Source of the DNA: Qipengyuania intermedia
GTDB lineage: Bacteria; Pseudomonadota; Alphaproteobacteria; Sphingomonadales; Sphingomonadaceae
Reading direction: 5' to 3'
DNA length: 64,000 nt
NCBI RefSeq assembly: GCF_019711615.1
Contig: NZ_JAIGNS010000001.1
Coordinates: 248,001 to 312,000, forward strand
The notes beneath the pieces were generated by a model. The model saw only the letters and a list, made by a program, of their open reading frames with translations, did no database searches and was not told where the DNA came from. Below, piece after piece: positions 1-64,000 of the stretch. Both the position numbers and the translations under genes were made by a program. The stretch's first letter is position 1. Each line of letters begins with the position of its first letter.

Positions 1-2
1 AT

Positions 3-533
3 TGCGAGAAGGAGCAGGCAGAAAGCCTCGCCAAGCGTCTTTCGCTCTATCGCCTGCGCCGCAAGATCGGCATCGGTGTCGACGAGAGCCTCGGCGTATA
101 CTGGCAAAAGGAACCGGGCGATGGGGGCGCGGCCGACCCGCGCCTGGCATCACTTGGGCAGCGGTGGCTGGCACCGGTTTCCGCTGGGGACGAACCGGCT
201 GACGAGGCTTATCGTGCGCACCGGCTGGGTCTCGGGGTGCCGGAAGGTTACGCGGAGATGGGCGACATCCTGTGGCTGGAAACAAATGCCGTCGAACTTC
301 ACGGCGTGGCGTTCGACAAGGGGTGCTATATCGGCCAGGAAAACACCGCCCGGATGAATTGGCGCAGCAAGGTCAACCGCCGGCTCATGGTGGTCCCAAT
401 CGAGACCTCCGACGAAAAGCGACGGAAGGTAGACTATGCCGAGCTAGGCCTCGCAGTGGACCATTTGCGCGTTGCCGATGTCGATCCCGCAACGGCCCCG
501 GTCTGGCTTCGGCATGCCCTCGTCGAAGAGTGA
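3..533 (+). CDS. ygfZ: YgfZ/CAF17-like folate-binding protein, C-terminal part (5' end outside window)
   Basis: The reading frame is open from the first bases of the window, so the start lies upstream; 176 codons are visible. The family signature KGCYIGQE near the middle is diagnostic of YgfZ/CAF17/GcvT-like proteins, which bind folate and assist assembly or repair of Fe-S enzymes. The preceding stretch (LGLGVPEGYAEMGD and onwards) fits the domain just ahead of that signature, and a short barrel-like tail follows. The S41 peptidase gene begins 66 bases after the stop. Function rests on the family; the missing N-terminus could not be checked. Confidence 0.85.
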   Translation, partial: CEKEQAESLAKRLSLYRLRRKIGIGVDESLGVYWQKEPGDGGAADPRLASLGQRWLAPVSAGDEPADEAYRAHRLGLGVPEGYAEMGDILWLETNAVELHGVAFDKGCYIGQENTARMNWRSKVNRRLMVVPIETSDEKRRKVDYAELGLAVDHLRVADVDPATAPVWLRHALVEE

Positions 534-599
534 TGGTTACAAGTGTAGTCGTAGGCTAGTTCCCCGCCGGTCGGAAGTTGAAAAGACCGGGAGAATTCG

Positions 600-1694
600 A
601 TGATCAAACGCCTGATATGCATGGCTGCGATGACGCTGGCGCCTTCCCTTGCGATTGCACAGGACACTGCCGATAAGCGCATCGACGCTGCCGTGCGCGA
701 AGAAGTGGTGCGTGCCTTAGGGGAAGCATTGGCCACCAATTACGTCTTCCCCGAAAAAGCGAGGGAGACCGGCGACGCTCTGCAATCGCTCCAGAAGAGC
801 GGGAAATACGATCGCTTCGAAACAGCCACTGCCTTTGCCGAAGCACTGCGCAGCGACCTGCGCGAGGCTGGCGACGACCGCCACCTGCAACTGCGCTATG
901 ACCCGGACTTCGAACCGCGCGACGAAGCGCGCGCAGGTCCGCCGAGTGCCGAAGAGGTTGCCGACACGCGCCGCCAAGTGGCTCTGCACGGTTTCGGTAT
1001 CGCCAGGACCGCCATGCTGCCAGGCAATATCGGTTATATCGACCTGCGTTTTTTCGGGCCGCCCGAAGCCGTTGCCGGAGCTTTTGAAGCGGCCATCCAG
1101 CTTGTATCCGGGAGCCAGGCGCTGATCATCGACCTGCGCTCCAATGGCGGCGGGGATCCGGCAGCCGTGGCGCAATTCGCCAGCCATCTTTTTGCGAAAG
1201 GTGATGTCCGGCACCTCAACAGCATTTACGACCGGACCGAGGACCGGACCCGCGAATTCTGGACCGACCAGAGCGTGGAGACGCGTTATACGGGGCCGGT
1301 CTACGTCCTGACCTCGAGCCGCACGTTTTCGGGCGGTGAAGAACTGGCCTATGATATCCAGACGCAGAAGCGCGGGACGTTAGTCGGCGAAACCACTGGC
1401 GGCGGCGCCAACCCTGGCGGACCGGTGCCACTCGCACACGGGTTCACTGCATTCATTCCCACCGGGCGTGCGATCAATCCGGTGACGGGTACGAATTGGG
1501 AGCACGTCGGTGTGAAGCCGGAGATTGCAGTACCTGCCGAGGAGGCATTGACCACTGCATTCAAGGCTGCCGTAAACGCGATGCGCGCCGAAGCCGAGGG
1601 AGAGCGGGCCCGATTGCTCGACCGGCTGGTGGAGCAATCCGGTAACGGGGAACTGGTCCTCCCGGATTGGAAGGATCCGCGAAAGCGCGACTAG
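600..1694 (+). CDS. S41 family (C-terminal-processing type) serine peptidase, exported
   Basis: This 364-residue protein has a cleavable signal peptide (about residues 1-21, ending AIAQ). An N-terminal helical region (30-120) precedes the tail-specific-protease fold: IIDLRSNGGG at 176-185 and the catalytic serine in TSSRTFSGGEE (Ser about 244), followed by GTLVGETTGGG. No PDZ domain is obvious, so it resembles the short IRBP/tricorn-like S41 enzymes rather than CtpA. It probably acts in the periplasm; the substrate is unknown. GGGAG lies about 6 bases before ATG. The stop overlaps the stop of the convergent TetR gene by 4 bases. Confidence 0.88.
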   Translation: MIKRLICMAAMTLAPSLAIAQDTADKRIDAAVREEVVRALGEALATNYVFPEKARETGDALQSLQKSGKYDRFETATAFAEALRSDLREAGDDRHLQLRYDPDFEPRDEARAGPPSAEEVADTRRQVALHGFGIARTAMLPGNIGYIDLRFFGPPEAVAGAFEAAIQLVSGSQALIIDLRSNGGGDPAAVAQFASHLFAKGDVRHLNSIYDRTEDRTREFWTDQSVETRYTGPVYVLTSSRTFSGGEELAYDIQTQKRGTLVGETTGGGANPGGPVPLAHGFTAFIPTGRAINPVTGTNWEHVGVKPEIAVPAEEALTTAFKAAVNAMRAEAEGERARLLDRLVEQSGNGELVLPDWKDPRKRD

Positions 1695-2287
1695 CCGGGG
1701 TTGTTCGCGGTTTCCAGGCTGCGGACCAGCATCCGCTCGGCACGATCCCGCGCAGCCGTGGATGGCAGGCCAAGTGATCGCGAGAGGGCAGTTCCGATAA
1801 GGGCATCGCCCATCGCCATCAGCACGAGCGCCAATGTCTCTTCGTGGACGTGCGTCGCATCGCCATGATCGGCCTCGTACGGGGCAATCTCGTCCACCAG
1901 ATTGTGAATCGTCTCGACAATCGGGGTCAGCGCGTCCTCGTTGCCGGTCAGGATCATCCAGCTGGCGAGCGCGCCTGCACCCTCCTTGTCGAAGGCATCG
2001 AAAGCGAGGTCCACGACCTCGCGCGGGCTGCCAAGGCCAGCCCGGCTGGCACGCACGGCATCGGCGATGGTCGAACACACGGTCTTGGCCAGATGGGCAG
2101 CAAGCGCCTTCTGCAGACCGGCTGCAGAGCCGAAATGGTGCAGCAGGTTGGCATGCGTGCGCCCGATCCGCGCGGAAACGGCCTTGAGCGTCACAGATTG
2201 CGGGCCGGTCTCGATCAGGAGGGCGCGCGCCGCCTCCAAGGCAGCGAGGCGCGATTCTTCGGGCGAAAGTCGTTTGCGGGTTGCCAT
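1691..2287 (-). CDS. TetR/AcrR family transcriptional regulator
   Basis: A 199-residue protein if started at MATRKRLSPEES; an in-frame ATG at 2365 would add 26 unlikely residues and run through the operator region. An N-terminal TetR helix-turn-helix sits at about residues 32-51 (TLKAVSARIGRTHANLLHHF), followed by an all-helical ligand domain. It is divergent from the ferritin-like hydrolase gene at 2402. Two palindromes of the same pattern lie in the intergenic region, which suggests it represses that gene and itself. The ligand is unknown. Confidence 0.88.
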   Translation of the reverse strand: MATRKRLSPEESRLAALEAARALLIETGPQSVTLKAVSARIGRTHANLLHHFGSAAGLQKALAAHLAKTVCSTIADAVRASRAGLGSPREVVDLAFDAFDKEGAGALASWMILTGNEDALTPIVETIHNLVDEIAPYEADHGDATHVHEETLALVLMAMGDALIGTALSRSLGLPSTAARDRAERMLVRSLETANNPG

Positions 2288-2342
2288 TGGATTAAACCGG
2301 TAAACCATTGCGCCAGACAGGGGAAGCGGCGGAAGGTGCTTA

Positions 2343-2371
2343 TTGACACTTATGTCAGTAGCCACTACTTA
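2343..2371 (+). promoter_or_regulatory. Candidate promoter of the ferritin-like hydrolase gene
   Basis: TTGACA at 2343-2348, a 17-base spacer and TACTTA at 2366-2371 form a plausible sigma-70 promoter about 30 bases before the hydrolase start codon. The -35 lies in palindrome site 1 and the -10 overlaps the start of palindrome site 2, as expected for a repressible promoter. The -10 match is modest. Confidence 0.45.
2344..2357. promoter_or_regulatory. Candidate TetR operator, site 1
   Basis: Inverted repeat TGACA-CTTA-TGTCA. It overlaps the TTGACA (2343-2348) that would serve as the -35 element of the hydrolase gene. It has the same 5-4-5 layout as site 2, centred exactly 25 bp away. Confidence 0.55.
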
Positions 2372-2384
2372 CACAGATGTAAGT
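2367..2384. promoter_or_regulatory. Candidate TetR operator, site 2
   Basis: Near-perfect 18-bp palindrome: ACTTACA, spacer CAGA, TGTAAGT. The core TTACA-N4-TGTAA matches the pattern of site 1 (T[G/T]ACA-N4-TGT[A/C]A). It covers the presumed -10 region of the hydrolase gene and lies upstream of the TetR gene on the other strand. Confidence 0.6.
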
Positions 2385-2401
2385 TAACCACGGAGCAGGA
2401 C

Positions 2402-3280
2402 ATGAACGCCCCCCTCCCCATCGATACCGCGACTGCCAGGACCGCGCCGACTCCGGCCGACCTGACCATCACCGTGCGCGACGAGCGCTTCAACCGCGGA
2501 ACCAACCCGCGTCGCTGGTGGGCCGGAGAACCCTTCGGCACGGCATGGCACAACGCGCTGTCCGCCACTTTCCCGCGCGGAGAGGCCTTTTTCATCGAGG
2601 CGGTCAAGGCGCACCGCGAGGGTGCAGGCCCCAAGCTCGAGGCCGAAATTCGCGCGTTCGTGAAGCAGGAAATCAATCATACGCGCGAACACATCGCGTT
2701 CAACAAGCTGGCCGAAAACGCCGGCTACGATATCAAGGCGATCGACCAGCGCGTTGCCGAACTGCTTGCGCTGACCAAGGACCGTCCGGCCATCGCCAAC
2801 CTCGCCGTGACCATGGCGCTGGAGCATTACACGGCGATGATGGCGGCCGAATTCCTCGCCAATCCGCAGCATTTCAAGGACGCCGATCCGGAAGTGCGCG
2901 ACATGTGGCGCTGGCACGCGGCCGAGGAGATCGAGCACAAGGGCGTCGCCTACGACACCTGGAACCATGCGACCAAGGACTGGACGCCGTTCCGCCGCTG
3001 GAAGGTGCGAAGCCTCGTCATGCTGACCGTCACTGCCCGCTTCTTCAAGAACCGCTGGGTCGATTCGCTCAACCTACTGGAGCAGGACGGAATCACCGGC
3101 TGGAAAGCGAAATGGGGCCTGTTCAAGTACCTCACCGTCTCGCCCGGCGTCGTGCGGCGCATCTTTCCGGCGTGGCTGAGCTACTTCAGGCCCGGCTTCC
3201 ACCCGTGGGACCACGACGATCGCGAGTTGATCGGATTGTACGAGGGCGAATTCGAAGATGCCCTTCTCCCGGCCGAATAA
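2402..3280 (+). CDS. Metal-dependent hydrolase, ferritin-like (PF10118-type)
   Basis: A 292-residue protein with the ferritin-like four-helix pattern of paired Glu/His ligands: FFIEAVK (about 63-69), KQEINHTREH (88-97), ALEHYTAM (139-146) and WHAAEEIEHKGVAYD (171-185). These match the PF10118 'metal-dependent hydrolase' family, likely a di-metal centre of unknown substrate. It starts at ATG 2402 with GGAG about 9 bases upstream. A strong terminator follows the stop. Divergence from a TetR gene with twin operator-like repeats suggests induction by a small lipophilic ligand (inference). Confidence 0.85.
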   Translation: MNAPLPIDTATARTAPTPADLTITVRDERFNRGTNPRRWWAGEPFGTAWHNALSATFPRGEAFFIEAVKAHREGAGPKLEAEIRAFVKQEINHTREHIAFNKLAENAGYDIKAIDQRVAELLALTKDRPAIANLAVTMALEHYTAMMAAEFLANPQHFKDADPEVRDMWRWHAAEEIEHKGVAYDTWNHATKDWTPFRRWKVRSLVMLTVTARFFKNRWVDSLNLLEQDGITGWKAKWGLFKYLTVSPGVVRRIFPAWLSYFRPGFHPWDHDDRELIGLYEGEFEDALLPAE

Positions 3281-3301
3281 GCCGTACACCGGATAACAAA
3301 G

Positions 3302-3332
3302 AAGGCCCCGCGAGCGATCGCGGGGCCTTTTT
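3302..3332 (+). terminator. Rho-independent terminator after the ferritin-like hydrolase
   Basis: Perfect 12-bp stem AAGGCCCCGCGA / TCGCGGGGCCTT with a GCGA tetraloop, followed by a short T run. It starts 22 bases after the hydrolase stop codon; its A/T-flanked stem may also stop the convergent acetyltransferase transcript. Confidence 0.9.
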
Positions 3333-3336
3333 CGTG

Positions 3337-3876
3337 TCATGCAGCTTGGAGCGTGCTTCCTTCGTTAGCTGCGAGTTCGAGCCGGTACATCACGCAATCG
3401 ACCTCTTCGCCCCTGCCGCAGCTATGGCGCGGAGCGGTCTGGCCGGTGGGCCGGAAGCCGAGCTTCCTCAGAACCTTTCCGGATGCGGGGTTGTCGACGA
3501 AGTGGCCTGCTTCGACCCTCTCGTGCCCCAGCAGCTTGGCTACTTCCAGGGCACCGCGGGCAGCTTCGGTTGCATAGCCCTGCCCCCAGAAAGGACGAGC
3601 GATCCAGTAGCCGAGCTCGACATGGTCGCCGCTCGCATCGAGACCGATGCAACCGATCAAATCGGAGCCATTGTTTCCGGGCCTCGTGATCAGGAAAACG
3701 GGATAATGCGGGTCCTGCTTTCGCATGACGAATTCGCGGGCATGTTGGGGGAGATACGGCCACGGCGCGCGGGCTAGATTGCGGACGACACCCTGGTCGG
3801 CGATCCCGCCAAACAGCGCCTCGGCATCTTCGGGCCATGCAGGCCGCAACAGCAGCCTCTCGGTGATATGGAACAT
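3337..3876 (-). CDS. GNAT family N-acetyltransferase (RimJ/RimL-like)
   Basis: A 179-residue acetyltransferase starting at MFHITERLLLRPAW, chosen because GGGGAG lies 8 bases upstream; longer in-frame starts lack such a site. The N-terminal 'T-E-R-L-x-L-R' entry and the acetyl-CoA loop FWGQGYATEA (about 96-105) followed by NPASGKVLRKLGF are typical of the RimJ/RimL branch. That branch acetylates protein N-termini or small amines; the substrate here is unknown. It is monocistronic, between the hydrolase terminator and the rpmA terminator. Confidence 0.88.
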   Translation of the reverse strand: MFHITERLLLRPAWPEDAEALFGGIADQGVVRNLARAPWPYLPQHAREFVMRKQDPHYPVFLITRPGNNGSDLIGCIGLDASGDHVELGYWIARPFWGQGYATEAARGALEVAKLLGHERVEAGHFVDNPASGKVLRKLGFRPTGQTAPRHSCGRGEEVDCVMYRLELAANEGSTLQAA

Positions 3877-3940
3877 GCGTTTACTCCCCGTCAGGTCCAC
3901 GCTCCGGGCTCCTAGGCCGGACGCGTGACAATTGCGTGAT

Positions 3941-3960
3941 GGCGAAAGGCAATTTTCGCC
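3941..3960. repeat. Short inverted repeat upstream of the acetyltransferase gene
   Basis: GGCGAAA and TTTCGCC, 7-bp arms around a 6-base loop, 65 bases upstream of the acetyltransferase start. It could be a protein-binding site or a weak hairpin; no family is assignable. Confidence 0.35.
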
Positions 3961-3989
3961 CATGCGGTTTTGAAGAGGGAGAAACGACA

Positions 3990-4020
3990 AGAGGGAGACG
4001 GGTCGGCCCCATCTCCCTCT
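3990..4020 (-). terminator. Terminator-like hairpin after rpmA
   Basis: Perfect 9-bp arms AGAGGGAGA / TCTCCCTCT around a 13-base loop, 69 bases downstream of the rpmA stop on the minus strand. The following bases are only moderately T-rich, so it may be a processing or Rho-assisted end. Confidence 0.6.
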
Positions 4021-4088
4021 TCGTCTGCCGGATCGTTAGCCCGGCTGGGACCGTCCCGTGTGGACGATCCCGTTATCGGATTGTCCGG

Positions 4089-4358
4089 TTATTCTGCGGC
4101 TTCCGCCATTTGGTCGACCGATACGTACTTGCGGCCGAGCTTGCCCGAGTGGAATCGGACGACGCCGTCGGTAAGCGCGAACAGCGTGTGGTCCTTGCCC
4201 ATGCCGACGTTGACGGCCGGGTAGAACTTCGTGCCGCGCTGACGCACGATAATGTTGCCGGCGACGACGTTTTCGCTGCCGAACTTCTTCACACCAAGAC
4301 GACGACCGGCCGAATCACGACCGTTACGCGATGAACCGCCTGCTTTTTTATGTGCCAT
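4089..4358 (-). CDS. rpmA: 50S ribosomal protein L27
   Basis: An 89-residue protein opening [18 protein letters not shown], the invariant bL27 N-terminus that reaches toward the peptidyl-transferase centre; the G-x-K-x-F-G and '[19 protein letters not shown]' region are also typical. There is no N-terminal Prp-type cleavage extension, as expected outside Firmicutes. It follows rplU by 12 bases in the usual rplU-rpmA operon. Confidence 0.98.
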
Positions 4359-4370
4359 GGTCCGGGTTCC

Positions 4371-4880
4371 TTACTTCTTGGATTCGGTCTTCTTGGCTGC
4401 TGCCTTCTTGGCAGGAGCCTTCTTGGCGGGGGCCGCCTTCGTAGCAGCAGCCTTCTTCGGCGCTGCCTTCTTGGCCTTGGGCGCAGCCTTCTCTTCGGAA
4501 GAGTCCTTCTTCGGAGCAGCCTTCTTCTCTTCGGCCTTGGGCGCAGCTTCCTTCTTGGGAGCAGCCTTCTTCTCGGCCTTCGAGTCGCCGACAGCCGTGA
4601 TGCGCAGCAGGGTCATCTGCTGGCGGTGGCCGTTCTTGCGGCGATAATTGTGACGGCGGCGCTTCTTGAAGACCGTGACCTTCTCGCTCTTGGCCTGGGC
4701 GATGATTTCCGCCGAGACGGTGGTTTTGGCAGCATCGGCGATCTTGTCGCCTTCGCCTGCAAGCAGGACGTCACCCAGCGTGATGGTATCACCGGCTTCG
4801 CCAGCCAGCTTCTCAACCGCGATCTTGTCTCCGGCGGCAACCCGGTATTGCTTGCCGCCCGTGCGCACTACTGCGAACAT
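4371..4880 (-). CDS. rplU: 50S ribosomal protein L21 with Lys/Ala/Pro-rich C-terminal extension
   Basis: Residues 1-100 are a complete bL21 ([20 protein letters not shown] at the start, [18 protein letters not shown] at about 71-88). Residues about 100-169 are an added low-complexity tail of AAPKK/APAKK-type repeats with a few Glu/Asp/Ser, resembling histone H1 tails. Typical bL21 is about 100-105 residues, so the tail adds roughly 65. Similar tails occur in sphingomonad L21 proteins. It heads the rplU-rpmA operon; a candidate promoter lies about 95 bases upstream. Confidence 0.96.
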
Positions 4881-4974
4881 GGTCGTTATCTCTCGTTCAA
4901 ATTGCTGTGCCGCATCCTTGCGAATCTACGGCGCACCCGTCGACCCACCTAGGGCGGGCCCGGAAAGAAGCGTG

Positions 4975-5003
4975 CCGTTAGGCGAATCCCGCCATCAAGT
5001 CAA
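4975..5003 (-). promoter_or_regulatory. Candidate sigma-70 promoter of rplU-rpmA
   Basis: On the minus strand TTGACT (5003-4998), a 17-base spacer and TAACGG (4980-4975) lie about 95 bases upstream of the rplU start. The -35 is strong, the -10 moderate. No other promoter-like pair is evident in this gap. Confidence 0.45.
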
Positions 5004-5060
5004 CGCTGGCAGCTGGCATTTTTTGCCTTTCACGCTGGCGCGCTTCCTGCCGCATGCTAT

Positions 5061-5582
5061 GTGAGCGCGATGCTGCGAATTGCAAGTTTAACTACCGGTC
5101 TTGTCCTCACCCTCGGCGGGTGTGCCGCTTCGAGCGGGGATTATCCCTCGCTGGCCATCAGGGATGTGGAGCGAGTGGAGGGCAGTTTTGCCTCTCCCGA
5201 GCGGAAATCGATCGATGTCCCCGAAGTGGAGACCGATCTGACCGGCGAGCTGGACCAAGTTCTGCCGGCCCTCGTCTCCAGCGCAGAAGACGCCCATGCG
5301 CAATTCTTGCGGCTGGCACCCAGGGCCCAGCGCCTGGTCGCAGCTGCGGCAGGCACCGCGGACGGCTCCCCCGCTTGGGCGAGCGCTCAAGTCGCACTGG
5401 CCGAACTGGAATCGGCCCGCAGCATCGCGGCAGTGCCTTTGGGTGATATCGATACGCTCTACACCGCGCGGCGGGTTGCTGCCGAAGATGTGACCGCGAT
5501 CGAGCGGGCACGCCAGCGTATCCTCGAGCTGGTCGGCGAAGAAGACCGCACGCTCGCGCAGCTACGCGAACGTGCGGACTAG
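5061..5582 (+). CDS. Predicted lipoprotein, function unknown
   Basis: A 173-residue protein with a signal sequence ending in lipobox LGGC (Cys about 21), so a lipid-anchored envelope protein. The start is GTG 5061 or ATG 5070; no clear ribosome site distinguishes them. The mature part is rich in Ala/Glu and largely helical (for example LAQLRERAD at the end), with no motif I recognise. Close homologues would be expected mainly in Sphingomonadales. It stands alone, divergent from rplU and convergent with the small membrane protein gene. Confidence 0.75.
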   Translation: MSAMLRIASLTTGLVLTLGGCAASSGDYPSLAIRDVERVEGSFASPERKSIDVPEVETDLTGELDQVLPALVSSAEDAHAQFLRLAPRAQRLVAAAAGTADGSPAWASAQVALAELESARSIAAVPLGDIDTLYTARRVAAEDVTAIERARQRILELVGEEDRTLAQLRERAD

Positions 5583-5641
5583 AACGACAGGTTGAAAACG
5601 CGGGAGGCCAACTAGGCCAGCGCCTCCCGCGCTCCCCTCTC

Positions 5642-6067
5642 CTATCGCACGATCGATGCGATGGTGACTGCGACAATGCCCCAGCTGAAGACGATTGCCG
5701 GCAGGATCAGGACCTGGACTGCCGCATCGCGCATCGGGAGGCGTCCGGTGTGCGTGGCGATGCCCTGCGAACGAAACCGGCTCCAGTTCATCTGCTTCGA
5801 CTTTGTCTCGGGTGCGAGGCGCGTCCAGATCATCGGGACACCGAATCCGGCTACGATGAAGAAGGCGAATATGGCCATGGGGATAGCGAGCCCAGCGGTC
5901 GGAAGCCCGGTAGCCATGACGGCAAGGAAACCGAGATAGAGACCGACCGTCGCGACATAGAGGCCCTTCGGCAGTTCGAAGGTCCGGTCGACCTCGTGAT
6001 GCTTGACCGGGGCTTCGACGATGCGGGCCTGTTCGGCGACCAGTTCGCGGCTGAAGTGCTTAACCAT
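5642..6067 (-). CDS. Small integral membrane protein, function unknown, likely Fnr-controlled
   Basis: A 141-residue protein with an N-terminal soluble stretch (about 1-35, several His/Glu), two adjacent membrane segments (about 37-57 and 60-82), a basic loop and a third segment (about 115-137). No catalytic motif is recognised. The start ATG at 6067 has AGGAG 8-9 bases upstream. A perfect FNR-type box is centred 58 bases before the start codon, and the ribosome site lies in a hairpin arm. A role under oxygen limitation is therefore likely but unproven. Confidence 0.8.
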   Translation of the reverse strand: MVKHFSRELVAEQARIVEAPVKHHEVDRTFELPKGLYVATVGLYLGFLAVMATGLPTAGLAIPMAIFAFFIVAGFGVPMIWTRLAPETKSKQMNWSRFRSQGIATHTGRLPMRDAAVQVLILPAIVFSWGIVAVTIASIVR

Positions 6068-6072
6068 TGTGC

Positions 6073-6090
6073 GTCTCCTGTGTTGGAGAC
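6073..6090 (-). promoter_or_regulatory. Hairpin enclosing the ribosome-binding site of the small membrane protein
   Basis: In the transcript GUCUCC and GGAGAC can form a perfect 6-bp stem with a 6-base loop. The GGAG of the 3' arm is the Shine-Dalgarno sequence, six bases from AUG, so folding would mask it. Confidence 0.4.
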
Positions 6091-6118
6091 TTGATGGCGC
6101 TCACGGCCCACCGATTCC

Positions 6119-6132
6119 TTGATCGAGATCAA
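6119..6132 (-). promoter_or_regulatory. Perfect FNR/Anr/FixK-type binding box
   Basis: TTGAT-CGAG-ATCAA matches the Crp/Fnr-family consensus TTGAT-N4-ATCAA at all ten specified positions. It lies between moaE and the small membrane protein gene, centred 58 bases before the latter's start codon, which fits an activator site near -41.5. A weak -10 (CATCAA) follows at a slightly long spacing. Confidence 0.65.
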
Positions 6133-6142
6133 ATCGGCGAGA

Positions 6143-6610
6143 TTATTTCCAGCGCGCAAGGTCGCGCCGGTCTTGGTCGCGTGGTTCGATCCAGTGCCAG
6201 CCATCGTCGCGGCGCTCCCGTTTCCAGAACCAGGAGGCGGATTTGAGGTGGTCCATGAGGAAATCCACCGCATCGAAGGCCTCGCGGCGATGGGCGGATG
6301 CTGCGGCCACCAGCACGATCGGCTGCCCCGGCGTCATGATGCCCACCCGGTGCCAGACGAGCACTCCGGCAAGCTCGAACCTCTCCAGCGCCGCTTGGGC
6401 AAGCTCTTCCATCCCCGGAAGTGTGAGCGGCTCGTAATGAGTGAGCTCCAGCGCCTTTACATCGTCGTCGCTGCGGACCTTGCCAACAAAAGACGCAGTG
6501 CCGCCAGCGTCGGGATAGGATGCGTTGAAAGCTGCCAGCGCTTCGCCGATGGACATCCCGCGATCAAGCAGGCGCACGTCACGCGGTGTCGACAGGGAAA
6601 GCCTAGCCAC
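6143..6610 (-). CDS. moaE: Molybdopterin synthase catalytic subunit MoaE
   Basis: A 155-residue MoaE: HRREAFDAVDFLMDHLKSASWFWKRE-region (about 108-133) carries the conserved Arg and two lysines that act in sulfur transfer, and HYEPLTLPGMEE (58-69) is also typical. It adds two sulfurs from MoaD thiocarboxylate to precursor Z (cPMP), making molybdopterin in the cytoplasm. The GTG start at 6610 overlaps the end of moaD by 8 bases, so translation is probably coupled. It is the last gene of the train that begins near folB. Confidence 0.95.
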   Translation of the reverse strand: MARLSLSTPRDVRLLDRGMSIGEALAAFNASYPDAGGTASFVGKVRSDDDVKALELTHYEPLTLPGMEELAQAALERFELAGVLVWHRVGIMTPGQPIVLVAAASAHRREAFDAVDFLMDHLKSASWFWKRERRDDGWHWIEPRDQDRRDLARWK

Positions 6611-6845
6611 CGCTCACCGGGGGGAGGAGTGCTACCTCATCTCCGTCCTCTGCCAGTAGCGCAGTCTTGTCGGCCAGGACGCGGCCATTGCAGGCGATGT
6701 TGACGCGTTCTTCGCGAAGTTGTGCGGCGACTTGGGGACTCACGGTCCGAAGCAAGCGATCCCAGTCGAGCGTGCCCTCGACCTGCATGTCATCCTGTCC
6801 TGCCAGGTCCCGCAGGGGTCCGAGGAACAGGATCCGAACGCTCAC
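6603..6845 (-). CDS. moaD: Molybdopterin synthase sulfur-carrier subunit MoaD
   Basis: An 80-residue ubiquitin-fold protein ending PPVSGG; the terminal Gly-Gly is the site of thiocarboxylation. The FLGPLRDLAG opening and the 'VNIACNGRVLADK...DGDEVALLPP' pattern are diagnostic. It starts with GTG in a GTGA overlap with the preceding small-protein gene and overlaps moaE at its 3' end, so the subunits of the synthase are translated in tandem. Confidence 0.95.
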   Translation of the reverse strand: MSVRILFLGPLRDLAGQDDMQVEGTLDWDRLLRTVSPQVAAQLREERVNIACNGRVLADKTALLAEDGDEVALLPPVSGG

Positions 6846-7147
6846 TGCGAAGCCGCGAGATAATGCCCGGTCACGCCCGGTGCTTTGCCAAGATAGTCTA
6901 CGATTCCGTCGAGCGCAGCGCCCTCGCCTGCCGCGACGTTTACGCGGAGCGGCGTATATTTGCGCGCCAGCATCGCTGCGGCGGCGCGGCGCCATTCGGT
7001 GTGGGTATGGTCGGCTGACGGCATGGTGACGACAACGTCCTGCCCGCCAGACAGCGCCCGCTCTATCGGATCGAGCCAGTTTTGGTGAAACAGCCCCGCA
7101 GCGGCAAGCGGTTCTTCCGGCAGGCCCTCGACCCCGATCCGCTTCAT
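6842..7147 (-). CDS. Small conserved protein, Rossmann-like, function unknown
   Basis: A 101-residue protein starting MKRIGVEGLPEEPLAAAG. The alternation of short hydrophobic strands (QDVVVTMP, PLRVNVAA) and Ala-rich helices suggests a small Rossmann-like fold, but there is no complete dinucleotide motif. The start overlaps the folB stop by one base (TGATG) and its stop overlaps the moaD start, so it is tightly embedded between folate and molybdopterin genes. A role in pterin metabolism is possible by context only. Confidence 0.7.
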   Translation of the reverse strand: MKRIGVEGLPEEPLAAAGLFHQNWLDPIERALSGGQDVVVTMPSADHTHTEWRRAAAAMLARKYTPLRVNVAAGEGAALDGIVDYLGKAPGVTGHYLAASQ

Positions 7148-7518
7148 CAGCGGCGCTCGCGATGCAACGTGATCCCGATCTGCTCGCCCGCTTCGGCAAT
7201 CGCCAGCTTGACGATCTTGACCGTCACAGCCTCGACGCGTTTGTCCTGCAGGAACAGAGTTTCGCAAACGTGATCGGCGACCGCCTCGATCAGCTTGAAG
7301 TGCACGCCCTCCGGGAGCGCCTCCGAAGCGGCGAACTTGAGATCCATGTAATTCTTGGAATCGTCGAGCGAGGTGTCCGCATCGTAGTGCGGCAGCGGTT
7401 TCATCCGGACCTGGATCGTGAAGCGCAAAGGCTGGGGCTTACCAGTCTCTTCGGAGTAGATGCCGGTGAGGACATCATGTTCGAAGTCCGCAACTTCGAG
7501 GATCAGCGAATCGTTCAT
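7147..7518 (-). CDS. folB: Dihydroneopterin aldolase-like protein FolB
   Basis: A 123-residue protein of FolB length and pattern: LILEVADFEHDVLTGIYSEE near the start resembles the 'l.l.g.G.E..' entry of the family, followed by D-D-S-K-N-Y-M-D-L (about 52-60) and the 'IEAVADHVCETLF' helix (78-90). FolB cleaves dihydroneopterin to 6-hydroxymethyl-dihydropterin in folate synthesis. The canonical glycine-rich entry is altered, so substrate could differ (for example epimerase-type). AGGGGG precedes the ATG. Confidence 0.8.
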   Translation of the reverse strand: MNDSLILEVADFEHDVLTGIYSEETGKPQPLRFTIQVRMKPLPHYDADTSLDDSKNYMDLKFAASEALPEGVHFKLIEAVADHVCETLFLQDKRVEAVTVKIVKLAIAEAGEQIGITLHRERR

Positions 7519-7526
7519 GGGTCCCC

Positions 7527-8417
7527 CTAACCCGGATTGGACCAGCGTGCGAAAATCGCAGTGGGCAAATGCCGTCCGTTCTCGCCGGTTTCGCGTACCG
7601 CAAGGTCGCCATGTTCGATCTTGCCGGGCAGGTCGGCGAACACCTCTTCGAGAAGTCCGCCAAGCGCGAGGCTGCTCATCCTGACAGCATAGACCGTCAG
7701 GAACAGGAAGCTGCTGTTTTCGTCCAGCAGCTTGCGGCAGTCGGAAACCAGTTCGGGAAGGCCGTCCTCAAGTCGCCAAGTTTCGTTCTTCGGGCCGCGG
7801 CCGAATTTCGGCGGATCGAGGATGATGCCGTCGTAGCGATTTTCCCGGCGAACCTCGCGTGCGGCGAACTTCATCGCATCGTCGACCAGCCAGCGGATCG
7901 GGCGATCTTCCATGCCGGAAAGCGCAGCGTTCTCGCGGGCCTGCGCAACCGATTTCTTGCTGGCATCGACATGCGTCACCCGGCCGTGGCGGCTGAGCGC
8001 GAGCGAACCGACGCCGGTGTAGCCGAACAGGTTCATGGTCTCCGCATCGGTGCGCCCGTCGAGCTGGCTTCGCATCCAGTCCCAAACCGGCGCCATGTCG
8101 GGGAAAAATTGAAGGTGGCGAAAGGGCGTCGGCTGTGCGGTAAAGCGGACCTCGTCGTAACCGAGGGTCCAGCCTGCTTCCGGCAGGCTGCCGTCACGGT
8201 GCCAGCGGCCCCCGCCGTCCTCGTCTGCGCCCGGAATGAATTCCCCATCCGCCTGCCAGTCGTCGTTTCGCGGCGACCACATGGCCTGCGGTTCGGGGCG
8301 GATGAAACTGTAATCGCCGAAGCTCTCCAGCTTGCGGCCATGCCCGCTATCGAGCAGGCGATAGGCATCCCAGCCCTCCCCGACCATAAGCATGGGATCG
8401 CGCACGAGCTCAGCCAT
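7527..8417 (-). CDS. Class I SAM-dependent methyltransferase (RlmI/RlmL-like, PF10672-type)
   Basis: A 296-residue protein with SAM motif I NLFGYTGVGSLALSRHG, acidic motif VDASKKSVAQARENA, and motif IV LDPPKFGRGPK, the arrangement of 23S rRNA cytosine-5/guanine-N2 methyltransferases. There is no N-terminal PUA domain, so it is shorter than E. coli RlmI (about 396). An N-terminal part of about 90 residues (WSPRNDDWQADGEF) is conserved in alphaproteobacterial members. ATG 8417 overlaps the thrC stop (TGATG). The nucleic acid target is inferred. Confidence 0.85.
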   Translation of the reverse strand: MAELVRDPMLMVGEGWDAYRLLDSGHGRKLESFGDYSFIRPEPQAMWSPRNDDWQADGEFIPGADEDGGGRWHRDGSLPEAGWTLGYDEVRFTAQPTPFRHLQFFPDMAPVWDWMRSQLDGRTDAETMNLFGYTGVGSLALSRHGRVTHVDASKKSVAQARENAALSGMEDRPIRWLVDDAMKFAAREVRRENRYDGIILDPPKFGRGPKNETWRLEDGLPELVSDCRKLLDENSSFLFLTVYAVRMSSLALGGLLEEVFADLPGKIEHGDLAVRETGENGRHLPTAIFARWSNPG

Positions 8418-9808
8418 CAGGCCGCGTGCTCCAGGATGTGGGCACGCACGGCCTCGTAGGTGCCGGGCAATTCCACATAGCTTTCCTCGCGCGCGAACAG
8501 GTCGCCCACGCGCGTCGGCAGGGGCGGACGCAGCCCGGTCGCCCTTTCCACGGCATCGGGGAACTTGGCCGGATGAGCCGTCGCGAGCGTCACGACGGGG
8601 ACCGTCGGGTCTATTCCCGCCACACGAGCTGCATGGAGGCCGATAGCGGTATGCGGATCGAGCATTTCGTCGCACTGCTCGAAAGCCCAACGCATCGCTT
8701 GCGCCATGTCGTCCGCATCGGCGCGAGCGCTCGCGAACAGGGAAGCTGCGCCTTCGCGCTGCGCATTGGTAAGCCGCATGGCTTTTTGCGCATCGAAGGC
8801 CGCCATCTGGTCGGCCATCGCAAGGCCATCGCGCCCGCCGACGTCGAACAGGAGACGTTCGAAATTGGAGCTGACCTGGATGTCCATGCTGGGCGCAGCG
8901 GTGGCGGTCACGGTGCCAGTCGAGTAGTCGCCGTCCGCCAGCGCGCGATGCAGGATGTCGTTCACATTAGTGGCGACCAGAAGCTTTTCGATCGGCAGGC
9001 CCATCTGCGCCGCTACGTGGCCTGCAAAGACGTCGCCGAAATTCCCGGTCGGTACGCTGAAGGCGACCTTGCGCTCCGGCCCACCCAATTGGAGCGCGGA
9101 GGTGAAATAGTAGACCACCTGCGCCATCAGCCTGGCCCAGTTAATGGAATTGACCGCGCCGATCCGGTGCTTTGCCGTGACGTCGGCATCGGCAAAGATG
9201 CGCTTCACCATCGCCTGAGCATCGTCGAAACTGCCATCGATGGCGATGTTGTGGACATTGGGCGCGCGCACCGTGGTCATCTGGCGGCGCTGGACGTCGC
9301 TGACCCTGCCCTTGGGGTGCAGCATGAAGATTTCGACGTTGTCGAGACCCGCGACGGCATCGATCGCCGCACTGCCGGTATCGCCGCTGGTCGCCCCGAC
9401 GATCGTCAGGCTGCCCTCTTCGCGGGCGAGAAATTCCTCGAACAGGAGGCCGAGCATTTGCAGCGCCACGTCCTTGAATGCGAGCGTGGGACCATGGAAA
9501 AGCTCGAGCACCCAATGCTGCTCGTCCAGCTGCACCAGCGGGGTCACGGCCTTGTGAGCGAAGCGACCATAGGCCTTGGCCGTTAGCTCGCGCAGACGCT
9601 CGGGCGTCAGGCAGTCGCCGACGAAGGGCTTCATCACACGGGCGGCGACTTCGGCGTAAGGCAGACCGCGCATGTCCGCGATCTGGTCCTTGGTGAACTG
9701 CGGCCATTCTTCAGGCACGTAAAGGCCGCCGTCGCTGGCGAGGCCGGCCAGTGTGACGCCTGAAAAATCGAGCGTCGGAGCGCTGCCGCGGGTGGAGACG
9801 TATTTCAT
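8417..9808 (-). CDS. thrC: Threonine synthase
   Basis: A 463-residue PLP enzyme starting MKYVSTRGSAPTLDFSGVTL, the class II (E. coli/yeast-like) threonine synthase entry. FHGPTLAFKDVALQ (about 104-117) carries the PLP lysine (about 112), GATSGDTGSAAI the phosphate-binding loop, and VPTGNFGDVFAG the substrate region. It converts O-phosphohomoserine to threonine. A start at 9847 would add 13 residues without support. The gene is linked downstream to the methyltransferase by a 1-base overlap. Confidence 0.96.
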   Translation of the reverse strand: MKYVSTRGSAPTLDFSGVTLAGLASDGGLYVPEEWPQFTKDQIADMRGLPYAEVAARVMKPFVGDCLTPERLRELTAKAYGRFAHKAVTPLVQLDEQHWVLELFHGPTLAFKDVALQMLGLLFEEFLAREEGSLTIVGATSGDTGSAAIDAVAGLDNVEIFMLHPKGRVSDVQRRQMTTVRAPNVHNIAIDGSFDDAQAMVKRIFADADVTAKHRIGAVNSINWARLMAQVVYYFTSALQLGGPERKVAFSVPTGNFGDVFAGHVAAQMGLPIEKLLVATNVNDILHRALADGDYSTGTVTATAAPSMDIQVSSNFERLLFDVGGRDGLAMADQMAAFDAQKAMRLTNAQREGAASLFASARADADDMAQAMRWAFEQCDEMLDPHTAIGLHAARVAGIDPTVPVVTLATAHPAKFPDAVERATGLRPPLPTRVGDLFAREESYVELPGTYEAVRAHILEHAA

Positions 9809-9859
9809 CGTAAGAAGGCGGTTAGCGAGGTGCCGCGCACCGGGCAAGCAAGCGGCTCT

Positions 9860-10438
9860 TTAATCGTCTTTAGCGCGCGTGCCACGCCGACGCAGGGCAA
9901 GGAGGTATATGACGAGCGCTGTCAGTGCGAAGAAGAACCACTGGCCCGCGTAGGCGAGATGATTGTTCGGGAGGTTGCGCGGATCGGGACTGGCGAGAGG
10001 TTCGAGACCTGCCAGGCCTTCTCCAGACACCACACGTCCGCCGGGCGCGATAGTGCCGCGTACTTCGCCGCCGTCCCATTCGACCGGTTGCGGACTCCGC
10101 GAAAAACCGAGATCGACAATAATGGTCCGGCCATCTGCCAGGACGCAGCTCGCCCTGTGCGCCATGCCTTTTGCACCGCGGCTATTGGTGCCAGCGACCG
10201 TCGTGGTGTTCGTTACATCCTCGCAGGCAACGGTGGTCCTGCGGTAAAGCACATCCTCGATGCCTGCCGCATCGTCCGGGTAGCCGACTTCAGACGACAT
10301 GCGCAGCGATTGCTCGGCTTGCGCAATGAGCGCCTCCTTCTCGTCCATCCTGCCCAACTGCCAGAAGCCGAGCGCGATCATCACGGCGATGGCAGCGGCC
10401 ACGATGATCGTGGGGATGACGGGAATGCGGGTGATCAT
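9860..10438 (-). CDS. SURF1 family cytochrome oxidase assembly protein
   Basis: A 192-residue SURF1/Shy1 homologue: an N-terminal membrane segment (about 7-24) followed by FWQLGRMDEKEALI, a periplasmic domain, the conserved NNHLAYAGQWFFFALTAL (about 158-175) starting the second membrane segment, and a short basic tail. SURF1 helps insert haem a into subunit I of aa3-type oxidases. It follows ctaE after a 13-bp hairpin, so its expression may be reduced relative to the structural genes. Confidence 0.93.
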   Translation of the reverse strand: MITRIPVIPTIIVAAAIAVMIALGFWQLGRMDEKEALIAQAEQSLRMSSEVGYPDDAAGIEDVLYRRTTVACEDVTNTTTVAGTNSRGAKGMAHRASCVLADGRTIIVDLGFSRSPQPVEWDGGEVRGTIAPGGRVVSGEGLAGLEPLASPDPRNLPNNHLAYAGQWFFFALTALVIYLLALRRRGTRAKDD

Positions 10439-10462
10439 GGTGTCACTGTCTCATTCGAAAGC

Positions 10463-10500
10463 GAAAGGGGCAGCCGCGGCAATGCCGGGCTGCCCCTTTC
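10463..10500 (-). terminator. Hairpin between ctaE and SURF1 (partial terminator or stabiliser)
   Basis: Perfect 13-bp arms GAAAGGGGCAGCC / GGCTGCCCCTTTC around a 12-base loop. It lies 24-61 bases after the ctaE stop and ends 25 bases before the SURF1 start. The weak T tract (TTTCGCTTTC) suggests attenuation or 3'-end protection of the cox mRNA rather than full termination. Confidence 0.65.
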
Positions 10501-10523
10501 AATATCCGGCAAGCCGGAAGGCA

Positions 10524-11345
10524 TTAGTGGAATTCGGCTCCCCAGCCGCCCCAGACGTAGACGACGGCAAAGAGGAACAGCCACACGACGTCGACGAAGT
10601 GCCAGTACCACGCAGCCGCTTCGAAACCGAAGTGCTGGCGGGGCGTGAAGTGGCCCTTGTAGGTACGCACGAGGCAGACGATTAGGAAGATCGTGCCAAC
10701 AAGCACGTGGAAGCCGTGGAAGCCGGTCGCCATGTAGAAGGCCGAGCTGTAGGTGTTGCCGCCGAACGCGAACGGAGCGACGCCGTACTCGTAAGCCTGA
10801 ATCAGGGTGAAGACGGCACCGAGGATGACAGTGAGCCAAAGGCCTTTCTTCAGACCTTCGCGGTCGCCGTGGATCAGCGAGTGGTGCGCCCAGGTAACCG
10901 TAGTGCCCGAGCAGAGCAGAATCATCGTGTTCAGCAGAGGGAGGCTGAAGGGATTGATCACTTCTTCGATCGCCGCGGGGGGCCAGACGCCGCCCACCAC
11001 TTCGGAGATTTCCGAGGGGAACAGGGCGAAATCGAACCAGCTCCAGAACCAGCCGACGAAGAACATCACTTCGGAAGCGATGAACAGGATCATGCCGTAA
11101 CGCATGTGCAGCTGGACGACCGGCGTGTGATCGCCGCGCTCTGCTTCCTTCACGATATTGCCGAACCACGCGAAGAACGTGGCGATCAGGCCGGCGATGC
11201 CGAGACCGAGCACGAGGTGCGCGCTGGCCATTTCGTGCATGTAGAGCACCATGCCGCTGGTGAAGGTAAGCGCCGACAGCGAGCCGATCAGCGGCCAGAT
11301 ATCGGGTTCGAGGATATGATATTCGTGATTGACGTTGCCAGCCAT
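10524..11345 (-). CDS. ctaE: Cytochrome c oxidase subunit III
   Basis: A 273-residue seven-helix subunit III; N-terminal EYHILEPDIWPLIGS, the RGDHTPVVQLHMRYGMILFI segment near residue 80, and the C-terminal HFVDVVWLFLFAVVYVWGG are family hallmarks. It is part of the aa3-type oxidase whose subunits I and II are encoded upstream on the same strand. It stabilises proton uptake into subunit I. The gene follows ctaG by 67 bases and ends before a strong hairpin. Confidence 0.97.
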   Translation of the reverse strand: MAGNVNHEYHILEPDIWPLIGSLSALTFTSGMVLYMHEMASAHLVLGLGIAGLIATFFAWFGNIVKEAERGDHTPVVQLHMRYGMILFIASEVMFFVGWFWSWFDFALFPSEISEVVGGVWPPAAIEEVINPFSLPLLNTMILLCSGTTVTWAHHSLIHGDREGLKKGLWLTVILGAVFTLIQAYEYGVAPFAFGGNTYSSAFYMATGFHGFHVLVGTIFLIVCLVRTYKGHFTPRQHFGFEAAAWYWHFVDVVWLFLFAVVYVWGGWGAEFH

Positions 11346-11412
11346 TATACTCGCGTCCTGTATTCGCGTTATAGCGCTGCCCTTAAAGCGCCATGGCGCG
11401 CGGGTCTAGGGT

Positions 11413-11985
11413 CTACTCTGCAGAATCTAGCGCGCGGTGGAAAGTATAGGAAAGCGTGATCTGCTCGACACCTTCCATGTTGGGATCGTCCAGCGCCTTG
11501 GGATCGACGAAATACAGCACCGGCATGCGGACTTCCTCACCGGGCTGGAGCGTCTGCTCGGTAAAGCAGAAGCACTGGATCTTGTTGAAATATGCGCCCG
11601 CCTGGACCGGCATGACGTTGAACGTCGCCGTACCGGTGATCGGCTGGTCGGAATTGTTCTTCGCGACGTAGATAGCCATGTCGCGCTGGCCGATGGTCAC
11701 GGTGTCGGTCGGCTGCTCCGGCCTGAAGCTCCATCCGAGACCGGGCGCGACCGAACCATCGAACCGGATCGAAATCTGCTTCCCGCCGGCGGCCTGGCCC
11801 ATGCGCTCTGCAAGGCTGGCTTCGCTTTCGGTGGCGCGCTGTGTCGTACCGCCGAAGCCAGTGACCTGGCAGAACAGTTCGTAAAGCGGCACCGCTGCAT
11901 AACCGAGGCCAAGCATGGCGGCAGCGCCGAGCAGAGCCAGCATCGCGGTACGGGTCTTGCGTGTCTCCAGCGTAGCGGCAGTCAC
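11413..11985 (-). CDS. ctaG: Cytochrome c oxidase assembly protein CtaG/Cox11
   Basis: A 190-residue Cox11: one N-terminal membrane anchor (about 15-35), then a periplasmic immunoglobulin-like domain with the copper motif CFCFTEQ (about 138-144) and Y-F-V-D-P. It delivers copper to the CuB site of subunit I. GTG start 11985 has AGGA about 6 bases upstream, and the gene begins 7 bases after the stop of the tiny CoxF-like gene. Confidence 0.96.
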   Translation of the reverse strand: MTAATLETRKTRTAMLALLGAAAMLGLGYAAVPLYELFCQVTGFGGTTQRATESEASLAERMGQAAGGKQISIRFDGSVAPGLGWSFRPEQPTDTVTIGQRDMAIYVAKNNSDQPITGTATFNVMPVQAGAYFNKIQCFCFTEQTLQPGEEVRMPVLYFVDPKALDDPNMEGVEQITLSYTFHRALDSAE

Positions 11986-11992
11986 TGTATCC

Positions 11993-12112
11993 TCACATCC
12001 TCACGATCGTGATCATGTAGAAAAGCACGGCAAGAAACAGAAGGATTCCGCCAAGGACGAGATTGCGGCTCTTCTGGCGGCGCTTGAATTCGGCTTCTTC
12101 TTCGGGGGTCAT
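11993..12112 (-). CDS. Tiny CoxF-like membrane protein of the oxidase operon
   Basis: A 39-residue frame: [17 protein letters not shown], then one hydrophobic helix (about 19-35), ending VRM. The short acidic/basic head plus single helix matches the small proteins often encoded between ctaB and ctaG in alphaproteobacteria ('CoxF'). ATG overlaps the ctaB stop (ATGA). It is too short for many gene finders; position and coupling make it credible. Its function, presumably in oxidase assembly, is not established here. Confidence 0.78.
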
Positions 12113-13029
12113 AGGGCGGCTCCGTATTGGGCGGCGATGCGATCCACGACCAGCACCGCGAAAAGGGCGAAGAGGTACAGCACGCTATAGCCGAAAAGGC
12201 GCTTTTCCGGGAGCATCTTGTCGCCTTCTACCGGCTCGCGAAAGGCGACCGGAACCGACAGCGCAAGGAAAACGAGCGAGAGCACAGAGGCCGAAATCCC
12301 GTAGATCGCTCCGGTTCCGCCGATCAACCATGGCGCAATGGCAATGGGAAGCAGGATGACGGAATAAGCCAGGATCTGGCGACGCGTCGATTTGGCGCCC
12401 TTCACCACCGGCATCATCGGAATGCCGACCTTCGCGTAATCGCTTTGCACGAACAGCGCGAGCGCCCAGAAATGCGGCGGCGTCCAGGTGAAGATAATCG
12501 CGAACAGCAGCACCGGCATCAGGGTGATGTCTCCGGTGACGGCTACCCATCCGATCAACGGCGGGAAGGCCCCTGCCCCGCCTCCGATGACGATATTCTG
12601 CGGCGTGCGCGGCTTCAGCCAGATCGTGTAGATCACCGCATAATAGACGATGGACAGCGCCAGTATCGCCGCCGACAGCCAGTTCACCGCCAGGCCCATG
12701 ATCACCACGGAGGCGGCGGATATCAGGATGCCGAAGTCGCGGGCGTCGGTGCGCTGCATCTTCCCGGTCGGCAGGGGACGCTGCGAGGTGCGCTTCATTT
12801 CCGCGTCGATGTCCGCTTCCCACCACTGGTTGAGAGCGGCCGCCCCGCCCGCGCCGAGCGCGATGCAAAGGATGGCGGTGAAACCGATCACCGGATTGAT
12901 GCTGCCAGGCGCGGCGAGCAGGCCGCACAGGCCCGTGAAAATCACGAGGCTCATCACGCGCGGCTTGGTCAGCGCGTAAAAGTCGCGCCAGTCCGCCGGG
13001 AGCTGGGTTGTGGGGGCTGCTTGGGTCAT
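12109..13029 (-). CDS. ctaB: Protohaem IX farnesyltransferase (haem O synthase)
   Basis: A 306-residue UbiA-family membrane prenyltransferase with the first Asp-rich motif [21 protein letters not shown]-region (about 67-87) and [14 protein letters not shown]. Eight or nine membrane segments are visible. It farnesylates haem b to haem O, the precursor of haem a for the aa3 oxidase encoded in this cluster. It lies between the hydrolase gene and the CoxF-like gene; the promoter is not obvious and read-through from ctaD is possible. Confidence 0.97.
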
Positions 13030-13109
13030 GGGATTCGCTGGGGAGCCCTATACCTTGTTCCAAGGTCCTGTCCAAGCCGTCTCCGAAAGGCAGGTTGACC
13101 CACGAGTGT

Positions 13110-14069
13110 TTAGAGTTTGCCGAGCCATTCGAGCAGCAGCTCGTTGACTTCCTCCGGCCGTTCCTGCTGCGTCCAGTGGCCGACATTGTCGAGGATGTGG
13201 CCTTCGATCTTAGGTGCGAAAAACTTCATCATGCCGACGGGATCGGTCACCGCCCCGAAGAGGAAGGTCGCCGGATCACGCGTACCGCCGATGAAAAGCG
13301 CCGGCTGTTCGATGCGTTTGCCCTTCCAGCCCTGCAGCCATTCGTAATCGGCCACGTGATTGCGATACCGGTTAAGCGGACCGCGAAAGCCTGACGCCTT
13401 GAACTCCGCCTCGTAGAAATCGAGGTCCTCGTTGGTGAGCCACGGCACTGGCACCGGATCAGGCAGTCCTTCGAGGAAGGTGGCGCCATAGGGCTTGTCC
13501 CAATAGCTGCCCGGGGGAACGTCGCCGCTGATCGAGTACATCATCCGGTGCACCCAGTCGCGCGGGTCCTTCTCGGCCTCTGCTTCGGCCACGCCCTCGG
13601 CCTGGAAATACTCCTGGTAGAAGTACTTTCCCTGCGATGTGAAGTGTTCGTGGAATACCTCGGTGAACGGACGCTGCGGCACGCCGGCGAAAGGTACGGA
13701 TAGTCCCGCCACCGCGCGGAAGTGTTCGGGATGGGTCAGCGCAGTGTTCCATACGATGGGCGCGCCCCAATCGTGCCCGATGAGGATCGCCGGCTGGTCC
13801 GGCTGCAATGCCATCTTCAGGCCGACAAGATCGCCGACGATTTTCTCGAGCGCGTAGGCTTCGACCGGGTGCGGCTTGTCCGAACCGCCATAGCCGCGCA
13901 CATCGATCGCACAGGCGGTAAAGCCTGCCTCGGCAATCGGCCCGATCTGGTGCCGCCAGCTATACCAGCTTTCCGGAAACCCGTGGACCATGATGACCAG
14001 CGGGCCCTCGCCGTCGACGGCACAGCGCAGGCTCAGCTCTCCGACATCGATCATCTGCATTTCAGGCAT
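13110..14069 (-). CDS. Epoxide-hydrolase-like alpha/beta hydrolase
   Basis: A 319-residue alpha/beta hydrolase with HGFPESWYSWRHQI (about 29-42, oxyanion hole HGFP), nucleophile elbow GHDWG (Asp about 100) and a C-terminal 'LDNVGHWTQQERPEEVN' histidine region. The Asp nucleophile and cap region fit soluble epoxide hydrolases or haloalkane dehalogenases rather than esterases. It is inserted in the oxidase cluster between ctaD and ctaB, just after the ctaD terminator, with no obvious link to respiration. Confidence 0.87.
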   Translation of the reverse strand: MPEMQMIDVGELSLRCAVDGEGPLVIMVHGFPESWYSWRHQIGPIAEAGFTACAIDVRGYGGSDKPHPVEAYALEKIVGDLVGLKMALQPDQPAILIGHDWGAPIVWNTALTHPEHFRAVAGLSVPFAGVPQRPFTEVFHEHFTSQGKYFYQEYFQAEGVAEAEAEKDPRDWVHRMMYSISGDVPPGSYWDKPYGATFLEGLPDPVPVPWLTNEDLDFYEAEFKASGFRGPLNRYRNHVADYEWLQGWKGKRIEQPALFIGGTRDPATFLFGAVTDPVGMMKFFAPKIEGHILDNVGHWTQQERPEEVNELLLEWLGKL

Positions 14070-14089
14070 CCGGGCATTTCCTTAGCGCA

Positions 14090-14123
14090 AAACAAAACGG
14101 CCGATCCCTCATGGGACCGGCCG
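14090..14123 (-). terminator. Rho-independent terminator after ctaD
   Basis: On the minus strand CGGCCGGTCCC pairs with GGGATCGGCCG (one mismatch) around a short loop, followed by TTTTGTTTT. It lies about 28 bases after the ctaD stop and about 20 bases before the start of the hydrolase gene. Confidence 0.8.
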
Positions 14124-14150
14124 CTTTGTCATGTCCAGCTATAGCTACGC

Positions 14151-15866
14151 TCAGGCCGTTGCAGGCTTCGCATCGCCAATGTGGTCGTGGTGGTCGTGAT
14201 GCTCTTCGATCACCGGAAGTTCGCTGAACTGGTGGAACGGCGGCGGGCTCGACAGGCTCCACTCGAGCGTGGTCGCGCCTTCGCCCCAGTAGTTCGCTTC
14301 GGCCTTCTTTCCGGCCACGAAGGCATAGATGATGTTCGCGAAGAACAGGAGCATCGATGCTGCCATGATCATGTAGCCGAAGGTGCTGATCTCGTTCCAG
14401 TAGGTGTAGGCATCCGCATAGTCCGGATAACGGCGCGGCATGCCCTGCCAGCCCAGGAAGTGCTGCGGGAAGAAGATCACGTTCACGCCGATGAAGAAGC
14501 CCCAGAAGTGGAGGTGCGACAGAAGCTCGGAGTGCATCCGGCCGCTCATCTTCGGGAACCAGTAATAGAAACCGGCGAACATCGAGAACACTGCGCCCAT
14601 CGACAGGACGTAGTGGAAGTGGGCAACCACGAAGTAGGTGTCGTGTACCACGTCGTCCACGCCGCCGTTGGCGAGATAGACGCCGGTCACGCCGCCCACG
14701 GTGAAGAGGAAGATGAAGCCCAGCGCCCAGACCATCGGCGACTTGAACTCGATCGAACCGCCCCACATCGTGGCGATCCAGCTGAAGATCTTCACGCCGG
14801 TCGGGACCGCGATGACCATGGTCGCTGCGGTGAAGTACATCTTCGTGTTCACGTCGAGGCCGACGGTGTACATGTGGTGTGCCCACACGACGAAGCCGAC
14901 GACGCCGATCGCGACCATGGCGTAGGCCATGCCGAGGTAGCCGAAGACCGGCTTGCGGCTGAAGGTCGCCACGATCTGCGAGATCATGCCGAAGCCCGGC
15001 AGGATCATGATGTAGACTTCAGGGTGACCGAAGAACCAGAACAGATGCTGGTACAGGATCGGGTCGCCGCCGCCTGCGGGATCGAAGAAGGTCGTGCCGA
15101 AGTTACGGTCGGTAATCAGCATGGTGATTGCTGCTGCGAGAACCGGCAGGGCCAGCAGCAGCAGGAATGCGGTGACCAGCACCGACCATACGAACAGCGG
15201 CATCTTGTGCAGGGTCATGCCCGGCGCGCGCATGTTGAAGATGGTGGTGATGAAGTTCGTGGCACCCAGGATCGAGCCAGCGCCCGCAAGGTGCAGCGAG
15301 AAGATCGCAAAGTCGACTGCCGGACCGGTGGAGCCCGAAGTCGAAAGCGGTGCGTAAACAGTCCAGCCCACGCCTGCACCCGGCCCGATACCGCCGGGAA
15401 CGAAGAGTGAGAACATCAGCGACAGGAAGCCCGCCACCGTCAGCCAGAACGAGATGTTGTTCATGCGCGGGAAGGCCATGTCGGGGGCGCCGATCATGAG
15501 CGGCACGAACCAGTTACCGAAGCCACCGATCATGGCGGGCATGACCATGAAGAAGACCATGATCAGGCCGTGCGCCGTGATAAACACGTTCCACATGTGC
15601 AGCGCGCTGTCGATATCGGCTGCGCCGCCCATCAGCTGCGCCCAGTACTGGAGGTACTGGATGCCCGGTTCGGCCAGCTCGGCACGCATGATGCCCGAAA
15701 TCGCGCCACCAATGATACCCGCGAAGATCGCGAAGATCAGGTAGAGCGTACCGATGTCCTTGTGGTTCGTGGACATGAACCAGCGCGCGAAGAAGCCGGG
15801 CTTGTGGTCGGCATCATGCGCGTGGTGGTCGTCGTGGGCCTGGAAGCTGTCGGCGGTAGTGGCCAT
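14151..15866 (-). CDS. ctaD: Cytochrome c oxidase subunit I (aa3 type)
   Basis: A 571-residue subunit I with a His/Asp-rich N-terminal head (residues 10-22), twelve membrane segments, [17 protein letters not shown] carrying the CuB His and cross-linked Tyr, the HHMYTVG CuB His pair, and [12 protein letters not shown] with the haem a/a3 ligands. It reduces O2 and pumps protons in the inner membrane. It follows coxB by 53 bases and is followed by a terminator. Confidence 0.98.
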
Positions 15867-15919
15867 CTTGCTATACTCTCGAATGCGTTTTCGTCAGCGG
15901 ACTGGAATCTAAAGCGTAA

Positions 15920-16972
15920 TCAGGTGGTCGGGTTTTCGACCGGGAATGCACCGGCACCGGCAGCACCTTCGACGGTGCTTTCCGGTTCCTGCAGCGGGGC
16001 GAGATCGGCGTTCAGATCGCCGGTTTCTTCTGCGCCGGCGATCGTACCGCCCTGCGCAAGGACCCACTGGTTGTACTGTTCCAGCGGAAGCGCCTCAACC
16101 GTGATAGGCATGTAAGCGTGACGGGCGCCGCACAGTTCGGAGCACTGTCCGTAATAAACGCCCGGCTTTTCGACCATCAGGATCTTCTCGTTGAGACGAC
16201 CCGGCACGGCGTCGAGCTTGAACCACAGGCTCGGCACGGCGAACGAGTGGATCACGTCGGCAGCGGTAATCTGCATACGGATCGGAACGCCGACCGGCAC
16301 AACCATGCGGTTGTCGACGGCGAGCTGCGTAGGTTCGCCGCGAGCTTCGGCCTCGGCATCGTCGAGCATGTTCGAAATGATCTCGAACTCGCCATTGTCG
16401 GGATAGGTGTAGCCCCAATACCACTGGTAGCCAGTCGCCTTGATGGTGATGGCATCCTTGGGGATCGGCTCGTACTGCTTGGCGATCAGCGTGATCGAGG
16501 GGATCGCGATGGCAAGCAGGATGAGGGCCGGAACAACCGTCCAGATGACTTCGATCAGCGTATTGTGGCTGGTCTTCGAAGGCGTCGGATTGGCCGAGCG
16601 GCGGAAACGGAACATGGTGTAGAGCATCAGCACGAGAACGAAGAGGCTGATCGCGACCATCACCCAGATGAGACCGGTGTGGAGGCCATACGCGAATTCG
16701 CCGGTTTCCGAGAACTGCTGCTGGATATCAATGCCTGCATCGACCGGCATGCCGATACCTTCGGTCGGCTTCATCGGCGTGTAGGCGCCGCTACCTTCCG
16801 TAACGGCACCCGGATCGGCAACGTCTGCCGCGTCTGCCGGATCGACAGATTCGAGCTGTTCGGTGGCGTTGGCTTCTGCTGCATCCTGCGCGATCGCGGC
16901 CTGCGATCCCAAGAGTAGGGCGAAGGCCATTGCCAGGCTGGCGACAATCCGGTGGAAACCGAGGAATTTCAT
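15920..16972 (-). CDS. coxB: Cytochrome c oxidase subunit II
   Basis: About 350 residues if started at MKFLGFHRIV, which begins a signal peptide ending AIAQ; MTRKSAK at 16996 is an alternative start. Two membrane helices follow an acidic linker, then the cupredoxin domain with the CuA site GQCSELCGARHAYM. YQWYWGYTYP is the electron-entry region. The subunit takes electrons from cytochrome c. The acidic 50-residue stretch after the signal (AANATEQLESVDPADAAD) is longer than usual. It heads the cox cluster and is divergent from pyrE. Confidence 0.96.
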   Translation of the reverse strand: MKFLGFHRIVASLAMAFALLLGSQAAIAQDAAEANATEQLESVDPADAADVADPGAVTEGSGAYTPMKPTEGIGMPVDAGIDIQQQFSETGEFAYGLHTGLIWVMVAISLFVLVLMLYTMFRFRRSANPTPSKTSHNTLIEVIWTVVPALILLAIAIPSITLIAKQYEPIPKDAITIKATGYQWYWGYTYPDNGEFEIISNMLDDAEAEARGEPTQLAVDNRMVVPVGVPIRMQITAADVIHSFAVPSLWFKLDAVPGRLNEKILMVEKPGVYYGQCSELCGARHAYMPITVEALPLEQYNQWVLAQGGTIAGAEETGDLNADLAPLQEPESTVEGAAGAGAFPVENPTT

Positions 16973-17195
16973 CGTCTTGGCACTCTTTCGTGTCATGTCA
17001 TCGTCCGGGACTGAACCTCGCTGAGTAGGCCGAAAGAGTACCTTCGGCGCACGGGCTAGCGACCCTGCAACGAGGGCCCGGTTGGGCCGCCTATAGATAG
17101 ACATGGCCAATGCCTCAAGCGCTGGGGGCAGAAAAATATGCATCCTGCATTGCCTCTTGCGCAATCGGGCCGGACGCGCTTTGAGCCAAGGCGAC

Positions 17196-17777
17196 ATGAC
17201 AGAAGATGAAATCCTCTCTGAATTCCGCGCAAGCGAAGCCCTCCTCGAAGGTCATTTCAAGCTTTCGAGCGGCAAACATAGCGGCCATTATCTGCAATGC
17301 GCGCGGGTGCTGATGAACCCCGACCGAGCCGGCAGGCTGGCCCTTGCGCTGGCACAGAAAATTCCGCGCGAGATCCGCAACGAGATCGATGTGGTCGTCA
17401 GCCCTGCAATGGGCGGCATCATCATCGGCCAGGAAATGGGACGTGCGCTGGGCAAGGACGCGATGTTCCTCGAACGGCCCGACGGCGAATTCCACCTGCG
17501 CCGCGGGTTTCGCATCGAACCGGGCGCAAAAGTGCTGATGGTGGAAGATGTCGTCACCACCGGCCTCTCCAGCCGTGAGGCGATTGCCGCTGTCGGACGC
17601 GAGGGCGGAGAAGTGATCGCGGAGGTATCGCTGGTCGACCGCAGCAATGGCTCTGCCGATCTGGGCGTGCCGTTCTTCCCCCTGATCGATATCAACTTCC
17701 CGACCTATGACGAGGACGACTTGCCCGAAGAACTCGCCGCCATCGAGGTAACGAAGCCGGGCAGCCGCGCGGCATGA
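17196..17777 (+). CDS. pyrE: Orotate phosphoribosyltransferase
   Basis: A 193-residue protein with the PRPP-binding motif [14 protein letters not shown] (about 113-126) and [16 protein letters not shown] (21-36), typical of the short bacterial PyrE class. It joins orotate and PRPP to form OMP in pyrimidine synthesis. The start [10 protein letters not shown] is preceded by AAGG; an upstream in-frame ATG at 17103 would add 31 atypical residues. It opens a plus-strand operon and overlaps pdxJ by four bases. Confidence 0.96.
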
Positions 17778-18514
17778 CACGCCCGCTTCGCCTCGGCGTC
17801 AATATCGATCACGTCGCCACCATCCGCAATGCGCGAGGCGGCGACCATCCCGATCCGGTGCGCGCCGCCGAGATCGTGGCGCGCGTCGGCGGTGACGGGA
17901 TCACGGCCCACCTGCGCGAAGACCGCCGGCACATCCGCGATGCCGATCTGAGGCGCATCCAGGAAGCGACCGACCTCCCGCTCAACCTGGAAATGGCAGC
18001 GACCGAGGAAATGCTCGAGATCGCGCTGGCCCACAAGCCGCATGCCGCTTGCATCGTTCCGGAAAAGCGCGAGGAGCGTACGACCGAAGGCGGCCTCGAT
18101 GCAGCGGGGCAGCACAACACGCTCGCGCCGATCGTGTGGAAGCTGAAAGACAACGGCATCCGCGTGTCGCTGTTCATCGAGGCGGACGAGCGCCAGCTGG
18201 ACGCCGCGCTCAAGCTCGGCGTTCCGGTCGTGGAATTCCACACCGGCGAATATGCCCACGCCCATCTCGACGGCGACAGCGACAAGCTGGCCCGCGAACT
18301 GAAGCGGATTTCCGACATGGCGGCGCTTGCGGCCAAGAACGGCATAGAGCCGCACGCGGGCCACGGCCTCACTTACGAAAACGTCCAGCCTATCGCTGCC
18401 ATCCCGCAGATCGCCGAGCTCAACATCGGCCACTACCTGGTGGGCGAAGCCGTCTTCGTCGGACTGGAGAGTGCTGTACGCCATATGCGCGAACTCATGG
18501 ACGAGGCGCGGTGA
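17774..18514 (+). CDS. pdxJ: Pyridoxine 5'-phosphate synthase
   Basis: A 246-residue PdxJ barrel: [17 protein letters not shown] at the start, [23 protein letters not shown], and [11 protein letters not shown] all match the family. It condenses 1-deoxyxylulose-5-phosphate with an aminoacetone phosphate to pyridoxine 5'-phosphate. ATGA overlap with pyrE and GTGA overlap with the next gene indicate translational coupling. The pyrE-pdxJ-acpS-lepB order is shared by many alphaproteobacteria. Confidence 0.97.
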
Positions 18515-18783
18515 GCCAGCCCGCCCTTTCCGGCAAAGAGCAGCTGTGGGGGCTGGCAGCCGTTATCCCCTTCCTGTTGAGCATAGGGTTGCTCGCCTAT
18601 GCGATATCGCAGCAGGCCGCACTCGCCTTTGCCGTAGGTTGGCCGATCATCCAGGTTATCGGCTATACCGGTGCATTCAAACGCTCAAAGGGCGAGATCG
18701 ACCATCCGCTGGTCAAGAGCCAGGTGTTCATTCACTGGATGATGCTGATCATCCTCACCGTCATGATTTCGAGGGCAGCATGA
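18511..18783 (+). CDS. Small two-to-three-helix membrane protein, function unknown
   Basis: A 90-residue protein starting with GTG inside the pdxJ stop (GTGA): [14 protein letters not shown]. Hydrophobic segments are visible at about 13-31, 36-52 and 72-88, separated by [10 protein letters not shown]. The stop overlaps the acpS start (ATGA). It has no recognised motif; position in a fully overlapping operon argues that it is a real gene. Confidence 0.72.
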
Positions 18784-19181
18784 TCATCGGAATGGGTTCC
18801 GACCTGTGCAATATCGAGCGAATCCAGAACTCGCTCGACCGCTATGGCGAGCGCTTCGAAATGCGCGTCTTTACCGAGATCGAGCGTGCGAAGGCGCGCA
18901 AGCGGCCTTTCACCATCGCCGGCACCTATGCCAAGCGCTTCGCCGCGAAAGAAGCTTTCTCCAAAGCGGTCGGGACGGGCTTTCGCCGCGGCGTCTTCAT
19001 GAAACATATCGGCGTTGTGAATGCCCCTTCCGGAGCGCCCACCCTGGCGCTTGAGGGCGGCGCTGCACAAAGGCTTGCCGAAATGGTCCCGCACGGCCAT
19101 GAGCCGCGCATTCATCTCACCCTCACCGACGACCATCCATGGGCACAGGCCTTCGTCATCATCGAGGCCCATCCCGCTTGA
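18780..19181 (+). CDS. acpS: Holo-[acyl-carrier-protein] synthase
   Basis: A 133-residue Acp[16 protein letters not shown] carries the Mg2+-binding Asp, and [16 protein letters not shown] the second signature with the catalytic Glu. It transfers 4'-phosphopantetheine from CoA to ACP. It overlaps the preceding small membrane gene by four bases and the lepB start lies at its stop. Confidence 0.96.
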
Positions 19182-20041
19182 GTATCGACACACCGGCCGT
19201 GACAAAATCCGAAAAGCAAGACGAGAAAGTAAACTGGTTCGCGGAAATCCGCGGCCTCGGGCTGATGCTGCTCGCCGTCTTCGCCTTCCACAGCTTCATT
19301 GCGAAGCCGTTCTATATCCCGTCCGAATCGATGCTGCCGAACCTCCTGGTCGGCGACCGGCTGGTCGTGAGCAAATATCCCTACGGCTGGAACTGGTCCT
19401 CGGTCAGCTTCCACCTCGCCCCGCGCGGCGACTGGCGGGTTGCCGGATCTACGCCCGAATACGGGGATATCGTCATTCCCGTGCACCCGGAGCGCGACGA
19501 GGATTACATCAAGCGCGTCGTCGGGCTGCCCGGCGACACGATCGCGGTGGTCAATGGCCGCATCGAATTGAACGGCACTCCCGTACCGCAGGAAGTCGAG
19601 CCCGCGCGCGACTTGCCCGTGGATGCGAACTCCACCTGCTGGGGCTTTGGCGACCCGAGCTTCCTGGTTACCGACGACGAGGGCAAGCCGGTCTGCCGCG
19701 TTCCGGTCCTACGCGAAACGCTGCCGAACGGGGCAAATTATCTCGTCATCGACCATACCCGCACACAGCTCGACAATTTCGGACCGATGACCATTCCCGA
19801 GGGCGAAGTCTTCGTGATGGGCGACAATCGCGACCATTCCTCGGACAGCCGCGAGCTCAATTCCTCGCGCGGGCTCCTGGGCCCCGTTCCACTGGAAAAC
19901 ATCGGCGGCCGCGCGGAGTTTATCACCTTCTCGCTCGACGGCACGACCTCGCTCAACCCCGTGACCTGGTTTACCAGCTTGCGCGAAAACCGTTCCTGGA
20001 CCACTCTGCGCCCTGCCATAGCGCAGGAGCCCGAAGGATAA
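19178..20041 (+). CDS. lepB: Signal peptidase I
   Basis: About 287 residues if started at TTG 19178, which overlaps the acpS stop; GTG 19199 is an alternative start. One N-terminal membrane helix (about 26-40) precedes [14 protein letters not shown] with the catalytic Ser (about 51), [12 protein letters not shown] with the general-base Lys (about 112), and the box E motif [11 protein letters not shown]. It removes signal peptides on the periplasmic face. Neither candidate start has a good ribosome site. Confidence 0.95.
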
Positions 20042-21151
20042 ATGCCTGAAAACAAAGCCGCGCATCCCGGCCTGGCGGCTGAAGACGACAATCCGGGTGC
20101 CAGCCCCACACGCATAGGCGATCCGCGGCTTCGCTTCGAGGCAGCCCGCGCTTTGACCTGGGGCCTCGTCATCGGCCTTATCGCGCTTGCGGTCCATTTG
20201 TCCCAGTCGCTGCTCGTCATCTTCGGTGCGATGGTCTTTGCAGCCCTGATCGATGGCGGCTCTCGCCTGTTGGGCCGCGCCCTGCCCATCGGCCGCAACT
20301 GGCGTGTGGCCATCGTCCTGCTGCTAGCAACCGCCTTCCTGGTCTGGCTCGTCTACTTCGCCGGTTCGCAGATCTCGCAGCAGGCGGCCGAATTCCCTTC
20401 GATCATCGAAATGCAATTGGAGCGTTTCCTCGAATATCTGCGCGGCAAGGGTTTTGCAGTGCGGACCGAAGACATCCAGTCGATGATGGGCAATCTCATG
20501 AGCGGAGTCGGCACGGTGACCCGCGCAATCGGCGGCCTTTTCGGGGGTGTCACGACGCTGGTGCTGATTATCATCATCGGCGTCTATTTCGCGATCGACC
20601 CCCGCATCTATGAGCGCGGCGTTGCGTGGATGGTCCCCGCGAACAAGCGCGAGGCGTTCTACGACACGCTCAGCTACCAGGCCTATACGATGCGCAGGCT
20701 GCTCGCCGGACGGCTTGTCGGCATGGTCGCGGAAGGTATCTTCACCTGGGCCCTGCTTGCTCTTTACGGCGTGCCGATGGCCGCCCTTCTGGGATTGCTG
20801 ACCGGATTGCTCGCCTTCATCCCGAACATCGGCGCGATCATCTCCGGCGTGCTGATGGTTCTGGTCGGCTTTTCCGGCGGGGTCGACATGGGACTCTACA
20901 CGATCTTCGTGTATTTCCTCGTCCAGAATTTCGACGGCTATATCCTGGTGCCTATGATCGCCAAGAAAACGGTCGATCTTGCGCCCGGCCTGGTGCTGTC
21001 GGCACAGCTGATCTTTGGGGTACTCTTCGGTATCCTGGGACTGGCGCTCGCCGACCCGATGCTGGCGATGATCAAGGTCGCGCTGGAACGCCGATCAGAG
21101 CGTCTGGGCAAACTCGATGCCGATGCAGAGATTACGGAGGCAGAAGCCTGA
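20042..21151 (+). CDS. AI-2E family transporter (UPF0118)
   Basis: A 369-residue membrane protein of the AI-2E/PerM family: paired hydrophobic helices after residue 40, a long amphipathic region (FPSIIEMQLERFLEYLRGKG), then the conserved C-terminal block with LYGVPMAALLGLLTGLLAFIPNIG-type sequence (about 240-262) and a final GLALADPMLAMIKV. Members export diverse small molecules or ions; the substrate is unknown. ATG is the base triplet directly after the lepB stop codon. Confidence 0.9.
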   Translation: MPENKAAHPGLAAEDDNPGASPTRIGDPRLRFEAARALTWGLVIGLIALAVHLSQSLLVIFGAMVFAALIDGGSRLLGRALPIGRNWRVAIVLLLATAFLVWLVYFAGSQISQQAAEFPSIIEMQLERFLEYLRGKGFAVRTEDIQSMMGNLMSGVGTVTRAIGGLFGGVTTLVLIIIIGVYFAIDPRIYERGVAWMVPANKREAFYDTLSYQAYTMRRLLAGRLVGMVAEGIFTWALLALYGVPMAALLGLLTGLLAFIPNIGAIISGVLMVLVGFSGGVDMGLYTIFVYFLVQNFDGYILVPMIAKKTVDLAPGLVLSAQLIFGVLFGILGLALADPMLAMIKVALERRSERLGKLDADAEITEAEA

Positions 21152-21152
21152 T

Positions 21153-22394
21153 ATGGCACGCAAATTCCTGTATTTCGTGGCGATCGTCATCGCGATCATC
21201 ATCGTCGGCGCGATCGCACTCGCCATATACGGGCGCGAGGCGACCGAGATCGCTTTCGTGCCGCGCGGCGAATTCGTCGAGCAGGAAGCGCTCGCCGCCA
21301 ATGCCTACGAAGATCCGGCCATGTGGTATTCGCGGCCCGGCATCGGAACCGACGATCCGGCGCGCTACCAACCCGCGGTGGCACAGGTAGCACCCGATCC
21401 TGCGAGCCGGACGCCCTCGCCCGAAGCCCCTGCTGCCGAACAAAGCATCGACGGGCCCGCGCCTTTCACGACGATAGGCTCGGAACGCGGCGAAGCGGCC
21501 GATGCCAGCGAGACTCCGTCCTTCGCGGTCTTCTTCGTGCCGCCCACCAGCTACACCAAGGGTGCATTGGGCGAGTGGAACGCGCCGCTCAACGATGCGG
21601 AGACCGACCGTCTCGCTCGCGTCTTCCTGCGGGGTCTCGCAAGCCCATTCAATCGCGCCGACGAGATCTGGGCGCCCAAATACAGGCAGGCCGCAGTCGG
21701 AGCGTTCCTGACCGAAAAGGACGAGGCAAGCCGCGCCATCGATGCAGCCTATGCCGATATCGCGCAGGCGTTCGCCTATTTCATCGAGAGCGTCGATGCC
21801 GACAAACCGATCGTGCTCGCCGGGCACAGCCAGGGCTCGGTCCATATCCTTCGCCTATTGCGCGACGAAATCGCCGATACACCGCTGCAGGACAGGATCG
21901 CCGCGGTCTATGCGCCGGGCTGGCCGATTTCGGTCGAGCATGACTTGCCGTCCCTCCCCTACCCGGCCTGCGCGACAGGAGAGCAGGCAAGCTGCATCGT
22001 TTCATTCATCAGCTTCACCGACGATGGCGATCCGGGGCAATTGCTCCAGCGCTACAGCGCGCTTCCAGGTCTCGACGGCAAGCCACGCGGCCAGGACGAC
22101 AGCGTCCTGTGCGTCAACCCGTTGACCGGTATGACCGGCGGATCTGCACCTGCGTCCGAGAATCTGGGTACCCTCAAACCGGACGCGGACATGAGTTCAG
22201 CCGAACTGGTCCCGGGCGCCGTGCCTGCGCGCTGCGACAAAGCGGGCATCCTGCGGATCGGGGATGCGCCCGACCTTGGCCCAGGGGTGCTGCCGGGCGG
22301 AAACTACCACGTCTATGACATCCCTCTGTTCTGGAAGAACATGCAGGAAGACGTCCTCAACCGGGTGCGGACATGGGCGACGCGGCAATCGTAA
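21153..22394 (+). CDS. DUF3089 domain protein, membrane-anchored alpha/beta hydrolase
   Basis: A 413-residue protein starting MARKFLYFVAIVIAI: an N-terminal membrane anchor (about 5-23), then DUF3089 with VFFVPPTSYTKGALGEWNAP and the nucleophile elbow GHSQGS (Ser about 226). About 90 residues between anchor and domain are Ala/Pro/Asp-rich linker. The fold suggests a periplasmic esterase or lipase of unknown substrate. It starts one base after the AI-2E family stop and overlaps ruvX by 22 bases, so all are probably cotranscribed. Confidence 0.85.
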   Translation: MARKFLYFVAIVIAIIIVGAIALAIYGREATEIAFVPRGEFVEQEALAANAYEDPAMWYSRPGIGTDDPARYQPAVAQVAPDPASRTPSPEAPAAEQSIDGPAPFTTIGSERGEAADASETPSFAVFFVPPTSYTKGALGEWNAPLNDAETDRLARVFLRGLASPFNRADEIWAPKYRQAAVGAFLTEKDEASRAIDAAYADIAQAFAYFIESVDADKPIVLAGHSQGSVHILRLLRDEIADTPLQDRIAAVYAPGWPISVEHDLPSLPYPACATGEQASCIVSFISFTDDGDPGQLLQRYSALPGLDGKPRGQDDSVLCVNPLTGMTGGSAPASENLGTLKPDADMSSAELVPGAVPARCDKAGILRIGDAPDLGPGVLPGGNYHVYDIPLFWKNMQEDVLNRVRTWATRQS

Positions 22395-22858
22395 CCGACA
22401 ACCGGCTCGAATTCGGCGCCCTGCTGCCCGACGGCGGCGTTCTCCTCGCGCTCGACCTCGGCACGAAGACGATCGGCGTTGCTACCTGCGATGCCGGATG
22501 GCGCTTTGCCACTGCTGGCAAGACCCTGCCTCGCGGCAAGTTCACCCAGGATTGCGGGAAATTGCGAGAAATCGTGAAAGAGCGCGCAGTGCAAGGGGTG
22601 GTCATCGGCCTGCCCCGCAACATGGACGGCAAGGAAGGGCCACGGGCGCAGGCCAGCCGGGCTTATGCACGGAATATTGCGACCGCGCTGGACTTACCCG
22701 TGCTGCTATGGGACGAACGCTGGTCGACCGCGAGTGCGGAGGCCGCGATGATCGGACAGGACATGAGCCGGGCAAAGCGCGCCGAACGTATCGATGCCCA
22801 CGCGGCAGCGGTCATCCTGCAAGGCGCCATAGACGCGCTGGCGGGAGGGGGTTTTTAG
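22373..22858 (+). CDS. ruvX: Putative pre-16S rRNA nuclease / Holliday-junction resolvase RuvX (YqgF)
   Basis: A 161-residue RNase H-fold protein with LLALDLGTKTIGVATCD (about 24-40, first catalytic Asp), VVIGLPRNMDGKEGP and DERWSTASAE, then IDAHAAAVILQ with the last Asp. This matches YqgF, which matures the 5' end of 16S rRNA. The first 20 residues are extra compared with E. coli; a later start is possible but none is better placed. The start overlaps the DUF3089 gene by 22 bases. Confidence 0.93.
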   Translation: MGDAAIVTDNRLEFGALLPDGGVLLALDLGTKTIGVATCDAGWRFATAGKTLPRGKFTQDCGKLREIVKERAVQGVVIGLPRNMDGKEGPRAQASRAYARNIATALDLPVLLWDERWSTASAEAAMIGQDMSRAKRAERIDAHAAAVILQGAIDALAGGGF

Positions 22859-22872
22859 GGAGAGGGTCGCAA

Positions 22873-23013
22873 ATGCTGGGACTGTTCGACGTCTTCGACG
22901 TCTACGAAGGAAATGGGAAAATCAGGGCGAGCCGCCGCGGAAGATTAGCCCGGCTGGTCGCCTTCGCCATTATCGCTCTCCTTTTCGTCCTGACAATCCG
23001 CACTCTCTGGTAG
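22873..23013 (+). CDS. 46-residue single-helix membrane protein, function unknown
   Basis: MLGLFDVFDVYEGNGKIR, a basic patch (ASRRGRLAR), then one membrane helix (about 26-43), ending TLW. GGGAGAGGG lies 8-16 bases before the ATG, a strong ribosome site. It follows ruvX by 14 bases in the same direction and is convergent with the peptide-cassette gene. Length, ribosome site and charge pattern make it a likely real small membrane protein; no family is recognised. Confidence 0.62.
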   Translation: MLGLFDVFDVYEGNGKIRASRRGRLARLVAFAIIALLFVLTIRTLW

Positions 23014-23020
23014 AGCGCTA

Positions 23021-23908
23021 CTACAACGCAGCTCTTTGCAAAGCGGCTTCGGCTGCGATCAATCGATTGCCGCTCTGCTCTGCCCGCCGCCACAGGGCAT
23101 CCTGGCCTGCCTTATCCAGCAAGCCGCACCACGCCTCATAGCTGGCAAGGCGGAGCCTGTCGCTCGGATGCGACGTGCCCACCCATTCGGCGAAATCCAG
23201 CGCTTCCTCGGTGCCGATCCCGATGGCACAGCGCAGGAAGCATTCGGTCGATGTCGGATTGAGGATGCCCGTCACGGCATTGCTGTCGAGATCGAAGCCG
23301 TATTGATCCCACCAGCCCTTGGCCGGATCGACGTGCATGATGTTGAGGGAAACCGACAGCCTATCCGGCGGCAGTTGGGCGTGCACATCGCGGTGGGCGC
23401 GGTAGAGCATCATCCTGCCTTCGGACAGGGCTGAGCGCTCGACGAACCGCAACCCAGCCTGCTCACCGCGGAAACCGGCGACATCTTCGTAATCGTACTC
23501 GTGATAATCGCTCAGATAGCCCGGGCCGAAATAGCCTGCGGTGAGGAAACTGAAATTGTGGTCATGCGGTACGCCGTAGACGAAGGCTTTCGCTCCACTG
23601 GCTCGGACGCAGGCTTCGTCTTCGCTCGGCCAGATATTCGCGCGCAGGAAGAAACTGCCCATGTTGGGCGACAGGACGATCGCTTGCGGGCCGTAGCCGC
23701 TTTCCTGTCCCCCTCCGCGGTGGTTTTCTTTCAACTGTTCGATCAGGAGATCGGCGAGGAAAGAGCGGTCGTTGACTAGCCGCCGCATGGCGAGCGAGGC
23801 ATTCTTCAAACTGTCCTCATCCTCGGGATCGAAGCCGGTCGAGAGCATCTCGATGCATTCGTGCAAATCGTGAGAAACGTCATCGACCGTGTGGATTATG
23901 CGGGGCAT
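23021..23908 (-). CDS. Uncharacterised cupin-like protein B of the peptide cassette
   Basis: A 295-residue protein with AGGAG 7-8 bases before its ATG. A helical N-terminal part (1-75) is followed by a central region rich in metal-ligand-like residues: GVPHDHNFSFL (His-x-His, about 112-122), YLSDYHEYDYED (131-142) and RAHRDVHAQLPPDRLSVSLN (about 169-188), spaced as in cupin or cysteine-dioxygenase-type folds. The C-terminal 90 residues are helical (LRLASYEAWCGLLDKAG) and may be HEAT-like. It overlaps protein A by 13 bases. No known enzyme is matched; a metal-dependent peptide-modifying role is inferred from the neighbouring small peptide. Confidence 0.7.
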   Translation of the reverse strand: MPRIIHTVDDVSHDLHECIEMLSTGFDPEDEDSLKNASLAMRRLVNDRSFLADLLIEQLKENHRGGGQESGYGPQAIVLSPNMGSFFLRANIWPSEDEACVRASGAKAFVYGVPHDHNFSFLTAGYFGPGYLSDYHEYDYEDVAGFRGEQAGLRFVERSALSEGRMMLYRAHRDVHAQLPPDRLSVSLNIMHVDPAKGWWDQYGFDLDSNAVTGILNPTSTECFLRCAIGIGTEEALDFAEWVGTSHPSDRLRLASYEAWCGLLDKAGQDALWRRAEQSGNRLIAAEAALQRAAL

Positions 23909-24861
23909 GCGGCAAGCTCCTGTCCGGCCAGTTGGGGGTAGGTTTCGAGCAATTGCGCGCGCAGCGCTCCGGCAGTTGCGGCGAGAGGGTCGCCCGGATC
24001 GCTCGCCATGCGCGTCAGGGCCGCAAATCCCAGTCCGCTATCGAGCGCGAGGCATTCGCGCAGCGCCTGCCAGCGGGCATGATCGCTGCCCTCGCGGGTA
24101 AGCCGGGCGAGGACGGGTGCCGCATCGCGCCTCCCCATGCGGCCCAGCAAGGCCGCTTTCATTTCGCGACCGCTCTCGTGGCGGGATCCGTTGGCGCGGT
24201 GCAGCAGGCGGTCATCGTCGAGCGCATATTCGCGAGCATCGCATGGCACTTCGTCTGTCCTCGACAGGCGCAGCACCGCCATCCGACCGTGCACGCGAAC
24301 TATGGACTTGGTGTGGTTGTGGCCCGAAAAACGCATGATCTCGCCGGCCACCACTCGGCGTATCGTGCAATCGATCGCGGCACTGTCGCTCCGCTCCTCC
24401 AGCAATTCTAGGAAGCGGACATCGGCGCTTCCCGCGAGTACGGTCTCATGCCGCTCGCCGCCCGCGAAGCAGGCCGATTTCGCCTCGCTTGCGCCGAGTT
24501 CGGTATACATGAGCAGGCTCAGTGCCGCGCGGCCTGAATGCGCCAGCTGCAGGACACTGAGACCATCCGAATGCTGGTGACGGATGGGCACCTGGCCGAG
24601 CGGGTTCCGAGCCAGACAGGTCAGCATGGGCTGCATCAGCGCCGCGACCAGCCTTCGCGCATCTTCGCCTTCGCCAAACAGCGCATCCAGCGTAGGGCAA
24701 TCTCGCAATTGCGCGCCCTCGCCATACGCGTCGAGCTCGCGAAGCGCATCGGCAGCCTCGCCTGCGCGCCAGTCGTCGCGAACGCGCTCCAGCGCAAACT
24801 GCGCGTTGCGCTGCGAGGCAGGATCACCTCGCAGCGCGCGCAATTCCGGATCGATCCTCAT
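23896..24861 (-). CDS. Uncharacterised His-rich protein A of the peptide cassette
   Basis: A 321-residue protein with an architecture like protein B: helical N-terminus (1-85), a beta-rich core containing VPIRHQHSDGLSVLQL (about 92-107), AGSADVRFLELLEE, and MRFSGHNHTKSIVRVHGRMAVLRLSR (about 175-200), then a helical C-terminus (about 232-315) with repeated helix pairs such as APVLARLTREG and LLETYPQLAG. The GHNH and VHG residues could bind a metal. It begins 15 bases after the 53-residue peptide gene and overlaps protein B. No annotated family is recognised; A and B look like diverged paralogues. Confidence 0.68.
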   Translation of the reverse strand: MRIDPELRALRGDPASQRNAQFALERVRDDWRAGEAADALRELDAYGEGAQLRDCPTLDALFGEGEDARRLVAALMQPMLTCLARNPLGQVPIRHQHSDGLSVLQLAHSGRAALSLLMYTELGASEAKSACFAGGERHETVLAGSADVRFLELLEERSDSAAIDCTIRRVVAGEIMRFSGHNHTKSIVRVHGRMAVLRLSRTDEVPCDAREYALDDDRLLHRANGSRHESGREMKAALLGRMGRRDAAPVLARLTREGSDHARWQALRECLALDSGLGFAALTRMASDPGDPLAATAGALRAQLLETYPQLAGQELAACPA

Positions 24862-24876
24862 TGCGTAGAACCGGTC

Positions 24877-25038
24877 TTAGAGAAAGGCTTCAGGATCTAC
24901 GGTGTCGTAGACGTAGACCATGATCACAACCACGCGATCGTCCACGGTCGGACCGCCATTGGCGGAAAGGCTGCCGAAAAGACCGGTGACCGTGTCGAGA
25001 CCCGGCAGGCTGGAAATATCGATCTTGGGAAGATCCAT
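24877..25038 (-). CDS. 53-residue peptide, candidate modified-peptide (RiPP) precursor
   Basis: MDLPKIDISSLPGLDTVTG begins an acidic, leader-like half (1-26). SANGG (25-29) is a possible double-glycine boundary. The last 24 residues (PTVDDRVVVIMVYVYDT then VDPEAFL) are strongly hydrophobic with two Tyr and several beta-branched residues. GGGAG lies about 5 bases before ATG. The gene is first in a minus-strand set with two uncharacterised His-rich proteins (gap 15 bases), the arrangement of precursor plus tailoring enzymes. There is no Cys and few Ser/Thr in the C-terminal half, so a lanthipeptide or thiopeptide is unlikely. The role is inferred. Confidence 0.7.
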   Translation of the reverse strand: MDLPKIDISSLPGLDTVTGLFGSLSANGGPTVDDRVVVIMVYVYDTVDPEAFL

Positions 25039-25088
25039 TGTGTGCTCCCTGTTGCGCGGAGCCTGGCGTCGGTGCCGTGCTTTCGCCG

Positions 25089-25106
25089 CGCCAGCACTGG
25101 CTGGCG
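25089..25106 (-). promoter_or_regulatory. Hairpin in the leader of the 53-residue peptide gene
   Basis: CGCCAG and CTGGCG form perfect 6-bp arms around a 6-base loop, 51-68 bases before the peptide start codon. A possible -10 element (TTTAAT on the minus strand, 25132-25127) lies just upstream, without a good -35. Leader structure or operator; uncertain. Confidence 0.3.
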
Positions 25107-25176
25107 TGTTGCGGCACGCGGATCGAATTAAAAGGCTGTAACTTGCGGGAACCCGGCGCTATCGCCGCCCGCAGCC

Positions 25177-25635
25177 ATGACCGAGACACAGAATTTCGAT
25201 CCCCGCGCGGCCACGCCGTTCCTCACCAGCAGGGGGCATTCCGGCTGGTTGGGCCTGACCTATTCCGACCACGGTGAAGATTGGGTTGAGCTAAACCTCC
25301 CCTGGCGTACTGACCTGCTCGGGGAAGAGGGTCAGCAAGTTCTCGCTTCGGGCCCGATCATGAGCCTCATGGACATGGCGAGCGGACTGGCGATCTGGAA
25401 AACGATGGACCGGTTCGAACCTATCGCAACGCTCGATCTGAGGGTCGATTACGTGCGCCCCGCACGCGAAGGCGCATCGGTATTCGGCCGTTCGCAGTGC
25501 TACCGGCTGACGCGCAGCGCCGCCTTCGTCAGGGGACTCGCCCATGACGGCGACGTCGACGACCCCGTTGCCCACATCCAGGGGGTGTTCATGAAGATCG
25601 GCGGTGCGGACACGCGGGAGGTGCCCGGTGGCTGA
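25177..25635 (+). CDS. Hotdog-fold thioesterase (PaaI-like), first of a pair
   Basis: A 152-residue hotdog protein: after an N-terminal FLTSRGHSGWLGL, the central helix carries SGPIMSLMDMASGLAIW (about 67-83) with the catalytic-type Asp, and LRVDYVRPAREG (87-98) is the conserved beta strand after it. PaaI-type enzymes hydrolyse acyl- or aryl-CoA thioesters in the cytoplasm. It is divergent from the peptide cassette and overlaps a second hotdog gene by 8 bases; the two may form a heteromer. Confidence 0.87.
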   Translation: MTETQNFDPRAATPFLTSRGHSGWLGLTYSDHGEDWVELNLPWRTDLLGEEGQQVLASGPIMSLMDMASGLAIWKTMDRFEPIATLDLRVDYVRPAREGASVFGRSQCYRLTRSAAFVRGLAHDGDVDDPVAHIQGVFMKIGGADTREVPGG

Positions 25636-26044
25636 TCATCCCGATATCGCCGTCCTGACCCCCTACGCCCGTTCGCTCGGCATCAAGCTGGCCGAATGGG
25701 ACGGCGATACGCCGGTCATGCGTGTAGACTTCGTCGAAGCTGTGGAAGGTCGCCCCGAGCATTATCACGGCGGCGCGACGGGCGGTCTGCTGGAGACTGC
25801 AGGCTATGCCGCACTGCGTGCTTTGCTGGCTCAGAAGGATCGCCAGGCCGTTCTCAAGCCCATAAACATTACCGTGCAGTATCTTTCGGCGGGCAAGAGC
25901 CGCGAAAGCTACGCCCGGGGCCGCGTCACCAAGCTCGGCCGTCGCAGCGCGAATATCACCGTCGAGGCATGGCAGGACGACTCCCGTCGCCCGATCGCAA
26001 CGGCGGTCATGAACGTGCTGATGGCAGAGCCCGCGAATAGCTAA
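25628..26044 (+). CDS. Hotdog-fold thioesterase (PaaI-like), second of a pair
   Basis: A 138-residue hotdog protein starting with GTG in the end of the previous gene. HYHGGATGGLLETAGYAAL (about 38-56) is the helix with the 'HGG' motif and a Glu where its neighbour has Asp; ITVQYLSAGKSRESYARGRV follows. It is complementary to the first hotdog protein and probably functions with it on CoA thioesters. The stop overlaps the stop of the convergent penicillin-binding protein gene by four bases. Confidence 0.86.
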   Translation: MADHPDIAVLTPYARSLGIKLAEWDGDTPVMRVDFVEAVEGRPEHYHGGATGGLLETAGYAALRALLAQKDRQAVLKPINITVQYLSAGKSRESYARGRVTKLGRRSANITVEAWQDDSRRPIATAVMNVLMAEPANS

Positions 26045-28227
26045 TTCGGCTCGATCGCGCCGCGCCGTTCCAGTTCTTCGCGTACCGCTTCGTATCGCTG
26101 TTCCTCGGCCCTGCGCCGCGCCTCCTCGATCGCCTCCTCCGAAACCGAGACACCTTCGTCGCCAACCCGGATGTCGACGGGGATGCCGTCGATCTCGGTC
26201 GAAAAGACCGCCTCACCGTCACGGATACGCAGGCGCGAATTGCCGTCGCCCAAGGGGATATCTTCCAGGTCGGGCACATCGAGCGGTTCGACCGGTCCGC
26301 CCGGATCCTCGTTGGAACGTGGTCCGGCACGATCCGGTTCCGCCGTGCCGCCGAGGGCCTGCGTCATGAAATTGCGCCAGATTTGCGCAGGCAGCCCCCC
26401 GCCCGAAATGCCGTCGAGCGGTGAATTGTCGTCGTTCCCGATCCATACGCCGACAACCAGGTCGCCGGCATAACCGACGAACAGGGCATCGCGGTTGTCC
26501 TGGCTCGTGCCGGTCTTGCCGAAGTTCGGTCCCGACAGCATGGCGCGCCGTCCGGTGCCCTGGTTGATGACGGCGCGCAGCATGTCCTCGATCTCGCTAT
26601 GGGTCGAACCGCTCAGGCTGTCGTTGCCATCCCACAAACGCTGGAACCAGCCCCGCTCTTCCTGCGCGAAGGCGTGTGGTTTCACGGGAAAGGAATTTGC
26701 CGCGATCCCGGCATAGGCAGCGGTCAGCTCGAGCAGGGTCATGCTGGTCGACCCGAGCGCCACGCTGGGGTCGCCGGGAACGAATTCGCCGGTGATCCCG
26801 AAATCCCGGACCGTCTCGATCACTTTTTCCGATCCGACTTCATTGAACAGACGCAGCGTGGCCACATTGCTCGACTGGGCCAGCGCATCCCGCAGGGTGA
26901 TCGTAGGCGAGTAACGGCCATTGGCGTTGCGCGGGCGATAGCTGCCCTCGGTGATCTCGGTGTTGTCGATCGTGTCGTCGGGGCTCCATCCATCGCGCAA
27001 AGCGGCAAGGTAGACGAAGGTCTTGATCGTCGATCCCGGCTGCCGCTCGGCCTGCGTGGCACGGTTGAAGGGAGACTTTTCGTAGTCCTTGCCGCCGATC
27101 ATCGCCACGACTTCGCCATTGGTGCGCATTGCGACGAGAGCCACCTGCGCGCCGCCCAAGGGGGCACGGCTCGTCACATTGCGCGCGATATTCTGGAGCC
27201 GGCTGTCCAGCGTGGTAGTGAGCGTCTGGCGCGAATATCCCGTCTCGGTCAGCTCTCGCGCTTCGGGCAAGGCCCAGTCTGCGAAATACGTTCCCGTCGG
27301 AAGATCGCTCTTCATGCGCACGTCGAGCGCCGGGGCGTTCATCGACCGTGCCTGCGCATTGGTGATGTAGCCCGCAGCAACCATCGACTGGATGACCAGC
27401 CGCATGCGCTTTTCCGCGCGGTCGTAATGGCGGGTGGGCGCATAGGCGCTCGGTGCCTGAAGCAGCCCCGCCAGCATAGCCGCCTGGTTGGGACGCAGGT
27501 TTTCCGGTTGGCGATAGAAATAATGCAGGCTCGCTGCGCGCAGTCCGTAGACGTTGTCACCGAAATAGGCGTTGGACAGGTAACGCTCGAGAATTTCATC
27601 CTTGGTCAGCCAAGCCTCCAGCCAAAAGGCGATCATCGCCTCGCGGGCCTTGCGCGTCAGCGTACGCTCGGGCGTCAGGAAGGTGAACTTGGCGAGCTGC
27701 TGGGTGATCGTGCTGCCCCCGCCGGTGCCGGTAACCGCGGCACGCGCGATGCCGCGCGGATCGACGCCCCAATGGCTATAGAACCGGCGGTCCTCGATCG
27801 CGAGGAAGGCCTCAACGACGTGAGGCGGCAGCCGGTCGACGTCGACCGGCTCGTCCGTAATGGCGCCATTGCGCGCAATCGGCGTCCCGTCCGCCGCCAA
27901 CAGGGTGATCTGCGGTGGCGCGATCGGTTCAAGGGACTTGCCCAGCGGCGCGGTTATCGCAAGCCAGCCCACCAGGATGATAAATAGCGCCAGCAGACCG
28001 GCGATCGCCCGGACAAGCCACCAGCGCTTGCGGCGACCGCGCCAGTATTCCCGCTGCCAGGGGCGCAGGCATTTCTTCTCTTCACGGGCGAGCGCATCGT
28101 CGAGATCGTCCCAGCGCGCATCCCAGGCATCGTCATCGAAGCCGTCGTGCAGCGAGTAGAAGCCGCGATGCGAAGACATCGCCGGTTCGCTGCGTCGCTT
28201 GCGAAAGATGGTGTCGAGAACGCCCAT
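26041..28227 (-). CDS. Class A penicillin-binding protein (bifunctional transglycosylase/transpeptidase)
   Basis: A 728-residue PBP1-type enzyme. A cytosolic head of about 70 residues (acidic then Arg-rich) precedes one membrane helix (about 72-92). GT51 motifs: EDRRFYSHWGVDPRG (catalytic Glu about 143) and GGSTITQQLAK. Transpeptidase motifs: QPGSTIKTF (Ser about 398, SxxK), SSN, and KTGTSQDNRD (about 569). It polymerises and crosslinks peptidoglycan in the periplasm. The C-terminal 90 residues are acidic and Glu-rich, ending in a coiled-coil-like EEARRRAEEQ stretch. Confidence 0.95.
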   Translation of the reverse strand: MGVLDTIFRKRRSEPAMSSHRGFYSLHDGFDDDAWDARWDDLDDALAREEKKCLRPWQREYWRGRRKRWWLVRAIAGLLALFIILVGWLAITAPLGKSLEPIAPPQITLLAADGTPIARNGAITDEPVDVDRLPPHVVEAFLAIEDRRFYSHWGVDPRGIARAAVTGTGGGSTITQQLAKFTFLTPERTLTRKAREAMIAFWLEAWLTKDEILERYLSNAYFGDNVYGLRAASLHYFYRQPENLRPNQAAMLAGLLQAPSAYAPTRHYDRAEKRMRLVIQSMVAAGYITNAQARSMNAPALDVRMKSDLPTGTYFADWALPEARELTETGYSRQTLTTTLDSRLQNIARNVTSRAPLGGAQVALVAMRTNGEVVAMIGGKDYEKSPFNRATQAERQPGSTIKTFVYLAALRDGWSPDDTIDNTEITEGSYRPRNANGRYSPTITLRDALAQSSNVATLRLFNEVGSEKVIETVRDFGITGEFVPGDPSVALGSTSMTLLELTAAYAGIAANSFPVKPHAFAQEERGWFQRLWDGNDSLSGSTHSEIEDMLRAVINQGTGRRAMLSGPNFGKTGTSQDNRDALFVGYAGDLVVGVWIGNDDNSPLDGISGGGLPAQIWRNFMTQALGGTAEPDRAGPRSNEDPGGPVEPLDVPDLEDIPLGDGNSRLRIRDGEAVFSTEIDGIPVDIRVGDEGVSVSEEAIEEARRRAEEQRYEAVREELERRGAIEPN

Positions 28228-28242
28228 TGCCTACTGTGTTAA

Positions 28243-28278
28243 CATCTCAATACACTATTGAATAGGTGTTGCGAGATG
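28243..28278. repeat. Imperfect 36-bp dyad upstream of the penicillin-binding protein gene
   Basis: Outer arms CATCTC / GAGATG enclose a central CTATT-G-AATAG palindrome, giving a long imperfect inverted repeat 16 bases before the PBP start codon and 26 bases after the stop of the preceding same-strand gene. The stretch is AT-rich against the local background. It may be an operator or a weak transcript-end hairpin. Confidence 0.35.
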
Positions 28279-28303
28279 AACCTTCAACGACCGCGATGGA
28301 TTT

Positions 28304-29014
28304 TCAAAAGGATTGCACCACCATCCGGTAGAACTCACGCTCTTTGACCATGTCGAGCATCAGGGCATCCGGGCGCTTCCCGCAGGCGCGCAGCAGATTT
28401 TTCCATTCCTTGCCACGCATTTTCTTGCTCGCTTCCCGCTCTGCGCGACTCCAGATCGTGCCTTGCTCCATCGCCGCCAGGCTGGGCAGCGACACGAAGA
28501 AGTTCTCCAGCGCGAAAATTTTCGTGGTGCCCGCGTTGGCCGTGGCAAACCAGCCGGCTTCGCGGTTCAGGTCACTGCACAGATAGGTGTCGATACCGCC
28601 ACCCGGGCTGTCCTTGTCCCACCGCGCGTATTCCAGCCGGACATCCACTGTCCCGGAAACCTTGCTTCCATCGCGATCCGTTGCGGGGAAGTAGGAGGCG
28701 CCAGCGGCTCTCTGCCGCCCCGCTTCATCGATTGCGGCGGAATTGCTGCTTCGCTTCAGAACGAGGTCGACGAGCTTTCCGTCGGCGCCAATTTCCGCCG
28801 TCCAGGTGACAGAACCGTTATGACCTTCGTCCTTCGCGTCTTGGGGAATATCGAAGTCCGAAATGCGGGCGAAGCGTGCGGCAGAGGGGTGCGAGCGTTG
28901 GAGGGCAGGAACGACGAGTTCCGTTCGCTCAGCCGCTGCGTCCTGCGCAACAGCCGGCATTGGCGAAATCAGGCCGAGGAGCGGGAATAGCAAAGCCCCC
29001 CGCTTTGGCGTCAT
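28304..29014 (-). CDS. Exported protein with a TonB C-terminal-like domain
   Basis: A 236-residue protein with a signal peptide ending AVAQ (about 24). Residues about 65-135 resemble the TonB/TolA C-terminal fold: [33 protein letters not shown], then [22 protein letters not shown]. It lacks the membrane anchor and Pro-rich spacer of true TonB. The last 100 residues have a Cys pair and are otherwise unknown. The start overlaps the cobS stop (ATGA), so it is translated from the same transcript. Confidence 0.75.
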
Positions 29015-30003
29015 GCCTTGGCGACCACGCTTTCGGGCAGGTCTTCGCCGAACACGCGCTGGTAGTATTCGGCCACCAGCATGCGTTCTTCCTCGTCGCA
29101 CTTGTTGAGGAAGGAAAGGCGGAAGGCAAAACCCACATCCTTGAAGATGGCGTAGTTCTGCGCCCAGGTGATCACCGTGCGCGGGCTCATCACGGTCGAG
29201 ATATCGCCGTTGATGAAGCCCTGCCGCGACAGGTCGGCGACCTTGATCATGTCGGCGAGGATCTTGGGATCGATGTCGGGGTTCTTCGCCTCGACGATCT
29301 TCTGTTCCGTCTCGGCGGGCAGGTAGTTGAGGCCGACCACGATGTTCCAGCGGTCCATCTGTCCCTGGTTGATCGCCTGCGTGCCGTGATAAAGCCCACT
29401 GGTATCGCCTAGGCCGACGGTGTTGGCGGTCGCGAAAAGGCGGAAGTGCTTGTCGGGGCGGATCACGCGGTTCTGGTCGAGCAGGGTCAGCTTGCCCTGC
29501 TGTTCGAGCACGCGCTGGATCACGAACATCACGTCCGGACGGCCTGCGTCATATTCGTCGAACACCAGCGCAACCGGGTGCTGCAGCGCCCACGGCAGCA
29601 GGCCTTCGCGGAATTCGGTCACCTGCAAGCCGTCGCGCAGCACGATGGCATCGCGGCCGACGAGGTCGATACGGCTGATATGCGCATCGAGGTTGATGCG
29701 GATGCACGGCCAGTTGAGACGCGCGGCGACCTGTTCGATGTGGGTCGACTTGCCGGTGCCGTGATAGCCCTGGACCATCACGCGGCGGTCGTGCGCGAAG
29801 CCGGCCAGGATCGCGAGCGTTGTGTCCGGATCGAACACATAGTTTTCGTCGAGATCGGGCGTACGCTCGTCGGGCTTGGAAAAGGCCGGGACTTTCCAGT
29901 CGATATCGATGCCGAATGTCTCGCGGACATCCACCTCGGTATCGGGAGCGGAAAGGACGGTTTTGGCAGCCGCGTCGAAGGTCTTGTCGGTCATCTCGTT
30001 CAT
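29011..30003 (-). CDS. cobS: CobS-like AAA+ ATPase (cobaltochelatase small subunit family)
   Basis: A 330-residue AAA+ protein: N-terminal [21 protein letters not shown] and [10 protein letters not shown] are CobS signatures, P-loop GYHGTGKST (about 79-87), Walker [17 protein letters not shown], and sensor region [12 protein letters not shown]. CobS with CobT drives cobalt insertion by CobN in the aerobic B12 pathway, but CobS-like proteins are also kept by genomes lacking that pathway. No cobT follows here; a TonB-C-like gene does. Starts at 30003 or 29994 are both possible. Confidence 0.9.
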
Positions 30004-30058
30004 CGCTTGGGCGACGTAGGCATTTATCTCCGCTGCGCCAAGCCTATATTGGCCAGCA

Positions 30059-30904
30059 ATGCCCCAAGACCCGCTTTCAGAACGCATCCGCATGAAGCTC
30101 GTCGAGCGGGTGCGCGGCGTGTTCAACGATGTCGAAGGCGGGGAACAGCCGGTCCCCGTTTCGGACGATGCTCTTTTCGCCAAGAACACACCGATACGGA
30201 TGGTCCACGCCGATATCGTCGGCATGATGGTCGGCGGCATTCGGGGCTTGCTCTTGCAGATGCTCCACCCGCACGCGCTTCAGGGCGTGCTCGACCATTC
30301 CAACTTCCGCTCCGACATGCATGGCCGGCTGCGGCGCACCGCGCGATTTATTGCAGTTACGACCTTCGGCCATCGCGACGACGCACAAACGGCGATCGAG
30401 CGGGTCAATCGTATCCATGCAGCGGTTGGCGGCACCCTTCCCGACGGTTCGCCCTATTCCGCCAGCGATCCGCGAACCCTCGCCTGGGTGCACGTCGCCG
30501 AGGCAACGAGTTTCCTGGCAGCATACCTTCGCCACGTGAGGCCGGATATGCCGGGCAGCGAGCAGGACGAGTATTATCGTCAGTTCGCGGTCATCGCTCG
30601 TGCGCTCGGTGCCGATCCGGTCCCGCTCGACAGGCGCGAAGCGGAACAGATATTCCGCGAGCTGCGCAGTGATCTCGCAACATCGCCCAAGGCGCGCGAG
30701 ATTGCCGACCTGGTCCTGACCCAGCGTCCGGAAGGAGCACCACCGGCAGTCCAGTCGTTGCTTGGTGCGGAGGCAGTGGCGCTCCTGCCGCCCTTCGCAC
30801 GCTCCATGCTCGGGCTTGAGCGGCCCGGTTTAGGCGCATTTCCGGCTAGAGCGGCGACCTGGGGCGTAGGCAAGACGCTGCGTTGGGCCTTCCGCCAGAA
30901 TTGA
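30059..30904 (+). CDS. Oxygenase MpaB family protein (DUF2236)
   Basis: A 281-residue protein with the DUF2236/MpaB pattern: [30 protein letters not shown] (about 68-97) and [17 protein letters not shown] (about 141-157), where Arg and two His bind haem b in characterised relatives such as latex-clearing protein and MpaB'. Members are oxidoreductases that cleave prenyl chains. The substrate here is unknown. It is divergent from cobS with about 55 bases between starts. Confidence 0.85.
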
Positions 30905-30956
30905 CACGCAATTACGAGGTCGCGGTGCTACTCTCGATCCTGAGAGGAGAGCCGCA

Positions 30957-31316
30957 ATGTATATCCAGGGATTCCTGATTGCCGTGCCCGAAGGCAATAA
31001 GAGCGCCTATCGCGAACAAGCCGAAAAGGCCGCTGCGAAATTCCGCGAATACGGTGTCACCGAAATAGTAGAAGCTTGGGAAGAAAATATCAGCGACGGC
31101 AAGGTGAGCGATTTTCGCAAGGCGACGAAGGCCGAAAAGGGCGAGAAAATCGTCTTCAGCTGGATGATCTGGCCCGACAAGGTCACCGCCGATGCCGCGC
31201 ACGCAAAAATGGAGAACGACTCCTTCTGGGAGGAGGAAATGGGTGAAATGGCCTTCGATGGCATGCGTATGATGTGGGGCGGCTTCACACCCATCTTCAC
31301 GAGCGGGAGGGATTGA
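30957..31316 (+). CDS. DUF1428 family protein
   Basis: A 119-residue protein starting MYIQGFLIAVPEGNKSAYRE, with EAWEENISDGKVSDFRKA and FSWMIWPDK, the full DUF1428 pattern (dimeric alpha/beta-barrel fold, related to YciI/EthD-type proteins). Its biochemical role is unknown. GAGGAGAG precedes the ATG. It overlaps the GST gene by one base (TGATG), suggesting a shared function in small-molecule handling. Confidence 0.9.
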   Translation: MYIQGFLIAVPEGNKSAYREQAEKAAAKFREYGVTEIVEAWEENISDGKVSDFRKATKAEKGEKIVFSWMIWPDKVTADAAHAKMENDSFWEEEMGEMAFDGMRMMWGGFTPIFTSGRD

Positions 31317-31945
31317 TGGCCGAGTATACCTTCTTCACCAATCCGATGAGCAGGGGCCAGATCGCGCGCTGGGCGCTGCACGAGGTTGGCGCGGATTACG
31401 AAACTGAACTGGTCGAATGGGCTGCCAAATCCGAGGCCTTCCTGGCCGCCAACCCGCTCGGCAAGGTGCCGACGCTCGTCCATCATCATGGCGACTACAT
31501 CCACACGGTCACCGAAGCGGCAGCGATCTGTCATTACCTCGCCGAAATGCACCCCGATGCGGGCCTTTTGCCCGAAGCGCATGAGAAAGCCGCCTATTTC
31601 CGCCGCTTGTTCTTTGCTTCCGGGCCGGTCGAACAGGCGGTGATGGCCCGCACAATGGGGTGGGAGGTCGATGACCCCCAGAAACAGATGATGACCGGTT
31701 TCGGCAGCTACGAGCGGGCTGTCGATACTTTGGAAACGCTGCTGGCCGATCGCGAGTTCGTATGCGGCAATCGCTTCACGATGGCCGATGTCTATGTTGG
31801 CAGCCAGGTGGACTGGGGCATCCAGTTCGGCACCTTGCCAAAACGCAGGGTCTTCGAGGACTATGCCAATCGCCTCCGCCAACGACCAGCCTATGAGGAA
31901 GCCAAGGCGATCGACATGGACTTGGCCTCGAAACAGCAGGCCTAG
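31316..31945 (+). CDS. Glutathione S-transferase family protein
   Basis: A 209-residue GST: thioredoxin-like half with FFTNPMSRGQIARWALHEVG (Ser/Arg in the usual catalytic region) and NPLGKVPTLV carrying the cis-Pro, followed by TEAAAICHYLAE; a helical C-terminal half with FVCGNRFTMADVYVGS. It probably conjugates or reduces with glutathione; substrate unknown. The start overlaps the DUF1428 stop, and the stop overlaps that of the convergent J-domain gene within CTAG. Confidence 0.9.
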   Translation: MAEYTFFTNPMSRGQIARWALHEVGADYETELVEWAAKSEAFLAANPLGKVPTLVHHHGDYIHTVTEAAAICHYLAEMHPDAGLLPEAHEKAAYFRRLFFASGPVEQAVMARTMGWEVDDPQKQMMTGFGSYERAVDTLETLLADREFVCGNRFTMADVYVGSQVDWGIQFGTLPKRRVFEDYANRLRQRPAYEEAKAIDMDLASKQQA

Positions 31946-32535
31946 GCGATCGCCCTGCTCTTGCGCAGTGTCTGATAGGCTTCGACGACCTTGTTGAGCC
32001 TCGCTTCATAGCCCCGGTCACCGCCGTTGCGGTCGGGGTGGTAGCGCCGGACGAGCTCCGAATAACGGCGCCGCAGGACCTTGCGGTCGACATCGAGGCC
32101 AAGTCCCATGGTGTCGAGCGCTTCGGCTTCTTCGCGGCTGAAGCGGCCGTCCATCGCCATTTCCGCCTGGCGCCGTGCCTTGCTCTTGATCCCATTCGCC
32201 CGAGCCGAGATCGCTTCGAGCGGATCGTCGTAGTCCGCCCAGCGCGGCATGCCGTCCACGCCCGCAGTCGGCCTGAAGCTGGGACTTTCCGTGCGCCAAC
32301 CACTGGCCGGACCCTGCGCGTCGAGGATCTCCTCGGCCGTCATGCCTTCGAACCAGTCATAGCCGGAATTGAATTCGCGCACGTGTTCCAGGCACATCCA
32401 GCGCCACCTTCCCGGCCCGTCGAAACCGTGCCCTGCCCCACCCGGCGCGCGGAATTCGCCGGCCTCGGTGCAGGCGGGATGTTCGCACACCCTTCCGGTG
32501 TCTTCGTATCTTCCGTGAAACTTTGTCTGGCGCAT
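31942..32535 (-). CDS. J-domain protein with N-terminal Cys/His cluster
   Basis: A 197-residue protein. The C-terminal J domain includes the HPD triad in LVRRYHPDRNGG (about 161-172) and stimulates a DnaK ATPase. The N-terminus has VCEHPAC (Cys 17, Cys 22) and MCLEH (Cys 48, His 51), which could bind zinc. The gene is divergent from bolA; a J-domain/BolA/CobS group is common in alphaproteobacteria. The start MRQTKFHGRY is supported by the conserved entry. Confidence 0.88.
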   Translation of the reverse strand: MRQTKFHGRYEDTGRVCEHPACTEAGEFRAPGGAGHGFDGPGRWRWMCLEHVREFNSGYDWFEGMTAEEILDAQGPASGWRTESPSFRPTAGVDGMPRWADYDDPLEAISARANGIKSKARRQAEMAMDGRFSREEAEALDTMGLGLDVDRKVLRRRYSELVRRYHPDRNGGDRGYEARLNKVVEAYQTLRKSRAIA

Positions 32536-32595
32536 TCGTTCTAGGATGGGGAGCGAATCCCTGTATGGAAAGAGGCGAATAGGAGAAACGATCGC

Positions 32596-32868
32596 ATGGC
32601 AGGCCCGGTTCAACAGGAGATGGAACGGCTTTTGACCGAGGCTTTCGCTCCGACACGCCTCGAGGTGATCAACGACAGCGCCAAGCACCACGGCCACGCA
32701 GGCGACGACGGTAGCGGCGAATCCCACTTCACCGTTGTAATCGAATCGCCCGCCTTTTCCGACAAGAGCCGCGTCGAACGCCAGCGCATGGTGAACAAGG
32801 CGCTGGGCGACATTCCGGGCGAGCGGGTCCACGCCCTATCCATCCAGGCATCTGCACCAACCAGTTAA
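32596..32868 (+). CDS. BolA family protein
   Basis: A 90-residue BolA: GPVQQEMERLLTEAFAPTRLEVINDSAKHHGHAG (His-rich loop), SHFTVVIES, RVERQRMVNKALGDI and the conserved C-terminal IHALS-type strand (VHALSIQA). BolA proteins pair with monothiol glutaredoxins in Fe-S trafficking or bind DNA. It is divergent from the J-domain gene and 10 bases ahead of the pirin gene. Confidence 0.93.
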   Translation: MAGPVQQEMERLLTEAFAPTRLEVINDSAKHHGHAGDDGSGESHFTVVIESPAFSDKSRVERQRMVNKALGDIPGERVHALSIQASAPTS

Positions 32869-32878
32869 GGGAGCCGAA

Positions 32879-33769
32879 ATGAGCCACATCGACCTTACGC
32901 TTCAGCCGACGACCCACGATCTCGGCCAGTTCGAGGTCCGACGGGTTCTCCCCGCCAAGAAACGCTCCATGGTCGGCCCGTTCATATTCGTCGACCAGTT
33001 CGGACCTGCGCAGCTCGACCTCGGCAGCGGCATGGACGTGCGCCCTCATCCGCACATCAACCTCGCTACGGTCACGTGGCTGTTCGAAGGCGCGATCGAT
33101 CATCGCGACAGCCTTGGTAGCTTTTCGACCATCCGGCCAGGGCAGGTGAACCTGATGACCGCCGGCAGGGGCATCGTCCACTCCGAACGCTCTCCGGAAG
33201 AAGAGCGCAAGGCGGGACCCAAGCTCTACGGAATGCAGACCTGGCTTGCGCTGCCCGATGGCCGCGAGGAGATCGATCCTGCATTCGAAGAGCGCAAGGA
33301 TTTACCGATCGTCGAAGACGGCCGCGCCAAGGCAATCGTCATCATGGGCGAATTGTGGGGCGAGCGCGCACCGACGACGACCTATGCAGAGACGATCTAT
33401 GCCGAGATCATGCTCGAAGCCGGCGGTGCGATACCGATCGAAGAAGATGCCGACGAACGGGCCCTCATGCTGGTCGGGGGCGAGGCGAGCGTGGATGGAC
33501 ACCCGCTGGAAAAATATACGCTCAACGTCCTCCAGCCGGGGCGCGACATGACGCTTGAAAGCAGATCCGGTGCGCGCGTGATGCTGATGGGCGGCGAAGC
33601 CTTCAGCAGCAATCGCCATGCCTGGTGGAACTTCGTCAGCTCCAGCCGCGAGAGGATCCAGCAGGCCAGGCAAGACTGGCGCGAAGGCCGTTTCCCGGTC
33701 GTGCCGGGGGACAGCGAAGAACGGATCGAATTGCCCGACGGTGCACCCAAGACCGTCACTTATCCTTGA
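32879..33769 (+). CDS. Pirin family protein
   Basis: A 296-residue bicupin: RRVLPAKKRSMVGPFIFVDQFGP, the metal motif DVRPHPHINLATVTW (His about 57 and 59) and GIVHSERSPEE (His and Glu about 101 and 103) are pirin hallmarks, with a C-terminal second cupin. Pirins are Fe-binding proteins, some with quercetin-dioxygenase activity. AGGGAG precedes the ATG. It lies 12 bases before the SDR gene and may share its transcript. Confidence 0.94.
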   Translation: MSHIDLTLQPTTHDLGQFEVRRVLPAKKRSMVGPFIFVDQFGPAQLDLGSGMDVRPHPHINLATVTWLFEGAIDHRDSLGSFSTIRPGQVNLMTAGRGIVHSERSPEEERKAGPKLYGMQTWLALPDGREEIDPAFEERKDLPIVEDGRAKAIVIMGELWGERAPTTTYAETIYAEIMLEAGGAIPIEEDADERALMLVGGEASVDGHPLEKYTLNVLQPGRDMTLESRSGARVMLMGGEAFSSNRHAWWNFVSSSRERIQQARQDWREGRFPVVPGDSEERIELPDGAPKTVTYP

Positions 33770-33781
33770 GGAGGGAGATAC

Positions 33782-34597
33782 ATGAGTTTCGAGGGAAAGA
33801 CCGCCTGGATCACCGGCGCCAGTAGCGGCATCGGCGCTGCGCTGGCACGCGACTGGGCGGCGCGCGGCGCTCACGTGATCCTGTCGGGCCGCGACGAGGC
33901 TCGTCTTGCCGAAGTGGCCTCCGGCCTTGGCAGCGATACGCTGATCCTGCCCTTCGACGTTCGCGACGAAGCTGCGATGCAGTCAGCGACCGAAAAAGCG
34001 ATCGGCTGGAAGGGCAATGTCGATATTTTCGTGGCCAATGCAGGTATTTCGCAGCGCAGTCCTGCGGTCGAAACGTCGATGCAGGTCTATCGCGATATCA
34101 TCGAAATCGATCTTACCGCGCAAATTGCCGCCACGCAGGCTCTGCTTCCGCACTTCGCAGAGCGTGGCGATGGGCACCTCCTCTTCATCTCCTCGATCGC
34201 GGGCAAGGTCGGCGTGCCCATGCGCACCGCCTATTGTGCGGCGAAACACGGGTTGATCGGCTATGCCGACGCTCTGCGCGGCGAATTGTCCCGCAGCGAT
34301 ATCGGCGTCCATGTCGTCTGTCCCGGATCGGTCGCTACCGATGTCAGCCGCAATGCCCTGACCTCCGATGGCAGCAAGCGTGGCCGCAGCGACAAGGTGA
34401 TCGACAACGGCATCCGCCCCGAGGATGCCGCCCGCCGGATCGTCGATGCAGTGGCCGAAGGACAGCGAGAGATTATCGTGGCCGAAGGGATGGAAGAAGC
34501 CATGGGCGAAATGCGCCGTACGCCCGACGCGCTGTTCGACCAGGTCGCGGCCATGGTCGCGTCCGGCTATATGGAAAAAATGCAGGCGGAAGAGTGA
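33782..34597 (+). CDS. Short-chain dehydrogenase/reductase
   Basis: A 271-residue classical SDR: WITGASSGIGAALARD (cofactor loop), NAGISQRS, catalytic SSIAG...YCAAKHG (Tyr about 151, Lys about 155), and CPGSVATDVSRN. An Arg-containing loop after the second strand (SGRDEARLAEV) suggests NADP(H). The substrate is unknown. GAGGGAG precedes the ATG; its stop overlaps the start of the next hydrolase gene (TGATG). Confidence 0.94.
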   Translation: MSFEGKTAWITGASSGIGAALARDWAARGAHVILSGRDEARLAEVASGLGSDTLILPFDVRDEAAMQSATEKAIGWKGNVDIFVANAGISQRSPAVETSMQVYRDIIEIDLTAQIAATQALLPHFAERGDGHLLFISSIAGKVGVPMRTAYCAAKHGLIGYADALRGELSRSDIGVHVVCPGSVATDVSRNALTSDGSKRGRSDKVIDNGIRPEDAARRIVDAVAEGQREIIVAEGMEEAMGEMRRTPDALFDQVAAMVASGYMEKMQAEE

Positions 34598-35499
34598 TGG
34601 ACTGGCCGCAGAAGCGCGTTGCGTTGGCGAATGGCATCGAACTCGACGTCGTCGATACCGGACCAAGCGATGCCCCTGACCTGATCTTCCTGCATGGCTT
34701 CCCGGAAAACCACCGCACCTGGCGCAATCAGATCGCGCATTTCGAGGATCGCTTCCGCTGCGTGGCGCCCGACCAGCGTGGCTATCGCGGATCGAGCACC
34801 CCCGAAAACGTAGAGGACTATACGCCGGACAAGCTGGTCGGCGATGTGTTCCTGCTCGCCGACGCACTCGGGATCGGGGAATTCACCATTGTCGGTCATG
34901 ACTGGGGCGGAGCCATTGCATGGGGCGTCGCCATGGCGGGCGAACAGATGGGCCGCGTACCCCGCGCAGTCATCGCCAATGCCCCGCATCATGCGGTCTT
35001 CCAGAAACTGCTCTACACTTCGCCCGTCCAGCGAGAGGCAAGCCAGTACATGCGCGGTTTCCGCGATCCGGCGAAGGACGAGCTGGTAAAAGAGCACGGC
35101 CTGTTCGGCATCCTTGCAGACCAGATCAACTGGGACGCACCCGACAAGATGGAGCCGGAAGAGCGCGCTATCCTGCTGAAAGACTGGCAGGACCGCGATA
35201 CGGCTTTTGCGATGCTCAACTGGTATCGCGCCAGTCCGATCGACATCCCGCCGCTGAATGCGCCTTACGAACCGCCCGAAGGCTGGTCGCCCCCTGAGCT
35301 ACCCAAACTTACGATACCGACCTTGGTAATCTGGGCGCAGGACGATCTCGCCCTTCCGCCTGAAAACACGGCGGAATTAGGCAAGTTTGTCGAGAAGCTG
35401 ACCCTCGTCGAAGTGCCCGATTGCGGTCACTTCGTGCCGTGGGAAGCGCCCGAGGCGGTCAACGGCGCAATGGACGCTTTCCTCGCACAGACGGATTAG
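34597..35499 (+). CDS. Epoxide-hydrolase-like alpha/beta hydrolase
   Basis: A 300-residue enzyme with FLHGFPENHRTWRNQI (oxyanion HGFP), nucleophile elbow GHDWGG (Asp about 102), and DCGHFVPWEAPEAV carrying the catalytic His. The Asp nucleophile groups it with epoxide hydrolases/dehalogenases. It is related in layout to the hydrolase at 13.1-14.1 kb but clearly divergent. It is coupled to the SDR gene; together they could act on one substrate. The stop overlaps the convergent DUF2332 stop. Confidence 0.9.
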   Translation: MDWPQKRVALANGIELDVVDTGPSDAPDLIFLHGFPENHRTWRNQIAHFEDRFRCVAPDQRGYRGSSTPENVEDYTPDKLVGDVFLLADALGIGEFTIVGHDWGGAIAWGVAMAGEQMGRVPRAVIANAPHHAVFQKLLYTSPVQREASQYMRGFRDPAKDELVKEHGLFGILADQINWDAPDKMEPEERAILLKDWQDRDTAFAMLNWYRASPIDIPPLNAPYEPPEGWSPPELPKLTIPTLVIWAQDDLALPPENTAELGKFVEKLTLVEVPDCGHFVPWEAPEAVNGAMDAFLAQTD

Positions 35500-36563
35500 C
35501 CGCCCAGCCATTCCACCCATGCCCCGTGCGGATGCGCGTTTGCGAGGTGCACCGCTTCGCCTCCACCCGGCCAATAGCGCACGTGCAATTCGTGGGCGAA
35601 AGTCTCGCGGTTGGTTTCGAGCGAGATGTGGGCGAAAGGCTGGTCTGCGCTCGCTCGCGCCCCCGCTTCCCGCATGGCCTCTTCGATCAGGTCCTGCGTA
35701 GCATCGGGCAGGTACTGCCACATGATGGAATGGGCGAGCACCCGGGTAACGTCTTGCTCCTGAGGCTTCGCCAGTTCCGCCTTCACCCACTGGCCGGCAT
35801 CCATCCTGTCTATGTGCGGCGGCTCGTCCTCGGCGAGCATGATCGCCGCATCGATGCGTGCCATGCGTCCTGTCGCCTCGGGCCAGACGAAGCTTTTAAG
35901 CCGCAAAGCCTCGCTCCGGTCCGTCAGATCGACCGGGGCGATATCGTTGCCTCGCGCCGCGACAAGCGTGAATTGCGTATTCGGCGGCGAATTGCCGCGC
36001 CATTCCGGACTGATGATCATGGGGCTACCTTGGGGACCTGCATGCACATCGCCCAATTCGTATCGATAGCGGCCCATCATCGTGTTGATGCCCGCACTCG
36101 CGCCGATCTCAAGCCATTCGAACCGCGGCGAAGTCCGCCCGTCCGCCAACCAGAGCAGAGCCGCGGCGAAGCTTGCAGAGCGCCCTGCCTCATTGGTCTG
36201 GGGCGGCCCGTCGAGCCAAGGAAGCAGTCTCGCATCGTGGGTTTCGACCAGCTCCTTGATCAGGGCATCGACATCTGCCTGCGAAGGCATACGACCTGCG
36301 TAAACCGCCTCCAGCCGCGGCTCGTCACTGGTGAGGAGCAGGTTGTGAATGCCTCCGGCAATCCTCAGCGGCATCGCATCGCGCAGGCTCAATCCCTGCC
36401 ACGCGAAAATCCTGCGCGCGGTCGCCGCCTCGCTATCTTCCAGCGTCAGGAGCGCGCGAACGACTTGTGCCGTCCCGGGGGCGCCCGCCTGTTCGGCATG
36501 CGTTGCCTGCCACTCGATAGCTTCGGGGACCGAAACGATATCCATTACATCGCCAGTGGTCAT
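35496..36563 (-). CDS. DUF2332 family protein
   Basis: A 355-residue protein (or 349 from [12 protein letters not shown]). [58 protein letters not shown], and the C-terminal [21 protein letters not shown] define DUF2332. The 'EIGASAGIN' loop looks like a SAM-methyltransferase motif I, but no activity is known. It is divergent from hisG with 43 bases between starts. Confidence 0.88.
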
Positions 36564-36606
36564 ATGCGTTGCCCTTTCCTGCCTGCGCCCCTATTTGCGC
36601 CACGCA

Positions 36607-37260
36607 ATGACTAGTGGACTGACCTTCGCCGTGCCCAAGGGGCGCATTCTCGACGAGGCGCTGCCCGTGATGGCGCGCGCCGGCGTGGTGCCCGAGGATG
36701 GCTTTCACGACAAGAGCAACCGCTCGCTTACCTTCGCAACCACGCGCGAGGACATGCGCCTGATCCGTGTCCGCGCATTCGATGTGGCTACCTTTGTAGC
36801 CCATGGTGCTGCTCAGATGGGCATTGTAGGCTCTGATGTAATAGAAGAGTTCGATTATGCAGAGCTCTATGCACCCGTCGATCTCGATATCGGCCACTGC
36901 CACCTCGCCGTCGCCGAACCCAAGGGTGCGAGCGCGACGAACGGTGCCAGCCACCTGCGCGTTGCGACCAAGTATCCGAACATCACCCGCCGCCATTTCG
37001 AGCGGATGGGGATCCAGGCCGAATGCGTGAAGCTGAACGGCGCGATGGAAATCGCGCCCGAGCTCGGCCTTGCAGGGCGGATCGTCGACCTCGTTTCGAC
37101 GGGCACGACCTTGCGTGAGAACGGCCTCGTGGAATCGAGCCACATCATGGACATTTCGGCGCGACTGATCGTGAACCGCGCCGCGCTGAAGACCGATCCG
37201 CGCGTTGCCGAACTGGTCGAGGCCTTCCGCGCCGACAGCGAGCAGAGGAACGCGGCCTGA
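36607..37260 (+). CDS. hisG: ATP phosphoribosyltransferase, short form
   Basis: A 217-residue HisG catalytic subunit without the C-terminal regulatory domain; the length implies the HisG-short type that works with HisZ encoded elsewhere. [16 protein letters not shown] and the PRPP loop [14 protein letters not shown] (about 161-174) are diagnostic. It starts histidine synthesis from ATP and PRPP. Its TGA overlaps the hisD ATG by one base. Confidence 0.96.
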
Positions 37261-38549
37261 TGCTTTTGCTGCGAACCACCGATGCCGATTTCGAGGCGAA
37301 GTTCGCCCGCGTCGTGCGCGACCGCCGCGAAAGCGATGCGCAGGTCGGCCGCGACGTCGCGAGTATTCTCAATGAAGTGCGCGAGCGTGGCGACAAGGCG
37401 CTGGTGGAATACACCACCCGTTTCGACGGGCATAATCTTTCGGTCGACGACAGCTGGTCGATTTCGAAGGACGCCTGCGAGGAGGCTTATCACGCACTCG
37501 ACGCCGAACTGCGCGAGGCCCTCGAAACGGCAGCGGCCCGCATCCGCGCCTATCACGAAGGCCAGCTTCCCGAAGACCGCGACTATACTGACAGCATCGG
37601 CATGCGCCTTGGTGCGCGCTGGTCTGCCGTCGAGGCGGCGGGTCTGTACGTCCCCGGCGGACGCGCAGCTTATCCCTCCTCGCTGCTGATGAATGCGATC
37701 CCCGCCAAGGTTGCGGGTGTAGACCGGCTGGTCGTGACCACGCCCACTCCGAAAGGCGAAGTTAACGAACTCGTCCTCGCCGCTGCACACGTGGCAGGGG
37801 TGGACGAGATCTGGCGTGTCGGCGGTGCGCAGGCGGTCGCAGCCCTTGCCTACGGCACACAGCGGATCGAGCGGGTTGATGTCATCACCGGTCCCGGCAA
37901 TGCCTGGGTCGCCGAGGCCAAGCGCCAGCTTTATGGCGTGGTCGGCATCGACATGGTTGCCGGACCCAGCGAAATCCTCGTCATTGCGGACGGTAAGAAC
38001 GACCCGGACTGGATTGCCGCAGACCTTTTGAGCCAGGCGGAACACGATCCAACCAGCCAGTCGATCCTCATCACCGACGATGCCCGTTTTGCCGCCCAGG
38101 TCGAAGATGCGGTCGATATTGCCCTCATGAAATTGCCGACGGCGAAGACCGCCAAGCAGAGTTGGGACGATCACGGCCTCATCGTTATCGTGGACACGCT
38201 CGAGGACGCGATCCCGCTTGCGGACCGGCTGGCAGCCGAGCACGTGGAAATCGCCGTCGACGATCCCGAACCGCTGTTCACGAAGCTCCGTCATGCCGGC
38301 AGCGTATTCCTTGGACGCAACACGCCCGAGGCGGTGGGTGACTATATCGCCGGTCCCAACCACGTCCTTCCGACCGGCCGCCGCGCCCGCTTTGCGAGCG
38401 GCCTGTCCGTGCTCGATTTCATGAAGCGCACCAGCTTCATCGGCGCTACGCCCGATGCCCTCGCCGCGATCGGTCCTGCCGCCGTTCGCCTGGCCGAGGC
38501 CGAAGGGCTTCCCGCCCACGCTCTCTCCATTTCCAAGAGGCTCACGTGA
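37260..38549 (+). CDS. hisD: Histidinol dehydrogenase
   Basis: A 429-residue HisD: GLYVPGGRAAYPSSLLMNAIPAKVAGV, VITGPGNAWVAEAKRQLYG, AGPSEILVIAD, LLSQAEHDPTSQS (zinc/catalytic Gln, Glu, His), and NHVLPTGRRARF near the end. It oxidises histidinol to histidine in two NAD+-dependent steps. It is coupled to hisG upstream and overlaps nusB by 4 bases. Confidence 0.98.
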   Translation: MLLLRTTDADFEAKFARVVRDRRESDAQVGRDVASILNEVRERGDKALVEYTTRFDGHNLSVDDSWSISKDACEEAYHALDAELREALETAAARIRAYHEGQLPEDRDYTDSIGMRLGARWSAVEAAGLYVPGGRAAYPSSLLMNAIPAKVAGVDRLVVTTPTPKGEVNELVLAAAHVAGVDEIWRVGGAQAVAALAYGTQRIERVDVITGPGNAWVAEAKRQLYGVVGIDMVAGPSEILVIADGKNDPDWIAADLLSQAEHDPTSQSILITDDARFAAQVEDAVDIALMKLPTAKTAKQSWDDHGLIVIVDTLEDAIPLADRLAAEHVEIAVDDPEPLFTKLRHAGSVFLGRNTPEAVGDYIAGPNHVLPTGRRARFASGLSVLDFMKRTSFIGATPDALAAIGPAAVRLAEAEGLPAHALSISKRLT

Positions 38550-38998
38550 ACACAGCCCCCCGCTCCCAGGCCCGCAGCGCCGCCCGTCTCGGCGCCGTGC
38601 AGGCGCTCTACCAGCAGCAGATGGAGGGCACCTCCACCGTCCGCCTGCTCGACGAATTCCACCAGCACCGCCTCGGCAAGGTGATCGAGGACGAGGAATA
38701 TGCCGACGCCGACGTCGCATTCTTCGACGATGTCGTGAAAGGCGTCGACGCACGCCGCGAAGAGATCGACGACCTGCTCACAGCCCGGCTGGCTTCGGGC
38801 TGGACGCTCGCTCGCCTCGACAAGACCATGCTGCAGATCCTTCGCGCCGGAACCTATGAATTGCTGGCCCGTGTGGACGTGCCCAAGGCCGCTTCGATCA
38901 GCGAATACGTCGATGTCGCCAAGGCGTTCTTCGACGATCGCGAAGCGAAGTTCGTCAACGGCATCCTCGACGCCGTCGCGAAAGAGACGGGACGCTGA
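38546..38998 (+). CDS. nusB: Transcription antitermination factor NusB
   Basis: A 150-residue all-helical NusB: RSAARLGAVQALYQQQMEG, then LDKTMLQILRAGTYELL and the C-terminal EYVDVAKAFFDDREAKFVNGILD, the usual signature. It binds boxA RNA with S10/NusE in rRNA antitermination. GTGA overlap with hisD; its stop overlaps the presumed thiL start. Confidence 0.95.
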   Translation: MNTAPRSQARSAARLGAVQALYQQQMEGTSTVRLLDEFHQHRLGKVIEDEEYADADVAFFDDVVKGVDARREEIDDLLTARLASGWTLARLDKTMLQILRAGTYELLARVDVPKAASISEYVDVAKAFFDDREAKFVNGILDAVAKETGR

Positions 38999-39858
38999 AC
39001 GAAGCGGGCTTCATCGACGCGCTGAAGGCGCTGGCGACATCGCCCGCCGCGCGCGGACTTGAAGACGACGCAGCCGTCATCGAATTCGGGGACGAAACGC
39101 TCGTCCTCACCCACGACACCATGATCGAAGGCGTCCACACGCTGGCGGGCCAGGACCCCGCTGATGTCGCGTGGAAGCTGGTCGCGGTGAACCTGTCCGA
39201 CCTTGCCGCCAAGGGCGCCAAACCCGTCGGCGTGCTGATCTCCCACATGCTGGGCGATGACGACCACCGCTTCGTGACCGGCTTGCACGAAGTCCTCGAA
39301 ACTTATGAAGTGCCGCTCCTCGGCGGAGATACCGTCCGCGGCGAAGGAGAGCGCGTCTGGGGGTGCACCGCGATCGGACGGGCAACCCATCGCCCCGTCC
39401 CGTCACGCAGCGGAGCCATTGCCGGGAACGCGGTCTACCTGTCCGGTCGGATCGGCTATGCCATGCTTGGCCTCGAAGCTCTTCGCGAGGATACCGACGA
39501 TGACGATACGGCCTACCGCCGCCCCCTCCCCCAGCTAGAACTCGGACAAACTCTAGCCCCGCATGTTACGGCGATGATGGACGTGTCGGACGGCCTTTTG
39601 CTCGATGCGTCCCGCATCGCCCGCGCGAGCGACGTGTCCATCGACTTCGATAGCGCACTCCTGGCAAGTCTCGCTCCCGAAGGACGACTGGATGACGCCA
39701 TCCGCTGGGGCGACGACTACGTTCTCCTGTGCACAGGACCTGTAGGCCTCGACGACGAGTTCGAGGTCACACGCATCGGCGAAGTCAGGGCGGCCGGCGA
39801 ACACGGCGTCCTGCTCGATAACGAGCCACCACAGGGCGATCTCGGCTACACGCACTGA
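38995..39858 (+). CDS. thiL: Thiamine-monophosphate kinase, apparent CTG start
   Basis: ThiL signatures: [28 protein letters not shown] (Mg/ATP Asp residues), [30 protein letters not shown], and [16 protein letters not shown]. The conserved N-terminus ([12 protein letters not shown]) begins right at the nusB stop, where the only in-frame candidate is CTG 38995 in a CTGA overlap. The first ATG (39121) would remove the ATP-site aspartates. It phosphorylates thiamine-P to thiamine-PP. Length from CTG is 287 residues, slightly short. Confidence 0.9.
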
Positions 39859-40004
39859 TATTGCGGAATAGCGGGGCACAACCCGCCGTTTGCCGCCATT
39901 TCGGGCCTTGTCACGCAAGACATGACCCTTATACCTCTCGCCCACGTGCTCCGACATCTCCCAAGGTCGAGAAGCATAAACATAAAACGGGAGGGGAAAT
40001 TTTC

Positions 40005-42161
40005 GTGGACTTAGTTCTCATAGCAATTGTGCTGGGACTGCTGGCCGTCGTGTACGGCTTCGTAACCAGCCGCCAGGTGCTCAATTCGGGTGCCGGCAAT
40101 GAAAGAATGCAGGAAATCGCTGGCGCCATCCAGGAAGGCGCGCAAGCCTATCTGAAGCGTCAGTACACCACCATCGCCATGGTCGGCGTCGTCGTCGCCG
40201 TGCTGGTGTTCGTGTTCCTCGGCCTGTGGCCGGCTGTCGGCTTCCTGATCGGCGCCGTCCTGTCGGGCGTTGCAGGCTTCATCGGGATGAACATCTCGGT
40301 CCGGGCCAACGTTCGCACGGCCGCTGCCGCGCAGAGCGGACTGCAGCAGGGCCTTACCCTCGCATTCCGCGCAGGCGCCATCACCGGCATGCTCGTGGCA
40401 GGCCTCGCCCTGCTCTCGATCGCGGTATTCTTCTGGTACCTCGTGGGCCCTGGCGGCTTTGCTGCCGATAGCGACGAAGTGGTCTACGGCCTCGTCGGTC
40501 TCGCCTTCGGTGCATCGCTCATCTCGATCTTCGCGCGTCTGGGCGGTGGTATCTTCACCAAGGCCGCAGACGTCGGCGCCGACCTCGTCGGCAAGGTCGA
40601 AGCAGGCATCCCCGAAGACGATCCGCGCAACCCGGCCGTGATTGCCGACAACGTGGGCGACAATGTGGGCGACTGCGCCGGCATGGCTGCCGACCTCTTC
40701 GAAACCTATGTCGTCACCGTCGGTGTCACCATGGTCCTGACCGCGCTGCTCTTCAGCGAAGTTCTGGGCGACCTGCTGCTGCCCATGATGGCACTGCCCC
40801 TGCTGATTGGCGGCGCGTGCATCGTGACCAGCATCATCGGCACCTATTTCGTGAAGCTCGGCAAGGGCAGCACGAACGTGATGGGCGCGATGTACAAGGG
40901 CTTCATTGTCTCGGCCGTACTCGCCATTCCGCTTATCTATGTCGTCATCAGCTATGCGCTGGGCGGCATGGGCACGGAAATCGGCGGCGCTGTCGCAGGC
41001 ATCGACCCGGGCGCTCCGCTGGCTGAAGAAGGCACGGCAGCACAGGTCGTCGGATTTACCGGCATGGACCTGTTCTGGTGCTCGCTGATCGGCCTTGCCA
41101 TCACCGGCCTTATCATCTGGATCACCGAGTATTACACCGGCACGAATTATCGTCCGGTCCGCTCGATCGCCAAGAGCTCGGAAACGGGTCATGGCACCAA
41201 TGTGATCCAGGGCCTCGCCATCAGCCTTGAATCGACTGCTCTTCCGACGCTCGTAATCGTCGCAGGCATCATCGCCACCTTCCAGCTCGCTGGCCTCATG
41301 GGCATCGCCTATGCAGCCACCGCAATGCTGGCGCTGGCGGGTATGGTTGTGGCACTCGACGCATACGGTCCGGTGACGGACAATGCAGGCGGCATCGCCG
41401 AAATGGCGGGTCTCGACGACAGCGTTCGTGAAAAGACCGACATGCTTGATGCCGTGGGCAACACGACCAAGGCCGTGACCAAGGGTTACGCGATCGGTTC
41501 GGCGGGCCTCGGCGCGCTGGTGCTGTTCGCCGCCTACACGACCGACCTGGCGAAGCTGTTCCCGGATGCCGACGTCGATTTCAGCCTCGAGAACCCATAC
41601 GTCATCGTCGGCCTGCTGCTCGGCGCACTGCTCCCGTACCTCTTCGGTGCGATGGGCATGACCGCGGTGGGCCGCGCGGCCGGTGACGTGGTTGTCGACG
41701 TTCGCGAGCAGTTCGCCAACGACAAGGGCATCATGGCGGGCACCAGCAAGCCCAACTATGCCCGCACGGTCGACCTCGTGACCAAGGCTGCGATCAAGGA
41801 AATGATCCTGCCCTCGATGCTCCCCCTGCTGGCGCCGATCGTCGTTTACTTCGCGATCCTGTTCCTTGCAGGCCAAGAGAACGCCTTTGCCGCTGTCGGA
41901 GCCCTGCTCCTCGGCGTGATCATCGGCGGTATCTTCGTGGCGCTTTCCATGACCGCCGGGGGCGGTGCGTGGGACAACGCCAAGAAGTACATCGAAGACG
42001 GCAACCACGGCGGCAAGGGCTCGGAAGCCCACAAGGCAGCCGTGACCGGTGACACCGTGGGCGATCCCTACAAGGACACCGCGGGCCCGGCCGTGAACCC
42101 GATGATCAAGATCACCAATATCGTCGCGCTGCTGCTTCTCGCAGCACTCGCGGCCGGCTGA
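40005..42161 (+). CDS. hppA: K+-independent membrane H+-translocating pyrophosphatase
   Basis: A 718-residue, about 16-helix pump starting with GTG ([11 protein letters not shown]), with GGGAGGGG 9 bases upstream. [32 protein letters not shown]-region, the [19 protein letters not shown] loop and the C-terminal [21 protein letters not shown] are family hallmarks. [10 protein letters not shown] has Lys where K+-dependent enzymes have Ala, indicating the K+-independent class. It couples PPi hydrolysis to proton pumping. A terminator follows. Confidence 0.97.
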
Positions 42162-42185
42162 TCTTCGGTCTCATCGACGCACTTC

Positions 42186-42220
42186 GGGGCGGCGGCATCT
42201 TCGGGTGTCGCCGCCCCTTT
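42186..42220 (+). terminator. Rho-independent terminator after hppA
   Basis: GGGGCGGCG pairs perfectly with CGCCGCCCC, followed by TTTCC; further pairing extends the stem into the loop. It lies 25 bases after the hppA stop. Confidence 0.85.
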
Positions 42221-42314
42221 CCATTGGACGATGGGCGGTTTGCATGGCCCGTCGTGCGGCGGCTCGGGGCCGGGGGCGCTTGACGCTGCGCGCACTCCAA
42301 AGCAAAGCCGCCGC

Positions 42315-43244
42315 GTGACCGATAGCAAGACTCCAGAAGAACTCGTCGCCGGGCTCATCCGCCTCCTGACCGTGACCGATAAGGGCGACGGCCATTTCGC
42401 CGGTCGCCAGCAGCCCGGAGGCGTCGGCCGCGTATTCGGCGGACAGGTCGTGGCGCAAGCTCTACAGGCAGCCCAGGCCAGCGCGCCCGATGGCATGGAG
42501 GCGCACTCGCTACACGCCTATTTCCTGCGCGGAGGGCGGGAAGGCATCGATATCGACTACTCCGTCGCGGCCGATTTCGACGGGAGGTCCTTCGCCAATC
42601 GCCGCGTCGTTGCACGCCAGCAGGTTGGCGACGACGAACCCAGCGCGATCCTGAACCTCACGGCCAGTTTCCAGCGCCCTGAAGAGGGCCTCGAACACGC
42701 CGACAGCGTCATGCCCAACGTCGCCCCGCCCGAAGACCTCCTGCCCGACAGCGAACTGAGGAAGCGCTTCCTCGATGCGATGGAGAACGTCTCCGATGTG
42801 CAGCGCGCCCTCATGCTGCGCCCGCGCCCGATCGAGATGCGCACCTCCGACAAGCTGCACTGGATGAATGCCGAACCCAAGCCGCCTGCCGCGCACAGCT
42901 GGTTCCGCACCGTTGCCCCCCTGCCCTCGATCGAGGACAATTCCGCCCTTCACCGCGCCGTGATCGCCTATGCCAGCGACTTTACGCTGCTCGGCACCAG
43001 CGCCCTGCCCCATGGCCTGTCCTGGGCGCGCGGCGAGCTGAAAGGCGCCAGCCTCGACCATGCGATCTGGTTCCATCGCCCGGCACGCGCCGACGAGTGG
43101 CTGCTTTACGCCACCGACAGCCCGTGGTCCGGTGGCGGCCGTGGCTTCAATCGTGGGCGGATATTCAACCGTGACGGAGAGCTCGTGGCCAGCGTCGCAC
43201 AGGAAGGCGTCATCAGGCGTGCGAAGGACAAGGACGAGGCTTGA
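42315..43244 (+). CDS. tesB: Acyl-CoA thioesterase II
   Basis: A 309-residue double-hotdog enzyme starting with GTG (VTDSKTPEELV). RVFGGQVVAQALQAAQAS and the C-terminal SLDHAIWFHRPARADEWLLYATDSPWSGGGRGFNRGRIF-region (split by the catalytic Asp) define TesB. It hydrolyses medium- and long-chain acyl-CoA. It follows the hppA terminator and has no obvious operon partner. Confidence 0.95.
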   Translation: MTDSKTPEELVAGLIRLLTVTDKGDGHFAGRQQPGGVGRVFGGQVVAQALQAAQASAPDGMEAHSLHAYFLRGGREGIDIDYSVAADFDGRSFANRRVVARQQVGDDEPSAILNLTASFQRPEEGLEHADSVMPNVAPPEDLLPDSELRKRFLDAMENVSDVQRALMLRPRPIEMRTSDKLHWMNAEPKPPAAHSWFRTVAPLPSIEDNSALHRAVIAYASDFTLLGTSALPHGLSWARGELKGASLDHAIWFHRPARADEWLLYATDSPWSGGGRGFNRGRIFNRDGELVASVAQEGVIRRAKDKDEA

Positions 43245-43445
43245 TTTCGCCTCTCATTTCGCAGGTGCAAAATAAAACGAGCCAAACGGCGCGAATCCCG
43301 CTATAGGGCCGCCTGAACGCGCCGACGGCTTTGCAATTTCCGCCGCGCTCTCCCTCTCGCGCACGTGCCTTTACCGACCGCGAGCAGCCGGATTCCTGTT
43401 TCCCCGCGCGTCGCAAGTGTCGACGCGCCAATGCCCGTGAGCCCT

Positions 43446-45236
43446 ATGTCTTTCGAAACCCTCCCGCCGATGATCGGCGAAGCGCTGACCGAGCGCGGCT
43501 ATACCGACCTTACCCCCGTCCAGTCCGCAACGATCGCTGACGACGCCAAGGGACGCGACCTGATCGTGTCAGCCCAGACCGGCTCCGGCAAGACGGTCGC
43601 TTTCGGCCTGGCGCTGGCCGACGCCCTGCTCGAAGAAACCGCCAATCTACCGCTGGTCGAAAAGCCGCTTGCCCTGGTGGTCGCGCCGACGCGCGAACTC
43701 GCCTTGCAGGTGAGCCGCGAGCTCGGCTGGCTCTATGCGAAGGCGGGCCTCCGCATCGCGACCTGCGTCGGCGGTATGGATGCCAGCAAGGAACGGCGCG
43801 CGCTGCGTGCTGGCCCCGCCATCGTCGTCGGCACCCCGGGACGCCTGCGCGACCACCTCGAACGCGGCGCGCTTGACCTTTCCGGCCTGATCGGCGTGGT
43901 GTTGGACGAGGCGGACGAGATGCTCGACATGGGTTTCCGCGACGATCTGGAGGAAATCCTCGACGCATCGCCCGAAACGCGCCGCACCCTGTTGTTCTCG
44001 GCCACCATGCCGCGCCCGATCGTGCGGCTGGCGGAGCGTTACCAGCAGAACGCCCTGCGCCTTTCGCTGCGCGGCGAAGACCGTGGGCATGGCGACATCA
44101 GCTACCAGGCAATCACTGTCTCGCCCGCCGAAATCGAAAACGCCGTCGTCAACCTGCTACGCTTCCACGAGGCGGAGACGGCGATCCTGTTCTGCGCCAC
44201 GCGCGATAATGTCCGCCGCTTCCACGCCACCCTTCAGGAGCGCGGCTTTGCCGCCGTTGCGCTTTCGGGCGAGCATTCGCAGTCGGAACGCAACCAGGCA
44301 CTCCAGGCCCTGCGCGACAAGCGCGTCCGTGTCTGCGTTGCCACGGACGTTGCTGCGCGCGGCATCGATTTGCCGACGCTCAGCCTCGTCATCCACGTCG
44401 AAATCCCGCGCGATGCGGAAACCTTGCAGCACCGCTCGGGACGTACCGGCCGTGCGGGCAAGAAGGGAACGGCGGCAATCATCGTGCCCTACAACCGTCG
44501 TCGCCGGGTCGAAGGCATGCTGCGCGGCGCACAGATCGCTGCGGAATGGATGGACCCGCCCTCGCCCGAGCAGATCCGCAAGAAGGATCGCACGCGCCTG
44601 ATGGAGCGGCTGACCGAGCCGCGTGAATTCAGCGACGAGGATCGCGAGATGGCGGCCGACCTCTTGTCGCGCATGCCGCCCGAAGACATCGCTGCAGCCC
44701 TTGTGAACACCCACCGTGCGCGCCTTCCCGAACCCGAAGAGCTTGTCGCCAACACGCCCGAAGCACGCGAAAAGGCCAAGGCCGACCGTCACCGTCCCGG
44801 TTTCGAGGACGTCGCCTGGTTCAAGATCGGCGTCGGACGCCGCCAGAACGCCGAGCCGCGCTGGATCCTTCCGCTGCTCTGCCGCCGTGGTCACATCACG
44901 CGGAACGAGATCGGCGCCATCCGGGTGGGCCAGCACGAGACCTGGTTCCAGATCCCCAGCAATGTGGCCGGAAAGTTCGCCGATGCCGTCGCCCGCACCG
45001 CCGGTTCGGAAGACGAGCAGGATGCGATCCTGATTGAAGCGGCGCCCGACGGGCCCCGTATCGAGGCTCGCCAGAACCGCCGTGAACATGGCGGCGGCGG
45101 TGGTCCGCGCGTGCGCCCGAAGCCCTTCGGCAAGGGCCCCGGCGGAAAGAAGCCGGGCAAACCCTTCAAGAAGGGTCCGGGGGCCGGCAAGAAGTTCGCC
45201 GGCAAGCGCAAGCCGGGCAAGCCCGCACAGGGCTGA
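43446..45236 (+). CDS. DEAD-box RNA helicase with DbpA-type RNA-binding domain
   Basis: A 596-residue protein from MSFETLPPMI (MPVSP at 43431 also possible). Motifs: Q motif, AQTGSGKT (43-50), PTRELALQ, TPGRL, LDEADEMLDMGF (153-164), SAT, DVAARGIDLP and HRSGRTGRAG. Residues about 450-545 (EDVAWFKIGVGRRQNAEPRW) resemble the DbpA/CsdA C-terminal domain that binds rRNA hairpins. A Gly/Lys/Pro/Arg-rich tail (about 550-596) ends the protein. It probably acts in ribosome assembly or cold-shock RNA remodelling. Confidence 0.93.
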   Translation: MSFETLPPMIGEALTERGYTDLTPVQSATIADDAKGRDLIVSAQTGSGKTVAFGLALADALLEETANLPLVEKPLALVVAPTRELALQVSRELGWLYAKAGLRIATCVGGMDASKERRALRAGPAIVVGTPGRLRDHLERGALDLSGLIGVVLDEADEMLDMGFRDDLEEILDASPETRRTLLFSATMPRPIVRLAERYQQNALRLSLRGEDRGHGDISYQAITVSPAEIENAVVNLLRFHEAETAILFCATRDNVRRFHATLQERGFAAVALSGEHSQSERNQALQALRDKRVRVCVATDVAARGIDLPTLSLVIHVEIPRDAETLQHRSGRTGRAGKKGTAAIIVPYNRRRRVEGMLRGAQIAAEWMDPPSPEQIRKKDRTRLMERLTEPREFSDEDREMAADLLSRMPPEDIAAALVNTHRARLPEPEELVANTPEAREKAKADRHRPGFEDVAWFKIGVGRRQNAEPRWILPLLCRRGHITRNEIGAIRVGQHETWFQIPSNVAGKFADAVARTAGSEDEQDAILIEAAPDGPRIEARQNRREHGGGGGPRVRPKPFGKGPGGKKPGKPFKKGPGAGKKFAGKRKPGKPAQG

Positions 45237-45261
45237 CCCGGCGTGCGAGGTCTTCTTCGCC

Positions 45262-46080
45262 TCAGTGCTTGAGGAGGAGAGGCACCTTTACGTCCGTGAG
45301 CATGGCGCGCGTAACGCCCCCGAACAGCCGTTCGGCGAGGCGCAGGCGGCCGTAGCAGCCCATCACGATAAGGCCCGCATCACGTGTGTCGGCCGCAGAC
45401 TGGATCGCGTGGGCGACCCCCTTGTCGTCTGCCGCGACCTGCACGATCTCGCAGCCGATCCCGTGGCGGGATAGGTAGTCGGCACCCCGAACAGCGGGCA
45501 GGTCGAAATCCTTGTCGGTTTTCTTCCCTTCACCGACCGTCACGAGATAGACCGCCTTCATCTTCGCCAGCAGGGGCACCGCTGCGCGCAAGGCGTGGGA
45601 AGATTCCGACGACCCGTCCCAGGCGACGACGGCTGTCTTGTCGAAATCGAGACGCTTGCACTCGTCAGGCAGGACAAGCACCGGGCAATCTGCGCCCAGC
45701 GCAACTTCACCGGCCGTGAAGGATGGCGACTTACCGCCGCTGCGCGGTTCCTTTTCGCCTATCAGGATAAGGTCGGCCAGCGTGGAATGGCGGATCAGCG
45801 AGAGCGATACCGGCCCGGCGCAATCGATCCAGTCCCACGCCACGCCTTCATTGGCGAGGTCCTTTTCCGTGTCGGCCTTCAGCTTCGCCGCTTCTTCGCG
45901 CCAGATCGGCACCATGGCCGCAAACGCCGCGCCATAGGGATCGATCGTGCCTGCGGCTTCGTAAGGAACGGCGTTCAGCACCGAGAGGTGGCCGTCGAAA
46001 GCCCGCGCCAAGTCTAGCGCAAGGTCGAGGCGCTGCGGATGGCCCTTGTCGGCGAATGCGTTGAACAGGATGGATTTCAT
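45262..46080 (-). CDS. Universal stress protein, tandem-domain
   Basis: A 272-residue protein long enough for two Usp folds: the first starts MKSILFNAFADKG and ends near 145, the second contains FDKTAVVAWDGSSESSHALRAAVPLL (about 149-174) and ends with the ATP-binding-like GLIVMGCYGRLRLAERLFGGVTRAML (about 236-261). Such proteins help survival under oxygen or energy limitation. An FNR-type box and matching -10 lie upstream. ATG 46080 has GGGAGATCC nearby. Confidence 0.92.
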   Translation of the reverse strand: MKSILFNAFADKGHPQRLDLALDLARAFDGHLSVLNAVPYEAAGTIDPYGAAFAAMVPIWREEAAKLKADTEKDLANEGVAWDWIDCAGPVSLSLIRHSTLADLILIGEKEPRSGGKSPSFTAGEVALGADCPVLVLPDECKRLDFDKTAVVAWDGSSESSHALRAAVPLLAKMKAVYLVTVGEGKKTDKDFDLPAVRGADYLSRHGIGCEIVQVAADDKGVAHAIQSAADTRDAGLIVMGCYGRLRLAERLFGGVTRAMLTDVKVPLLLKH

Positions 46081-46143
46081 GGCGGATCTCCCACTTGGCG
46101 TTGGTCCGGCAGCCGAGGCTATTCGTCCGGATTCGATGCAGTC

Positions 46144-46184
46144 AGGATAGCGCTCTGGCGATGCCGTTCATTGATCTGGCTCAA
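46144..46184 (-). promoter_or_regulatory. Candidate class II FNR-dependent promoter of the universal stress gene
   Basis: On the minus strand TTGAG-CCAG-ATCAA (46184-46171) matches the FNR consensus at nine of ten positions. TATCCT (46149-46144) is correctly placed so that the box would centre at about -41.5 from a start near 46137. The implied leader is about 57 bases. Confidence 0.6.
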
Positions 46185-46193
46185 ATTTGAGCC
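46178..46193. repeat. Perfect 16-bp palindrome overlapping the FNR-type box
   Basis: GGCTCAAATTTGAGCC is its own reverse complement and shares the TTGAGCC half with the FNR-type box upstream of the universal stress gene. It could be a second regulator site or an extended dimer site. Confidence 0.55.
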
Positions 46194-46242
46194 GTCGCCC
46201 CAAAAGATACAGGACAGCGTGGCTGCCGTCCAATCGGACGCC

Positions 46243-48210
46243 TCAACCGCCTGCGTGGTAGAAGTCGTAGATCTGCTGCGCGACGCCTTCGCTGATGCCA
46301 GGAGCGCGCATGAGGTCCTCCAGCGCGGCGGCCCTCACCTTCCCTGCAGTGCCGAAATGGAGCAGCAGCGCGCGTTTGCGCGCAGGGCCGATGCCCGGGA
46401 TCTCGTCCAGCGGTGATGCCGTGATCGCGCGGCTGCGCTTGGCTCGGTGGGCGCCGATGGCATAGCGGTGCACTTCGTCGCGCAGGTTCTGGAGATGGAA
46501 CAGCACCTGCGAATTGACCGGGAGCGTCTTCTCGCGCCCGTCGGGGAAGTGGAATACCTCGCGCCCTTCCCGGCCGTGATGCGGCCCCTTGGCGATACCG
46601 ATCACCGGCACGTCGTCGGCAATGCCGAGGTCTTCCAAGACGGCCATCACGCTCGACACCTGGCCCTTGCCGCCATCGATCAGCAGCAGGTCGGGCCATA
46701 TCGCCTCGTGCCCCTTACCGGTCTGCGATGCCTCGTCGTCGCGTTCCGTCTCGGCCAGCTTGCGGAAGCGGCGCTGCATGACTTCGCGCATCATGCCGAA
46801 ATCGTCATTGGTTTTGGCCGTCTTGATGTTGAACTTGCGATACTGGCCCTTTTCAAAGCCTTCGGGCCCGGCGACGACCATCGCACCCAGCGCCTTGTCG
46901 CCCTGTATATGGCTGTTATCGTAGATCTCGATACGCTGCGGCACCTCTTCCAATTCAAGGAATTCCGCCAGTTCGCGCAGGATGCGAGCCTTGGTCCCGC
47001 TTTCGGCCAGCCGCCGCTCCAGCGCCTCGGTCGCGTTGCGCTGGGCCTGTTGCATGAGCTTGCGCCGGTCGCCGCGCTGCGGGATCGAGATGGCGACGGC
47101 GTGGCCGGCCTTTTCCGCAAGAGCTTCGGCGATAAGCTCCTGTTCGGCCAGTTCGCGATCGGTCAGGATGGTCTTGGGCGGCGGGACTTCCTCATAGAAT
47201 TGGAGCAGCACGTCGGCCAGAACCTGCGCCTCTTCCAGGTCGCCCGTGTTGCGAGGGAAGAATGCGCGGTGCCCCCAGTTCTGCCCTCCGCGAATGAAAA
47301 AGGCCTGCACGCCGATCTGCCCGCCCTTCTTCGCCAGCGCGAAGACATCGGCGTCCCCGACGCCGCTGGCATTGATCGCCTGCGAACCCTGGATGAACGT
47401 CGCCGCACGCAGCCGGTCGCGCAGGATCGCCGCAGTCTCGAAGTCGAGATCTTCCGCGGCCTTGGCCATCTGCTTTTCGATATTCGCCTGCACGGCGGAG
47501 GATTTGCCGGACAGGAAATCCTTCGCCTCGTCCACGAGGCTGGCATAGCCTTCCTCGTCGATGCGGCCCACGCACGGCGCGCTGCATCGCTTGATCTGGT
47601 AGAGCAAGCACGGCCGGTCGCGATTGTTGAAGAAACTGTCGGTACAACTGCGCAGTAGGAACAGTTTCTGAAGCGCATTCAACGTTTTATTGACCGAACC
47701 TGCGCTCGCGAAGGGACCATAGTAATTGCCCTTCGCCCGCCGCGCACCGCGATGTTTCTGGATGCGCGGGAAGGCATGATCGGCGCGCAGGAGGATGAAG
47801 GGAAAGCTCTTGTCGTCGCGCAGCAGCACGTTGAACGGCGGGCGATAACGCTTGATCAATTGCGCTTCCAGCAGCAGCGCTTCTGCTTCCGAATTGGTGA
47901 CCACGATTTCCATGGCGCGGCACTGGCTGATCATGCGCACGATGCGGTTCGAAAGGCCGTTGATCTGGGTGTAGTTGGCGACGCGCGCCTTCAGGCTGCG
48001 GGCCTTGCCGACGTAGAGCACGTCGCCGCGCGTATCGAGCATCCGGTATACGCCGGGCCGCGGCTTCAGCGTCTTCACCGTCTCGCGAATGGCGGTGATC
48101 CCCGCTTCCAGGTCCGGCTGCGCGCTGGCCACGGTCTTGGTGGCGCGTTCCTCGTGGAAACGCTCCTTACCTCTGGGATCGTTGGGAGAACCGGCCTTCG
48201 AACGCGACAT
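46243..48210 (-). CDS. uvrC: Excinuclease ABC subunit C
   Basis: About 655 residues from MSRSKAGSPND (ATG 48240 gives 10 more). GIY-YIG nuclease: PRPGVYRMLDTRGDVLYVGKA; Cys-rich region with CLLYQIKRCSAPCVGRI; UVR motif around DLDFETAAILRDRLRA; RNase H-like C-terminal nuclease with EIYDNSHIQGDKALGAMVV and LLIDGGKGQV; then a tandem helix-hairpin-helix (DEIPGIGPARKRALL). It makes both incisions in nucleotide excision repair. Confidence 0.97.
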   Translation of the reverse strand: MSRSKAGSPNDPRGKERFHEERATKTVASAQPDLEAGITAIRETVKTLKPRPGVYRMLDTRGDVLYVGKARSLKARVANYTQINGLSNRIVRMISQCRAMEIVVTNSEAEALLLEAQLIKRYRPPFNVLLRDDKSFPFILLRADHAFPRIQKHRGARRAKGNYYGPFASAGSVNKTLNALQKLFLLRSCTDSFFNNRDRPCLLYQIKRCSAPCVGRIDEEGYASLVDEAKDFLSGKSSAVQANIEKQMAKAAEDLDFETAAILRDRLRAATFIQGSQAINASGVGDADVFALAKKGGQIGVQAFFIRGGQNWGHRAFFPRNTGDLEEAQVLADVLLQFYEEVPPPKTILTDRELAEQELIAEALAEKAGHAVAISIPQRGDRRKLMQQAQRNATEALERRLAESGTKARILRELAEFLELEEVPQRIEIYDNSHIQGDKALGAMVVAGPEGFEKGQYRKFNIKTAKTNDDFGMMREVMQRRFRKLAETERDDEASQTGKGHEAIWPDLLLIDGGKGQVSSVMAVLEDLGIADDVPVIGIAKGPHHGREGREVFHFPDGREKTLPVNSQVLFHLQNLRDEVHRYAIGAHRAKRSRAITASPLDEIPGIGPARKRALLLHFGTAGKVRAAALEDLMRAPGISEGVAQQIYDFYHAGG

Positions 48211-48287
48211 GACAGGGGAGATAGGCGGTGGACGCGCCATACTCAATCGCTTGCGCACAAAGGCCTTAGAGGGCACGGATTGTCGGC

Positions 48288-49562
48288 ATGGACGGGAACA
48301 AGATAGCGCCGCCGCGCACAGTCGGCTTCTGGGGCACCTCGCTGTTCCAGATCAACGGAATGATCGGGTCGGGAATATTCGCCCTACCCGCGGTGCTGGT
48401 CGCGGCCGTCGGCAGTTTCGCACCGTGGTTGATGGTGATCGGCGGGATCATGTTCCTGCCGCTGGCTCTCACCTTCGCGTGGCTTGCCGCACGTTTCGAC
48501 GGCAGCGGTGGACCAGTGCTCTACGGCAAGGCCGCTTTCGGCAGCTTCGCGGGCTTCCAGGCCGGATGGGGTCGCTATGCATCGGGTGCGGTGGCGATGG
48601 CCGCAAACACCCATGTCATGATCGCCTATTTCGCGGCTGTATTCCCGTGGCTGGAGAATAGCACTGCAGCAACTGCTACAGTGGTAATCACGATCCTCGC
48701 GCTGACCGGCGTGACGCTTCTGAGCATGCGCAGTTCGGTCAATACGCTGGGATTGCTGACGGCACTCAAGCTGACGCCGCTGATACTTATCATCGGTGTA
48801 GCGATCTTCGGCGCCTTCACGCACAAAACTGTGGTCCTGCCCGAGTTTAGCCAGGTCGAGTCCGTCGTCTTGCTATTGTTCTACGCGTTTATCGGGTTCG
48901 AGGGGGTGACCGTCCCGGCAGGCGAGGTGCGTGATCCGAAGAAGGATATTCCGCGCGTCCTGGTCACCGTACTGGCGGGTGTCACCATTCTCTATGCGCT
49001 TGTGATCTGGGCCTATCTCACCATCGGCCCCGAAGAAGGCGCCAATGAAAACGCGCTCGCAGGGGCGGCAGAAGTGGCCTTGGGCCAATGGGGCGCGCTC
49101 GTTATTGTAGTCGGAGCGGGTTTTTCGATCGCCGCCAATAGCTTGGGCGGACTGATCGTCGTGCCGCGGATGGCCTATGGCATGGCCGAACAGGGGATGC
49201 TGCCCCAGTGGTTCGAACGTGTCAGCCCGCGTTTCCTGACGCCTGCAAACTCCATCCTGTTCTACGGCGTCGCATCGGCCCTGTTCGCCGTGTGGGGGGG
49301 CTTCCTGGCGCTCGCTGCGGCCAGCACGTTGTCGCGCCTGCTGACCTACGTCATCACTGCGGCGGCACTGCCGATGATCGAACATCGCGAGGGCCGGATG
49401 AACCCGCTGCACCTGATTGTCGCCGTCTTGGCTTTCGCTGCCTCGCTCTGGATTGCCAGCCATGCGGACCAGCAGGCGTGGACCATGTTCGGCGTGCTCG
49501 TAGTTGTCGGCACGGTCCTCTATTTCGTTGCAGCGCGCCAGAAGCCGACAGAAGAAGCCTGA
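48288..49562 (+). CDS. APC family amino-acid permease
   Basis: A 424-residue, 12-helix transporter: GTSLFQINGMIGSGIFALPAVL near the start is the unwound first-helix motif of the APC superfamily, and LFYAFIGFEGVTVPAGEVRDPKKDIPR (about 202-228) the helix-6 signature. It imports an amino acid or polyamine; substrate not identifiable. It is divergent from uvrC and followed after 7 bases by the flavoprotein gene. Confidence 0.92.
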   Translation: MDGNKIAPPRTVGFWGTSLFQINGMIGSGIFALPAVLVAAVGSFAPWLMVIGGIMFLPLALTFAWLAARFDGSGGPVLYGKAAFGSFAGFQAGWGRYASGAVAMAANTHVMIAYFAAVFPWLENSTAATATVVITILALTGVTLLSMRSSVNTLGLLTALKLTPLILIIGVAIFGAFTHKTVVLPEFSQVESVVLLLFYAFIGFEGVTVPAGEVRDPKKDIPRVLVTVLAGVTILYALVIWAYLTIGPEEGANENALAGAAEVALGQWGALVIVVGAGFSIAANSLGGLIVVPRMAYGMAEQGMLPQWFERVSPRFLTPANSILFYGVASALFAVWGGFLALAAASTLSRLLTYVITAAALPMIEHREGRMNPLHLIVAVLAFAASLWIASHADQQAWTMFGVLVVVGTVLYFVAARQKPTEEA

Positions 49563-49569
49563 GGCCGAC

Positions 49570-50757
49570 ATGCCCGACAGTTTCGACGCCATAATCCTCG
49601 GCGCAGGTGCCGCGGGCCTCATGTGCGCAGCGCGTGCAGGCCAGCGGGGCAAACGCGTGCTGGTGCTCGAAAAAGCGGACGCTCCCGGCAAGAAGATACT
49701 CATTTCGGGCGGGGGCCGGTGCAACTTTACCAACATCGGCGCTGGTCCCGCCAATTACCTCTCCGCCAATCCCCATTTCGCCAAGAGTGCGCTGGCCCGT
49801 TACACGGCTCGCGATTTCCTCGAACTGGTCGAAAGCTACGATATCGCCTGGCACGAAAAGACGCTTGGCCAGCTGTTTTGCGACGGCTCGGCAAAGCAGA
49901 TCGTCGCCATGCTGCTTGCCGAATGCGAAAAGGCCGCCGAGTTCGGCGGCGAAGTGACCGTTCGCTGCAATGAGGACGTTCAGACCGTCGATCAGGAGGA
50001 TGGCTTCAGGGTCGTCACAAACAGCGAGGCCTATCATGGCGCCTCGCTGGTGCTCGCGACTGGCGGGCCGTCGATCCCCAAGATGGGCGCGAGCGGCTTT
50101 GCCTATGACCTGGCCCGCAAGTTCGGCCTGAAGATCGTCGAGCCCCGCCCCGCCCTCGTCCCGCTGACATTGGGCGGCGAAGAGGTGCTTTTCCGCGAAA
50201 TCTCGGGCGTCTCCGCCCCGGTCGTGGCACGCGCCGGCAAGGCGAGTTTTCCGGAAGCTGCGCTCTTCACGCATCGCGGATTGTCCGGCCCGGCGATCCT
50301 GCAGGCCTCTTCCTACTGGAGGCCGGGCGATCCGATCCTCATCGATTTCGTGCCCGAGAAAGGTGCGGAGTGGCTGCTCGAATGCAAGCGGGATGCGCCC
50401 CGCGCCACCCTCCGCAGCATTCTTCGAGAAGAGCTGCCCGACCGGCTGGCAGACATCCTGGCGGAGAAACTGGGAGTGCAAAGCGATCTCGGCAATGCAT
50501 CCGACAAGGCATTACGCCTTGCGAATGAACGGCTCAAACGCTGGGAATTCCGGCCCAATGGCACGGAAGGTTTCGCCAAGGCCGAAGTGACCGTCGGCGG
50601 TATCTCGACCTCCGAGCTGTCGTCGAAAACGATGGAGGCGAAGCACGTCCCCGGACTTTACGCAATCGGTGAAGCGGTCGACGTAACCGGTTGGCTCGGC
50701 GGGTATAATTTCCAGTGGGCCTGGGCGAGCGGCGTTGCCGCCGGGGAAGCGCTGTAA
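49570..50757 (+). CDS. NAD(P)/FAD-dependent oxidoreductase, BaiN/YhiN (HI0933-like) family
   Basis: A 395-residue flavoprotein: AIILGAGAAGLMCAARAGQRGKRVLVLEK (FAD Rossmann), KKILISGGGRCNFTNIG, LATGGPSIPKMGASGFAYDLARKFG, and the C-terminal GLYAIGEAVDVTGWLGGYNFQWAWASG. It belongs to the HI0933/YhiN family whose member BaiN acts in bile-acid reduction; the physiological role here is unknown. It follows the permease by 7 bases. Confidence 0.93.
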   Translation: MPDSFDAIILGAGAAGLMCAARAGQRGKRVLVLEKADAPGKKILISGGGRCNFTNIGAGPANYLSANPHFAKSALARYTARDFLELVESYDIAWHEKTLGQLFCDGSAKQIVAMLLAECEKAAEFGGEVTVRCNEDVQTVDQEDGFRVVTNSEAYHGASLVLATGGPSIPKMGASGFAYDLARKFGLKIVEPRPALVPLTLGGEEVLFREISGVSAPVVARAGKASFPEAALFTHRGLSGPAILQASSYWRPGDPILIDFVPEKGAEWLLECKRDAPRATLRSILREELPDRLADILAEKLGVQSDLGNASDKALRLANERLKRWEFRPNGTEGFAKAEVTVGGISTSELSSKTMEAKHVPGLYAIGEAVDVTGWLGGYNFQWAWASGVAAGEAL

Positions 50758-50878
50758 CGCGCGATTTGACGCGCTGCACAATGCTGCTAGCTTCCTTCTT
50801 TCGGACCGGCAAAAGCCGGCCGTGCAGGGGAGAGTTGCCGGATGCCTTTGTAGGTGTGCGGTGGCTGGAAAGGAACAT

Positions 50879-52489
50879 ATGCAGCAACTGCAGGGCATGG
50901 ACGCGAGTTTCGTCGCGCTCGAGACGCGCAATTCGCCGATGCATATCGGCTCCATCCTGATCTACGATCCCAGTACCGCGCCCGGCGGTTTCGTACGCTT
51001 CAAGGACATCCTCGGCTTCATCGAGAGCCGCCTTCAGCTCTCCACGACCATGCGGCAACGCCTCGTTCGCGTGCCCTTCGATCTCGACTATCCCTACTGG
51101 ATCGAAGATCCCGATTTCGATCTCGAATACCATGTCCGGCACGTCGCCCTCCCAGCGCCCGGTGACTGGCGTCAGCTGTGTATCCAGGCAGCCCGCGTCT
51201 TCGCGCGACCGCTCGACCTCAGCCGTCCGCCGTGGGAGATAACGGTCGTCGAAGGGCTCGATGGCGTCGAAGGCGTGAAGAAGGGCAGCTACGCCTACAT
51301 CACCAAGGTCCATCACGCCGCGATCGACGGGATGAGCGGGATCGACCTGATGGAAGCGACCCACACGCTGCGCCCCGACCAGCCACCGCCCGAAACGCCG
51401 GACAGCTGGAAGCCCGAGAAGGTGCCCAACCCGGTCGAACTGCTGGGCAAGAGCTACTTCAACGCGATCACCAATCCGCTCAAGCAGTTGGAAGTGGCCG
51501 CCAAGGCCGCACCCGGCCTCGCTAAGGCGCTGAAGGGTCTCGCGGCAAAAGAATTCGACGTCTCGACCGAGATGATCGCGCCCAAGACGCGGTTCAACAA
51601 GAAGATTTCACCCCACCGCGTCGTCGAAGGGGTCAGCGTCCCGCTGGCAGAGATCAAGGCAATCCGGACCGCCGCCGAAGGCGCCAAGGTCAACGATGTG
51701 TTCCTTGCCATCATCGGCGGGGCGATGCGGCGTTACCTCGACGACAAAGGCGAACTGCCGAAGAAAACGCTTACCGCGATGGCCCCGATCTCGGTCCGTT
51801 CGAGCAGCGAAAAGGACACGATGGGCAATCAGGTCGCGGCCATGATCGCGCCGCTCGGCACCCAAATCGCAGACCCGATCGAGCGCCTGGAGTGGGTCCA
51901 CGACCGAACGAAGAATTCCAAGGCCATGACCGATGCGCTCGGTGCTCGGAACATGACGGAGATGAGCAAGGCGAGCCCGGCCCTGTTCATGGCTCTCGGC
52001 GCGCAGCTTTACAGCCGCCTCAGCCTCGCTAATCGCGGGGTCGGGCCGATTTTCACAACGGTCGTCACGAATGTGCCCGGTCCGCCAATCCCGATCTATT
52101 CCGCCGGTGCGAAAATGCAGAGCATGATGGGGCTGCTTTGTCTTACCGATGGCCTCGGCCTCGGCCATGTCGTGCAGTCCTATACCGATGAAGCGACAAT
52201 CGCTTTCACTGCGGACCGCGAAATGATGCCCGATCCGGAATTCTACGTGCAGTGCATCCGCGATTCCTACGAGGAACTGCGCGATGCCGCCAAGGGCGGC
52301 GCAAAGGCTGCTCCAGCGAAGAAGCCTTCGGCGAAGAAACCTTCTGCAAAGAAGCCCGCCGCCAAGAAGCGGGCACCGGCCAGGAAGGCCGCAACGACAA
52401 CGAAAAAGGCGCCCGCCAAGAAGGGCACCAAAAGGGTCGCCAGCCGTTCAAAGGCTGCCCCGAAAGGGAAAGGAACAACCAAATCGTGA
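50879..52489 (+). CDS. Wax ester synthase/diacylglycerol acyltransferase (WS/DGAT) with histone-like tail
   Basis: A 536-residue protein. Residues 1-465 are a WS/DGAT enzyme: MQQLQGMDASFVALETRNSP, active site KVHHAAIDGMSG (HHxxxDG 145-151), and TNVPGPPIPIYSAGAK. It would esterify acyl-CoA with fatty alcohol or diacylglycerol for storage lipid. Residues about 468-536 are Lys/Ala/Pro repeats (KKPSAKKPSAKKPAAKKR) and extremely basic, not part of the family. AAAGGA precedes the ATG. GTGA overlap links it to the esterase gene. Confidence 0.93.
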   Translation: MQQLQGMDASFVALETRNSPMHIGSILIYDPSTAPGGFVRFKDILGFIESRLQLSTTMRQRLVRVPFDLDYPYWIEDPDFDLEYHVRHVALPAPGDWRQLCIQAARVFARPLDLSRPPWEITVVEGLDGVEGVKKGSYAYITKVHHAAIDGMSGIDLMEATHTLRPDQPPPETPDSWKPEKVPNPVELLGKSYFNAITNPLKQLEVAAKAAPGLAKALKGLAAKEFDVSTEMIAPKTRFNKKISPHRVVEGVSVPLAEIKAIRTAAEGAKVNDVFLAIIGGAMRRYLDDKGELPKKTLTAMAPISVRSSSEKDTMGNQVAAMIAPLGTQIADPIERLEWVHDRTKNSKAMTDALGARNMTEMSKASPALFMALGAQLYSRLSLANRGVGPIFTTVVTNVPGPPIPIYSAGAKMQSMMGLLCLTDGLGLGHVVQSYTDEATIAFTADREMMPDPEFYVQCIRDSYEELRDAAKGGAKAAPAKKPSAKKPSAKKPAAKKRAPARKAATTTKKAPAKKGTKRVASRSKAAPKGKGTTKS

Positions 52490-53274
52490 CACAAGCAACC
52501 GCCGCACGGGTCGACGCTCGTCCTCCCAGCCGCATCCTGGCGCTGGCCGAACCCGGCCGGGCCATGGGCGAACTGGCCAGCTTTTATGCCCTGCGTCCCT
52601 TCATGAGCCTGCTCCCGCGCGGCGACGGGCATGGCGTACTGGTACTGCCCGGCTTCATGGCGTCGGACTATTCCACCGCACCGCTGCGCCGCTTGCTGTG
52701 CGACCTTGGATATGATTGTTCCGGCTGGAACCTCGGGCGCAATATCAAGGTGGACCAGGCCCGCATCGAGGCGATGCTGGGCTGTGTGGACGAAGTCTAC
52801 GAGCGTACCGGCCGCCCGATCAGCATCGTCGGATGGAGCCTTGGCGGCGTCTTCGCGCGCGAACTGGCCAAGCTGGCGCCGGAAAAGGTCCGCCAGGTCA
52901 TCAGCCTCGGCAGCCCGATCTCCGACGATCGCAACCATACCAATGCCCGCCGCCTGTTCGAATACCTTAACGGCAAGGAGCCGGAGGTCATGAAGGGCGA
53001 CAACTTCCAGAAGCTTGCCGAAGCGCCGCCGGTGCCGACCACGTCCATCCTTACGCGGACCGACGGAGTGGTGCACTGGCGCGGCTCGGTGCAGGAAGGC
53101 GACCGCGAGGACTGCGAGAACATCGAAGTGCTCGCCAGCCATTGCGGTCTCGGTGTCAATCCGGCCGCCATCTACGCGATCGCCGACCGCCTTGCCCAAG
53201 AGGAAGGCGGGTGGAAGCCGTTCAATGCCCCCCTTTGGGCACGGATCGTCTTCCCCCAGCGCTCACTACACTGA
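52486..53274 (+). CDS. Alpha/beta hydrolase (lipase/esterase-like)
   Basis: A 262-residue protein starting with GTG inside the WS/DGAT stop, with AGGA upstream. GVLVLPGFMASDYSTAPLRRLL is the lipase-like entry and IVGWSLGGVFARELAK carries the nucleophile Ser (about 118). CGLGVNPAAIYAIADRLAQ follows near the end with a possible catalytic His just before it. Coupling to an acyltransferase suggests turnover or remodelling of neutral lipids (inference). Confidence 0.88.
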   Translation: MTQATAARVDARPPSRILALAEPGRAMGELASFYALRPFMSLLPRGDGHGVLVLPGFMASDYSTAPLRRLLCDLGYDCSGWNLGRNIKVDQARIEAMLGCVDEVYERTGRPISIVGWSLGGVFARELAKLAPEKVRQVISLGSPISDDRNHTNARRLFEYLNGKEPEVMKGDNFQKLAEAPPVPTTSILTRTDGVVHWRGSVQEGDREDCENIEVLASHCGLGVNPAAIYAIADRLAQEEGGWKPFNAPLWARIVFPQRSLH

Positions 53275-53289
53275 GGCCGATAGCGGCCT
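53274..53289. terminator. Small hairpin between convergent genes
   Basis: AGGCCG and CGGCCT form a 6-bp stem with an ATAG loop, spanning the stop codons of the esterase gene and the convergent TonB-receptor gene. There is no T run, so it is at best a weak shared end signal. Confidence 0.35.
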
Positions 53290-56032
53290 AGAAGGCCTTG
53301 CGGATATCGATGCCGAGATAGCGTCCGACCGGATCGATCCGTTCGGGCGCGAAGGCATCCGGAACCTCTCCGTTTTCGTCCAGCACCTCGCGCTGCGCGT
53401 CGAACACGTTGTCGACCACGAATGCCAGGCGCAAGCCCTTCATCCAGCCCTCGTCCTTCTCGAAGATCTCATCGAGATTGGCGAAAAATCGCAGGTCGAA
53501 CGTGGCGAGGTCACCGAAGAAGAGGTCGCTCGATCCCGGCGTGTCACCGCCCAGCAGCGTCGCCTCGCCCGTATAGCGTCCGGAAAGGCGCAATCCGTAG
53601 CCCTGCCAGAAAAGACCGGCCTCAAGGCGCGAGGTGTGCTCGGAGATCGCACCTCCCTGCAACACATCGCCCGATAGTTGATCGAATAGAGGGCCGCCCT
53701 GTGCCAGCAAGACTTCGTTTTCGAGCTCGATATTGTGATTGAGACTAAGGAAGTATCGCGGCCGGGTATCGTTGGAATCGCCGCCGAACATGCGGCCGAA
53801 ACCACCCCCGCCGCGGCGCTCTCCGGATTGCTGGCCTTCACCGCCAGAAGAGGCCGAGCACATGCGTTCGCGCATGGCCTTCACCTTCTCGGGATCGATC
53901 TCACCGTTTTCGCCCCTAAGGCGGGCAAGAACCTGTTCGGGCAGGCCATCGAGCTGCGGCGGCTCAGCGCAGATGGCCGTCCGCATGGCGGCGAACTCCT
54001 CGCTGCGCCGCTCGGCATTCTCGCCGCAGAACCGCGCGCGGGCGGCCGCGACCTTTTCGGGATCGGGGTTGCCGTTTTCGTCGAGCAGGCGTGAACGAAA
54101 CATCTCCGGCACGCCGGACAAATCCGGCATTTCGCCTTCGGGCGTTTTGCAGAAAGTCTCGCGCATCGCTTCCATCCGCGCGGGATCGAAGCCGCCTCCC
54201 CCCGGACCGCCACGCCCGGCCGCAGCCGGCGGTCCACCGCGACCGCGTTCGCCCCGCTCGGGCCTTTCCGGCGCCTTGCCGATCTGGCCGCGGGCATTGA
54301 GACCGAAGGACAAGATCCTGCCGCGGGTCTCGTAAAGGGTCAGAGGACGACGATCGATAGCCAGCAGGTCACCGGTGAAATCGCGCGTGACGCGATCTGG
54401 AAAGGCTTCCTCGAAGGCCGCGCTGAAGCCGGGAGTTGCAGTTACATCGCGCGAGCGATTGATCCCGTAATCCGCCTGGATGCGCGCATTCTCCCAGAAC
54501 GGCAGCTGCCAGTTCCCGCTGAACTTCCAGTCGGCCTGCGTTTCTTCGGCGAGGTCGGGATTGCCGCCGGTGATCAGCGTCGCCAGAACGGTCTCACCGT
54601 TCGCGTAATCGAATACGGGCACATTGAATTCATCGATGCGCGGGTTGCCGAGGCTCGCAAGGCCGGGCGCGACCTCGCGCCAGATACGCGTAGCGCTGAA
54701 GCCGAGCGTGTCCGTCGGGCTCCAGTTGATGCCCGCGCTCCAGTTCGCGAGGGTTCCGAAGTCCGAGAGATCGTCGAAGCCGGAGCTGAGGTTCAGACTG
54801 ACCCCGCCAATCGCACCCCAGTGTCCGCCCCGCTCCGAAATCGGGATGGAAACGTTCGTCCCCCCGTTGAACCGCCGCCGCGTAAGCTCGGTCTCCAAAT
54901 CGGTCCTTGTGTCGTCGCTCGCGAGGCGAACCCAGTCCAGCCCGTAGTCGACCGTCACGCTGACATCGCCTGCCGGCAGCCTGATCGGATAGCTGGTCAG
55001 AGTCAGCGCATTATCCAGCCGCCAGGTCCGATTCTTGGCGATACCGAAACCGCTGCCGTCGAAAGCGTCGATCTCGGTGCGCGTGTCCGTGAAGACCGAG
55101 TTGTTCGTGAAGACCGCATTCCAGTCCCCCAGCGGTCGGGAAACAGTCGCGCCCACCGACACGGTATCGATATCGCTCCGCCGTTCAAGCGGCACGAGGC
55201 CGTCATTCGACAACCCCGACAGGCTGCGGCTTTCCGAGTGATTGACCGTACCGTTCAGGCTCAGCGACAAGCCGGTTTCCTGGAAAGCGCGAGCGTAGTT
55301 GATCGTACCCTCGGCGCTCATCGTGTCCGGACGCAGGCTGCGGAACGCAGCTTCGCCCGGTTCGCCGTTCGCGACGGTCAGGCCCCGCTCGGCCTCGGTG
55401 AGCAGGCTGGAATCCTCGATGTCGAGGTTGATGTTGAAACGTCCCTTCTCGCCGATACGCAGGAAAGTCAGCTCCTGTTCGTTGCGCGTGAAGCCTCCGC
55501 CCTCCGGGCCTTCGTACTCGACTTCGGCCGTGACGCTGCGGAAATCGGGCTTGAGCAGGATATTGACGACGCGCTGGTCGGGAGAGAAGCCGAACCGCTG
55601 GGCGGTTTCTTCCGGGAAGACCTCGACCTTGCGGATCGCCTCGGGCGGATAGCTGCGGAATTCGCGCCAGCTCGACACCCGGATACCGTTGATGAGGAAC
55701 ACGGGTCGCCCACCACCGCGGCCCCCGCGCGCACCGCTGCCGGTCGCAGGTTCGATGGCAGCGATGACATCGGCGATGGAACTCGCGCCGAAGGAGGCGA
55801 TATCCGCCTCGTCGAATTCGGCGATCGGTTTTTCCTCGACGAAAAGCTGCCCCCGGATGCGGGTCCCTTCGACGACGATCGTGTTGTTCGGGGCAGGCGG
55901 CACATTCGCCTCGATCTCTTCGGGATCGGGCAGCGATTGCGGTTCCTGTTCGTTTGCTGCAGCGATTACCGGCATACCGGCCAGCACAAGCGCAAGCACA
56001 CTTGCGGATTGGCGGGAACGTAAATTTTTCAA
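53288..56032 (-). CDS. TonB-dependent receptor with Cys-rich repeat insert
   Basis: A 914-residue outer-membrane protein: signal peptide (ends AANEQ region), plug domain with NTIVVEGTRIRGQLF and SSIADVIAAIEP, a Gly/Arg-rich loop, then a beta barrel ending at a C-terminal Phe (IDIRKAF). Between barrel strands, residues about 590-750 form an insert of low-complexity Gly/Arg/Glu with repeated 'DPxKVxAxRxxxC' units containing four Cys. TonB receptors import ligands; the ligand and insert function are unknown. It is divergent from infA. Confidence 0.88.
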   Translation of the reverse strand: MKNLRSRQSASVLALVLAGMPVIAAANEQEPQSLPDPEEIEANVPPAPNNTIVVEGTRIRGQLFVEEKPIAEFDEADIASFGASSIADVIAAIEPATGSGARGGRGGGRPVFLINGIRVSSWREFRSYPPEAIRKVEVFPEETAQRFGFSPDQRVVNILLKPDFRSVTAEVEYEGPEGGGFTRNEQELTFLRIGEKGRFNINLDIEDSSLLTEAERGLTVANGEPGEAAFRSLRPDTMSAEGTINYARAFQETGLSLSLNGTVNHSESRSLSGLSNDGLVPLERRSDIDTVSVGATVSRPLGDWNAVFTNNSVFTDTRTEIDAFDGSGFGIAKNRTWRLDNALTLTSYPIRLPAGDVSVTVDYGLDWVRLASDDTRTDLETELTRRRFNGGTNVSIPISERGGHWGAIGGVSLNLSSGFDDLSDFGTLANWSAGINWSPTDTLGFSATRIWREVAPGLASLGNPRIDEFNVPVFDYANGETVLATLITGGNPDLAEETQADWKFSGNWQLPFWENARIQADYGINRSRDVTATPGFSAAFEEAFPDRVTRDFTGDLLAIDRRPLTLYETRGRILSFGLNARGQIGKAPERPERGERGRGGPPAAAGRGGPGGGGFDPARMEAMRETFCKTPEGEMPDLSGVPEMFRSRLLDENGNPDPEKVAAARARFCGENAERRSEEFAAMRTAICAEPPQLDGLPEQVLARLRGENGEIDPEKVKAMRERMCSASSGGEGQQSGERRGGGGFGRMFGGDSNDTRPRYFLSLNHNIELENEVLLAQGGPLFDQLSGDVLQGGAISEHTSRLEAGLFWQGYGLRLSGRYTGEATLLGGDTPGSSDLFFGDLATFDLRFFANLDEIFEKDEGWMKGLRLAFVVDNVFDAQREVLDENGEVPDAFAPERIDPVGRYLGIDIRKAF

Positions 56033-56234
56033 AGACTAATCCTGTCTGGTCTTTCCGCCCAAGGCCCTCTTCGGCCATAGGGCGCTCGCAATGTCGATCA
56101 AACAGCCACTGTGTATCGGTTTGTCGCGTGACTAGGTTTCGAACGCTTAATGCCTAAAGCTTCCCTTTTATCCCGCCTGCCGCTATGGGCGCGCGACACA
56201 AACCGACGAACTGCATTTTTGACTAAGGATACGA

Positions 56235-56480
56235 ATGGCCAAGGAAGAACTTCTCGAAATGCGCGGGCGCGTTGTGGAGCTGCTGCCCAATGCCATGTTC
56301 CGCGTCGAGCTCGAGAACGGCCATGAGGTGCTCGGCCACACGGCAGGCAAGATGCGCAAGAACCGCATTCGCGTGCTGGTGGGCGACGAGGTGCTGTGCG
56401 AACTGACGCCTTACGACCTGACCAAGGCGCGCATCACCTACCGCTTCATGCCCGGACGCGGCGGCCCCGGCCCCCAATAA
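56235..56480 (+). CDS. infA: Translation initiation factor IF-1
   Basis: An 81-residue IF-1 OB fold: [47 protein letters not shown]-region is invariant-like, ending [12 protein letters not shown], a short Gly/Pro tail of alphaproteobacterial type. It binds the 30S A site during initiation. AAGGA lies 5-9 bases before ATG. It opens a plus-strand operon with maf, an RNase E/G-like gene and yacG. Confidence 0.97.
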
Positions 56481-56486
56481 GCCGTC

Positions 56487-57062
56487 GTGGGCAAGCCCAC
56501 TCTCATATTAGCATCCGCCAGCCCGCGCCGCCGCGAATTGATCGCGCGGCTTGGCCTGACGCCGGATGCCATCGCTCCTGCCGATATCGACGAAACGCCC
56601 GCCAAGGGCGAGCTGCCACGTGACTATGCCAAGCGCATGGCGCGCGAAAAAGCCGAAGCTGCCGCTTCGGATGAAGGTTTCGTCTTGGCAGGCGACACGG
56701 TTGTCGCTGCCGGCCGGCGTATCCTGCCCAAAGCCGAAGACGAGGTAACGGCGCGGGACTGCCTCGCGCTGCTATCGGGCCGTCGCCACCGCGTGCTGTC
56801 GGCCATCGCCCTGCGCGCACCCGATGGCACCCTGCGCGAACGGCTCAGCGAAACGATCGTGATGTTCAAGCGCCTCTCCGCAGAAGAGATCGACGCCTAT
56901 ATCGCCAGCGGCGAATGGGACGGCAAGGCAGGAGGGTATGCCATCCAGGGTCTTGCCGAAGGTTTGATCTCGCGCATCCAGGGCAGTCATTCTGCCGTAG
57001 TCGGACTGCCGCTTTACGAGACACGGGCGCTGCTGAAGGCGGCGGGCTTCGCAATTGCCTGA
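56487..57062 (+). CDS. maf: Maf family nucleoside-triphosphate pyrophosphatase
   Basis: A 191-residue Maf protein starting with GTG (VGKPTLILASASPRRREL). The ASxSPRR nucleotide-binding motif, DETPAKGELPRDYAKRMAREKA, LAGDTVV and the C-terminal GGYAIQGLAEGLISRIQGSHSAVVGLPLYE-region are diagnostic. It hydrolyses dTTP/UTP or modified nucleotides to prevent misincorporation. It follows infA by 6 bases and overlaps the next gene by 8. Confidence 0.95.
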   Translation: MGKPTLILASASPRRRELIARLGLTPDAIAPADIDETPAKGELPRDYAKRMAREKAEAAASDEGFVLAGDTVVAAGRRILPKAEDEVTARDCLALLSGRRHRVLSAIALRAPDGTLRERLSETIVMFKRLSAEEIDAYIASGEWDGKAGGYAIQGLAEGLISRIQGSHSAVVGLPLYETRALLKAAGFAIA

Positions 57063-58005
57063 CTGGCTGGTCGAGGAAGGGATCGGCGAGACACGCGCGA
57101 TCCTGCTCGACGGCGACAAGGTACTGGCGGCGAAATGCCGCTGGCCTGGCGAACTTCATGCAGGCCAGCGTGTCTCGGCCAAGCTGATAACCAAGCGCGG
57201 GACGCGTGGCACAGGACTGCTCGAGGACGGGCGAGAGGTGCTTCTCGACAAGTTGCCGCGCAAAGCAAGCGAGGGATCGACGATAGCTTGCGTCATCACC
57301 CGCGCCGCGATGACAGAGCGCGGCCGCTACAAACTTCCCGCAGCGCGTCCGGCCGGAGCGATGCAAAACGCAGGGCATGACGTATTCTCCAGCGCCACGG
57401 TGGTTCACCGCTTTCCCGCAGGAAGCTGGGAGGCGATTTGGGAAGAGGCATCGAACGATCAGATCGATTTCGATGGAGGCTCTCTGTTGCTCTGCGTCAC
57501 TCCGGCCATGACACTGATCGACATCGACGGCGATTTGCCTGCTCGCGCACTCGCCCTGAGAGCGATACCGGCGATCGCCGCCGCCTTGAGGCAGTTCGAT
57601 ATTGGCGGCTCCATCGGGATCGACTTTCCGACCCTGGAAGCCAAAGCGGACCGCAAGGCCGTCGATGCCGCCCTAGATGATGCGCTGGACGACTGGCCGC
57701 ACGAAAGGACCGCCATGAACGGCTTCGGCTTCGTCCAGCTGGTCGCGCGGCTCGAGGGGCCATCGCTCCTGCACCGTTTTGCCACCTCGCGCACGGGGAT
57801 GGCCGCGCGCATGGCGATCCGCCGGGCCGAGCGCGTCGAAGGCCCTGGCGTCACCCTAATAACGGTACACCCTGCTCTCAAAGCGAAGCTCAAGCCTGAA
57901 TGGATTGCAGAGCTGGAGGGCCGGACTGGTCGCCCGGTGAGGATAGTGACCGACCCGGGCCTTGCCATCGAGAGTGCCGCTGCCCAAATCGTGCCCCATG
58001 ACTAG
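57055..58005 (+). CDS. RNase E/G-like protein
   Basis: A 316-residue protein starting at TTG 57055 (LPDWLVEEGIGETRAILLDGD) within the maf end. It resembles a shortened RNase E/G core: an S1-like beginning with 'GEGIGETRA', then VHRFPAGSWEAIWEE, LTLIDIDGDLPARALALRAIPAIAAALRQFDIGGSIGIDF-type catalytic region (metal Asp residues in IDID) and RxRKTV-equivalent DFPTLEAKADRKAV. It lacks the zinc-link and C-terminal scaffold of RNase E. The maf-RNase-yacG order is common in sphingomonads. Activity is inferred. Confidence 0.82.
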   Translation: MPDWLVEEGIGETRAILLDGDKVLAAKCRWPGELHAGQRVSAKLITKRGTRGTGLLEDGREVLLDKLPRKASEGSTIACVITRAAMTERGRYKLPAARPAGAMQNAGHDVFSSATVVHRFPAGSWEAIWEEASNDQIDFDGGSLLLCVTPAMTLIDIDGDLPARALALRAIPAIAAALRQFDIGGSIGIDFPTLEAKADRKAVDAALDDALDDWPHERTAMNGFGFVQLVARLEGPSLLHRFATSRTGMAARMAIRRAERVEGPGVTLITVHPALKAKLKPEWIAELEGRTGRPVRIVTDPGLAIESAAAQIVPHD

Positions 58006-58186
58006 CAAGAACCGTCCCTGCCCGATCTGCAAGAAGCCGCGCTCGCAGGAACACGCGCCTTTCTGTTCCTCGCGCTGCCGCGACCGCGACCTGTCGAAAT
58101 GGTTTGGCGACGGGTATGCCGTGCCCGGCCGCCCTGCATTGCCGGAAGAAATCGCTGCAGAAGTGGTCGGCGGCAAGGAAGAGTGA
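57998..58186 (+). CDS. yacG: DNA gyrase inhibitor YacG
   Basis: A 62-residue zinc-ribbon: CPICKK (Cys 8, 11) and FCSSRCRDRDLSKWFGDGYAVPG (Cys 24, 28) bind zinc. In E. coli it binds GyrB and inhibits gyrase. It overlaps the RNase gene by 8 bases. The tRNA-Phe gene follows about 90 bases downstream. Confidence 0.93.
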   Translation: MTSKNRPCPICKKPRSQEHAPFCSSRCRDRDLSKWFGDGYAVPGRPALPEEIAAEVVGGKEE

Positions 58187-58243
58187 AATTCCCCCCTTGC
58201 CAAGGCGCGCCAGCTTCGCCATAGGCGCGCTCTCATTGCTCTC

Positions 58244-58261
58244 GAGGCTGGTTTAAGCCTC
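58244..58261 (+). terminator. Small hairpin between yacG and tRNA-Phe
   Basis: GAGGCT and AGCCTC form a 6-bp stem with a 6-base loop followed by CTTT. It may end the infA-maf-RNase-yacG transcript or fold in the tRNA precursor leader. Confidence 0.4.
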
Positions 58262-58278
58262 CTTTGACGAAGCAGTGT

Positions 58279-58353
58279 GCCCGGGTAGCTCAGTGGTAGA
58301 GCAGACGACTGAAAATCGTCGTGTCGGTGGTTCGACTCCGCCCCTGGGCACCA
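58279..58353 (+). tRNA. tRNA-Phe (anticodon GAA)
   Basis: A cloverleaf can be drawn: acceptor GCCCGGG with CCTGGGC (one G-T pair), D arm TAGCTCAGTGGTAGAGC, anticodon stem ACGAC/GTCGT with loop containing GAA, and T arm GGTGGTTCGACTCCGCC. The discriminator is A and CCA is encoded, 75 bases in all. The GAA anticodon reads UUC/UUU. Confidence 0.95.
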
Positions 58354-58358
58354 CCTTC

Positions 58359-59255
58359 TCACTCAGACAGACGATCTTCCACCGCTCCGGCAAGCTCGCC
58401 TAGCGCCGTCAGGTCGCGTGGCCTGCGCAGAGCGAAGACAGGCGCATCAGCTACGATCCGCGCCGCTATATGCGCTTGCCCGACCCAGCCATCCAGTACT
58501 TCGAGCATCTCCGGACGATAGACCGTTGCTGCAAGGACGGCTGTCGCCGCCCGGTGCCCTTCGAGGCGCTCGATCTCGAGCGTATTCCCCTCGGCCAGGA
58601 CGAAGATAGCCCGCAATGGTAGCGGCCCCGCTCCCCCATGATGGTCGGGTGCGCTCAAGTGGAACTTGTCGTCGCGAAAATGGTCGCGCTGGAGGATGTG
58701 ACTGTCCCAGCCGAAACGCTCGATCGCGTCTCGCCAAAGCTTTATCCTGGTACTGGCCGGATAGACGACCGGCCCCTTCGTATCGGCATCGACACGGCTG
58801 AGATCGTCCGAGACGAGCGCCCAGCCCTGCGAAAGCATGGCCGCCGCAGTCGTGCTCTTACCCATGCCCGTCTCGCCGCAGAAAATTATCGCCCCGCCGA
58901 TCTTTTCCACCACGCTGCCATGCCACATGGCCAGTCCGCGCTGGTATCCGAGGGCTCCCCATGCGCTGCCGAGGGTGAAGAGGCGCAATTCGCGCTCTTG
59001 GGCATGGGGACGAGGATGAATGCGGATCGTGTGTCCGCCCGTGATTTCCCATACCCCGATGCCATCGATCGCGAATCGGATCTTATCGCCATCGATGATT
59101 GTTCCGTCCGCCTCGCTGCACCCGGGCATGGCGGCGTCGGAGAGGATGATCCTCACGTCGCCACCCTCGCCCCCTGCAAAATCCTGCCATTCGGGCAGCG
59201 CCAAGTCTGACGCAACCGCGAGTCCGGAGTGGAAATAGTGTCGAGGCGCCGCCAT
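58359..59255 (-). CDS. HprK-like serine kinase domain protein (orphan)
   Basis: A 298-residue protein. After about 110 residues of unknown fold, MWHGSVVEKIGGAIIFCGETGMGKSTTAAAM carries the P-loop GETGMGKST (127-135), and WALVSDDLSRVD (145-156) the Asp pair typical of HPr kinase/phosphorylase-fold proteins. Relatives of this length occur in lasso-peptide and capsule loci as well as alone. No HPr, precursor peptide or phosphotransferase gene is adjacent; the gene ends 5 bases from tRNA-Phe. The substrate is unknown. Confidence 0.82.
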   Translation of the reverse strand: MAAPRHYFHSGLAVASDLALPEWQDFAGGEGGDVRIILSDAAMPGCSEADGTIIDGDKIRFAIDGIGVWEITGGHTIRIHPRPHAQERELRLFTLGSAWGALGYQRGLAMWHGSVVEKIGGAIIFCGETGMGKSTTAAAMLSQGWALVSDDLSRVDADTKGPVVYPASTRIKLWRDAIERFGWDSHILQRDHFRDDKFHLSAPDHHGGAGPLPLRAIFVLAEGNTLEIERLEGHRAATAVLAATVYRPEMLEVLDGWVGQAHIAARIVADAPVFALRRPRDLTALGELAGAVEDRLSE

Positions 59256-59361
59256 GGGTTGCCTTGCTGCCTCTCACAGAGCGAAGCCGCAAGCCTTCAG
59301 GCATCCAGCGCGGGGTATGATTGCGTCCCCCCTCCATTCGCGGTAAAGGCGCAGGCTCGAC

Positions 59362-59414
59362 GCCCCGGGGCAATCGGACACAGGCCGATCGCACTGCCGG
59401 GGCGGAAGTTTTTT
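59362..59414 (+). promoter_or_regulatory. Terminator-like leader structure ahead of purC
   Basis: GCCCCGG (59362-59368) pairs perfectly with CCGGGGC (59397-59403); an inner ATCGG/CCGAT stem sits in between, and TTTTTT follows at 59409-59414, 23 bases before the purC ATG. No upstream plus-strand mRNA gene needs a terminator here, so attenuation of purC is possible. Confidence 0.45.
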
Positions 59415-59436
59415 GAGCGCGAAGGAAAATCCGCCC

Positions 59437-60243
59437 ATGTCACGTCGCCGCCAGATCTACGAAGGCAAGGCCAAGATCCTCTACGAAGGCCCCGAACCGG
59501 GCACGATCATCCAGTATTTCAAGGATGACGCTACTGCCTTCAACGCGGAGAAAAAGGGCACGATCAACGGCAAGGGCGTGATCAACAATCGCATCAGCGA
59601 ATATGTCTTCACGCGCCTTTCGCACATCGGCATTCCTACGCACTTCATTCGCCGCCTCAACATGCGCGAACAGCTGGTCCGCCAGGTCGAGATCATTCCC
59701 CTCGAAGTGGTAGTGCGCAACGTGGCCGCCGGATCGCTATCCAAGCGCCTCGGCATCGAGGAAGGCGAGGTCCTGCCGCACACGCTGATCGAATATTGCT
59801 ACAAGGACGACGGCCTCGGCGACCCCAAGGTTTCCGAAGAGGAGATCGCCTGCTTCAACTGGTGCAGCCACGAAGAGATGCAGGACATGTCGAGCATGGC
59901 CATTCGCATCAACGACTTCCTGTCGGGCATGTTCGCGGCAATCGACATCCGCCTCGTCGATTTCAAGCTGGAGTTCGGGCGCATCTGGGACGGCGATTAC
60001 AGCCGCGTGATCCTGGCCGATGAAATCAGCCCCGACGGGTGCCGCCTGTGGGACATCAACACCGGTGAAAAGCTCGACAAGGACCGGTTCCGCCGCGATC
60101 TCGGCGGTGAAAGCGAAGCCTATCAGGAAGTGGCGCGCCGTCTCGGCCTGCTGCAGAACGAGGACAATGGTCCGGGCGAAGTGCTCGACATGAACGCCCA
60201 TCGCGGCCGTTTGCGCACCCCTGCCAAGCCGGCCAAGAAGTAA
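59437..60243 (+). CDS. purC: Phosphoribosylaminoimidazole-succinocarboxamide (SAICAR) synthase
   Basis: A 268-residue PurC starting [22 protein letters not shown], with AAGGA about 11 bases upstream. [37 protein letters not shown] and the DFKLEFGR...[15 protein letters not shown] region are diagnostic. It joins CAIR with aspartate in purine synthesis. A terminator-like hairpin lies in its leader. Confidence 0.97.
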
Positions 60244-60247
60244 GCGC

Positions 60248-61129
60248 TCAGACCACGTAGCTCAGTGTCATGCCGCTCGGCCCGATTGCGTAGGCGCAGT
60301 CGGGCATGTGGTCGCCATCGACCTGGACCGGCGTTACGCAGCGGTCGAATTCGATCCTGCGGCACGAACGGATCTCGGCAATGCCAAGCTTCGCCACCGG
60401 CAAGCGCAGCATAACCGCGAGGCTGAGCGCGATCGTGCCCATGCGCGTCGAGCGCTTGAGCGTAATCAGCTCGACCGAATCTGCTGCCAGCGCCGCTTCC
60501 GGGCTGACCTTGAACGGGCCGGCGTAAAGCGCCGCGTGGCTGACGATGGCGGCTTCCGCTTCGTATTCGAACGGTTCTCCATTCGCCAATTCGCCGCGAA
60601 TGGTCATCGTGTCGCGCGGCCAGTCGCGCATCTGCTGCGCCAGCGCCACGACATAGGCATAGCGACCGATCCGCTGCTTCAGCTTGCCGTCGACGCGCGC
60701 CACGGCATGACTGTCCGGTCCGATGGACAGGCAGGAGACGATCGGCATCTCGCCAAGTCGATACAGGGGCGATTGCACCCATGTATCCCGGCCGCGCTCC
60801 CATGCAGCACGTAAGTCGGCAGCGAAGGCAGCAGGCTTGCGTGCATAGCCCAGTTCCCGCGCGACAAGATTGATGGTGCCCGAAGGCGCGACGCACAGCG
60901 ACGTCTCCCCTGCCCTTTCTCCCAAAGCCTGGACTGTATCGCGCAGAGTGCCGTCGCCGCCGTGGACGCAGATCAGCTCGGCAGATCCCGAAAGCTGCGC
61001 TCCCTCTGCGGTGGTCGGCATCGGCGTCACGACGAAGCCTTGCCCCTCCAGCTCGCCGATGAGCGCGTCGAGATGCGACTGGCTGAAACTGCCCGAAACG
61101 GGATTGTATACGAGATCGAGCGCAGCCAT
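60248..61129 (-). CDS. Diacylglycerol/lipid kinase family protein
   Basis: A 293-residue protein from MAALDLVYNPVSGSFSQSHL (NPxSG entry of the DAG-kinase catalytic domain), with the nucleotide loop VHGGDGTLRDTVQ (GGDGT) and PSGTINLVARELGY. The second half is the beta-rich lid domain (FKVSPEAALAADSVELITLK). It phosphorylates a lipid such as diacylglycerol or ceramide. A start 18 bases upstream is possible. It follows the terminator of the TonB receptor gene. Confidence 0.92.
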   Translation of the reverse strand: MAALDLVYNPVSGSFSQSHLDALIGELEGQGFVVTPMPTTAEGAQLSGSAELICVHGGDGTLRDTVQALGERAGETSLCVAPSGTINLVARELGYARKPAAFAADLRAAWERGRDTWVQSPLYRLGEMPIVSCLSIGPDSHAVARVDGKLKQRIGRYAYVVALAQQMRDWPRDTMTIRGELANGEPFEYEAEAAIVSHAALYAGPFKVSPEAALAADSVELITLKRSTRMGTIALSLAVMLRLPVAKLGIAEIRSCRRIEFDRCVTPVQVDGDHMPDCAYAIGPSGMTLSYVV

Positions 61130-61166
61130 CGGACCGCATTTAGGCATCTGCGCGATCCTGCGCCAC

Positions 61167-61199
61167 GAAAAAGGGCCGGAAGGTCATCCCTCCCGGCCC
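61167..61199 (-). terminator. Rho-independent terminator after the second TonB receptor gene
   Basis: On the minus strand GGGCCGGGAGG pairs with CCTTCCGGCCC (one G-T wobble), followed by TTTTT. It lies 25 bases after the receptor stop and separates it from the lipid-kinase gene. Confidence 0.85.
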
Positions 61200-61223
61200 C
61201 ATTTTGTTCGGCTTTCGCCCTGC

Positions 61224-63458
61224 TTAGTAGTCGAAACGGACCGACAGGCCGATCACGCGCGGATCGTTCACGAACGCGGTGTTGTTGTTGAAGTCGATAC
61301 CGCCCTTTACATTGTCCGCATCGGTGATGTTGCGGGCGAAAAGAGCCACTTCGAACGTGCCGTCCTGCTTGGCATAACCGACGCGCAAGCCTCCTTCGAT
61401 CTGGTTGTCGACGACATACTCCGCACTGTCGTAGAGGAAGAAGCTGGTTTCTCCCTGATACGTCCAGTCGGTGTAGGCGAACAGTTCACCCACGCTGCCC
61501 AGCGGGATCGCGTAACGTGCGGTCAAATCGGCGATCCATTCCGGAGCGTTGGGGAACGGGTTGCCGTCCACAAGCGCACGGTCGGTGCCCGACAGGTTCA
61601 CGATCGGGTCGAGCACGGTGCATTGCGCACAGATGCCGACTGCCAGGTTCTCGTCACGGATTTCGGTGTTGTTGTAGCTGGCACCGGCAGTGACGAGGAA
61701 GTTCGGGGTGATCTGGAACGCGCTGTCCAGTTCGAAGCCCCAGCCGCGACCGTCTGCCGCATTGACCAGCTGCACCAGGTTTCCGGCGCCGCCGACCGCA
61801 GAGAACTGCGGGTCTTCGATGTTGTAGAAATAGGCTGCACCGTTAAGGCGAACGCGGCGATCGGCCAGTTCCGACTTGAAGCCGACTTCATAGCTCATGA
61901 TCTTCTCGCTCGTCGCGATCGACGGCGGGGCGAAGAAAGCCACGTCGCGGCCCTGGATCGTCGGGGCACGGAAACCGCTGGCCACGCGCGCATAGACGCT
62001 CGCATCGGCGGTGACGTCCACGAATGCCGCCAGGTCCCAGCTCAGACGCTCATCGGACACTTCGCGAGCCTGCGGGTCGGCCGCATCACGCACGAAGAAT
62101 GCCTTTTCGTCTTCGGTGTAGCGCAGGCCGCCGGTCAGCTTGATCGTGTCGGTCACCTGCGTCGAAACCTGACCAAATACCGCCCAGCTCTCGTTGGTGT
62201 GGTTGACCGTGACGGAAGGCGGGAAATCGAAGCCGACGGTGGTCACGTCGAAATCGCTGTCGAAGTAGAAACCGCCGACCTGCCAGTCGAGCGCGCCGCC
62301 GCCGTTGCTGGCGAGACGGACTTCCTGGGTGAATTGGTCGAGTTCGATCGAGTCCTGCGTATCGGAAGGGAACGGGATGAAGCCCGGGCCCATGACAGGG
62401 AGGAAGCTTGCGCCGAAACCACCGTCAATGTCGCCACGGCTCGAGCCTTCGCTGTCGGCCCAGCTGGTGATGGAGGTGAAGGTGGCGAAATCTGCTTCGT
62501 AGTCGACCTTGCCGGTGACGATCTCGGCCTTGTATTTCGCCTGGTTGCCGGCACCGGCGTCGTAAAACACCGTATCGCGGTCGTAATTCCCGTTGAGATC
62601 GTTGCTGCCCGGGCCGAGGATGTTGGCGCGGAACAGCGTCGACGTGCCGTCGAGATCGCGGATCGAGTAGCTGCCGAGAATCGACAGGCGGTCGCTGGGC
62701 GTCAGCAGGATCTGCGCCCGGCCAGCGATGTCGGTGTAGGCGCCGTATGCGTCCTCTTCACCGGTAAAGCCGTTGTCGACCCAATTGTCGCGCTGCTGCC
62801 ACATGCCCGACAGGCGGACCGAGGCAAGGCCGGGTGCGACCGGGATGGTCACGCCACCATCGATGGCCACCGAACCGAAGCTGCCGTAGCTGGCCGAGCC
62901 GGTCACGGCGAAATCGTCGCCCGGCTTCACAGTGTCGATCTTGACGATACCGGCGGGCGTGTTGCGGCCAAACAGCGTTCCCTGCGGACCGCGAAGCACT
63001 TCGACGCGCTCGACGTCGAAGATCGGGAAGCTCTTCAGCGTCACGTTTTCGTGGACGACATCGTCCATGACGACCGAGACCGGCTGCGATGCAGCAAGGT
63101 CGAAATCGGTGTTGCCGAGACCTCGGATATAGAAACGCGGCGCCGCACGACCGTTGGAGCTTTCGACGAACAGGCCCGGGACGTGGGCCGACAGCGCCGT
63201 AATATCGGCACCGGCATCGAAGATGCTGCGGGTCGCGTCGGCCGACAGGGTGGCGGCGGACACCGGCACCTGCTGCAGGTTTTCTTCACGGCGGTTGGCG
63301 GTCACGACGATCATGTCGAGCTGGCCGTTGTCGGCCTCTTCGGCACCGGTCGCTTCGGTGTCGGAGCTGTTGACGTCCTGCGCTAGGGCGGGCTGCGCGA
63401 AAGCGAGGGCCAGCGTGCTGGCGGAGAGAAGACGGAGAGTAAGGGAGCGGTCAATCAT
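61224..63458 (-). CDS. TonB-dependent receptor
   Basis: A 744-residue receptor from MIDRSLTLRLL, signal peptide ending ALAQ (about 27). TonB-box-like DMIVVTANRREENLQQVPVS, plug motifs PRFYIRGLGNTDFD and VEVLRGPQGTLFGRNTPAG, then a 22-strand-type barrel ending SVRFDY with the terminal aromatic. The 'sterol/vibrioferrin-like' plug (PQGTLFGRN) is common in sphingomonad receptors. The ligand is unknown. AGGA lies about 9 bases before ATG. An upstream region with palindromes may regulate it. Confidence 0.93.
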   Translation of the reverse strand: MIDRSLTLRLLSASTLALAFAQPALAQDVNSSDTEATGAEEADNGQLDMIVVTANRREENLQQVPVSAATLSADATRSIFDAGADITALSAHVPGLFVESSNGRAAPRFYIRGLGNTDFDLAASQPVSVVMDDVVHENVTLKSFPIFDVERVEVLRGPQGTLFGRNTPAGIVKIDTVKPGDDFAVTGSASYGSFGSVAIDGGVTIPVAPGLASVRLSGMWQQRDNWVDNGFTGEEDAYGAYTDIAGRAQILLTPSDRLSILGSYSIRDLDGTSTLFRANILGPGSNDLNGNYDRDTVFYDAGAGNQAKYKAEIVTGKVDYEADFATFTSITSWADSEGSSRGDIDGGFGASFLPVMGPGFIPFPSDTQDSIELDQFTQEVRLASNGGGALDWQVGGFYFDSDFDVTTVGFDFPPSVTVNHTNESWAVFGQVSTQVTDTIKLTGGLRYTEDEKAFFVRDAADPQAREVSDERLSWDLAAFVDVTADASVYARVASGFRAPTIQGRDVAFFAPPSIATSEKIMSYEVGFKSELADRRVRLNGAAYFYNIEDPQFSAVGGAGNLVQLVNAADGRGWGFELDSAFQITPNFLVTAGASYNNTEIRDENLAVGICAQCTVLDPIVNLSGTDRALVDGNPFPNAPEWIADLTARYAIPLGSVGELFAYTDWTYQGETSFFLYDSAEYVVDNQIEGGLRVGYAKQDGTFEVALFARNITDADNVKGGIDFNNNTAFVNDPRVIGLSVRFDY

Positions 63459-63608
63459 GGGGATGATCCTTTTGGCCCAGCGCTTGCCGGCGCGGGTTGG
63501 TGGGATGGAAAAAGGGAATTGACCGGGCGCCATTAGCTCATGCCTGATCGAAATGGAGTCGCAAAAGCGCGGATGCCTGCGGGTTCTGGCCTTATGTTGC
63601 ATTGCGGT

Positions 63609-63624
63609 GACAGATTAATCTGTC
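63609..63624. repeat. Perfect 16-bp palindrome upstream of the TonB receptor gene
   Basis: GACAGATTAATCTGTC equals its reverse complement. It lies about 150 bases upstream of the receptor start codon in an AT-rich stretch, the profile of a dimeric repressor or activator site. Confidence 0.6.
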
Positions 63625-63681
63625 CCGCCAAAAGCGGCCGCCGACAGAGTGACATACTCGACCAATACAGCATCTCGTCGG

Positions 63682-63695
63682 ACAATTACTATTGT
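63682..63695. repeat. Inverted repeat ACAAT-N4-ATTGT
   Basis: Perfect 5-bp arms around TACT, 74 bp downstream of the 16-bp palindrome and about 33 bp before the candidate promoter of the lipoprotein gene. Possible regulator site. Confidence 0.4.
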
Positions 63696-63727
63696 AGTCC
63701 AGCAGTTCGTAGACAGCATTTGGTCGT

Positions 63728-63757
63728 TTGTCGCGTTTCTACGAAAATCAATAGAAT
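63728..63757 (+). promoter_or_regulatory. Candidate promoter of the lipoprotein gene
   Basis: TTGTCG (63728-63733), an 18-base spacer and TAGAAT (63752-63757, 5 of 6 to TATAAT) lie about 92 bases before the lipoprotein start. Confidence 0.4.
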
Positions 63758-63848
63758 TAAGCCGAACTGGGACTTCTTCTTTGAAATCGACTGGGTACAG
63801 TTGGCGTCGGGACTGCCGCTTGGTGCGGCGTAAGAACAGGGACGCACT

Positions 63849-64000
63849 ATGAAAAATTCTTCCATCCGCAAGATTTTGGTCGCCACGCCGCTGATCGCGC
63901 TGACGCTGGCGGGATGCACCACCTATGCCGACAGCACGGCTCCTGTCGCATCAGCCACAACTTCCCAATCCGACGTGGAACTGGGCCTTCCTGCGCGGAC
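63849..64000 (+). CDS. Predicted lipoprotein, N-terminal part (runs off the window)
   Basis: ATG 63849 with AGGGA about 6 bases upstream opens MKNSSIRKILVATPLIALTL followed by lipobox LAGC (Cys about 22). The visible mature part (TTYADSTAPVASATTSQSD) is a Ser/Thr/Ala linker leading to ELGLPAR at the edge. Fifty codons are seen and the frame stays open. It is an envelope lipoprotein; secreted peptidases of sphingomonads often start this way, but the family cannot be assigned. Confidence 0.8.
   Translation, partial: MKNSSIRKILVATPLIALTLAGCTTYADSTAPVASATTSQSDVELGLPAR

Follow-up and report, generated by a model that had tools for sequence, protein, structure and literature searches.

The described systems closest to the locus reported here are the thiol dioxygenases (cysteine dioxygenase [CDO], plant cysteine oxidase, and ADO) and RiPP pathways that use oxygenases. 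In a biphenomycin-like RiPP pathway, the JmjC-related cupin hydroxylase PbsQ hydroxylates Orn alongside four further components: an MNIO, a partner protein with an RRE, an arginase, and a B12-rSAM enzyme (PMC12257519). In related clusters, an MNIO (DUF692), an iron enzyme, stands with a partner protein beside a short precursor.

The locus, a small peptide gene followed by genes for two proteins termed A and B, resembles each of these in part. With the thiol dioxygenases it shares the cupin fold, in the model predicted for A, and a probable 3-His layout, in that the HDH and DxH motifs align in B. Unlike those enzymes, A and B have an extra helical N-terminus and a HEAT-like C-terminus and are probably an active-inactive gene pair, and 108 of the 138 scored partner peptides (two of them counted twice) lack Cys. 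As proposed below, the cassette would resemble the PbsQ pathway in directing a cupin-fold oxygenase to a ribosomal precursor, but its annotated neighbors include none of the MNIO, RRE partner, arginase, and B12-rSAM components, and its cupin would be of the thiol-dioxygenase type whereas PbsQ is JmjC related. The likeness to MNIO clusters lies in a presumed iron enzyme and a partner beside a short precursor; here, however, A and B are paralogs of each other, and neither matches DUF692 at E values up to 1. Among the matches listed for open PMC papers, no title or abstract start describes a peptide-A-B system.

A three-gene cassette of about 2 kb

The window (the whole stretch of 64,000 nucleotides of Qipengyuania intermedia DNA that was analyzed) carries on its minus strand the gene for a 53-aa peptide, then those for A (321 aa) and B (295 aa). 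The gene order, the 15-base gap between the peptide gene and A, and the 13-base overlap of A with B are as the preliminary description gave them, and the ribosome site that it reported is found as an AGGGAG before the peptide ATG. The features are as follows.

24877..25038, minus: precursor-like peptide, 53 aa, MDLPKIDISSLPGLDTVTGLFGSLSANGGPTVDDRVVVIMVYVYDTVDPEAFL (ORF call, leader profile, and selection)
25045..25050, minus: Shine-Dalgarno-like AGGGAG 5' of the peptide ATG (sequence)
24967..25038, minus: peptide codons 1 to 24, slow-evolving leader-like block, recognizable family-wide (pN 0.131)
24904..24945, minus: peptide codons 32 to 45, second slow block, candidate hydrophobic core, lineage dependent (pN 0.087)
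23896..24861, minus: protein A, 321 aa, with helical N-terminus, predicted thiol-dioxygenase-type cupin core lacking a family-wide His, and HEAT-like C-terminus
24193..24582, minus: beta-rich cupin core of A, residues 94 to 223 (predicted model and fold matches)
23923..24183, minus: HEAT-like helical tail of A, residues 227 to 313 (HEAT_2 match below cutoff, and model)
23021..23908, minus: protein B, 295 aa, candidate iron oxygenase and paralog of A
23558..23566, minus: H115-D116-H117 of B, candidate metal ligands, both His in 48/48 rows
23381..23383, minus: H176 of B, third candidate ligand, 47/48 rows

The cassette is flanked in the window by RuvX on one side and by two thioesterase-superfamily genes and a penicillin-binding protein gene on the other. 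Between RuvX and the end of B lies a 46-aa ORF with a hydrophobic C-terminal segment (window positions 22873 to 23013, plus strand); matches to it (E < 1e-5) were found at about ten cassette-bearing loci of the genus, and the regions that lack the cassette gave none.

The peptide, A, and B are the local copy of a widespread three-gene cassette. The same 13-base overlap of A and B occurs in 20 of 21 loci (L001 to L021; the exception, L020, has 4 bases), which, together with the purifying selection on the peptide described below, indicates that the arrangement is more than chance.

Distribution and loss

The genome searches covered samples rather than full collections. Of 61 genomes, the window's own counted, 23 contain B, and all 23 belong to the genus. 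In the window's family, which we take to be the Sphingomonadaceae of GTDB, B was found in 136 of 397 sampled genomes and 46 of 96 genera and A in 139 genomes, with 135 genomes having both; in one genome (G250) B is only a fragment, and in four (G073, G230, G274, and G345) A gave only weak or partial matches. At the level of the class, B is present in 5 of 385 genomes, one of them outside the family, and at the level of the phylum in 16 of 398, three of them outside the class, including one marginal match (E = 8.1e-4). The genome of the window has one B match, and the nearest named record to B is from Qipengyuania nanhaisediminis (83% identity). Phage records gave no match, and IMG/VR gave one contig, with the match at the contig edge.

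In 12 of 15 regions from genus members, RuvX and a thioesterase gene adjoin without the cassette, and in one of the 15 (G004) the region has different neighbors. A weak match to A in a cassette-less region (L201) falls within the penicillin-binding protein gene. The other two regions are those of G002 and G034. G002, where A and B survive as remnants, is the sole genome to retain the peptide among the 15 of the genus that gave no B match. Its peptide frame is open, as it is in G034, where the end of A and the beginning of B are missing, and beside a broken B in G019 and G022.

The peptide is conserved as a protein

A profile of the first part of the peptide, trained on 16 peptides from L001 to L027 and applied with a threshold of 5 bits, picked out an ORF ahead of A in 136 of the 159 distinct loci (L013 and L023, in which B is broken, being counted once each) and in 112 of the 135 held-out loci, which lie outside L001 to L027. 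Control regions exceeded the threshold once on the antisense strand and never inside A or inside B among the 159 loci, and not at all among the 135. By eye, a candidate peptide is present in 20 of the 23 loci below the threshold, some of them without the leader motif (for example, L063, L075, L076, and L186); none is visible in L143, where A is truncated, or in L187, and L169 is doubtful. A conserved small peptide thus precedes homologs of A and B nearly always, which was the check proposed in the preliminary description. When B was clustered at 60% identity, a peptide over the threshold was present in 23 of 36 clusters; at 50% identity, it was present in only 5 of 13.

The peptide is under purifying selection at the protein level. 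Over the 91 pairwise comparisons among 14 peptides with 53 codons (L001 to L026), pN was 0.166 and pS was 0.503, a ratio of 0.33; this set was drawn from 24 distinct loci and leaves out nine peptides of other lengths and L013, which is shifted by one codon and raises the ratio to 0.37 when added (15 peptides). Within the genus, the leader-like block and the second block are both slow (pN values above), with pN values of 0.279 for the linker and 0.323 for the tail. Family-wide, the N-terminal block persists and the C-terminus, hydrophobic and rich in Val and Ile, varies in type (DDRVVVIMVYVYE, GHDDTIIVIATIVYD, EVGGxxCxG, and DDLWIIAVILVYE, among others). The locus therefore resembles a RiPP locus both in having a short encoded precursor beside putative tailoring genes (136/159 loci versus 1, 0, and 0 controls) and in combining a conserved leader with a more variable core, A and B being the genes that would do the tailoring.

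Protein B retains a metal-type triad and protein A does not

The preliminary description had read A and B as two diverged, cupin-like, metal-dependent proteins. Sequence comparison shows them to be paralogs, and the predicted fold of A is indeed a cupin; the metal dependence now appears probable, from residue conservation, for B and not for A. These comparisons used hand-picked alignments with near-duplicates removed (A3, 48 B sequences; A4, 44 A sequences), which also leave out B of L057 and L080 and A of L067, L071, L082, and L084 and the second A of L068.

The model of A is good and combines a thiol-dioxygenase-type cupin with a HEAT-like tail; plant cysteine oxidases and ADO are among its best fold matches. 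His95 and His221 are kept in 20/20 rows of the genus-level alignment, and the best His column of the family alignment reaches at most 18/44 rows. GHNH and VHG, earlier put forward as ligand motifs of A, were rejected as such: the two His of GHNH are found in 2/20 and 3/20 genus-level rows, and that of VHG is found in 15/20 genus-level rows and 4/44 family rows. Since no His column exceeds 18/44 rows, A looks, from the alignments, like an inactive partner of B.

In B, by comparison, the His-x-His and third His are near invariant (H115 and H117 in 48/48 rows and H176 in 47/48, with Arg in its place in L094), so that two of the motifs first noted in B show near invariance in the 48-row alignment, HDH as a whole and HRDVH at its second His. 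A rough motif scan, loose enough that L094 passes, found HxH followed by DxH in 154 of 156 near-full B frames. The triad aligns with the HDH and DxH of cysteine dioxygenase. The profile match of B to CDO is modest (probability 41 in one comparison and 19 in another) and that of A is weaker (3.2 and 9.5); a set of four other cupins matched neither A nor B (0.1 and 0.3). The CDO_I set was drawn from nine loci, of which L211 was left out because of a wrong frame and L215 was kept though under the Pfam cutoff. The AlphaFold2 model of B has low confidence (pLDDT 48.4, 20-row alignment), and the fold of B therefore rests on homology. Its N-terminus matches TFIIF (a winged helix) at an E value of only 0.066.

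That the products match no nameable family holds for the peptide and for B, which have zero Pfam or NCBIfam families at E values up to 1; A has a sole match in the same searches, to HEAT_2, below the Pfam cutoff. CDO_I (PF05995) was not matched at E values up to 1 by B, nor was it among the families of 48 B members. Pfam found no RiPP recognition element in A, B, or the family members searched, no credible relative emerged when PDB sequences were searched with the profiles of A and B, and PADLOC gave no match for the three window proteins.

Exporters and regulators at other loci

On the Alteromonas stellipolaris plasmid pASTE61-200 (L246; CP013927.1, 60122 to 76913), the cassette lies between two ABC transporter gene sets, in the order Yip1-domain protein, HlyD, ABC ATPase, MacB/FtsX, two small ORFs lacking annotation, A, B, ABC ATPase, and ABC-2 permease. 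A and B again overlap by 13 bases, and one of the small ORFs ends in ETVGAACFGIGMAVGVYLNQLR, which closely resembles the EVGGxxCxG type found in the window's family. The plasmid record names only the first ABC ATPase, nearly everything else being annotated as hypothetical. At the family locus L068 (4900 to 16982), the cassette is doubled and comprises three candidate peptides. An ECF sigma factor lies upstream of it, and on the downstream side are exporter genes: the second B is followed, with 4-base overlaps, by HlyD, an ABC ATPase, and an FtsX permease and then by MacB/FtsX and an ABC exporter. The earlier statement that no exporter is adjacent thus stands for the immediate neighbors of the cassette in the window and fails at these two loci, where exporter genes are part of the run. 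Elsewhere, a BLAST search with the Alteromonas proteins matched HlyD in 1, ABC in 4, and MacB in 0 of 43 long loci; this search is insensitive, since the MacB query missed the MacB of L068.

Queries for winged-helix regulators had matches in 24, and one for an ECF sigma factor in 8, of 188 loci longer than 3,800 bases, counting a match anywhere in the locus and including overlapping pieces. An OmpR-type winged-helix regulator (Pfam run on L084) is the next gene after B in 8 of 40 loci (L056, L059, L062, L069, L079, L080, L083, and L084). A DUF2721 gene (f16) adjoins B in four loci and is probably a chance neighbor. On a Vibrio sp. ED002 plasmid (L248, 7261 to 8817), a shorter A-B pair precedes a 59-aa ORF; this is possibly a distant version of the cassette with the peptide gene downstream.

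A proposed function and its alternatives

The peptide and its partner genes travel together across the family, which suggests that the partners chemically rework the peptide into a natural product. On balance, we favor the view that the cassette is a minimal RiPP-type operon belonging to an undescribed class, its two cupins forming an active-inactive pair. The N-terminal block of the peptide (LPKIDISSLPGLDTVTGLFGS) would be a leader held by the A-B pair, and B, as a cupin whose 3-His site is like that of the thiol dioxygenases, would be a mononuclear non-heme iron oxygenase that oxidizes residues in the hydrophobic Val/Ile-rich C-terminal block. A, a paralog that would have lost its metal ligands, may be a structural or leader-binding partner; general proteases would trim the product, and dedicated ABC systems would export it in some lineages. 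We infer the iron, the oxidation, the leader binding by A and B, the export of the peptide, and the existence of a modified product; side-chain oxidation of the hydrophobic block by B is a guess. Because most of the peptides lack Cys, they are no general thiol substrate, and cysteine oxidation cannot be the general reaction; a substrate other than the peptide is conceivable. The fullest form of the proposal, for which we see an even chance, is a new class of ribosomal product in which a thiol-dioxygenase-fold iron cupin, teamed with a catalytically dead paralog and like it bearing a HEAT-like tail, oxidizes non-thiol side chains in a hydrophobic core, common in Sphingomonadaceae and present on gammaproteobacterial plasmids.

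Plant cysteine oxidases act as oxygen sensors, and their presence, with ADO, among the best fold matches of A raises the alternative that the peptide stays unmodified and forms with A and B a stable complex or an oxygen or metal sensor, as a small regulatory subunit. The regulator matches (24/188 and 8/188 loci) and the small number of loci matched by exporter queries are consistent with this, but the N-terminal block of the peptide is kept across lineages as the C-terminal half switches from one type to another, which is more what one would expect of a leader and core than of a subunit. The multi-peptide locus L068, the exporter genes, and the scarcity of Cys for a cysteine oxidase reaction (108/138 peptides without it) also argue against a sensor, which we consider unlikely. 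Exporter genes beside two loci and hydrophobic, Val/Ile-rich C-termini would suit an unmodified membrane-active bacteriocin or toxin that A and B neutralize or chaperone. However, two paralogs, each some 300 aa long and one of them keeping a metal-type triad almost without change, would make an odd antitoxin; in addition, the peptide frame is open beside a broken B (G019 and G022) or a broken A and B (G002 and G034), and the window proteins lack PADLOC matches, so a toxin seems improbable, more so than a sensor. The end of the small ORF 15 bases before A could mean that it is a mere translational leader coupling the expression of A, but the protein-level purifying selection on the peptide and the family-wide reach of the leader profile make this very improbable indeed.

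With the RiPP-type operon as the preferred reading, the different types of peptide C-terminus point to a series of related products, made by enzymes that, HEAT repeats apart, match no curated family among those searched. If this reading is true, about one-third of the sampled family genomes (136/397) encode a peptide-modifying system, and a fold known from thiol oxidation would have been turned to peptide chemistry.
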